Shown here one piece after another: positions 1 to 37,180 of a DNA stretch of 37,180 nucleotides. The translations under genes and the position numbers were made by a program. This DNA comes from Candidatus Zambryskibacteria bacterium RIFCSPLOWO2_02_FULL_39_26 (lineage in GTDB: Bacteria > Patescibacteriota > Minisyncoccia > Phycocordibacterales > DATDWN01): the NCBI GenBank assembly GCA_001825395.1, contig MHWN01000008.1:11489-48668 (forward strand). Reading direction: 5' to 3'. Every line of letters begins with the position of its first letter. Position 1 is the first letter of the stretch. The notes below the pieces were generated by a model. The model made no database searches. It saw only the letters and a program-made list of their open reading frames with translations, and had not been told where the DNA came from.

Positions 1-1
1 A

Positions 2-1006
2 AAACAAGCGGTCAAAAGGTTGCTTGGAGTTTTGGGAGACAGATCACAAGATGTTTTAACATCCCGTTTCGGGCTCGGGGCCGACACTAAAAGGATGACT
101 CTTGAAGCTATCGGCAAGAAATACAAGATTACCCGCGAACGAGTCAGACAAATTGAAAACTACTCTCTTATTAATATTCGCAAGTCAAAAGAATATGCAA
201 AAGAGAAAGAAATTTTTGACGAGTTGAGAGAAATTATTTTAAATTTGGGTTCTACTGTGGGAGAGGAAACTTTGCTCAAGCATTTATCAAAAGATAAATC
301 CACTCAAAATCAAATTCACTTTTTGCTTGTTGTCGGGGAAGATTTTACTAGAGAAAAAGAAGACGATGAATTTAAGCACAGATGGACGGTGGACAAAGAA
401 CTTGCTAAAAAAATCCACAATTCATTGAGACTGCTTTACTCCTCTTTGTCTGACAATGAAATTTTGCTTGAATCGGATATGATAGAAAAATTCCTGGAAC
501 ACATAAAAGACGTTTCCGAAAAATACAAAAATCAGGAAATTGCCAAAAGATGGCTAAGCCTTTCAAAACTGATAGATAAAAATCCTCTGGGCGAGTGGGG
601 CAAGTCAAAATCGTCAAACATTAATGCCAAAGGCATGAGAGATTACGCCTATTTAGTTATTAGGAGACACGGTTCCCCAATACACTTTCGGGAAGTGGCC
701 AAGCTTATTACGGAACTTTTCAACAAAAAAGCCCATGTGGCCACAACTCACAACGAACTTATAAAAGATTCAAGATTTGTCCTTGTCGGCCGGGGTTTGT
801 ACGCTCTTTCCGAATGGGGATATATGAGCGGAGTGGTAAGAGATGTAATCAAAGCTATTATTGAAAAACATGGCCCGATGACAAAAGATGAAATTGTCAA
901 AAGAGTTTTGAAAGAAAGATATGTCAAGGAAAATACCATAATGGTCAACCTACAGAATTCAAAATTCTTCAAAAAATCAAAGGACGGAAAATATAGTTTG
1001 GTCTAA
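2..1006 (+). CDS. Sigma-70 region 4-like HTH protein with C-terminal HARE-HTH (RpoE delta/ASXL-type) domain; 5' end truncated by window
   Basis: Frame open to the window edge (KQAVKRLLGVLGD...); sigma region 4.2-like MTLEAIGKKYKITRERVRQIE; C-terminal AYLVIRRHGSPIHFREVAKLI...LVGRGLYALSEWGY resembles HARE-HTH. Confidence 0.75.
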   Translation, partial: KQAVKRLLGVLGDRSQDVLTSRFGLGADTKRMTLEAIGKKYKITRERVRQIENYSLINIRKSKEYAKEKEIFDELREIILNLGSTVGEETLLKHLSKDKSTQNQIHFLLVVGEDFTREKEDDEFKHRWTVDKELAKKIHNSLRLLYSSLSDNEILLESDMIEKFLEHIKDVSEKYKNQEIAKRWLSLSKLIDKNPLGEWGKSKSSNINAKGMRDYAYLVIRRHGSPIHFREVAKLITELFNKKAHVATTHNELIKDSRFVLVGRGLYALSEWGYMSGVVRDVIKAIIEKHGPMTKDEIVKRVLKERYVKENTIMVNLQNSKFFKKSKDGKYSLV

Positions 1007-1056
1007 ATAAAAAGCAGTCATTTGAAGTAAATTTAGTGCGGGAGTATAATTAACCC

Positions 1057-2313
1057 ATGTTTCCTGCATATGTAATTGATTTTTTCCAAGATTCAAACAC
1101 TATCCTTGTCCTAAAGATTTTTTACTACACATTTCCTGTATGGTTTCCTTTGGCCTTACTCTCTATTCTTTGGGAATTGTGGTTGCGATACATAAGAGCC
1201 TTGTTTTTTGCCAAACAGGAATATATTTTGCTTGAGATCAAATTGCCAAGAGAACTTTTTAAATCTCCCCAAGCTATGGAGTTTTTTGTGGCCGGGTTAT
1301 ACACTATGTTTGGTGAAGCCAACTGGTATGAGAAATACTGGAACGGCTCGGTCAGGGCCTGGTTTTCCCTAGAAATTGTCTCAATTGACGGGCAAGTTCA
1401 CTTTTTTATATGGGGAAAGAAGGGTTTCAAACATCAAATTGAAGCCAATTTGTACTCCCAATTTCCTGGAATTGAAATATTTGAAGTTCCCGACTACACC
1501 TTATCCGTAATCTACAACCCGGAAGTTAATGCCATATTTGCCACTGAATTTGATTTGAAAGAAAAGGATTTTTTTCCTATCAAGACTTACATTGATTATG
1601 AGTTGGATAAAAATCCAAAAGAAGAATTTAAAATTGATCCTCTGACACCTCTAATTGAAGCTATGGGAACACTGCCAAAAGGGCATCAAGCTTGGATTCA
1701 GATTATTATCCAAGCTCATTCCAATACCGGCAAAGATCCGAAAACCGGCAAACCGGCCGACATGAAGTGGAAAAAAGCCGCTCAAGCGGAAATTGAAGCC
1801 ATAATTAAAAGGGCCAAGGGGGAAGTCGGGGCAGATGGCAAAACTATTCCTGGCACTGGCCGGTATTTAACTGACACGGAAACGACTACAATCAAAGCCT
1901 TGGAGCGTAGTGTTTCCAAAGTTGGCTTTGATGTCGGGATGCGCTTTCTGTACACTGCCCCAAAAGATGTCTTTAGTTTTAATTATCTTGGCGGGCTTAT
2001 CGGCGGAGTGATGCATTTCAACTCTCCCTTAAACGGCTTCAAAACTGCTCGTGGCTCTGCCCCAAAGTATAGAAATTTCTTTCTAGCTTGGAAGGACAGA
2101 AGTATAAAAAGAATAAATAGGGAAAAACAAAGAGCTCTTGACGCCTATAAGCGTCGGGCTTATTTTCACAGACCGTACAAAAGTCCTCCTTTTGTTTTGA
2201 ATACGGAGGAAATAGCCACCCTTTTTCATTTCCCTGGTGGAGTTTCTGCAACCCCGACCTTTGCCAGAGTTGAATCCAGAAAAGCTGAAGCTCCTACCAA
2301 CCTTCCAGTATAG
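1057..2313 (+). CDS. Conserved hypothetical membrane-anchored protein
   Basis: 418-aa ORF with N-terminal hydrophobic segment and full-length coding character; TATAAT-like box just upstream of ATG. Confidence 0.7.
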   Translation: MFPAYVIDFFQDSNTILVLKIFYYTFPVWFPLALLSILWELWLRYIRALFFAKQEYILLEIKLPRELFKSPQAMEFFVAGLYTMFGEANWYEKYWNGSVRAWFSLEIVSIDGQVHFFIWGKKGFKHQIEANLYSQFPGIEIFEVPDYTLSVIYNPEVNAIFATEFDLKEKDFFPIKTYIDYELDKNPKEEFKIDPLTPLIEAMGTLPKGHQAWIQIIIQAHSNTGKDPKTGKPADMKWKKAAQAEIEAIIKRAKGEVGADGKTIPGTGRYLTDTETTTIKALERSVSKVGFDVGMRFLYTAPKDVFSFNYLGGLIGGVMHFNSPLNGFKTARGSAPKYRNFFLAWKDRSIKRINREKQRALDAYKRRAYFHRPYKSPPFVLNTEEIATLFHFPGGVSATPTFARVESRKAEAPTNLPV

Positions 2314-2329
2314 CTAAACATACTAAATA

Positions 2330-2363
2330 TACGAATGACACCAATCTACGAATGGCTACGAAT
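2330..2363. repeat. TACGAAT repeat cluster (locus A), overlapping mltG start
   Basis: TACGAAT at 2330, 2347 and 2357. Confidence 0.75.
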
Positions 2364-3303
2364 AAATAAGAAAATTATTTTTTATATTCTGGCTTTTGTT
2401 GTTTTAGGTTTTATTTATATTTTCCTACACAAAACTCCTCGCTATTTTCCGTTGGGTCAAGTCATTACGGTTTACCCGGGAGAAACTCTTCAAGAAATAT
2501 CTGAATCACTTTATGAACAAAAAGTTGTTTCTTACCCTTTTATTTTACGCGTCCATGTTGTCCTTTTAGGAGGGGAAAAAAGAGTGATGGCTGGAGATTA
2601 CCTTTTGGATAAGACAGAAGGTCCGGCAGATCTTGCCAATCGCTTGGTTTCCGGTAAATTTAAAATAGAAACTGTCAAAATCACTATTCCTGAAGGTTGG
2701 AATGTTTTTCAAATGGCCGACTATCTGGCGACTGTTCTCACAAACTTTGACAGAAAAGCCTTTTTTGATTTAGCCAAAAAAAATGAAGGTTATCTTTTCC
2801 CGGACACATATTTTGTTTCGCCGACAACCGACCTCTCCAGGCTGATGGATTTAATGAAAGAAAATTTTGACAGAAAAATAAAAAACATTATCGAAATTAC
2901 TGGGTCAAAATATTCTCTAAATGAAATAATCACCATGGCTTCCATTTTGGAACTTGAAGCCAAAACGGCTGAAAGTAGAAGAACTATCGCCGGCATACTT
3001 TGGAAAAGATTGGAATTGAGAATGCCTCTTCAGGTTGATTCGGCTTTTTTGTATATAAACGGCAAAAATACATATGAATTGACAGTGAACGACCTAGAGA
3101 TTGATTCCCCTTATAATACTTACAAATACAGAGGTCTACCGCCAGGGCCCATTGGCAACCCTGGAAGCCAGGCTATAAAAGCGGCGGTAACACCGATTAG
3201 CACAGAATATTTATATTACATATCAAGCAAAAGCGGTGATATGCACTATGCTACGACATTTGAACATCATAAGAAAAATATTGAACTGTATCTAAACAAA
3301 TAG
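2335..3303 (+). CDS. mltG: Endolytic murein transglycosylase MltG (YceG-like)
   Basis: N-terminal TM, LysM-like segment, then IITMASILELEAKTAESRRTIAGILWKRLELRMPLQVDSAFLY...SPYNTYKYRGLPPGPIGNPG, typical of MltG. Confidence 0.93.
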   Translation: MTPIYEWLRINKKIIFYILAFVVLGFIYIFLHKTPRYFPLGQVITVYPGETLQEISESLYEQKVVSYPFILRVHVVLLGGEKRVMAGDYLLDKTEGPADLANRLVSGKFKIETVKITIPEGWNVFQMADYLATVLTNFDRKAFFDLAKKNEGYLFPDTYFVSPTTDLSRLMDLMKENFDRKIKNIIEITGSKYSLNEIITMASILELEAKTAESRRTIAGILWKRLELRMPLQVDSAFLYINGKNTYELTVNDLEIDSPYNTYKYRGLPPGPIGNPGSQAIKAAVTPISTEYLYYISSKSGDMHYATTFEHHKKNIELYLNK

Positions 3304-3345
3304 AAAAGCTCCCAAATCTAATGGGTTTTGTGGTATAAAAGAAAG

Positions 3346-4464
3346 GTGAACAAAAAGCCAAAGATTTTTGTAGGAGTTTCGGGGGGAGTGGATTCTTCTG
3401 TGGCTTTGGCATTACTCGAAAAGGAAGGTTATGACGTCACAGGAGTATTTTTGAAGGTCTGGTCGCCTGATTTTTTGCCTTGTGATTGGAAAGAGGAGCG
3501 GCGGAGCGCCATGAGGGTTTGCGCCCTTTTGGGCGTGCCATTTTTGACTTTTGATTTTGAGAAAGAGTACAAAAAAGATGTGGTGGATTATATGATTAGA
3601 GAATACAGTCGAGGAAGAGTGCCTAATCCGGATGTTTTTTGCAATAAATATGTAAAGTTTGGCGTGTTTTTGAAAAAAATGCGCGCATTAGGCGCAGATT
3701 ACATAGCCACTGGTCACTACGCGCGCATACATACAAATATACGAATGAATACGAATGATACGAATAGTTACGAATTAAGAGAAAGCGCTGATAAGGAGAA
3801 AGATCAAAGTTATTTTTTGTACACACTTAATCAAGAACAACTAAAGCATATTTTGTTTCCAGTTGGAGGTATGGCCAAAACGGAAGTCAGGAAACTGGCT
3901 AGAAAGTTCGGTTTGCCGACGGCAGAAAAAAAGGACAGTCAGGGTTTGTGTTTTATCGGTAAGATAGATTTGAAGAATTTTTTGGCTCATTTTATAAAAA
4001 CCAAATCTGGAAATGTTTTGAACATAAAAGGCGAAGTTGTCGGAACTCATGATGGCGCTATTTTTTACACCATCGGTCAAAGACATGGCATTAATATCAC
4101 TAAAAAAACTAAAAATGATCCGAGGTTTTTTGTTATTTCAAAGGATTTAAAGAAAAACACAATCACTGTGGCAGATAAGGAATCGGAAATAAACGAGGTT
4201 TACTCAACAAAAGAGATAGTCGTAATAGATATGCATTTTATTGGAGAGGAACCAAAATTACCACTAAAAACTACCGTACGGATCCGTTATCGACAAGTTG
4301 TACAAGATTCCACTTTATGCAAGGAGGTGGATGGTTACCATATTGTGTTTGATAATTTGCAAAGCGGCGTGGCCGTCGGACAGTCTGCTGTTTTATATGA
4401 CGGATATATATGTCTTGGTGGCGGAATAATTGAAAAAGTGATTAATAAGGTAAATAAAAAGTAA
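3346..4464 (+). CDS. mnmA: tRNA-specific 2-thiouridylase MnmA
   Basis: PP-loop VGVSGGVDSSVAL, NPDVFCNKYVKFG, ATGHYARI, KDQSYFLYTL, KKDSQGLCFIG, YTIGQRHG. GTG at 3346 preferred over TTG 3328. Confidence 0.93.
   Translation: MNKKPKIFVGVSGGVDSSVALALLEKEGYDVTGVFLKVWSPDFLPCDWKEERRSAMRVCALLGVPFLTFDFEKEYKKDVVDYMIREYSRGRVPNPDVFCNKYVKFGVFLKKMRALGADYIATGHYARIHTNIRMNTNDTNSYELRESADKEKDQSYFLYTLNQEQLKHILFPVGGMAKTEVRKLARKFGLPTAEKKDSQGLCFIGKIDLKNFLAHFIKTKSGNVLNIKGEVVGTHDGAIFYTIGQRHGINITKKTKNDPRFFVISKDLKKNTITVADKESEINEVYSTKEIVVIDMHFIGEEPKLPLKTTVRIRYRQVVQDSTLCKEVDGYHIVFDNLQSGVAVGQSAVLYDGYICLGGGIIEKVINKVNKK
3740..3775. repeat. TACGAAT repeat cluster (locus B), inside mnmA
   Basis: TACGAAT at 3740, 3750, 3759 and 3769. 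Confidence 0.9.
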
Positions 4465-4481
4465 TTTAAAAGAGTTTAAGG

Positions 4482-4523
4482 TTATTAGACAAAACGAGAC
4501 GACCGCATCTTTTTGTCTAATAA
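4482..4523. terminator. 13-bp perfect inverted repeat (hairpin) downstream of mnmA
   Basis: TTATTAGACAAAA / TTTTGTCTAATAA with 16-nt loop. Confidence 0.5.
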
Positions 4524-4605
4524 TAATTAAGAACAGGTAAAAATTTTATTTAAGAATTTTTGCAATAATCTTTCAATCATACCGCTTTTGTGTAATAATA
4601 ATTAT

Positions 4606-5439
4606 ATGACAGAACCGCTATATATCATAAAAGCCGACGGCAGTCGTGAACTATTTGATCAAAATAAGCTGGAAACCTCGTTAAAAAGAGCCGGAGCCAG
4701 CAGTTTGGTTGTTTCAAAAATAACCCAGCACATAAAAGATCATTTCGGCAAGAATGATATAACTACTCACCAAATATATAAGCACGCCTTTGAACTGCTT
4801 GATAAAGATGAGAAGCCGATAGCCATAAAATACTCGCTCAAAAGGGCCATCATGGAACTCGGCCCGACCGGTTTCCCGTTTGAAGATTTTGTGGCGGAAA
4901 TTTTCAGGCAAAAAGGCTTTAAAGCTGAAACGGGGAAAATAGTCAGAGGTTTTTGCGTTGAACATGAGATAGACGTGGTGGCTTGGAACGATGAGAAACT
5001 GATTATGGTTGAGGCAAAGTTCCATAACGAAGCCGGGGTAAGATCTGATCTCAAAGTAGCGCTTTACATAAAGGCTCGCTTTGACGATTTGCGAAAAATG
5101 AAATTCAAGTACGACCGTGAAAGAGATCTGGACGAAGGATGGCTTGTGACAAACACCAAATTCACCTCCACAGCCATTGAGTACGGCTCATGCCAAGGCG
5201 GAATAAGGATGATAGGCTGGAATTATCCGCCGATCGGCAACCTCCATGATATGATTTTAGAATCAAAACTTCATCCACTGACTTGTCTCGTAAGTTTAAA
5301 CGGACGTGAAAAGAAAGCTCTTTTGGATAAAGGCGTAGTTTTGTGCAAGACGATTTTGGACAATCCGGATATTTTGGAAGCCATCGGATTAATCCAGGAC
5401 AAAAGAACCAAAGTTTTGGATGAAATAGAAACTTTATAA
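4606..5439 (+). CDS. ATP-cone domain fused to Mrr-like (PD-(D/E)XK) restriction endonuclease domain
   Basis: N-terminal YIIKADGSRELFDQNKLETSLKRAGA...EKPIAIKYSLKRAIMELGPTGFPFEDFVAEI matches ATP-cone; then EHEIDVVAWNDEKLIMVEAKFH is a PD-(D/E)XK-like core. Confidence 0.8.
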   Translation: MTEPLYIIKADGSRELFDQNKLETSLKRAGASSLVVSKITQHIKDHFGKNDITTHQIYKHAFELLDKDEKPIAIKYSLKRAIMELGPTGFPFEDFVAEIFRQKGFKAETGKIVRGFCVEHEIDVVAWNDEKLIMVEAKFHNEAGVRSDLKVALYIKARFDDLRKMKFKYDRERDLDEGWLVTNTKFTSTAIEYGSCQGGIRMIGWNYPPIGNLHDMILESKLHPLTCLVSLNGREKKALLDKGVVLCKTILDNPDILEAIGLIQDKRTKVLDEIETL

Positions 5440-5461
5440 AAATAACATTTAATTTAAACCT

Positions 5462-6073
5462 ATGGCGCTCACACTTGAAGAAAGATTTGAAGAAATGAAA
5501 AAAATTAGAGATGAACTTTTGCATTTCAAAGAGTCACCATTATATGAATACAGAGTGCAAAACAAATATTTTCCGGTGGTTGGCGAAGGCAGTCATGTGG
5601 CCAATATTATGTTTGTCGGCGAAGCGCCGGGTGAAAATGAGGCCTTAACCGCCAGACCGTTTTGCGGAAAATCAGGAAAAGTCTTGGACGACATGCTTGA
5701 ATCCATTAAACTGAATAGAAGCGATGTTTACATAACCAACATCGTTAAAGATCGGCCGCCGGAAAACCGGGACCCGACCGAAGGTGAAATAAAACTTTAC
5801 GCGCCATATTTGGATAGGCAGATAAACATAATCCAGCCGAAAGTCATTGCCACTCTTGGGAGATATTCTATGAGTTACATAATGAATCATTTCGGTCTGG
5901 GCACTCAAGTTGGTCAGATAAGCGCACTTCATGGCAAAGAATTTGTGGCTAAAACAGGATATGGATCTGCCACCATCATTCCTCTATATCATCCGGCAGT
6001 GGCTCTCTACACCGGTGGAAATAAAGATACTCTTTTGAATGATTTTCAAATATTGAAAAAATATATAAGTTAG
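5462..6073 (+). CDS. Uracil-DNA glycosylase superfamily protein, family 4-like
   Basis: Motif FVGEAPGENEALTARPFCGKSGKVLDDML, VYITNIVKDRPPENRDP, IPLYHPAVAL. Confidence 0.85.
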   Translation: MALTLEERFEEMKKIRDELLHFKESPLYEYRVQNKYFPVVGEGSHVANIMFVGEAPGENEALTARPFCGKSGKVLDDMLESIKLNRSDVYITNIVKDRPPENRDPTEGEIKLYAPYLDRQINIIQPKVIATLGRYSMSYIMNHFGLGTQVGQISALHGKEFVAKTGYGSATIIPLYHPAVALYTGGNKDTLLNDFQILKKYIS

Positions 6074-6101
6074 TTGAAAGTAGAAAGTTAAAAGTGAAAA
6101 G

Positions 6102-7730
6102 ATGGACTCAAATACACTAAGACAAAAATTCCTAGATTTTTTTGAAAAAAAGGGACATGAGATTATACCTTCTGCTTCACTTGTGCCAGAAAATGACCCT
6201 TCAGTTTTGTTTACTACCGCAGGAATGCAACAATTTAAACCGTACTATACAGGAGAAAAAGATGCACTGAAGGATTTTGGCTCAAAAAATACGGTTTCTA
6301 TTCAAAAATGTTTAAGAACATCTGATATTGATGAAGTTGGAGACGACACTCATCTCACTTTTTTTGAAATGCTGGGAAATTTTTCATTTGGCGGGTATTG
6401 GAAGAAAGAAGCAATTCAATATGCACATGAATTTATTACCAAAGAGCTTGGGCTCACGATTGATTATGTTTCTGTTTTTGAAGGAGACAATAATACTCCT
6501 GCTGACCGTGAATCAAGGGAAATTTGGCAGGAAATTGACTCAAAATTAGTAATAAAAAATCATAATCGTACTGATAATTTCTGGGGGCCGACTGGAGATG
6601 AAGGACCATGTGGGCCGACAACCGAGATTTACATAAATGGAGTTGAAATTTGGAATATTGTTTTCAATGAATTTTATAAAACAAAAGAAGGAAAATACGA
6701 ACCACTTTCAGTTAGAGGTATTGACACCGGTATGGGTTTAGAACGACTTTTGGTTCAAGTTCAGAATAAAAAAGATGTATATGAAACTGATTTGTTTAAT
6801 AACGAGAAAACAAAAAAGGAAAGGATTATTGCAGATCACATCAAAGCCTCAATATTTTTAGTTCTAGACGGTGTAAAACCAGCCAACACTGGGCCTGGTT
6901 ATATTTTAAGAAGACTTATAAGAAAAGTTGTAAATTTTTCAAATAAACCTCTTTTAGATGAAATTGAGAAAATACAAAAAATTTACGAAAATGAGTATGG
7001 TCTAATTCGCGCGAATGGTGGAATAGTTATTGATGAGATTAGTAAAGAGGAAAAGAAATTTAGAGAAACTTTAGATAGGGGGTTGAAAGAGTTTAAAAAA
7101 GGCACTAATCCATTTATCCTATTTACCACATATGGATTTCCAATTGAATTAATAGAAGAACTGGCAAAAGAAAAAGGTCAAAAGATCGATTTGAATGATT
7201 TTAATACAAAAATGGCTGAACACCAGAAACTCTCCCAAACTTCTTTCGCTGGGATGTTTAAAGGTGGTTTGGCTAATGACAACAATAAGACAATAAGACA
7301 CCACACAGCCCACCATTTGCTTTTAGCCGGACTTCAGGCGATTGTGGATAAAAATATAAAGCAAAGGGGCAGTAATATTAACGAGGAAAGGCTGCGTATG
7401 GATTTTTTATGCGACCGCAAATTAACAGAGCAAGAAAAAAAGAAAGTGGAAGAGTGGGTTAATGATAAAATTGCCAAAGGCCTGCCTGTTGTCCGTAAAG
7501 AAATGTCACTTACTAAAGCCAAAAAAATCGGGGCTGAAATGGAGTTTGGAGCAAAGTATCCTGACACCGTATCCATTTATTTTATTATTGATAATGACAA
7601 TAATGTTGTTTCAAAAGAATTTTGCGGCGGGCCTCATGTTTTTAACACCGGGGTTTTGGGAAAATTCAGAATTATAAAAGAAGAAGGGATTTCCGCAGGT
7701 ATTCGCAGAATAAAGGCCGTGTTAGAATAA
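6102..7730 (+). CDS. alaS: Alanyl-tRNA synthetase, short form lacking C-Ala region
   Basis: LRQKFLDFFEKKGHEIIPSASLVPENDPSVLFTTAGMQQFKPYYTG; FWGPTGDEGPCGPTTEI; editing-site HHTAHHLL and CGGPHV; ORF ends at 542 aa. Confidence 0.95.
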   Translation: MDSNTLRQKFLDFFEKKGHEIIPSASLVPENDPSVLFTTAGMQQFKPYYTGEKDALKDFGSKNTVSIQKCLRTSDIDEVGDDTHLTFFEMLGNFSFGGYWKKEAIQYAHEFITKELGLTIDYVSVFEGDNNTPADRESREIWQEIDSKLVIKNHNRTDNFWGPTGDEGPCGPTTEIYINGVEIWNIVFNEFYKTKEGKYEPLSVRGIDTGMGLERLLVQVQNKKDVYETDLFNNEKTKKERIIADHIKASIFLVLDGVKPANTGPGYILRRLIRKVVNFSNKPLLDEIEKIQKIYENEYGLIRANGGIVIDEISKEEKKFRETLDRGLKEFKKGTNPFILFTTYGFPIELIEELAKEKGQKIDLNDFNTKMAEHQKLSQTSFAGMFKGGLANDNNKTIRHHTAHHLLLAGLQAIVDKNIKQRGSNINEERLRMDFLCDRKLTEQEKKKVEEWVNDKIAKGLPVVRKEMSLTKAKKIGAEMEFGAKYPDTVSIYFIIDNDNNVVSKEFCGGPHVFNTGVLGKFRIIKEEGISAGIRRIKAVLE

Positions 7731-7734
7731 TTAT

Positions 7735-8940
7735 ATGTCTATTTTGTCTTTTTTTAGAAAGAAGGAAGATGAACTGTCTATTTTGCTTGATATAGGCAAT
7801 GGGAGCATAAACGGCGCCATAGTTTTATTCACCAAAAACAAAATCCCGAGATTTATCTTTACGGGGGAAGTGCCTTTTTCAATACCTCTGCAACCAAGCG
7901 CCCCTGAACTATCGGCTGAAATGAAAATATTGCTTAACAAAATATTGGACTATTTGATAAAAAACGGTTTAAGCAAAATGACATTTGCAAAAAAAATAGA
8001 AAAAGTTTTAGTAACATTTTCTTCGCCCTGGTTCGCCTTAAAAACTAAACACATAAATCTGGTCCAACAAAATTATTTTCTTATCACTAAAGATTTTTTA
8101 GACGATATTATTGAAAAAGAAAAAAAAGTTTTTGAAAAATTGCTTTCTGGCGAAGATTCTCCGAACAAATCGTTTGAAATAGTTGAGAAGAGCATTGTTC
8201 ACACAAAGATAAACGGATATGAAATGAGCAACAGCCTTGGAAGAAAAACTAAAAATTTTGACGCCTACCTGTGCTTGTCCGTTGTGGGCAAGTCAACCAT
8301 AGACATCGTCCACAATGCCATACTAAAAAACAGCCATATTCCTGCGGACATGGTTTCTATCCACACTTTTCCGGTTGTTTCATTTATTGTAGTCAGAGAT
8401 ATTTTTTCCGCCAATTCTGATTTTATTATAATGGACATAACCGGCGAGGTGACGGATTTAACGCTGGTTGAAGATAATGTTGTCATCAAATCCATTTCCA
8501 TGCCTTCAGGCAGAAATTTCATTATCCGTCAAATAGCCAAGAAACTTGATCTGTCCGCTGAAATAGCCGAATCCAATCTTCACTTATACGCCGAAGGCAA
8601 ACTTGACGAAAAAACCAAAATCCAAATACAAACAATTCTTCTGGATGTTGAGAAGGAATGGTCCATTTATTTGGAAAGCGCCATTCAAGAATTTTCGTCG
8701 CAAAAAAATATTCCTTCAACTGTTTATTTGACCGTTGATTCGGATGTAGCCCCAATATATAAAGATTTTTTAAGTTTAGTAAAAACCGATTCTACGGCCG
8801 AATTTCGAAAAAATATGAACTTAATCCATATAAATAAAGAAACGCTTTCGCATTTCTATGAAACCCAAATGGAGGTGGAAGTAAATGAATTTATGGCTAT
8901 ACTTGCTGTCTTTTACAATAAACTGTTTCAAGACAAATAA
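7735..8940 (+). CDS. Actin-like ATPase family protein (PilM/FtsA-like)
   Basis: N-terminal ILLDIGNGSINGAIVLF and central FIIMDITGEVTDLTLVEDNVVIKSISMPSGRNFIIRQIA, arranged as in FtsA/PilM. Confidence 0.6.
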   Translation: MSILSFFRKKEDELSILLDIGNGSINGAIVLFTKNKIPRFIFTGEVPFSIPLQPSAPELSAEMKILLNKILDYLIKNGLSKMTFAKKIEKVLVTFSSPWFALKTKHINLVQQNYFLITKDFLDDIIEKEKKVFEKLLSGEDSPNKSFEIVEKSIVHTKINGYEMSNSLGRKTKNFDAYLCLSVVGKSTIDIVHNAILKNSHIPADMVSIHTFPVVSFIVVRDIFSANSDFIIMDITGEVTDLTLVEDNVVIKSISMPSGRNFIIRQIAKKLDLSAEIAESNLHLYAEGKLDEKTKIQIQTILLDVEKEWSIYLESAIQEFSSQKNIPSTVYLTVDSDVAPIYKDFLSLVKTDSTAEFRKNMNLIHINKETLSHFYETQMEVEVNEFMAILAVFYNKLFQDK

Positions 8941-8980
8941 AGTGGACAAATATTTTTTCTGGAGTTAAAATAGAAACTGA

Positions 8981-10381
8981 ATGAAAAAAAATATAGTACA
9001 AGACGTCATACCTCCGAAGAAATCTATTCGTAATGTAATATTACCGAACAGAACAGCTGGTTTAGAACTGCAACCGGGGCAGGATTTGACTTATAAAAAT
9101 ACCAAACTACCAAAAATCAAAAAAGAAACTGTAAAAGAAGACGACTTTGTCCGTCCTGTGGTTATTGACGATAAACCTTCTAAAATAACAGAAACTCCGA
9201 CTTACCAGTATGACTATGATCAGCCGAAAAAGTCTGGCAAAAAAATATTGTACTTTTCCGTTTTGGTATTCTTTTTGGCGGCCGCTTTCGGCCTTTCGGC
9301 CTTTTTCAAAAGTGCCGAGATACGAGTTAGTCCCAAACAAGAAACTAAAACCGCGGACGAAATTTTTACTGCAAAAAAAGACGTTTCTGTTTCAGACTTG
9401 AGTTACCAAGTAGTTACTATTTCAAAAGATGTAGAGAAAACGGTTGAGGCTACGGGGGAAGAAGAGGTTTCAAAAAAAGCTCAAGGTAAAATTATCATAT
9501 ACAACAACTACAGTAGCCAATCGCAAAAATTGGTGGCAACCACCAGATTTGAAACGCCAGAGGGCATGGTCTTTAGATTGCCCAATGCGGTTACGGTGCC
9601 CGGCAGAGCGCTCAAAGACGGCAAGATGGTAGCGGGTAGCATTGAAGTTATTGTGGAAGCGGATAAGGCTGGTCCAAATTATAACGTTGGATTGAAGGAT
9701 TTCACTATTCCTGGATTCAAGGGAGACCCGCGATTTAACTCAATTTACGCTAGATCCAAAACAGAAATGACTGGCGGTTTTGTCGGTGTCCAAAAAGTCG
9801 TTTCCAAGGAACTTGTCCAAGCAACCGACAAAGATTTGGAGGCATCCTTAAAAAATTCCCTCTCTAAAGATATTATTGCTCAAATTCCAGCAAATTATAT
9901 TCTGTATCCAAATAGCATTTCCTATAGTTTAGAGCCGACTATTCAAGAAGATTCAGCGACAGAAAATTCCTTTTTCAAGCAGAACGCAATTTTGAGAAAA
10001 AAAGGGACGGCAAGTGCCGTTATATTTGATAAGGGGGCGTTGTCTCGGGCTATATTGGCCAAAATTTCTCCCGAAGTGACAGGTGAGGTTGTTAAAATCA
10101 ATAATCTTGAAACGTTGGATTTTAAATATGTTGGAGAAACTCAAGAACCTAGCAGTGATTCACTAGTAACTTTCAGCTTAAAAGGCAATGTAAACATTAT
10201 CTGGGGGTTTGATGAGAATAAACTAAAATCCGATCTTTTGGGTTTATCAAAAAAGGAGGCAAAGACGGTTATTGGCACATATGGAACAATAAAAGAAGCC
10301 TGGGTAGAAACCAAACCATTTTGGAACCAAACTATACCTGAAAATCCAGAAAAAGTTACCCTCACAAATACCAGCAGTTAG
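8981..10381 (+). CDS. Large membrane-anchored extracytoplasmic protein, conserved hypothetical
   Basis: 466-aa ORF with one TM (ILYFSVLVFFLAAAFGLSAFF) followed by a long beta-rich extracytoplasmic region. Confidence 0.7.
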   Translation: MKKNIVQDVIPPKKSIRNVILPNRTAGLELQPGQDLTYKNTKLPKIKKETVKEDDFVRPVVIDDKPSKITETPTYQYDYDQPKKSGKKILYFSVLVFFLAAAFGLSAFFKSAEIRVSPKQETKTADEIFTAKKDVSVSDLSYQVVTISKDVEKTVEATGEEEVSKKAQGKIIIYNNYSSQSQKLVATTRFETPEGMVFRLPNAVTVPGRALKDGKMVAGSIEVIVEADKAGPNYNVGLKDFTIPGFKGDPRFNSIYARSKTEMTGGFVGVQKVVSKELVQATDKDLEASLKNSLSKDIIAQIPANYILYPNSISYSLEPTIQEDSATENSFFKQNAILRKKGTASAVIFDKGALSRAILAKISPEVTGEVVKINNLETLDFKYVGETQEPSSDSLVTFSLKGNVNIIWGFDENKLKSDLLGLSKKEAKTVIGTYGTIKEAWVETKPFWNQTIPENPEKVTLTNTSS

Positions 10382-10386
10382 ACGGT

Positions 10387-10416
10387 TTGACGAAAGACTT
10401 TTATATCTGTTATGAT
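10387..10416 (+). promoter_or_regulatory. Sigma70-type promoter for infA
   Basis: TTGACG - 18 bp - TATGAT, followed by a CCGCT/AGCGG hairpin before the infA ATG. Confidence 0.6.
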
Positions 10417-10457
10417 ATTTTTGTTATAAGAGAGCCGCTGTTTTAGCGGTCAAAATA

Positions 10458-10679
10458 ATGCGAAATCAAAATGAAAAAGATGAATTAATAGAGGCTCAAG
10501 TTATAGAGGCCTTACCAAATACTTTTTTTAAGGCAAAAAGAGATGATAGTGGTCAAGAAATATTAACTTATCTTTCCGGAAAAATGAGATTGCATCGTAT
10601 TAGAGTATTAATTGGTGACAAAGTTTTGGTGGAAATAGATCCATATGGGGGCAAAGGGAGGATAGTCAAAAGAATATAA
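10458..10679 (+). CDS. infA: Translation initiation factor IF-1
   Basis: 73-aa OB-fold: IEAQVIEALPNTFFKAKRDD...LSGKMRLHRIRVLIGDKVLVEIDPYGGKGRIVKRI. Confidence 0.93.
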   Translation: MRNQNEKDELIEAQVIEALPNTFFKAKRDDSGQEILTYLSGKMRLHRIRVLIGDKVLVEIDPYGGKGRIVKRI

Positions 10680-10700
10680 GAAGTATTATGGCTTAAATAT

Positions 10701-10728
10701 TTGCTAATTTTTGCAAATAGTGTATATT
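10701..10728 (+). promoter_or_regulatory. Promoter upstream of rpmJ-rpsM-rpsK
   Basis: TTGCTA - 16 bp - TATATT; shares AAATAGTGTATATTA with the rpoA upstream region. Confidence 0.5.
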
Positions 10729-10771
10729 AGCTAATGCACTTTTTAAAGTGATAAAACCCCGTTAGAGACCG

Positions 10772-10888
10772 ATGAAAGTTAAATCTTCTGTAAAAAAAAT
10801 TTGTTCGCAATGCCAAATTGTCCGCAGAAAGGGCTATGTTTATGTTATTTGCAAGGCGAATGCGCGTCATAAACAAAGACAAGGTTAA
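10772..10888 (+). CDS. rpmJ: 50S ribosomal protein L36
   Basis: Hand translation [38 protein letters not shown]; Zn-type C/C/C/H pattern; too short for the ORF track. Confidence 0.95.
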
Positions 10889-10898
10889 ATGAAAATTA

Positions 10899-11276
10899 AT
10901 GAGAATACTCGGAATAACATTACCGGAAAATAAACGCATAGAAATAGGGTTGACAGCCATTTATGGTGTTGGTCGGCCTTTGGCTCATACTATATTGGAC
11001 AAGGCCAAGGTGGCTTATGGCCTGAAGCCGAAAGACATCACTATCGCCGAGGAAAATGCCATCAGAAAAGTCATTGAAAGCTTTAAAATAGAGGGTGATT
11101 TAAAACGGGAAGTGTCCGGCAATATAAAAAGACTGAAGGATATTAAAACTTATCGCGGTAGCCGACATCAGAAAGGCCTACCGTCCAGAGGTCAGAGAAC
11201 CAAGACCAATGCCAGGACAAGACGTGGCGCTAGAAAAACAATGGGTACCGGTCGCAAGATAGCCGAGAAGAAATAA
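10899..11276 (+). CDS. rpsM: 30S ribosomal protein S13
   Basis: MRILGITLPENKRIEIGLTAIYGVGRPLAHTIL...YRGSRHQKGLPSRGQRTKTNARTRRG. Confidence 0.97.
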   Translation: MRILGITLPENKRIEIGLTAIYGVGRPLAHTILDKAKVAYGLKPKDITIAEENAIRKVIESFKIEGDLKREVSGNIKRLKDIKTYRGSRHQKGLPSRGQRTKTNARTRRGARKTMGTGRKIAEKK

Positions 11277-11286
11277 ATAAAAATTA

Positions 11287-11715
11287 ATGGGTAAAAAAAG
11301 AATCGTAAAAACAGAGGGAACAGTGGATGAGACAAAAAGTCCGATTGTTTCAAGTGTCTCAAAAAAGAAAGTGGAAGTGGGAAGGCTTTATGTGGAGTCA
11401 ACATACAACAATACAAAAATTATTCTAACTGATGCCAAAGGCAATGTTTTAGCCACTTCTTCAAGCGGTTCTATCGGTTTTAAGGGAGCCAAAAAAGGCA
11501 CTCCATTTGCCGCCGCTAAGGTTGGTGAAGTAGTGGGCGGTAAAGCTTCCACTATGGGTATGAAAGAAGTGGCTGTTATTGTCAAAGGAGTCGGCTCGGG
11601 CCGCGAGTCGGGAATACGCGGTTTTATATCAAAAGGCATAAACATTACTTCCATAAAGGATGTCACGCCCGTTCCGCACAATGGACCGAAACCAAAGAAG
11701 CCGCGTCGGGTTTAG
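11287..11715 (+). CDS. rpsK: 30S ribosomal protein S11
   Basis: YVESTYNNTKIILTDAKGNVLATSSSGSIGFKGAKKGTPFAA...DVTPVPHNGPKPKKPRRV. Confidence 0.97.
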   Translation: MGKKRIVKTEGTVDETKSPIVSSVSKKKVEVGRLYVESTYNNTKIILTDAKGNVLATSSSGSIGFKGAKKGTPFAAAKVGEVVGGKASTMGMKEVAVIVKGVGSGRESGIRGFISKGINITSIKDVTPVPHNGPKPKKPRRV

Positions 11716-11753
11716 TTTAGAAATTAGAAATTGAAAATTAGAAATTATTTTTT

Positions 11754-12362
11754 ATGATTATAGGACCAAAATACAAAATAGCAAGAAGACTGGGCGCGCC
11801 AATATTTGAGAAGACACAAACTCAAAAATACATTCTTCATTTGGAAAGAAAGGGTAAAAAGAAAGGATTTTCAAAACCGAAATCTGAATTTGGTATTCAA
11901 ATGAACGAAAAACAAAAAGCCAGATTTACTTACGCTCTTTCAGAAAGACAATTTTCAAATTATGTTAGAGAGGCCCTTTTAAAGAAAAAAGCTAACGTCC
12001 CCCAAACTATTTTTGAGTTTTTGGAGTCACGCTTGGACAACGTTGTCTGGAGAATCGGATTCTCCGGAACCCGGCTAGGAAGCCGCCAACTGGTCTCACA
12101 CGGCCATATTTCGGTAAATGGCAAGAGAGTAAATACTCCCGGAATGCGTTTGAAAATAGGGGATAGAATTGAAATAGCCGGTCGATCCATAGTAAAACCA
12201 ATCTTTATTGACTTGGATGAAAAATTAAAAAACACCAATGCGCCTTCCTGGATTAAATTTGACCCAGCAAAAAAGATGGCGGAAATACAAAATAAACCGC
12301 AATATTTAAAAAATGAAAATATGTTTGATTTGAATGCCGTTATCGAATTTTATAGCCGTTAG
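11754..12362 (+). CDS. rpsD: 30S ribosomal protein S4
   Basis: YKIARRLGAPIF...FLESRLDNVVWRIGFSGTRLGSRQLVSHGHISVNGKRVNTPGMRLKIGD. Confidence 0.97.
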   Translation: MIIGPKYKIARRLGAPIFEKTQTQKYILHLERKGKKKGFSKPKSEFGIQMNEKQKARFTYALSERQFSNYVREALLKKKANVPQTIFEFLESRLDNVVWRIGFSGTRLGSRQLVSHGHISVNGKRVNTPGMRLKIGDRIEIAGRSIVKPIFIDLDEKLKNTNAPSWIKFDPAKKMAEIQNKPQYLKNENMFDLNAVIEFYSR

Positions 12363-12393
12363 GATAGTAATTGGTAGCCAGCATTCAAGCTAC

Positions 12394-12422
12394 TTGCTAC
12401 TAATTGTTAAATAGTGTATATT
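12394..12422 (+). promoter_or_regulatory. Promoter upstream of rpoA
   Basis: TTGCTA - 17 bp - TATATT; shares a 15-mer with the rpmJ promoter region. Confidence 0.5.
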
Positions 12423-12468
12423 ATTATCCGCTTTAATTTTATAATTTTTAACTTTATAATTTATTTAT

Positions 12469-13422
12469 ATGTCTGATTATACAATCGTTTTACCATCAAA
12501 ACCCAGAATTGTTTCCGAGGCAGATTTTTCAGGTAGTTACGAAATTGATGGTCTTTATCCCGGTTACGGGCATACGCTTGGCAATTCACTCCGAAGAATT
12601 ATTCTCTCATCTTTGCCGGGGTCGGCAGTGACAAAAGTCAAAATAGCCGGCATTTCCCATGAGTTTTCGGTTATTCCGGGGATTAAAGAGGACGCCATTA
12701 CTATACTTCTGCACTTGAAGAAAATTAGATTTCAAGTGATAGGCGACGAGCCGCAAATCCTGACACTAAAAGTTAAAGGTGTTAAAGACGTTACAGCTAG
12801 CGATATAAAATTGCCGGCTGGAGTAGAAATATTGAATCCGGAACAGCTGATTGCCACTCTTACAGAAAAAAATGCTGAACTTGATATGGAAATAACTGTC
12901 CAGAAAGGTTTGGGTTTCGTTTCAAAAGAAGAACTTGAAAAAAATCGAATTGATATCGGGCAAATAACTCTTGATGCTATTTTCACTCCGATAAGACGAG
13001 TGAGTTATGAGGTTGACAACATGCGCGTCGGGGACAGAACGGATTTCAACCGCTTGAAGATATTCATTGAAACGGATGGCACTTTGACGCCAAAAGAAGC
13101 TCTGGAAAAGTCCATAGAAACAATGATAAACCAACTTAAAGCCATAATTGGCTTCAAAGAAGAAGAGGTCATTCTGCCTTCAAACAGTAAAGAGGAACCG
13201 GTTAAAAAAGCAATGGATGATGAAGATTTACTAAAAACTCGCATTGATACTCTAAATCTTTCGGCCAGAACTTCTAACGCTCTTTCAAACGCCAACATCC
13301 GCACTGTCGGAGGTTTAGCCAGAAAAAAGGAGAAAGATATATTGGAAATTGACGGATTGGGAGCCAAAGGTCTGGCAGAAATCAAAGAAGTTTTAGCAAC
13401 ATTCGGATTGACACTGAAATAA
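12469..13422 (+). CDS. rpoA: DNA-directed RNA polymerase subunit alpha
   Basis: YPGYGHTLGNSLRRIILSSLPGSAVT; C-terminal alpha-CTD LNLSARTSNALSNANIRTVGGLA. Confidence 0.97.
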   Translation: MSDYTIVLPSKPRIVSEADFSGSYEIDGLYPGYGHTLGNSLRRIILSSLPGSAVTKVKIAGISHEFSVIPGIKEDAITILLHLKKIRFQVIGDEPQILTLKVKGVKDVTASDIKLPAGVEILNPEQLIATLTEKNAELDMEITVQKGLGFVSKEELEKNRIDIGQITLDAIFTPIRRVSYEVDNMRVGDRTDFNRLKIFIETDGTLTPKEALEKSIETMINQLKAIIGFKEEEVILPSNSKEEPVKKAMDDEDLLKTRIDTLNLSARTSNALSNANIRTVGGLARKKEKDILEIDGLGAKGLAEIKEVLATFGLTLK

Positions 13423-13423
13423 A

Positions 13424-13771
13424 ATGAGACACAGTAGAGCCAAGAGAAAATTCGGTCGGATAAGAAAAGTCAGAACAGCGCTTTTGAAATCTCTCGCCTT
13501 ATCGTTGGTTTTGAATGAAAAGATAAAAACCACTGAAGCAAAGGCCAAAGAACTCCGACCTTTTGTAGAAAAACTCATTACTTCAAGCAGAGTCGGCGGT
13601 CTGGCCCAAAGAAGAAATTTGATTTCAAAAATCGGTATTTCAGGAGCGGAAAAAATAATAAAGGATTTGTCACCAAAATACGCAAAACGTAGTGGGGGAT
13701 TCACTCGAATCACTAAATTGCCGCAGAGACTATCAGATGGCAGTCCTATGGCCGTGATTGAGTTCGTTTAA
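13424..13771 (+). CDS. rplQ: 50S ribosomal protein L17
   Basis: MRHSRAKRKFGRIRKVRTALLKSLALSLVLNEKIKTTEAKAKELRPFVEKLIT. Confidence 0.97.
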   Translation: MRHSRAKRKFGRIRKVRTALLKSLALSLVLNEKIKTTEAKAKELRPFVEKLITSSRVGGLAQRRNLISKIGISGAEKIIKDLSPKYAKRSGGFTRITKLPQRLSDGSPMAVIEFV

Positions 13772-13790
13772 CTTTATAAACTTTTAACTC

Positions 13791-14138
13791 ATGACAAAAC
13801 ACGTAATTGACGCCCAAAACAAGAAAATTGGCAGAGTGGCTACAGAAGCGGCAGTTTTACTTATGGGTAAAAACTTATTAACGTTCGCAAGAAATACTGT
13901 TCCGGATGTAAAAGTGGAAATAAAAAACACCTCAAAAGCTCTGATAGACGAGAAAAAGAAATTACAAAAAACTTATAGCAGATATTCCGGTTACCCGGGA
14001 GGATTAAAGAAACTTACAATGGCGGAAATTATCGCCAAAAAAGGTTACGGTCAGCTTTTTAGGGAAGCCGTTTCGGGCATGCTTCCTAAAAACAAATTAC
14101 GACAAAAAATGATGAACAATCTTATAGTCAATGAATAA
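13791..14138 (+). CDS. rplM: 50S ribosomal protein L13
   Basis: HVIDAQNKKIGRVATEAAVLLMGKN...YSRYSGYPGGLKKLTMAEI...VSGMLPKNKLRQKMMNNL. Confidence 0.95.
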   Translation: MTKHVIDAQNKKIGRVATEAAVLLMGKNLLTFARNTVPDVKVEIKNTSKALIDEKKKLQKTYSRYSGYPGGLKKLTMAEIIAKKGYGQLFREAVSGMLPKNKLRQKMMNNLIVNE

Positions 14139-14140
14139 TT

Positions 14141-14539
14141 ATGGATAAAATAACTGAAAAATACATTGAAGCGGTTGGACGGAGAAAAACTTCTGTAGCT
14201 AGAGTACGCCTAACTCCAAGTCCCAAAACTACTTTTTCTATAAATAACAAAGAGCTTGAAAGCTATTTCACAACACAAGAGTTGCAAACCATCGCCAAAC
14301 AACCTTTCGCTGAAATTCCTCTAAAATTTAAAGTCTCAGCAAGAATATCGGGTGGGGGGATACATTCCCAAGCAGAGGCACTTAGACATGGCGTAGCCAG
14401 AGCATTGATTGGACACAAAGGAGAATTGCGAAAAACTTTGAAAAAAGCGGGATACCTCAAGCGTGATTCTCGGGCAAAAGAGCGTCGTAAATTCGGTTTG
14501 AAGAAGGCAAGGAAAGCTCCAAAGTGGTCCAAACGATAA
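14141..14539 (+). CDS. rpsI: 30S ribosomal protein S9
   Basis: YIEAVGRRKTSVARVRL...ISGGGIHSQAEALRHGVARALI...RDSRAKERRKFGLKKARKAPKWSKR. Confidence 0.97.
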   Translation: MDKITEKYIEAVGRRKTSVARVRLTPSPKTTFSINNKELESYFTTQELQTIAKQPFAEIPLKFKVSARISGGGIHSQAEALRHGVARALIGHKGELRKTLKKAGYLKRDSRAKERRKFGLKKARKAPKWSKR

Positions 14540-14644
14540 AATAATGAGACTTGGACACCCCGTTTCCAAGTGTATTTTGTAAAGAAAAACCGCCATATGT
14601 GTGTGCACATTATCTTGTCCGTTTGAATTAGTAATTTTTCATGT

Positions 14645-14650
14645 TATAAT
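14645..14650 (+). promoter_or_regulatory. -10 box of grpE (TATAAT), close to the start codon
   Basis: TTGAAT-N16-TATAAT; ATG lies 9 nt after the box end, so the transcript would be nearly leaderless. Confidence 0.45.
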
Positions 14651-14658
14651 GTGCAAAT

Positions 14659-15246
14659 ATGACTGACAAAGATGAACAAAAAGATACAGAGCTTGAAGTA
14701 AATACCGACCCAGGGGACGACATAGTCCTTGAAGATAACACCGAGGTAACTGGAGCTGACTACAAGGTCAAGGTAGACAAACTCAAAGCTAAAATCAAGG
14801 AGCTGGAGAAGAAAAACCACGAGCTTTTGGATGGTTGGCAGAGGGATAAGGCCGATTTTATCAATACCAGAAAACGGGACGATGAAGCTAAAAAACAGTT
14901 TTTGAAATTCTCAAAAGCCGAAATTATCAGTGAGCTTATTCCTGTTCTTGATTCATTTGACGGAGCTTTTAAAAACAAAGAAGCTTGGGGGAAAGTGGAT
15001 AAAAACTGGCGGATGGGAGTGGAATTTATTCACACCCAGCTTTCAAATATTTTGAGTCAACACGATCTGAAAGTCATAAATCCCATAGGGTTACCCTATA
15101 TATCGTCGCGAGATGAGGCGATAGAAAATATAAAAGTTGACAACGAAGCAGATGAGGGTAAAATACTGGAGGTAGTGCAGGTGGGGTATGAATTAAACGG
15201 TAAGGAAATACGCCCACCGAAGGTTAAGGTTGGTCATTACGAATAA
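14659..15246 (+). CDS. grpE: Nucleotide exchange factor GrpE
   Basis: ELLDGWQRDKADFINTRKRDDEAKKQF...LIPVLDSFDGAF...GVEFIHTQLSNILSQHDLKVI...VVQVGYELNGKEIRPPKVKV. Confidence 0.92.
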   Translation: MTDKDEQKDTELEVNTDPGDDIVLEDNTEVTGADYKVKVDKLKAKIKELEKKNHELLDGWQRDKADFINTRKRDDEAKKQFLKFSKAEIISELIPVLDSFDGAFKNKEAWGKVDKNWRMGVEFIHTQLSNILSQHDLKVINPIGLPYISSRDEAIENIKVDNEADEGKILEVVQVGYELNGKEIRPPKVKVGHYE

Positions 15247-15330
15247 TCACCCACCAATCACACGAAATATACACGAATCTTACGAATAAATGCATCATTC
15301 GTTATGATTCGTGGGGATTCATTCGTGGGT
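15238..15330. repeat. TACGAAT/ATTCGTG inverted cluster (locus C) downstream of grpE
   Basis: TACGAAT 15238 and 15281, CACGAAT 15272, then ATTCGTT 15297, ATTCGTG 15307 and 15321; flanked by CCCAC / GTGGGT. Confidence 0.85.
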
Positions 15331-15336
15331 AATAAT

Positions 15337-15636
15337 ATGCAAATAATAGAATCAAATAGTAAAATTGTTGAAAAAGTACTTAGAGATAAAGAAGGACGAC
15401 TTGTTCGTGCTAGTTTTCAGATTTATGAAGTGGCGGGACGAGTCAAGGCGAGACTTATTTATTTTACATATATTGAAACTCTAAAAGGAGCTGTTTTAAG
15501 TCTATCTAGTCTCATAAAACCTAAAATTGTCCGACTTGGAAGCCAGGCTTCCAAGTTGAGATTTGTGTCTCCATATTTTACAACTGACACACTAACTTTT
15601 AGTGGCTCTAAACCCAGAGCACCAACTTTTAGATAA
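15337..15636 (+). CDS. Hypothetical protein between grpE and dnaK
   Basis: ATG at 15337 in the 15304-15636 ORF; MQIIESNSKIVEKVLRDKEGRLVRASFQIYEVAGRVKARLIYF. Confidence 0.5.
   Translation: MQIIESNSKIVEKVLRDKEGRLVRASFQIYEVAGRVKARLIYFTYIETLKGAVLSLSSLIKPKIVRLGSQASKLRFVSPYFTTDTLTFSGSKPRAPTFR
15534..15556. repeat. Palindromic element copy 1 (ACTTGGAAGCC A GGCTTCCAAGT)
   Basis: Perfect 11-bp arms, 1-bp centre; 21/23 identical to the copy in aspS. Confidence 0.8.
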
Positions 15637-15642
15637 GAGAAA

Positions 15643-15672
15643 CCCGGTAGTAGAGCAAAGCTCACTACCGGG
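15643..15672 (-). terminator. Intrinsic terminator of the minus-strand small gene at 15713-15913
   Basis: CCCGGTAGT-a-GAGC / GCTC-ACTACCGGG; minus strand continues TTTCTCTT. Confidence 0.75.
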
Positions 15673-15712
15673 CGTATCGCCGAGTGCTTTTATTGGCAGG
15701 TTCTCGGTGGTG

Positions 15713-15913
15713 TTACTTGAGCGGTTTTTCGTAGAAGATGGCGACGACCTTGATGACGGAAAGATGGCCATCGGGTCCTTGCATGGTGTGCCCTGTTCCA
15801 GCAGTCAGCAGTCTTGAGATGATGTGAATGTTTGGGTTTGTTTTCAGCCACTCATTCACCTCACTCTCGACATAATCCGTATTGATGTTAGAAAACAACT
15901 TGATCTGCTCCAT
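15713..15913 (-). CDS. Small protein, possibly Cse60-like
   Basis: Start MEQIKLFSNINTDYVESEVNEWLKTNPNIHIISRLL; own promoter (TTGACA-N18-TACTAT) and terminator. Family assignment is from memory only. Confidence 0.6.
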   Translation of the reverse strand: MEQIKLFSNINTDYVESEVNEWLKTNPNIHIISRLLTAGTGHTMQGPDGHLSVIKVVAIFYEKPLK

Positions 15914-15929
15914 GGTGCCTCTAAATACT

Positions 15930-15959
15930 ATAGTAATATATAAGCAAGATTTTGTCAAA
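15930..15959 (-). promoter_or_regulatory. Sigma70 promoter for the 15713-15913 gene
   Basis: Minus strand TTGACA - 18 bp - TACTAT. Confidence 0.65.
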
Positions 15960-15990
15960 TTAAATTTACTAAATAACCACACGCTTTCAT

Positions 15991-16093
15991 AATTTGGGTG
16001 AAATCCGACGTTGAGAGTTTGAAAAGGAGAGGAGCCTTACATGTCGTAAGGTGACGAAGATTTTCAAACACGACACGAGGAGTTCGCCAAATT
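15991..16093 (+). promoter_or_regulatory. Structured 5' leader of dnaK
   Basis: Nested complementary pairs AATTTGG/CCAAATT, GTTTGAAAA/TTTTCAAAC, CCTTAC-atgtc-GTAAGG. Confidence 0.5.
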
Positions 16094-16110
16094 TGGAAGC
16101 CCTAAACAAC

Positions 16111-18012
16111 ATGAGCAAGATCATAGGAATAGATTTAGGAACAACAAACTCTGCTGTCGCAATCATGGAAACGGGCAGTCCTAAAATACTAGAAAATGCA
16201 GAAGGTGCACGAACAACACCCTCCATTGTTGCTATCTCAAAAACGGGCGAGCGACTGGTTGGTCTTTTGGCTAAAAGACAAGCAGTCACAAATCCGAAAA
16301 ACACTATTTTCGGGATTAAAAGATTTATTGGGCATAGCTTTGGCGACGAAGCTGTTCAGAAAGATAAAGCTATCGTGCCTTTTGAGGTTTTAAAATCCGC
16401 TACGAACGGAGTAAAAGTGAAAATGTCAGACAAGGAATATTCACCTGAAGAAATCTCAGCCATGATTCTTTCCAAACTGAAAACCGATGTTGAAGCCAAA
16501 ATCGGCCAGAAGGTCACTCAAGCCATCATCACTGTACCGGCCTATTTCAACGACTCCCAACGACAAGCCACCAAAGATGCTGGGGCAATCGCCGGACTTG
16601 AAGTTCTTCGCATTATAAACGAGCCAACAGCCGCTGCTTTGGCTTACGGCTTTGATAAAGGAAAGAAAGAAGAGAAAATCGTGGTTTTCGATTTTGGTGG
16701 CGGAACCTTTGACGTTTCCGTTTTGGAAGTAGGGGATTCGGTTATTGAGGTCAAATCAACCGATGGTGACAGCCACCTCGGCGGGAAAGATATTGACCAG
16801 AAAATCATAAACTTCCTAGCTAATCAATTCAAAAAGGAATCAGGAATTGATTTGCGTGGAGATACACTGGCGCTACAACGACTCGATGAAGCGGCTGAAA
16901 AAGCAAAGATTGAACTTTCAACAGCGATGGAATCCGAAGTAAATATTCCTTTCATCACGTCCGACGCATCCGGCCCAAAACACTTGCTTATCAAACTTTC
17001 TCGGGCAAAACTGGAAGAGCTTTGTACAGAATTTATTGACCGAGCGATGTCTATCACTAAACGAGCTATGGAGGCATCCGGCTTCAAAACCTCCGATATT
17101 CACGAGGTAATACTCGTTGGAGGCCAAACCAGAATGCCAAAAATGGTTGAAAAGGTAAAGGCATACTTTGGTAAAGACCCAAATAAATCAATTAACCCAG
17201 ACGAAGTGGTGGCCTTGGGAGCGGCTATCCAGGGGGGAATTTTGGCTGGGGATGTCAAGGATGTGCTCTTATTAGACGTTATACCGCTATCTTTGGGCAT
17301 AGAGACCATGGGAGGCGTGGCTACGAAGCTTGTAGAGCGAAATACGACTATTCCGGCCTCAAGAAGCCAGGTTTTCTCCACGGCTGCGGACAATCAGACT
17401 TCAGTAGAAATTCACGTAGTTCAGGGTGAAAGAGCCATGGCTGGCGACAACAAGACTCTTGGTAGGTTCATTTTGGACGGAATTCCACCTGCTCCGCGAG
17501 GCATGCCACAGATTGAGGTGATGTTTGATGTGGACGCTAATGGCATTCTCTCCGTGAAGGCAAAGGATAAAGCCACAAGTAAAGAACAATCCATCAGAAT
17601 TGAAGCTCGTTCCAGTTTGACTAAAGAAGAAATTGAGAAAATGCAAAAAGATGCGGAAGCACATGCTAGTGAGGATGCTAAAAAGAGGGAAGTGGTTGAA
17701 GCAAAAAATATTGGCGAACAACTTATCTACACCGCCGAGAAATCTCTAGCTGATGCGGGAGATAAAGTGCCAGCGGAACTTCGCAAATCAATTGAAGACA
17801 AAATCACAGACCTTAAATCAGCAAATGCAAACACAACACCAGATTTGGAGTCCATCAAAAAAGCGACCGTTGCTCTGTCAAATGGGCTGTCAAAAGTAGG
17901 GGAGATAATAAACAAAGCTGCACAAGAGGCTAATAAATCAGCCGAGGCGCAAACTACGACAACAGACGAGAAAGTTCGCGATGCTGATTTTGAAGAGAAG
18001 AAACCGGACTAG
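16111..18012 (+). CDS. dnaK: Molecular chaperone DnaK (Hsp70)
   Basis: [22 protein letters not shown]...; ATG at 16111 chosen over GTG 16051. Confidence 0.98.
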
Positions 18013-18060
18013 AACAATTTGAGTGCAAATTGTTCGTCCGACCGATTGTACTCAATCGGT
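18012..18060. repeat. Two tandem hairpins after dnaK
   Basis: GAACAATTTG-agtg-CAAATTGTTC and ACCGATTG-tact-CAATCGGT. Confidence 0.7.
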
Positions 18061-18120
18061 TTAGGAGGAAGGGAAATAGTTAGTATCTAGTAATTAGGAA
18101 AATAAAACTAACAAATCCAG

Positions 18121-18160
18121 CATACACTTAATCTACGCTATAGCGTAGATTAAGTGTATG
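18121..18160. repeat. Perfect 40-bp palindrome
   Basis: CATACACTTAATCTACGCTA|TAGCGTAGATTAAGTGTATG: 20-bp arms, no spacer. Confidence 0.95.
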
Positions 18161-18215
18161 GAATGGTTCGCTCGAATAGTAGAATAGATTTCAATAGTAT
18201 TTTCAAAACAGAAAA

Positions 18216-18256
18216 ACCGCGCAGAGAGACGATGCGGTTCGTCTGTCTTGCGCGGT
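18216..18256 (-). terminator. Intrinsic terminator of the minus-strand small gene at 18259-18450
   Basis: ACCGCGC...AGACGA/TCGTCT...GCGCGGT; minus strand continues TTTTTCTGTTTTG. Confidence 0.8.
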
Positions 18257-18258
18257 AA

Positions 18259-18450
18259 TCAAATCCGTTCAATTGCATATTGCATTTCGTTGTAAATCTC
18301 GGAAGGAATGCTCCCTTTGATCATTTCAAGATTTCTCTGCAGTGAGCGCTTTGCTTTCATGGTTGGCTCCCAAGGAAACCGAAAACCGATGATTGCTTTC
18401 AAGGTGATGAGGGTAATCGTTGTAGTGGTAAGTATCAGTAGTGCTTCCAT
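18259..18450 (-). CDS. Small single-TM protein
   Basis: MEALLILTTTTITLITLKAIIGFRFPW...; SD-like GAGGAGG upstream, TTGACA-N17-TAGTCT promoter, own terminator. Confidence 0.65.
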   Translation of the reverse strand: MEALLILTTTTITLITLKAIIGFRFPWEPTMKAKRSLQRNLEMIKGSIPSEIYNEMQYAIERI

Positions 18451-18467
18451 CGCTAACCTCCTCGTGT

Positions 18468-18496
18468 AGACTAGCAGTAAAAATAGATTATGTCAA
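18468..18496 (-). promoter_or_regulatory. Promoter of the 18259-18450 gene
   Basis: Minus strand TTGACA - 17 bp - TAGTCT. Confidence 0.6.
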
Positions 18497-18531
18497 GTGT
18501 ATTAATTTCAAAAAAATAGTAAGATATAATT

Positions 18532-19620
18532 ATGGCAGGAAAAGACTATTACGAAATATTAGGAGTAGACAAGAAAGCTCCGAAGGACGATATAAAGAGG
18601 GCTTTTCGGACTTTGGCGCATAAGTACCATCCAGACAAGAAAACCGGCGATGACGCCAAGTTTAAGGAGATTAATGAGGCTTATTCGGTGCTTGGGGATG
18701 ACTCCAAAAGGGCTCAATACGACCAATTTGGCCATTCTTTCGCCCAAGGAGGACCTACAGGAGGTGCCGGTGCAAACGGCTTCAACGGCTTTGATTTCTC
18801 ACAATTTACCCAAGGCGGTAATGGTAATGGTTTTGAATTTGATTTCGGAGATATCTTCGGAGATGTTTTTGGCGGGAATTCAAGAAGAGCCAAAGTAAAG
18901 CGCGGCCGGGATATTTCCATTGATTTGGAACTGTCTTTTGAGGATTCCGTTTTCGGAGTTGAGCGAACAGTACTTTTGAATAAAGTTTCAAAATGCGACA
19001 ACTGTGCGGGTTCTGGCGCTGAAAAAGGAAGTTCGCTTGAAACCTGCAACACATGTAACGGAAAGGGAACTTTGCGTGAGGTAAAAAGAACATTTTTCGG
19101 TCAGTTTGAATCAACCACTACCTGCGAGATTTGCAACGGTAGCGGTAAAACTCCCAAGGTAAAATGCCATGTTTGCCACGGACGAGGAATACTAAAAAAG
19201 GAAAGTGAAATAAAGGTGAAAATTCCAGCCGGCATTGATAATGGAGAAATGATCAGACTGTCCGGCGGTGGGGAAGCTATTGTTGGTGGACAGACGGGAG
19301 ATTTATATATCAAAGTTTACGTTAAAAAACATCCACTTTTCAGAAAAGAAGGAATCAATCTCCTGACTGATATGAATGTAAAACTGACTGACGCGCTTTT
19401 GGGTGGCGAGGAAATTTTGAAAACGCTTGATGGCGATATAAAAGTGAAAATTCCAGAAAGCGTAACTCACGGAGAAACTTTACGGATAAAGGGTAGGGGT
19501 ATTCCTTACGAGAAAAATCACAGAGGGGATATTTTGATAAAACTTCACATCACTATTCCGCGAAAACTTTCTAAAGAAGCCAAGAAAACCATTGAATCAC
19601 TAAAAAAAGAAGGTATATAA
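18532..19620 (+). CDS. dnaJ: Chaperone DnaJ (Hsp40)
   Basis: KDYYEILGVDKKAPKDDIKRAFRTLAHKYHPDK; four CxxCxGxG-type zinc repeats. Confidence 0.97.
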   Translation: MAGKDYYEILGVDKKAPKDDIKRAFRTLAHKYHPDKKTGDDAKFKEINEAYSVLGDDSKRAQYDQFGHSFAQGGPTGGAGANGFNGFDFSQFTQGGNGNGFEFDFGDIFGDVFGGNSRRAKVKRGRDISIDLELSFEDSVFGVERTVLLNKVSKCDNCAGSGAEKGSSLETCNTCNGKGTLREVKRTFFGQFESTTTCEICNGSGKTPKVKCHVCHGRGILKKESEIKVKIPAGIDNGEMIRLSGGGEAIVGGQTGDLYIKVYVKKHPLFRKEGINLLTDMNVKLTDALLGGEEILKTLDGDIKVKIPESVTHGETLRIKGRGIPYEKNHRGDILIKLHITIPRKLSKEAKKTIESLKKEGI

Positions 19621-19730
19621 AGCAAATATTGCCACTTTCACTAAATATTAGTCTGATTAATTTCAGTAAAATATGGCCTAAAATAAAGAGATTTTAGCTC
19701 TTCCCAAAGCCAATTTTTTGTTGTATTTTG

Positions 19731-19760
19731 TTGACAAGTGGCTAGGAGATATGCTATAAT
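19731..19760 (+). promoter_or_regulatory. Consensus sigma70 promoter
   Basis: TTGACA - 18 bp - TATAAT. Confidence 0.8.
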
Positions 19761-19768
19761 GTAATTAG

Positions 19769-19788
19769 CTCGGAAACACCGAGTTTTT
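19769..19788 (+). terminator. Promoter-proximal hairpin plus U-tract (possible attenuator)
   Basis: CTCGG-aaaca-CCGAG-TTTTT starting a few nt after the predicted transcription start. Confidence 0.55.
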
Positions 19789-19866
19789 CTGTTCTAAAGC
19801 CTCCTTAATTGGAGATCCGGAATTAAAAACTAAAAAAAATTTATTTTAAATTTCACGGCTATCAGT

Positions 19867-20319
19867 TTGTTTATGGTTCTTTCAAATATGGCAGGAATAG
19901 GCAATACTATCAGCGTTTCAAGCCTTCCGACGGTTGAAAATTCTTCTTACAAAGTTGTTAAAGAAATTTCTAATCAGGAAATTGAAAGCCTCTTGTCCAC
20001 TGAACAGTACATCAAACAATATTTCAAGGACATTCCGATTATGATTGAAATTGCCAGATGTGAATCTACTTTCCGTCAGCTTGATTTGGATGGAGAAATC
20101 CATAGGGGCAGGGTAAACAGCGAGGATGTCGGGGTAATGCAGATTAACGAGCGTTACCACTTAAACCAGGCTGAAAAGAAGGATTATAACATCTACACCA
20201 TTGAAGGTAACACAGCTTACGCCAGAGACTTATATGAACGGCAAGGCACACAACCTTGGAATTCATCCAGAGCTTGTTGGGGTAAGTACGAAAACCGAAA
20301 TCTTGCCGTAAATATTTAA
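19867..20319 (+). CDS. Lytic transglycosylase/lysozyme-like (SLT-type) secreted protein; start uncertain
   Basis: IMIEIARCESTFRQLD...EDVGVMQINERYHLNQAEKKDYNIYTIEGNTAYARDLYERQGTQPWNSSRACW; hydrophobic signal-like segment at and before the start. Confidence 0.75.
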   Translation: MFMVLSNMAGIGNTISVSSLPTVENSSYKVVKEISNQEIESLLSTEQYIKQYFKDIPIMIEIARCESTFRQLDLDGEIHRGRVNSEDVGVMQINERYHLNQAEKKDYNIYTIEGNTAYARDLYERQGTQPWNSSRACWGKYENRNLAVNI

Positions 20320-20337
20320 CTCTAGACAGACCTAAAT

Positions 20338-20387
20338 CACAAGGCCACGTGAAGATGCTATGCAAATACTATCTTACGTGGCTTTTG
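20338..20387 (+). terminator. Long imperfect hairpin with T-rich flank downstream of the SLT-like gene
   Basis: CACAA-g-GCCACGT...ACGTGGC-t-TTTGTG with additional AAGAT/ATCTT pairing. Confidence 0.6.
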
Positions 20388-20434
20388 TGTTGTGTTTTGA
20401 AGTATATTTTGCTAATCTGACCTCGGAGGTAATT

Positions 20435-20623
20435 GTGGGATATTTGACCAGACAACCGACAAGCAATGATCCAATTTGGGCAAAGAAGGAGCAGGGCTCA
20501 TGGCTCACCACGAGTCCAATTATGGATGAGTTTGCGGCTATTCTCAATGGTATGGCAAAAAGATGTAAGAAAGGTATACCAATTAATACTAATACTGCGT
20601 TGGGTCATGGAAAACTTAAATAG
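20435..20623 (+). CDS. Small hypothetical protein
   Basis: GTG start preceded by GGAGG at good spacing; 62-aa ORF GYLTRQPTSNDPIWAKKEQGSWLTTSPIMDEFAAILNGMAKRC... Confidence 0.4.
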   Translation: MGYLTRQPTSNDPIWAKKEQGSWLTTSPIMDEFAAILNGMAKRCKKGIPINTNTALGHGKLK

Positions 20624-20632
20624 TGAAAAAAA

Positions 20633-21274
20633 ATGAATACAAAAAAAATTATAGTTGCCTTGGATGGTATGAAAATGAAAGAAGCTATAGAAATTGCAAA
20701 AATTCTAAAAGGAAAAGTTTGGGGTTTTAAATTAAACGATCTTCTATATGAGGATATTTCAATAATCAAAAAACTTAAAAAGTATGGTGGGGTATTTGCA
20801 GATGTAAAACTACACGACATTCCAAATACAGTTAAAAATAGCACTAAAAGACTTTCTAGTCATGGGGTCGAGATTATAACTGTTCACGCAAGTGGCGGAA
20901 TCCCAATGATGAAGTCAGCCAAGAAAAATTCTGGTAAAAGTAAAATCATTGCTGTAACGGTTCTAACATCATCTAAACTAAAATCAAAAAAAGAAGTGTT
21001 GGATCTAGTAAAAGACGCAATAAAAGCAAAGGTTGATGGAATTGTCTGTTCAGGTCATGAGTTGAGCTCTATTATCAAAATTAATGGTTCAAAGAGGCTT
21101 TTAAAGATCGTTCCTGGCATCAGACCATCATGGTATAAGGCAAAAGATGACCAAAAACGCAAAACGGCGCCAAAACAAGCATTAAAGCTTGGGGCTGATT
21201 ATTTGGTGATAGGGAGACCGATTACTGAATCAAAAAACATTTTAAAAACATTTGAGTTACTACGTAGGGAATAG
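20633..21274 (+). CDS. pyrF: Orotidine 5'-phosphate decarboxylase
   Basis: KIIVALDGMK, FADVKLHDIPNTV catalytic motif, TVLTSS, VPGIRPSW, ADYLVIGRPIT. Confidence 0.92.
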   Translation: MNTKKIIVALDGMKMKEAIEIAKILKGKVWGFKLNDLLYEDISIIKKLKKYGGVFADVKLHDIPNTVKNSTKRLSSHGVEIITVHASGGIPMMKSAKKNSGKSKIIAVTVLTSSKLKSKKEVLDLVKDAIKAKVDGIVCSGHELSSIIKINGSKRLLKIVPGIRPSWYKAKDDQKRKTAPKQALKLGADYLVIGRPITESKNILKTFELLRRE

Positions 21275-21441
21275 AAGTGATTATTTTATAAAAATCTTTT
21301 TCTCGATTTTGATAGACAAATGCCGAGGGGAGTGTTATATAGGCGTGTCGCACAATATATCTTTGTACAGGTTCCTATAAACAAGCTTTAGTTCATGATA
21401 CTTTTTACCCGAGTTTCAATATCTCAAAAATTTAATATATT

Positions 21442-21566
21442 GGTTGGGTGAGAAGTCGTGGGGACGGCTTCGCAAGACCTTGAGCATTTTGCAAAAATAT
21501 ATAATTGCAAAAAGCGAAAGGTATACCTTTCCCGTAGGGAAGTCCCCTGCCCTATGTTACCCAACC
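21442..21566. ncRNA. Candidate structured ncRNA, class and strand undetermined
   Basis: GGTTGGGT/ACCCAACC closing stem, GGGGAC/GTCCCC inner stem, TTTTGCAA/TTGCAAAA terminal hairpin, GAAAGG-tata-CCTTTC side hairpin. Confidence 0.4.
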
Positions 21567-21749
21567 TCTAACTAAAACATCCAACCACTGATATAACCTA
21601 ACAAAGAGATTCCAAATCGGCTCCCAGAAGGCCCGGACGGCCGGAGACTTGAGCCATTCTATAAAATCAAATTGAAAATAATATTTTAGAGCGATTAGGG
21701 CCGCAATAATTATGATAATTTTCCAAACGAATCCTTTATTATTTTTCAT
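21552..21749 (-). CDS. Small membrane protein
   Basis: 65 aa with an N-terminal TM (VWKIIIIIAALIALKYYF). Confidence 0.55.
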   Translation of the reverse strand: MKNNKGFVWKIIIIIAALIALKYYFQFDFIEWLKSPAVRAFWEPIWNLFVRLYQWLDVLVRGWVT

Positions 21750-21821
21750 CTCGTTAGAAGTATCAATAGTTTGTTGCTATGATATAAAAATTAGTGATAA
21801 ATCAAGCATAATTAAATTATA

Positions 21822-23084
21822 TTACAATTTCGGATAGTAGGCCAATGGGTCAAGATAGGCTCTAATATCGGCCAGAGGCATTGTGGCTTCTTTGCATCCC
21901 CGGCTATTGACATATTTTTCAATTCTCACGCCTTGAGTGGCGTAAAGACTTATATGCAAATGAGGGCCTGTGGAGTATCCGGTATTGCCGCTGAATCCGA
22001 CTAAGTCGTCCGTATCAAGCCGCTGTCCTGAAGAGACACTGATAACAGATAAGTGAGCGTAAATCGTGGAAAGTCCGCTATCGTGTCTTATCATCACCCA
22101 TTTGCCGAATGAGTAGCATCCGGGATAAATATCAGTGTTTCCCGTCCCGACCACTGTTCCATAAAGCGAAGCTTTGACTTTTGTGCCAATACTGGCTCTA
22201 AAATCAACTCCGTTGTGGGTTCCCGAAGCATATAATTTTTCCGCTCCGACTGTTTTGCCGAATTTTTGAGTGACAAATATATTTTCTAAAGGCCATGAGA
22301 GTATGCCGTTCTGTGGCAGAGGATAACTATTCCTATCAATTAAGTAGTGAAGTTGCGATTCATATTCATAAATTTCTCTTTCAAATTGTAATTTCTGCTC
22401 TTCCTTAGTCTTAACCAATTCTTTATAAGTCTGCTCCTTATTTTTCGTTTGGGATAATAATTGACCTTGCTCTTTTGTTGTGTATTCAACCGCTAATTTT
22501 TTGCCACTCAAATCTTGTTTCAGATTAAGCAAATCCCGTTTTTGTTTGCCTAGGACTGTTTGCTTTTCTTCCATACCTGTTTTCAATACAGTTAGCTCTT
22601 TTGATTTTTCTCTTATGACACTCTGTATTTGATTTATATTGTCAATTTCTCCCCAAATGTCGCTTAAATTCTTATTGGAAAGAATTATGTCAATCAAACT
22701 CATATCCCCCAGCACAGCAGAATTGCGTAAAGCGGAAATGACAGCATCTTTATTTACATTGATATGATCTTCGGTCAATCCGATTTCACGGTTTAACTGG
22801 CTTATATTTGATTCGGTGTTAGTTATTTTTTTTTGAGTAAGATTTATGTCGGCCCCGATTTTCTTTTTGGTCAAATCAAGGGTTTTTATGGTATTCACCA
22901 ATGATTTAGCCTGGCTGGAAGTATTGTTGATTTCAAGATTATACTGTCTTATCTCTTCCTCAAGTTGTCTGATTTGGTTGTTCCTTTCGTCAATCCTATT
23001 TTGTAAATCGCTTTCCCCGGTTTGAGCGGAAAGTAGTGTGGCAGAAAAAGTAAAAAAAGTTGCTAAAATATATTTCCATATCAT
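21822..23084 (-). CDS. EnvC/NlpD-like M23 (LytM) peptidase with N-terminal coiled coil
   Basis: Signal peptide, long coiled coil, GTHNGVDFRASIGTKVKA, GPHLHISLY (HxxxD and HxH present). Confidence 0.9.
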   Translation of the reverse strand: MIWKYILATFFTFSATLLSAQTGESDLQNRIDERNNQIRQLEEEIRQYNLEINNTSSQAKSLVNTIKTLDLTKKKIGADINLTQKKITNTESNISQLNREIGLTEDHINVNKDAVISALRNSAVLGDMSLIDIILSNKNLSDIWGEIDNINQIQSVIREKSKELTVLKTGMEEKQTVLGKQKRDLLNLKQDLSGKKLAVEYTTKEQGQLLSQTKNKEQTYKELVKTKEEQKLQFEREIYEYESQLHYLIDRNSYPLPQNGILSWPLENIFVTQKFGKTVGAEKLYASGTHNGVDFRASIGTKVKASLYGTVVGTGNTDIYPGCYSFGKWVMIRHDSGLSTIYAHLSVISVSSGQRLDTDDLVGFSGNTGYSTGPHLHISLYATQGVRIEKYVNSRGCKEATMPLADIRAYLDPLAYYPKL

Positions 23085-24439
23085 AATTTTTTGATAGCAT
23101 TGCTTATTCGCGAGATGGATTCACTCTTGCCAAGAATATAAATAAGAGTGAACGGATCGGGACTTTTTTCTTTTCCAGATAAGGCAAGGCGTAGAGGCCA
23201 AAGCACCTCTCCTTTGCCGTTTTCTGTGGCGTAATCAAAGATAAGATTTTTTGCTGTGTCTGCTGAATCAAAACTGTCGTTTTGAATTTTGTCCAACTGA
23301 TTAATAATCCACATCAAATGTTTTTTTGAAATATCTGGAGAAGATTCTTTCCACAACAGTTTTTCAGCTTCGTACTGCGGCTCCTCAAAAAAATACGAGA
23401 GCTCCCCTTCCCCAGTTATTGTGTCTATATCGCCCCATTTTGAAATATGATTAAAAATAGTCTCGGAAATTTTTTCTACAAACTTTTTATCGTTTATTTT
23501 TTCAGATTTTGAAATAATGTCGTTGTTTTTGAGACGATTATAAATTTCCTTATTTATGGTATTTTTGGGTAAACGTTTCATATGTTCCTTATTTAGCCAA
23601 TCGAGTTTCACAGGATCAAAAATTGCTCCACCTTTTTGAACTTGAGTTATATCAAAAGTTTTGATAAGTTCATCTATGGTGAATATTTCTTTATCTGTGC
23701 CGGGATTCCATCCAACAAGAGATAAGTAATTGACAATGGCTCCCGGCAGGTAACCAAGTTTTTGGTAGTAATCTAAAGAAACGCTTTGGCCATGTTTTCT
23801 TTTTGACAGTTTTGACCTGTCCTTGGCTAAGATTAAGGGTAAATGGGCGTATACCGGTCTTGGAACGCCCAGGGCCTCGCCTATAAGAATTTGACGGGGA
23901 GTGTTTGAAACATGATCATCTCCACGTATTACGTGCGTCACACCTGACTGAAAATCATCAACGACAACGGACAAATGATAAACCGGTTCGTTTATATTTC
24001 TGGCAATGATGAAATCTTTCAATTCTGTGGTATCAAAACTTATTTCACCGCGAATAAGGTCCGTAAATGTCACAACTTTATTTGGATTTTTGAAGCGAAT
24101 CACTTCCTTATTATCCCCTTCCGTCTCCTGACTGACATAAGCCTTGCCTTCGTCAATAAGTTTACGGAGATATTTTTTGTATATTTCAACTCTTTCAGAT
24201 TGATGCCACAACTGGCCGTCTCGGGATAGTCCAAGCCATTTTAAACTGTCAAGCATTCCCAATTCGTATTCTTTTTTTGATCTGACCTTATCAGTATCCT
24301 CTACCCTTACTATAAATTGTCCTCCATTTTGTCTGGCAAAAAAATAATTAAATAGGGCCGTCCTAACGTTGCCTATATGCAAGGGTCCAGTCGGCGACGG
24401 CGGGAACCTAGTTATTATTTTTTGGTTTTTGTCTTGCAT
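23081..24439 (-). CDS. gltX: Glutamyl-tRNA synthetase
   Basis: ITRFPPSPTGPLHIGNVRTALFNYFFARQNGG...VIRGDDHVSNTPRQI...KLSKRKHG. Confidence 0.97.
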   Translation of the reverse strand: MQDKNQKIITRFPPSPTGPLHIGNVRTALFNYFFARQNGGQFIVRVEDTDKVRSKKEYELGMLDSLKWLGLSRDGQLWHQSERVEIYKKYLRKLIDEGKAYVSQETEGDNKEVIRFKNPNKVVTFTDLIRGEISFDTTELKDFIIARNINEPVYHLSVVVDDFQSGVTHVIRGDDHVSNTPRQILIGEALGVPRPVYAHLPLILAKDRSKLSKRKHGQSVSLDYYQKLGYLPGAIVNYLSLVGWNPGTDKEIFTIDELIKTFDITQVQKGGAIFDPVKLDWLNKEHMKRLPKNTINKEIYNRLKNNDIISKSEKINDKKFVEKISETIFNHISKWGDIDTITGEGELSYFFEEPQYEAEKLLWKESSPDISKKHLMWIINQLDKIQNDSFDSADTAKNLIFDYATENGKGEVLWPLRLALSGKEKSPDPFTLIYILGKSESISRISNAIKKL

Positions 24440-24445
24440 TTATTT

Positions 24446-24488
24446 ATTCGTAGTTATTCGTATCATTCGCATGATTCGTATATTCGTA
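24446..24488. repeat. ATTCGTA repeat cluster (locus D)
   Basis: ATTCGTA at 24446, 24456, 24474, 24482 and ATTCGCA at 24465. Confidence 0.85.
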
Positions 24489-24494
24489 TCGCAA

Positions 24495-25634
24495 TTATTT
24501 CTCATGTTCCATGGCTATAGACATAATTTCGTTTGCAATAAGTGCAGCCGAGTCTTTCCTTGCAAAGGCCCTTGCCGAATTAATCATTTTTTGCTTTTCT
24601 TCTGGATTACCTAAAATTCTTTCAATTTCAGACAAAAGCACGCCACCAACCAGATTTTTCTCCTCAATGACGGAACAAGCTCCAGATCTGGCGTATGAGT
24701 AGGCGTTGTTTTTTTGGTCATGGGAAGTTGGCTCCGGTATGGGAATAATAATTGAAGGTTTGGCCCACAAGGCAATCTCAAAAATAGTTGAGCCGGCTCG
24801 AGAAATTATGATATCAGCCAAGCCGGCGGCCATGCGCAAAGTTAAAACATTGAGATAGGCGATTGGCTTATATCTTTTTTTTAATTCTTTTTCAGTTAAA
24901 ACAACATCGCGACTTTCTTCTACTATTTTTATATTATTTACGCCTGTATGATGAATGACTTGATATTTTTTAACTAGTTCAGGAAGAATTCTAATAATAA
25001 CTTCGTTTATAAATTTTGAACCTTGCGAGCCCCCGATAACGAATATCGTCGGAATATCTTTATTGAAACCAAAAAACTCAGCCGCTCCGACAGATAACGC
25101 TTGCTGAACTTCTTTACGGACAGGATTGCCAGTATAAGCGGTTTTCTCCTTCGGAAAAAAATTTATGGCCTCCGGATACGATATAGCGATGCGTCTGGCA
25201 AACTTGCCGGCCCAAGAATTTACCTTTCCCGGAGAACTGTCCGACTCGTGGATGACAACGGGAATTCTTAAAATTTTTCCGGCAAAAAGGGCCGGGAAAC
25301 TGGCATAAGCACCTTTACCAAAAATAACATCTGGGTAGATGACAAAAATTCGCCAAATCGCCCCAATTACCCCAAGGGCAGTTTTAAACAGATCAAAAAA
25401 ATTAAGGATAATATTCTGAATGGAACGACTTTTTCTTATTTTACCAGCGTTAGTTCTTATGAATTTGATATTGTTTTCATAAAGAAGAGTTTCGTTGTAG
25501 GCATCGGTGGACATGTAGTAGAGTATCGGCTTTATCAGCCGGTTTTCTTTAGCGATAGTATTTAACTCCTCAGCCACAGCAATAATCGGATAAAAATGCC
25601 CGCCAGTCCCTCCTCCCGTAAGTAAAATTTTCAT
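24495..25634 (-). CDS. murG: UDP-N-acetylglucosamine transferase MurG
   Basis: MKILLTGGGTGGHFYPIIAVAEEL; GGSQGSKFINEVI; ISRAGSTIFEIALWAKPSIIIPIPEPTSHDQKNNA. Confidence 0.96.
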   Translation of the reverse strand: MKILLTGGGTGGHFYPIIAVAEELNTIAKENRLIKPILYYMSTDAYNETLLYENNIKFIRTNAGKIRKSRSIQNIILNFFDLFKTALGVIGAIWRIFVIYPDVIFGKGAYASFPALFAGKILRIPVVIHESDSSPGKVNSWAGKFARRIAISYPEAINFFPKEKTAYTGNPVRKEVQQALSVGAAEFFGFNKDIPTIFVIGGSQGSKFINEVIIRILPELVKKYQVIHHTGVNNIKIVEESRDVVLTEKELKKRYKPIAYLNVLTLRMAAGLADIIISRAGSTIFEIALWAKPSIIIPIPEPTSHDQKNNAYSYARSGACSVIEEKNLVGGVLLSEIERILGNPEEKQKMINSARAFARKDSAALIANEIMSIAMEHEK

Positions 25635-25650
25635 CAGTTTTTATTAAAAA

Positions 25651-26751
25651 TTAATTTTTCTTGCGATTCTTTGATATATTCAAAATAATTCCAACTTCAG
25701 CCAATGTCATAAAAAGGGCCGTTCCTCCATGACTGACAAAAGGCAATGTAATACCCGATAAAGGTAAGACTCCCACCATCGCCCCAATATTGACAAAAGC
25801 TTGAGACACAATCAGTATAACAATTCCAACAACCACAAGTCTACCGAAAGGATCGCTAATTTGAGTGGCGATTTTTAGTCCTCGGAATGAGAAAAAAACG
25901 AAGAGTAAAACTATAAAAACCGCGCCCAAAAAACCAAATTCTTCACTAGCCACGGCAAAAATTGAGTCCCCTATCGGCTCCGGCAAAACGTTAAATTTTT
26001 GAATACTTTGACCGAAACCGCGGCCGAAGATTCCTCCCGAGCCAATGGCTATGAGCGATTGCTGGATTTGATAACCGCTACTCAATGAATTGTCCCCCGG
26101 GTTCAAAAAAGTATTTATCCGGCTCATGACATACGGTTTTGCAACTGCTAGGGCTATTAGGCAAAAGGCCCCGATAATTATTGAAATAAAAATGTATCTC
26201 CATTTGCCGCCGCCCGCTATAAAAATAGCTATGCCAGAAAAAATAATGATGAGAAAAGTATCCGTATCCGGTTGGCTCAATAAGATAAATCCGGTGATAG
26301 AGATAAGAATAATAAACGGCAAAAATCCGTATTTGAAAGTTTGAATTTTATCTTTAAACTTGGCTACCCAAGCCGAGAAAAAAATAATGAAACCGATCTT
26401 AAGTAATTCAGATGGTTGAAAAGTGCTAAAGCCCAAAGTAATCCAGCGACTAGCCCCTCCGTGACTTATTGAAATGGCTGGAATAAAAACAAGAAGAGTG
26501 GCCAGAACTGAAAAAATAAAAATTAGTATGGAATATCTCCTATATATCTTATAATCAATTCTTGAGGTAATAAAGCACAATATCAATCCCAAAAAAAGAC
26601 CAAAAAAAGTCTGATTGAAAGCCACATTTGAGTACTTCACCGCTTGCTTTGAAAGAAGGCCTAAAGAGGCTGAAGTAAATATGAGATAGCCAGCTACGAC
26701 TAGAATACCGAGAGAAATTAAAAATGATATATCAACTTTAGTCTTGCCCAT
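25651..26751 (-). CDS. ftsW: Cell division/lipid II polymerase FtsW (SEDS family)
   Basis: Start MGKTKVDISFLISLGILVVAGYLIFTSAS; GGASRWITLGFSTFQPSELLKIG; SGGIFGRGFGQS; PFVSHGGTALF. Confidence 0.94.
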   Translation of the reverse strand: MGKTKVDISFLISLGILVVAGYLIFTSASLGLLSKQAVKYSNVAFNQTFFGLFLGLILCFITSRIDYKIYRRYSILIFIFSVLATLLVFIPAISISHGGASRWITLGFSTFQPSELLKIGFIIFFSAWVAKFKDKIQTFKYGFLPFIILISITGFILLSQPDTDTFLIIIFSGIAIFIAGGGKWRYIFISIIIGAFCLIALAVAKPYVMSRINTFLNPGDNSLSSGYQIQQSLIAIGSGGIFGRGFGQSIQKFNVLPEPIGDSIFAVASEEFGFLGAVFIVLLFVFFSFRGLKIATQISDPFGRLVVVGIVILIVSQAFVNIGAMVGVLPLSGITLPFVSHGGTALFMTLAEVGIILNISKNRKKN

Positions 26752-26800
26752 ATCACTAAGAATTATAACATTTTTTTGGTAATTTTTATGTGGATAGCAG

Positions 26801-26829
26801 TTGCTTTTTGAGGCTAGATGTTGTATTAT
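26801..26829 (+). promoter_or_regulatory. Promoter of the 26845-27048 small gene
   Basis: TTGCTT - 17 bp - TATTAT. Confidence 0.5.
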
Positions 26830-26844
26830 AGACGCGGAGGGCAT

Positions 26845-27048
26845 ATGCCTCGAAAAGTCTACCCAAAAATCGTGCCGGTTCGGGATGAATTTTTCGGAAG
26901 GTTGGAAGACGGAATTGCGGCACAGGCGGGGAAGCCTGAAGATGCAGAGACATTCAAGCAGGCTTGGGAGGTGGAAACAGCACCCGCCCCAAAACTGCAA
27001 ATGAGAATGGAAAGGCAGGAACCAGTTGATAAGGACGGACGCTCGTAA
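26845..27048 (+). CDS. Small soluble hypothetical protein
   Basis: MPRKVYPKIVPVRDEFFGRLEDGIAAQAGKPEDAETFKQAWEVETAPAPKLQ...; upstream GGAGG and downstream terminator; opposite in orientation to its neighbours. Confidence 0.6.
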   Translation: MPRKVYPKIVPVRDEFFGRLEDGIAAQAGKPEDAETFKQAWEVETAPAPKLQMRMERQEPVDKDGRS

Positions 27049-27069
27049 GAGCGCCCGTCCGGTTTTTTT
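27033..27069 (+). terminator. Strong intrinsic terminator with the TAA stop codon in its loop
   Basis: GGACGG-a-CGCTC gtaa GAGCG-c-CCGTCC-gg-TTTTTTT. Confidence 0.9.
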
Positions 27070-27074
27070 AATAT

Positions 27075-28127
27075 CTAACTTATTAGAGCAATAATGACCC
27101 CGCTCATGGCGAAAACAACGCTGATAATCCAATATCTCATGACTATTTTTTCTCGGCTCCAGCCGATGGCCTCAAAATGATGGTGTAGCGGCGTCAATTT
27201 AAAAACCCGACGCTTTCCAAAAAATTTATAGGAAGTAATTTGAATAATGACGGAGAGAGAGGTGATGACAAGCGGAAAAGCTATAATAATCAAAAGTAAG
27301 GCGGAATTTGTTAGAAAGGCAATGACTGATAAAGTGACAGTTAGCCCCAACATGCCGGTTTCACCCATGTAAAACCGGGCTGGAGGAATATTAAACCAAA
27401 GAAAAGCCAGAATGCCTCCGGCAATGACGGCGCAAAGAGCGGAAATGTCAATTTGATTGTTGGCAAAAGCGATTATTGAGTAAGCCGAAAAAATAGTGGC
27501 CATGATTCCGCCAGACAATCCGTCAATACCATCAACTACGCTTGTTGAAAAAACGGCAAGCATGACAATAATAAAAAACGGTATAAACCAAATTCCCAGT
27601 TCGAGCTCCCCGCCAAATGGAATGTGAATTGAAGTAAATTGAAGTTTGTAATAAAACCAATAACTGATAGCAAAGCCTATCAAAATAATGCAAATAATTT
27701 TCACTTTTCTGTAAATCAAGGGGTCTTTGGCATATACTCCCCTGCCAAATATTTGAAGTAAGTCGTCTAATAATCCGATAAGGGAAGCCAGAATCAAAGT
27801 AGCCAATGGGATGAGTGTTTGGCCACGGCTGAAAAAGTTCAGTTTCTCCGTAAGGTCGCTTGGAAAAATGACTGACAGGAGATAAATTAAAAAAACAGTC
27901 AGTAAAACTGAAACCCAAATGATTACCCCCCCGATACGCGGGGTGGAAAGTTCGCCTCTGGTGTTATGAATTTTGGAAAATTCTTCCGTGGTCATTCCGC
28001 TGTCTTTTCGCGGACTTTTTTTCCACATTTTGTGCTTGTAGAAAAAATCGGTAAAAAACGGCGTGATAGAAATACCGATAAAGAAAGTTATAACTGAAGG
28101 AATGACTATTTTTAAAACATCTATCAT
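27075..28127 (-). CDS. mraY: Phospho-N-acetylmuramoyl-pentapeptide transferase
   Basis: HNTRGELSTPRIGG, STSVVDGIDGLSGG, FMGETGMLGL, KLTPLHHHFEAIGWSREKIVMRYW. Confidence 0.96.
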   Translation of the reverse strand: MIDVLKIVIPSVITFFIGISITPFFTDFFYKHKMWKKSPRKDSGMTTEEFSKIHNTRGELSTPRIGGVIIWVSVLLTVFLIYLLSVIFPSDLTEKLNFFSRGQTLIPLATLILASLIGLLDDLLQIFGRGVYAKDPLIYRKVKIICIILIGFAISYWFYYKLQFTSIHIPFGGELELGIWFIPFFIIVMLAVFSTSVVDGIDGLSGGIMATIFSAYSIIAFANNQIDISALCAVIAGGILAFLWFNIPPARFYMGETGMLGLTVTLSVIAFLTNSALLLIIIAFPLVITSLSVIIQITSYKFFGKRRVFKLTPLHHHFEAIGWSREKIVMRYWIISVVFAMSGVIIALIS

Positions 28128-28205
28128 AGGTAATTTAAAGTTTAAAAATCAAAATGTAAAATGACAATATAAAATCTATAGATATAGGGATTTGCATTTT
28201 TAGTA

Positions 28206-30059
28206 TTAATTTTGATTTTTGATATTTACATTTTCCATTTTTATAAATACATCATACCATAGAGCTAGCATAAGAAGCGTATAAATTTTACGCGAATTAT
28301 CTGTTTTTTTCATTGTATGTTCATCAATTAAATTTTGAATATAACCAACATCCATGTGTTTTTTTATGTATCGGTTATTTATAATAGTCCTGTATAAACC
28401 TTCTCTATCTTTTGTAAACCAATCCTTAATGGGTACCGGGAATCCAAGTTTTTTGCGATTTCTTGTTGTTTCCGGCACAACCGATTTGAAAGCTTGGCGG
28501 AGAAGATATTTAGTTACTCCGCCTCGCCACTTAAACCTGTCCGGAAGTATTTTAGCCAATTTGGCCACTTCAATATCCAAAAACGGCACTCGAAGCTCAA
28601 GCGAATGAGCCATGGTCATTTTGTCAGCTTTGGCCAAGATATCACCCGTAAGCCATATATTTATATCAATATATTGCATTTTGGCCGAATCGCTTAAGCC
28701 TCCGACTTGTTTGTATAAAAAATCCAAGCTAAGCGATTTCTCTTTCCTCCCTTTCCATAAAAAACTCAATTCATCTTGCTTGAAAATAGAAGCATTGCCA
28801 ATATACCAATCTGCCATTTTGGAATTAACTCGGTTCAAATAATTTTTTCCATAAAACTGAAACGGCAGGTTTAGGAAAAATTTGAGAATGTTTTGAGGTA
28901 ACCAAGAAAGTTTACGGCGGGCAAAAGGCTCCAAATAAATATTGTAACCGCCAAAAAGTTCGTCGGCCCCTTCACCAGAAAGAACAACCTTGACATATTT
29001 TCTGGCCTCCTCTGCCAAAAAATAAAGCCCTAAAGCGGACGGGTCGGCCACCGGTTCGTCAAAATGATAAACCGCTTTTTTCAAGGCGCTGAAATATTCA
29101 TCCGGCCCAATGGTCAATTCTGTGTGGTCGGTGCCGAGAAAACTAGCGGTTTCGGAAGCCTCCCTGCCTTCAGTTAAAGTATTAAAGCCAACCGTAAAAG
29201 TTTTAATTCGCCTATCCCCCTTTATTTTTTGCATCAAGGTGGCGATGATACTACTGTCTATTCCTCCAGAAAGAAATGCCCCGACCGGCACATCGGCGAT
29301 CATGTGATGCTCAACCGAATCTTGCATTGTTTCATAAATTTTTTGGGTAGTATCTTTTTCATCTAAATTATTGTCGGGATTGAACTCCATTGACCAATAT
29401 TTTTTTATTTGTACATCATTTCTCTTAAGATCAATTGACAAAAAATGTCCCGGTGGCAACTTGTAAACTCCCTTGAAAAAAGTTTCTGTCAGCGGATTGT
29501 ATTGAAAAGAAAGGTAATTTATAACCGCCTTGTCATTTACTGAAACCTTAAACCCCGGAAATGAGAGAAAACTTTTTATTTCCGAAGAAAAGCCGATTAT
29601 CCTGTCATTTTGGGTCAAATAATACATCGGCTTGATGCCGAAATAATCCCGGGCTATAAAGATTTTTTTGGCATTGATGTTGTAAATGCAAAAGGCAAAC
29701 ATACCGCGAAGTTTCGGCAACATCTCCTCTCCGTATTCTTCGTAAAGATGGAGAATGACTTCGGTGTCGCTCGCGGTTTTGAAAATATAGTTTTTAATCA
29801 ACAATTCTTCCCGCAATTCCTTGTAATTATAGATTTCACCGTTAAAAAATATAAGAATTTTGCCATTTTCGGATGTCACCGGCTGTCTGCCGGTTTTCAA
29901 ATCAATTATGGAAAGCCGTCTCATACCCAAACCAACATTGCTGTCAACAAAAAAACCGTCATCATCCGGTCCGCGATGGGCAATTTTTGCGACCATTTTT
30001 CCTATGACTTTCTCTTTATTTTGTATATTTTGGCCTATAACTCCGGCTATTCCGCACAT
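28206..30059 (-). CDS. asnB: Asparagine synthase (glutamine-hydrolysing)
   Basis: MCGIAGVIGQ; HRGPDDDGFF; NGEIYNYKELREEL; GAFLSGGIDSSIIATLM; SGEGADELFGGY. Confidence 0.95.
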   Translation of the reverse strand: MCGIAGVIGQNIQNKEKVIGKMVAKIAHRGPDDDGFFVDSNVGLGMRRLSIIDLKTGRQPVTSENGKILIFFNGEIYNYKELREELLIKNYIFKTASDTEVILHLYEEYGEEMLPKLRGMFAFCIYNINAKKIFIARDYFGIKPMYYLTQNDRIIGFSSEIKSFLSFPGFKVSVNDKAVINYLSFQYNPLTETFFKGVYKLPPGHFLSIDLKRNDVQIKKYWSMEFNPDNNLDEKDTTQKIYETMQDSVEHHMIADVPVGAFLSGGIDSSIIATLMQKIKGDRRIKTFTVGFNTLTEGREASETASFLGTDHTELTIGPDEYFSALKKAVYHFDEPVADPSALGLYFLAEEARKYVKVVLSGEGADELFGGYNIYLEPFARRKLSWLPQNILKFFLNLPFQFYGKNYLNRVNSKMADWYIGNASIFKQDELSFLWKGRKEKSLSLDFLYKQVGGLSDSAKMQYIDINIWLTGDILAKADKMTMAHSLELRVPFLDIEVAKLAKILPDRFKWRGGVTKYLLRQAFKSVVPETTRNRKKLGFPVPIKDWFTKDREGLYRTIINNRYIKKHMDVGYIQNLIDEHTMKKTDNSRKIYTLLMLALWYDVFIKMENVNIKNQN

Positions 30060-30104
30060 TACTGGATTATACCAAATGAAAACGTTTTGTCTAAAAAATT
30101 CTTT

Positions 30105-31217
30105 TTATCTTATGGATTTATAACCACCGACAAGGCCGTGAGGCGATAAGACAATCTGCCAAAGTTGTATATTTCGCGCCCTAAATGATCCGGCGCTGGA
30201 AAGTAAATAGAAACGAAACATTTTATAAAATCTTTCCCCATATTTGTCTTTCAATTTATGCCATGAGGCATCCAGATTTTTCCACCAAGACAAGAGGGTT
30301 TTGTCGTAGTATTGGCCGAAATTATGCCAATCTTCCATGACAAAAATTTTCTCATAACTTTCTGCAATCTGTTTTTGTGATGGTGTCATTGAGTTCGGAA
30401 AAATATATTTTTCAAACCACGGATCAGTAATAGTGATTGATTTATTTCTACCGATAGTATGCAGAAGAAAAATGCCGTTTTCATTCATATTATTACTTAC
30501 AATTTTAAAGAAATTTCTATAATTTTTAAACCCGACATGTTCAAACATTCCGACCGAAACTACCTTGTCATACTTTTCCTTAATATCGCGATAATCCATA
30601 AGGTGTATATCCACATTCAAATTTTCAGTAAATGTCTTTGCATATTCAGCTTGTTCCTTTGATATGGTAATGCCGGTCACATGACAGCCATAATGCTCCG
30701 ATGCATATTTGGCAAAACCTCCCCAGCCGCAACCAATATCCAAGACTTTATCAGTTGATTTCAATTGAAGTTTTTTGCAAATCAAATCAAGTTTCTGCTC
30801 CTGGGCTTTGTTCAAATCTTCTGTATTCTTAAAATACCCGCAACTATATTGCAGATACGGGTCCAAAAAAGATGAGTACAAATCGTTACCCAAATTATAA
30901 TGTCTTCTGGCCACTTTTTCCCCTCTTGTTTTCGTCTGGAGATTTAATATTTTTGATTTTAGAACTCCCCACGTTGCCCAGAAATTTCTATATAAAAAAC
31001 TTATGTCAATAAATTTCAAGACTCTAAAAATCATTTCATCAAGCGCCGAACACTCCCACCATCCGTCCATATAGGACTCTCCAAGCCCCATTGTGCCTTG
31101 TTTGATAACACGATTATAAAATCTGTCATCCAAAACTTTTATATCCCACGGTCTATTGCCATTTATTTTTACATCAACTGTTTGAAGTATTGTTTCTATA
31201 AGCTCTTTTGGTTTCAT
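30105..31217 (-). CDS. cfa: Cyclopropane-fatty-acyl-phospholipid synthase
   Basis: GLGESYMDGWWECSALDEMI; HYNLGNDLYSSFLDPYLQYSCGYF; VLDIGCGWGGFAKYASEHYG; VSVGMFEHVG; KYIFPNSMTPS. Confidence 0.94.
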   Translation of the reverse strand: MKPKELIETILQTVDVKINGNRPWDIKVLDDRFYNRVIKQGTMGLGESYMDGWWECSALDEMIFRVLKFIDISFLYRNFWATWGVLKSKILNLQTKTRGEKVARRHYNLGNDLYSSFLDPYLQYSCGYFKNTEDLNKAQEQKLDLICKKLQLKSTDKVLDIGCGWGGFAKYASEHYGCHVTGITISKEQAEYAKTFTENLNVDIHLMDYRDIKEKYDKVVSVGMFEHVGFKNYRNFFKIVSNNMNENGIFLLHTIGRNKSITITDPWFEKYIFPNSMTPSQKQIAESYEKIFVMEDWHNFGQYYDKTLLSWWKNLDASWHKLKDKYGERFYKMFRFYLLSSAGSFRARNIQLWQIVLSPHGLVGGYKSIR

Positions 31218-32173
31218 ATGCTCTCCTGCGAGATAGAGTCAAAACTGGCCGCCACCAACTTGGAAACATCCTCAAATCTGCCGTCTATGGTTGAACCTAA
31301 AACAACCACTATAATAGGCCTACCGATAGATAAGTCAAATGCCACCGCTAAGTTACCTCCGGCCTTGTCCGTATATCCAGTTTTTGAAGCAATTAAACCG
31401 GGAATACTACTGACCTCAATGTTTGTGTTTTTGGCAATATGCTCTTTATTCAGAGAGTTTACCGTGATACTTTGATATTTAGTAGCTTCAAGAAGTTCCG
31501 GTTTGTTTTTCAAAATATATTGCATTAATTTTGCAGTGTCTATTGCTGAACCATAGCCACCACTTATACTGCCGTTATCCAGTCCGCTCTCATTTACAAA
31601 ATAAGTTTGTTGCAAACCGAGTTCTTGGGCTCTTTGATTCATTTTTGAAATAAAATCCTTCCTGCCAAAATCGAAATTTTCAGTTTTCAAGTCATAAGCG
31701 CCTATAACAGAAGCCAAAGACCTCGCCCCATCGTTTGAAGATGTCACCAAAGAAAAATCCAGCAAGTCTTTCATTCTCCAGGATTCATCAGCCAAAAGTC
31801 CTGTATCCCCCTCTTCTTCCAAAAATTCTTTTTTAATTGTAACTCTGGAGTTCTCTCCGATTAATTCGGAGGCGATCAGAGCCATCATAAGTTTTGTAAT
31901 GGAGGCAAGCGGAAGCTGGACAAACTCATTTTTTTTATAAATAACCCGATTTCCCGACACATCGTAAACATAAGCAGACTTGGCGCTAAGTTCCAGATTT
32001 TGAAATGCCTCCAAAGTTATAGCTTGGTTGAAATTGTCAATCTGCCTTTCTTGTGATTTATTTAACGTTCCATAAATTAAAAAAAACATCAGTATGATAA
32101 ATAACACAAGGATGATATTAAAAATCATCAATTTCAGCGATATTCCCTCTGGTTTGTTTTGTTCAGTTTCCAT
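31214..32173 (-). CDS. D-alanyl-D-alanine carboxypeptidase (peptidase S11)
   Basis: SITK, SSNDGA and SKTGYT active-site motifs; N-terminal TM. Confidence 0.92.
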   Translation of the reverse strand: METEQNKPEGISLKLMIFNIILVLFIILMFFLIYGTLNKSQERQIDNFNQAITLEAFQNLELSAKSAYVYDVSGNRVIYKKNEFVQLPLASITKLMMALIASELIGENSRVTIKKEFLEEEGDTGLLADESWRMKDLLDFSLVTSSNDGARSLASVIGAYDLKTENFDFGRKDFISKMNQRAQELGLQQTYFVNESGLDNGSISGGYGSAIDTAKLMQYILKNKPELLEATKYQSITVNSLNKEHIAKNTNIEVSSIPGLIASKTGYTDKAGGNLAVAFDLSIGRPIIVVVLGSTIDGRFEDVSKLVAASFDSISQESI

Positions 32174-32720
32174 CTGTCGTAGTTTCGTTTATTGTGTTTA
32201 TATCTACCTCTAAACTTTTTCTAACTTCTTCATATTCAGGTAAGTCTGAAATTTTATTCAAACCCAAAAATCTCAAGGCCTCTGCTGTGATATTATAGAC
32301 TACCACACGTGAATCTTTTGCGCCTGTTTTTCTTTCCACAAGACCGCGAAGAAGAAGTGTTCGCAGAGCATATTGACAATTAACCCCTCTTATATACTCA
32401 ATTTCCTTTTTTGTCACTGGCCCTTTGTAGGCGATGATAGATAAAGTCTCAATCCCTGCCCTACCCAAATCCCTCTCCCTTTCTTCCTTTATTATCTTTT
32501 CAATAAGTCCCGCAAGTTCCGGCGCTGTGGCGAGAGAGACTTCATCATTATGATTTACAACCCTAATTCCCCTTTCTCTTAAATTCTGGCTTAATTCTTC
32601 TATAGCGTTAATTATATCTTTTTTTGAAACCTCCAAAGTCTTAGCCAAAAAACCAACATCTACCGGCTCGGCCAAATAAAAAAGCACTGCCTCTATTTTT
32701 GAAATTAATTCATTACTCAT
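32163..32720 (-). CDS. scpB: Segregation and condensation protein B
   Basis: SKIEAVLFYLAEPVD...LSIIAYKGPVTKKEIEYIRGVNCQYALRTLLLRGLVERK. Confidence 0.93.
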   Translation of the reverse strand: MSNELISKIEAVLFYLAEPVDVGFLAKTLEVSKKDIINAIEELSQNLRERGIRVVNHNDEVSLATAPELAGLIEKIIKEERERDLGRAGIETLSIIAYKGPVTKKEIEYIRGVNCQYALRTLLLRGLVERKTGAKDSRVVVYNITAEALRFLGLNKISDLPEYEEVRKSLEVDINTINETTTDGN

Positions 32721-32751
32721 TAAAAATCCATTGAAAATTAAAAATTGTTGG

Positions 32752-33480
32752 CTAATACCTTGGTACTCCCACAGAATCACTTTCCATGTGAATATCGCGA
32801 AACTCTTTGTCCTGTGTCACTCTTATAATACCTTGTTTTACGAGCTCTAGCACAGCCAAAAAACTAACAATGACGTTTAGTTTTTCTGCTTTGCCGTGCC
32901 CTGAAAAATCTTTAAAACTCATCCTCATGCTTTTCCGGATACGCTCTGTTAAACTTTCTATCATTTCCTCCAAACTTATAACCTTTTCAACTATTGCTTT
33001 TGGTATAAATTCTTTTTTAGGAATTTGCCGAATGACTGATTTAATAATTTCAAATATTTTAGAAACAGTGGTATTTTTATCCGGTGCAAAAACTACGATC
33101 TTTTCTTTGGACGGCAATCTTATATACTCAATATTTTTTCCGAATCGCACTCTTAAATGCTTGCTCAACTCCTTGTATTTTTGATATTCAACTAACCGTT
33201 TCTGCAGATCATCAATACCCCCCTGTTCTTCTTCAGTCAAACTTAGTGTCGGCAAGAGCGACTTTGATTTGATGAGAACCAATGTGGAGGCAATCAAGAT
33301 AAAGTGCGCAGAGTCAGCTATTGGAAAATTCTCTAAATTTTTGACATAAGCAATATAATCATCCGCCACTTGCGCCAGTGAAATATCATTTATAAAAAGT
33401 TTCCTTTTTTCAATAAGCGTTAAGAGTGTATCCAGTGGCCCTTCAAAAATCTGTGTTTTAACGTTATAGGATGATTCCAT
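32752..33480 (-). CDS. scpA: Segregation and condensation protein A
   Basis: TQIFEGPLDTLLTLIEKRKLFINDISLAQVADDYIAYV...FLAVLELVKQGIIRVTQ. Confidence 0.93.
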   Translation of the reverse strand: MESSYNVKTQIFEGPLDTLLTLIEKRKLFINDISLAQVADDYIAYVKNLENFPIADSAHFILIASTLVLIKSKSLLPTLSLTEEEQGGIDDLQKRLVEYQKYKELSKHLRVRFGKNIEYIRLPSKEKIVVFAPDKNTTVSKIFEIIKSVIRQIPKKEFIPKAIVEKVISLEEMIESLTERIRKSMRMSFKDFSGHGKAEKLNVIVSFLAVLELVKQGIIRVTQDKEFRDIHMESDSVGVPRY

Positions 33481-33541
33481 TACTTATATTATTAAAAATA
33501 ATCTATTCAACCATTCGATCGAATTAGAGATATGTTTCAAA

Positions 33542-34837
33542 TTAAGGATTCAGCCTTTTCACGTCTCGCGGCAGATATGTTGCTTCGCGGACATTCGGTA
33601 AATCAAGTATTTTCATAATAAATCGTCCCGGACCAATACCCGCTCCACCGTGAGGAGGACAACCGTATCGGAAAAAGTTGATGTAATTTTTAAGTGGTTC
33701 CAGAGCCATTCCTTTTTCCTCGGCTTGTTTGATCAAAATATCTACTCTGTGTTCGCGTTGAGCGAGAGTTGTCACTTCCACACCTCTGTATAAAAGGTCT
33801 GCGCGTCTTGAGTAATCGCTACCTTCCTCCAATCTCATGTGATAAAAAGCGCTTTTTGATTTGTGGTACTCGTGAATAAAAACAAAATCATGACCCCGTT
33901 CTTTTTTTACATATTCTGATATCGCTCTTTCTTCTTCAGGCGAAAGGTCATATTTCTCCGGACTTGGAACCCTCATTTGGGCTAAAATTTCCTTCGCCTC
34001 CTTCATTGTAATTCTAGGAAACGGCTGACTTGGAAGCTCGGCTTCCAAGTCAGGGAATTTGGCTAAAATGGCTTTAAACCCTTCTATTATCATTCCCTCC
34101 TCCGCATCCATAACATCATGGTGTGACTCCACATAAGCCATCTCAAAATCCCAGCCGGTGAACTCTGTAAGATGCCGAGTGGTGAAAGATTCTTCTGCAC
34201 GAAATACGGGTGAGACCATAAAAACTTTCTCCATTCCGGATGCAATTCCCATTTGTTTGTAAAACTGTGGCGACTGGGCAAGATATGCTTTTTTATCAAA
34301 ATAATTCACCTCAAAAACTTGCGAGCCAGTCTCTGATGGAGTGGACATGAGAGCTGGCGGATACAGTTGGATAAAGTTATTTTCATCCCAATATTTTCTC
34401 CATCCTTTTTCAAACTCCGTCCAAACTTGAAAAATCTTAGCTTTTTCTGGTTTTCGCAAATCAATCCAACGATAATCAAGTCGCGTCGGAGCTTCGGTCT
34501 CCTCGTCATTACCCTTGACAATGACCGGAATCGGCAATTCCGGATCGGCTACGGACAATACCTCTATACTCTTAACTCCAATTTCTACCCCGCCCGGTGC
34601 TTGCTTAGATTCTTTGACGGCGCCTATAATCCTCACTACCGACTCATGCGACAACCCTTTGGCTGTTTCAAAAGCCGAGCTTCCAGCCTCAACCACAGTC
34701 TGTATCACTCCCGTAATGTCCCGAAGGATTAGAAAAATAATCTTACTTTGCACTCGGAGTGTATGGACAAATCCCGCAACACTAATCTCCTGTCCCACTT
34801 TTTCACCAATATCTTTGTTATAAATTCTTTGAATCAT
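33542..34837 (-). CDS. aspS: Aspartyl-tRNA synthetase, archaeal/eukaryotic-type short form
   Basis: OB fold then RWIDLRKPEKAKIFQV; MSTPSETGSQVFEVNYFDKKAYLAQSPQFYKQM; VSPVFRAEESFTTRHLTEFTGWDFEMAYVES; GGAGIGPGRFIMKIL. Confidence 0.93.
   Translation of the reverse strand: MIQRIYNKDIGEKVGQEISVAGFVHTLRVQSKIIFLILRDITGVIQTVVEAGSSAFETAKGLSHESVVRIIGAVKESKQAPGGVEIGVKSIEVLSVADPELPIPVIVKGNDEETEAPTRLDYRWIDLRKPEKAKIFQVWTEFEKGWRKYWDENNFIQLYPPALMSTPSETGSQVFEVNYFDKKAYLAQSPQFYKQMGIASGMEKVFMVSPVFRAEESFTTRHLTEFTGWDFEMAYVESHHDVMDAEEGMIIEGFKAILAKFPDLEAELPSQPFPRITMKEAKEILAQMRVPSPEKYDLSPEEERAISEYVKKERGHDFVFIHEYHKSKSAFYHMRLEEGSDYSRRADLLYRGVEVTTLAQREHRVDILIKQAEEKGMALEPLKNYINFFRYGCPPHGGAGIGPGRFIMKILDLPNVREATYLPRDVKRLNP
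34025..34053. repeat. Palindromic element copy 2, inside aspS
   Basis: CTGACTTGGAAGC-TCG-GCTTCCAAGTCAG, 13-bp perfect arms; core 21/23 identical to copy at 15534-15556. Confidence 0.85.
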
Positions 34838-34858
34838 ATTAAAATCCTAGCATATTCT

Positions 34859-35158
34859 TTAAACCTGCATAAGTCTTATAATAAACGGATTAAAATAAGA
34901 TTTTATATTTTGACTAGAAATCTGGTATTTTTGATAATTTTCACAGAGGTCAAGTATGACATCATTTAGAATATTTATTTCCGTATTTCCTTTTGTTTCA
35001 GGTAAAATTTTCAATTTAGCAATAATTGATTTTGCTTTTTCTTTTGCTATTTTCAAAATCTCATAGTCTCCTTTTTCTTTTGCAGAAATTATTTTAGATA
35101 CTTCTGACCCTAGGTTGGCCATCAAAAAAAGTGGTGAACGTTCTGTATTTTCTATCAT
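34859..35158 (-). CDS. Small helical protein, partner of the DUF5674 gene
   Basis: 99 aa, predicted helical; start overlaps the stop of the upstream gene. Confidence 0.6.
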   Translation of the reverse strand: MIENTERSPLFLMANLGSEVSKIISAKEKGDYEILKIAKEKAKSIIAKLKILPETKGNTEINILNDVILDLCENYQKYQISSQNIKSYFNPFIIRLMQV

Positions 35159-35499
35159 ATTATTTTTGAGTTAATTATTTGCTTCATTTTGTCTCTGATA
35201 TTTTTATCTTGCACTTCCATATCATTATTGTTCACTAATGGACGAATATTTATAAGCGATGTGTATTCAATCCACTCCTCCCTTGACTTATTGAAATAAA
35301 CATTAAAACCCCAAATGTTTTCCTGTTTAGAACCATTTTCAATCAAAATCTTATTGGCATCCATATGGTATTCCCCGCCAAAAGCTATGATTTTTTCCTC
35401 AATATCAACAACTCCTTTTATCATTGAAGTATAGAATTCTTTTGCCACTTCTTTCAATTCATTGATGGTTATATTAACAGAAACTATTTTTATATCCAT
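35155..35499 (-). CDS. DUF5674 family protein
   Basis: FYTSMIKGVVDIEEKIIAFGGEYHMDANKILIENGSKQENIWGFNVYF...WIEYTSLINIRP...VQDKNIRDKMKQII, recalled as the DUF5674 pattern. Confidence 0.75.
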   Translation of the reverse strand: MDIKIVSVNITINELKEVAKEFYTSMIKGVVDIEEKIIAFGGEYHMDANKILIENGSKQENIWGFNVYFNKSREEWIEYTSLINIRPLVNNNDMEVQDKNIRDKMKQIINSKII

Positions 35500-35589
35500 A
35501 AACCCAATAATAACACAGTATATTTACTTTTTAAACCTTTATTACAATAAATTTATTCTTAAATACCCCAGTATTTTAGGATAGTTATT

Positions 35590-36543
35590 TTAGTATAAAT
35601 CAACTCCTATTGCCGACTTAACTTGTTCCATCTTTTTTTCTGCTTTTATTTTTGCTCGTTTGCCGCCTTCTTTCAAAATATCCAAAACATAATCAATATC
35701 CTTTGCCAGTTGCTCTCTTTTTTCACGCAAAGGCTTCACAAATGCCTTCATATCAATAATCAGTGCTTCTTTCAAAACTTTGTATTTGCCTTTGCTGTTT
35801 TCATACAAATCTTTAAGCTCCGCTTCGGATTTCAAAAGTCGGTGAATTGCGTAAACATTTTGGGGAACATCCCCGGAAGAGTCGGTCACAATTCCCATCA
35901 CTGCTTTTTCAATCTCCTCGTCCGTGGCAAAAAGCGGAATGGTATTGCCGTAACTTTTGCTCATTTTTCTCCCATCTGTTCCAGGGACTATCGCCACGGC
36001 ATCCAAAATTTTTGGTTCCGGCAATTTGAAAACATCTTTTTTGAACACATTATTAAATTTCTGGGCGGTATCTCTGGAATATTCAACGTGTTGCCTTTGA
36101 TCCTGACCAACCGGAACAATATCCGTGTCATAAAGCAAAATGTCCGCCGCCATGAGCATTGGGTAATTGAATTTCCCCACACTTATCTCTTTGTTATTTG
36201 CTTCGGCATCTTTGTAGGCGTGAGCTCTCATCAGAAACGGCATGGTGGTGATGGTGTCAAAAATCCAGCAAAGTTCCGTGTGCTCCGAAACATCAGATTG
36301 TTTGAAAATTATTGATTTTTTTGGGTCCAAACCGAGAGCCAGGTAATCAATGGCCAAATTCAAAATATTTTCTGACATTACTTTTTTGTCTTGAATTGTG
36401 TTTAGAGCATGATAATCCACAATCATATAAATAGCGTTGTGACTATCTTGCATATCTATAAACTGCTTGATTGCCCCAAAATAGTTACCAATATGTAATT
36501 GTCCACTAGGCTGTATTCCAGAGAGTAAAGTTTTTTTGCTCAT
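35590..36543 (-). CDS. trpS: Tryptophanyl-tRNA synthetase
   Basis: TLLSGIQPSGQLHIGNYFGAIKQF; VPVGQDQRQHVEYSRD; GRKMSKSYGNTIPLF. Confidence 0.96.
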   Translation of the reverse strand: MSKKTLLSGIQPSGQLHIGNYFGAIKQFIDMQDSHNAIYMIVDYHALNTIQDKKVMSENILNLAIDYLALGLDPKKSIIFKQSDVSEHTELCWIFDTITTMPFLMRAHAYKDAEANNKEISVGKFNYPMLMAADILLYDTDIVPVGQDQRQHVEYSRDTAQKFNNVFKKDVFKLPEPKILDAVAIVPGTDGRKMSKSYGNTIPLFATDEEIEKAVMGIVTDSSGDVPQNVYAIHRLLKSEAELKDLYENSKGKYKVLKEALIIDMKAFVKPLREKREQLAKDIDYVLDILKEGGKRAKIKAEKKMEQVKSAIGVDLY

Positions 36544-36704
36544 CCCAGTAGTGAAAAATGACATCGCTCTACGAGCTGAATGTTATTCTAAAATTATTTA
36601 TTTTTAATATCGACTTTTTCATATTACCACGTCAGGGACTTATCCAATGTCATTTTCTACTACTGGGTCATAAATATATTGTAACAACATTGGCTACAAA
36701 AGAA

Positions 36705-36738
36705 AATCCCGTCGCTTACCTCCATAAGCGACGGGATT
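36705..36738 (-). terminator. Strong intrinsic terminator for the minus-strand gene at the window end
   Basis: AATCCCGTCGCTTA/TAAGCGACGGGATT, 14-bp perfect stem; minus strand continues TTCTTTTG. Confidence 0.85.
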
Positions 36739-36754
36739 CAAACTTGAGAACTTG

Positions 36755-37180
36755 CTATGTGATGAGACGCGAATTCCGCTGACCGTGCATCGCTTGACTA
36801 AACAAACGAGAACTGCTGGATGTAAGAGGTTTGGGAGAAACCCCGAACTTTCCACTGTGGTCAAGCTCTGCGTGAAGAGTCCTAGCTGGCATGATGTGAC
36901 AAACACTCCCGGGCACACGAATCATGACAACTCCGAATGCCCGGTAGAACTTGATGTTGTAGGCAAACCGCCTTCGCCAGCGCTCAAGAACAGGGCGAGC
37001 AACAGTGATGTTTTGCAGTTTGCTTACAAAAACCTCGAAATAGGCGTCCATGTCTTTCGGCGCCCTGTCGCCCGACATTTCACGAACAACCCCTTCGAAC
37101 CTCCTGCTCATGCCACTTGCCCGGCATTCCTCTACTATCTTGCGATCTTCAGCTGTCAGCGCCGGCGCATTGCAGTCTTT
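36755..37180 (-). CDS. Hypothetical protein, 5' end outside the window
   Basis: Frame open to the window end (KDCNAPALTAEDRKIVEECRASGMSRRFEGVV...); no recognised family. Confidence 0.55.
   Translation of the reverse strand, partial: KDCNAPALTAEDRKIVEECRASGMSRRFEGVVREMSGDRAPKDMDAYFEVFVSKLQNITVARPVLERWRRRFAYNIKFYRAFGVVMIRVPGSVCHIMPARTLHAELDHSGKFGVSPKPLTSSSSRLFSQAMHGQRNSRLIT

Follow-up and report, generated by a model that had tools for sequence, protein, structure and literature searches.

Palindromes that sit in frame within protein genes have been described in several bacterial systems. In subclass 2.4 of the TnpAREP/RAYT systems (Quentin et al., 2018; PMC6006769), the gene for a Y1/HUH protein is flanked by its own palindromes, and further palindromes lie within the transposase gene, reportedly as a rule between HuH and Y, and leave its frame intact. 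Copies in these systems are dispersed, and one genome can hold several families, each with its own gene. In-frame REPs in genes, RAYT genes of subclass 2.4 included, are thus already published (PMC3733652, PMC6006769). Canonical REPs are extragenic and reach high copy numbers (often >100). Their hairpins have a GT[AG]G guide tetranucleotide at the foot, which is absent in REP subclasses 2.6 and 3 (PMC6006769). The GTAG/CGTC REPs are tagged and mostly intergenic; their intragenic members form in-frame palindromes in repair, replication and tRNA-synthetase genes, and in one case, Xanthomonas recB, different REPs occupy about the same site (PMC3733652). Rickettsia palindromic elements (RPEs) of the Rickettsiales, about 105-146 bp long (PMC2229807), likewise lie in frame within conserved protein genes; RPE-4 and RPE-6 are CGTC REPs (PMC3733652). 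Parcubacteria and Patescibacteria are not mentioned in PMC6006769, and a search of open-licence papers returned none that describes palindromes of the kind reported here in Parcubacteria, or a RAYT in Patescibacteria.

We analyzed a stretch of 37,180 nt, referred to as the window, from a tiny Zambryskibacteria-like bacterium that is uncultured. It carries the palindrome CTGACTTGGAAGC-TCG-GCTTCCAAGTCAG at positions 34025-34053 (minus strand), with perfect arms of 13 bp and a 3-nt loop (TCG/CGA). The element lies in aspS (33542-34837, minus strand), which encodes a non-discriminating AspRS of 431 aa, identified by its profile match to aspartate--tRNA(Asn) ligase (NF003483, 457 bits). Its core (34028-34050) covers codons 263-270, and codons 263-271 read DLEAELPSQ. 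The AlphaFold2 model places the palindrome peptide in the loop that joins helix 239-260 to strand 275-277, with a pLDDT of about 91-97 for residues 261-280. A second copy, ACTTGGAAGCCAGGCTTCCAAGT, is found at 15534-15556 (plus strand), where 11-bp arms enclose a 1-nt loop and the sequence is read in frame as LGSQASKL. It matches the aspS core at 21 of 23 bases in a different codon frame; the first-pass annotation had reported this identity and frame difference, and had placed the aspS element at exactly these coordinates. The ORF around the second copy (15337-15636, plus strand, 99 aa) has no Pfam or NCBIfam match. Four genomes of the genus have homologues, so that the ORF is probably a genuine small gene; at the palindrome site it is about two codons longer than these homologues. 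A third copy, absent from the earlier listing, follows rpsI immediately (14549-14571, no strand assigned). This sequence, ACTTGGACACCCCGTTTCCAAGT, belongs to a sister variant, is decayed (18/23 positions self-complementary) and resembles ACTTGGAAACGCCGTTTCCAAGT, the palindrome beside the RAYT gene of a relative (G007). The window holds five strand-wise pattern matches with up to three mismatches, compared to 0.00 expected from 100 dinucleotide shuffles. Two other inverted repeats were noticed: a perfect palindrome of 40 bp, CATACACTTAATCTACGCTATAGCGTAGATTAAGTGTATG, which separates the ORFs of dnaK and dnaJ (18121-18160) and has a second copy, with matching changes on both arms, near an SMC-like gene (G000:C10:5460-5487), and a repeat, AATCCCGTCGCTTA...TAAGCGACGGGATT, whose arms measure 14 bp and which is located between ORFs at the trpS end (36705-36738).

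A pattern search of the whole genome (G000; 611 kb in 28 contigs) gave 12 forward and 12 reverse matches, and none with the reversed pattern as control. In total, the genome has 10 perfect copies, located on six contigs, and a few variants, so the genome-wide search that had been suggested did reveal further copies, and the palindrome is far above chance. Two of the copies lie 75 bp apart on contig C26 (L021, 3297-3394) and enclose a decayed palindrome of the GTCAACCTG type, and one of the two stands at the start of an ORF resembling an IS30-type transposase. Scanning 85,462 species genomes we found at least 113 stretches, and among the matches listed nearly all belong to Paceibacteria/Parcubacteria. 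The distribution across Paceibacteria is patchy: of the 397 genomes of the order, 18 contain the exact palindrome and 23 a GGAGGC version, with 0-15 copies per genome. Host genes with in-frame copies include aspS, argS, holB, secF, tsaE, miaA, fpg, ung and others. Counted in mechanical ORFs of at least 110 codons, some of which are spurious and which include the RAYT genes, 70 of 110 copies are intragenic, and the three codon phases are used 32, 27 and 11 times. The arms are free of stop codons in all six frames and read LEAxLPS, LGSxASK or TWKxxFQV. The coding-tolerant palindrome family proposed for this DNA thus exists, both in this genome and in frame within conserved genes of many relatives. 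At four loci (L085, L090, L114, L126) double palindromes, adjacent or overlapping and in frame (e.g. LEAKLPSGSLASKW, LEARLPSLLGSLASKW), look as though a second copy had been joined onto the first arm.

A Y1_Tnp search of the genome revealed six genes, five of them above the family cut-off. One of those that pass lies on contig C28, a contig other than that of the window, and encodes a RAYT-like protein of 216 aa (PF01797, 27.9 bits; cut-off 23). It scores 33 bits against the NCBIfam RAYT model NF047646, under the cut-off of 80. The HxH motif (residues 85/87) and Tyr145 are invariant among 23 homologues. For its predicted structure (mean pLDDT 76) the best match was 4er8 (E 6.9e-5, prob 1.00), a REP-associated tyrosine transposase in complex with a REP hairpin, followed by the IS608 and ISDra2 transposases. 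The gene is surrounded and interrupted by the palindrome: one copy lies about 25 bp before the start codon, a variant copy is read in frame near codons 62-70, an exact copy near codons 154-162, and a further one directly follows the stop. Low-confidence loops of the model (residues 51-69 and 155-158) overlap or abut both in-gene sites. Because a Y1 gene of the same genome carries the palindrome on both sides and twice inside, the closest parallel is the REP/RAYT pair and not the Rickettsia palindromic element. The Rickettsia comparison drawn earlier holds for the in-frame position of palindromes in protein genes; otherwise it is a loose one.

The same arrangement is seen in the relatives. Among 45 RAYT loci of this clade, palindromes of the locus' own version occupy fixed places, i.e. 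before the gene, at codon ~60, at codon ~155 and past the stop, with some of the loci lacking one or more of the four places and a few having none. The variants include GGAGGC, GGCGGT, GGACAT, GGGAGC, TAGTGG and TAGACG. For the 37 loci that have hairpins within the gene as well as next to it, inside and outside copies of the same locus had a similarity of 0.96, compared to 0.73 between different loci (0 of 20,000 permutations). RAYT-clade genes were found in 70 genomes at E<1e-40, and genomes with the exact or the GGAGGC version are enriched for them (Fisher p = 2.6e-11 over 397 genomes, from genome lists compiled by hand from tables). Seven of the 18 genomes with the exact palindrome have no RAYT at E<1e-40; hence copies outlive the gene or move without it, or the draft genome misses the RAYT. 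The palindrome family is tied to the RAYT gene, and every RAYT lineage is accompanied by a version of its own.

These observations lead us to propose, with good confidence, that a RAYT-like Y1/HUH single-strand transposase travelling through the Paceibacteria uses the palindrome as its REP-like substrate. Three observations speak against this: the GT[AG]G guide is missing, seven of the 18 genomes lack a RAYT as noted above, and the loop of the aspS copy deviates from that of most copies in its genome. Copies immediately before the start and past the stop of RAYT genes would also be expected if RAYT controlled itself through the palindrome as an operator or mRNA hairpin, with by-products or extra regulatory sites making up the scattered copies. 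We consider this quite unlikely as the full explanation: copies lie mid-gene in unrelated housekeeping genes and in all three codon frames, the loop turns over genome-wide, and an Rfam scan of the window and the RAYT contig returned no family. Such a function is not exclusive of a role as RAYT substrate and is compatible with it.

The pairing of palindrome and transposase recurs within the genome. The Y1 genes on contigs C19, C12 and C5 each have unrelated perfect palindromes of their own. The C19-type palindrome is present in six copies, three of them at its Y1 gene, including one in frame inside the gene, and another is in frame in a 468-codon ORF resembling an MBL-fold gene; the C12-type has 11 copies. 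Counting the C28 family, the genome contains three dispersed palindrome families, each paired with its own Y1 gene. Loci L026-L029 are further Y1 genes of the genome, on contigs C9, C5, C19 and C12.

Several features point to turnover of the copies inside genomes. Pairs of copies from one genome share the loop triplet in 78% of cases, compared to 18% in permutations (0/10,000), and most copies in the genome under study have the loop AAG, with TCG/CGA in the aspS copy. At orthologous sites the arms are identical or nearly so, while third-codon identity in the flanks is 43-56%, near saturation. In argS of three Giovannonibacteria the loops vary from genome to genome, and the GGAAGC that secF has in one species is replaced, with both arms changed, by GGAGGC in another. 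These sites are either hit repeatedly, or the copies are refreshed by the genome's own versions. The loop triplet is genome-specific, and some sites are reused in different lineages. The same loop of holB bears different palindrome versions by species (L024 in G000, L062 in G007, L228 in G008); the G008 site encodes NNLDTPCPS and looks like a GGACAC-type version.

The lineage-specific insertion at EAELPS for which the first-pass annotation had suggested a test was not found in aspS. The nearest palindrome-free AspRS relatives, four proteins with 63-84% identity, have the same length at this site. That annotation had named equal length together with equal residues in palindrome-free AspRS as evidence against its proposal; the length is indeed equal, but the residues differ and are weakly similar (ETKIEVPSQ, DINITIPSQ). 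The same codon of aspS carries a palindrome in three lineages (G000, L105, G027). In an AspRS tree from which the site was left out, L105, which bears the palindrome, falls outside the G000/G002/G010/G006 group, with weak to moderate support (54-79), and three of the four members of this group lack the palindrome. In G027, whose AspRS is 39% identical, a slightly decayed copy occupies the corresponding alignment column, and of 14 homologues without the palindrome 13 equal this AspRS in length there. AspRS types (33542-34837, loci L032-L060) are 78-84% identical in three genus members and about 40% or about 32% identical in others, and this divergence within a genus suggests gene replacement or different paralogues.

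Length changes at other sites vary. The change is zero in miaA (L112) and fpg, as in aspS, and gatA equals several of its homologues. Gains amount to two codons in tsaE, three in ung, about five in tsaD and rnr, six in holB and 16 in uvrC, which has two copies next to each other. With net changes between 0 and +16 codons, a clean insertion of fixed size does not describe the family. This range could arise in two ways, by replacement during the event or by insertion followed by selection for lengths that are tolerated. The clear gains in uvrC, holB and ung, and in-frame copies in many unrelated proteins as in Rickettsia (PMC2229807), are what RPE-like selfish palindromes would produce by inserting in frame, with RAYT as merely another host gene. 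However, RAYT is not a random host: its stereotyped palindromes covary per locus and co-occur with the gene at the genome level. The permutation test on the 37 loci strongly disfavors this explanation, to which the unchanged lengths in aspS, miaA and fpg are also opposed, and we regard it as unlikely.

Replacement guided by homology was rejected as a general rule. In the relatives, the DNA at the site resembles the palindrome in aspS (17/27 bases in the nearest, L032) and weakly in miaA; in fpg and gatA it is no nearer to the palindrome than background. Stepwise mutation is therefore unlikely, and this weakens the idea of a DNA-uptake or chromosome-organization signal of the DUS/USS or HIP1 type, which point mutations and selection would have built up. 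Length-neutral presence in genes is expected of words spread by substitution, but a signal of this kind is hard to reconcile with 0-15 copies per genome, presence in 18 of 397 genomes and the tie to a transposase, and we hold it to be highly improbable. The resemblance in L032 and the weakly similar residues of the relatives could in turn mean that LEAELPSQ is favored in AspRS and that codon choice produced the palindrome by coincidence. Such coincidences do occur: a 2-mismatch match in smc of G006 was dropped as one, all homologues encoding DLDxRLS-like residues there. For the perfect copies convergence is refuted, as the arms are identical (20/20) to those of copies in unrelated genes and other frames while the surrounding synonymous sites are saturated; overall, we give it hardly any credence.

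How a RAYT/palindrome pair might act can be outlined as follows. The RAYT would recognize the hairpin in single-stranded DNA, such as the lagging-strand template, and put copies elsewhere. Copies in genes would persist because the arms are stop-free in six frames and the sites fall in predicted surface loops. At part of the sites, aspS included, the event or its later repair may have swapped an equal length of DNA rather than added to it, and ongoing turnover or conversion within the genome would refresh orthologous sites with the local version. A bolder version, possible but doubtful at present, makes the pair a coding-sequence overwriter: at preferred positions of essential genes it would turn resident DNA of equal length into its own palindrome, and it would keep all copies of a genome uniform, those in its own gene included. 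If true, this would amount to a gene-conversion-like drive and not to transposition of the insertion type.

The system appears to work like a REP/RAYT pair, and since the GT[AG]G guide is absent (10 of 308 flanks within 12 nt, compared to 12.1 expected) we do not file it as a canonical REP. The hairpin flanks show only a mild C-rich/G-rich bias at ±1 to 3. With subclass 2.4 (PMC6006769) it shares the Y1/HUH protein, the flanking palindromes and the intact frame around in-gene copies, and, with the systems of that study, dispersed copies and several families per genome; unlike subclass 2.4, it has perfect hairpins with loops of 1-5 nt, few copies and no GT[AG]G foot. Within the gene, one site precedes the HUH motif (about codon 60) and the other follows the catalytic Tyr (about codon 155), in contrast to the position between the two that is reported as general for subclass 2.4. 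Compared to canonical REPs it has few copies, many of them in genes. The affected gene classes are those of the GTAG/CGTC REPs (PMC3733652), but 70 of 110 copies lie in ORFs and there are sites of apparent length-neutral replacement. RPEs are far longer than the 23-29 bp found here in Paceibacteria, where the element is tied to a transposase and length-neutral in aspS. The Y1 HUH fold is shared with IS200/IS605 TnpA, whereas here palindromes also occupy the gene itself and many single positions far from it. Four features are new: perfect hairpins without a guide, fixed sites at codons ~60 and ~155 that covary with the flanks, genome-specific versions at shared sites, and apparent length-neutral replacement. 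The mechanism behind them is inferred.

A partnership of palindrome and transposase is thus active in a bacterial group that ranks among the most gene-dense and reduced, in which nearly every landing site is a gene. Its copies amount to natural experiments by the dozen, with residues in tRNA synthetases, repair enzymes and secretion proteins rewritten by a selfish word of 23 bp. An old question, how REP sequences move and stay uniform, becomes testable, because shared sites bear genome-specific versions and insertion, replacement and conversion make different predictions for them.
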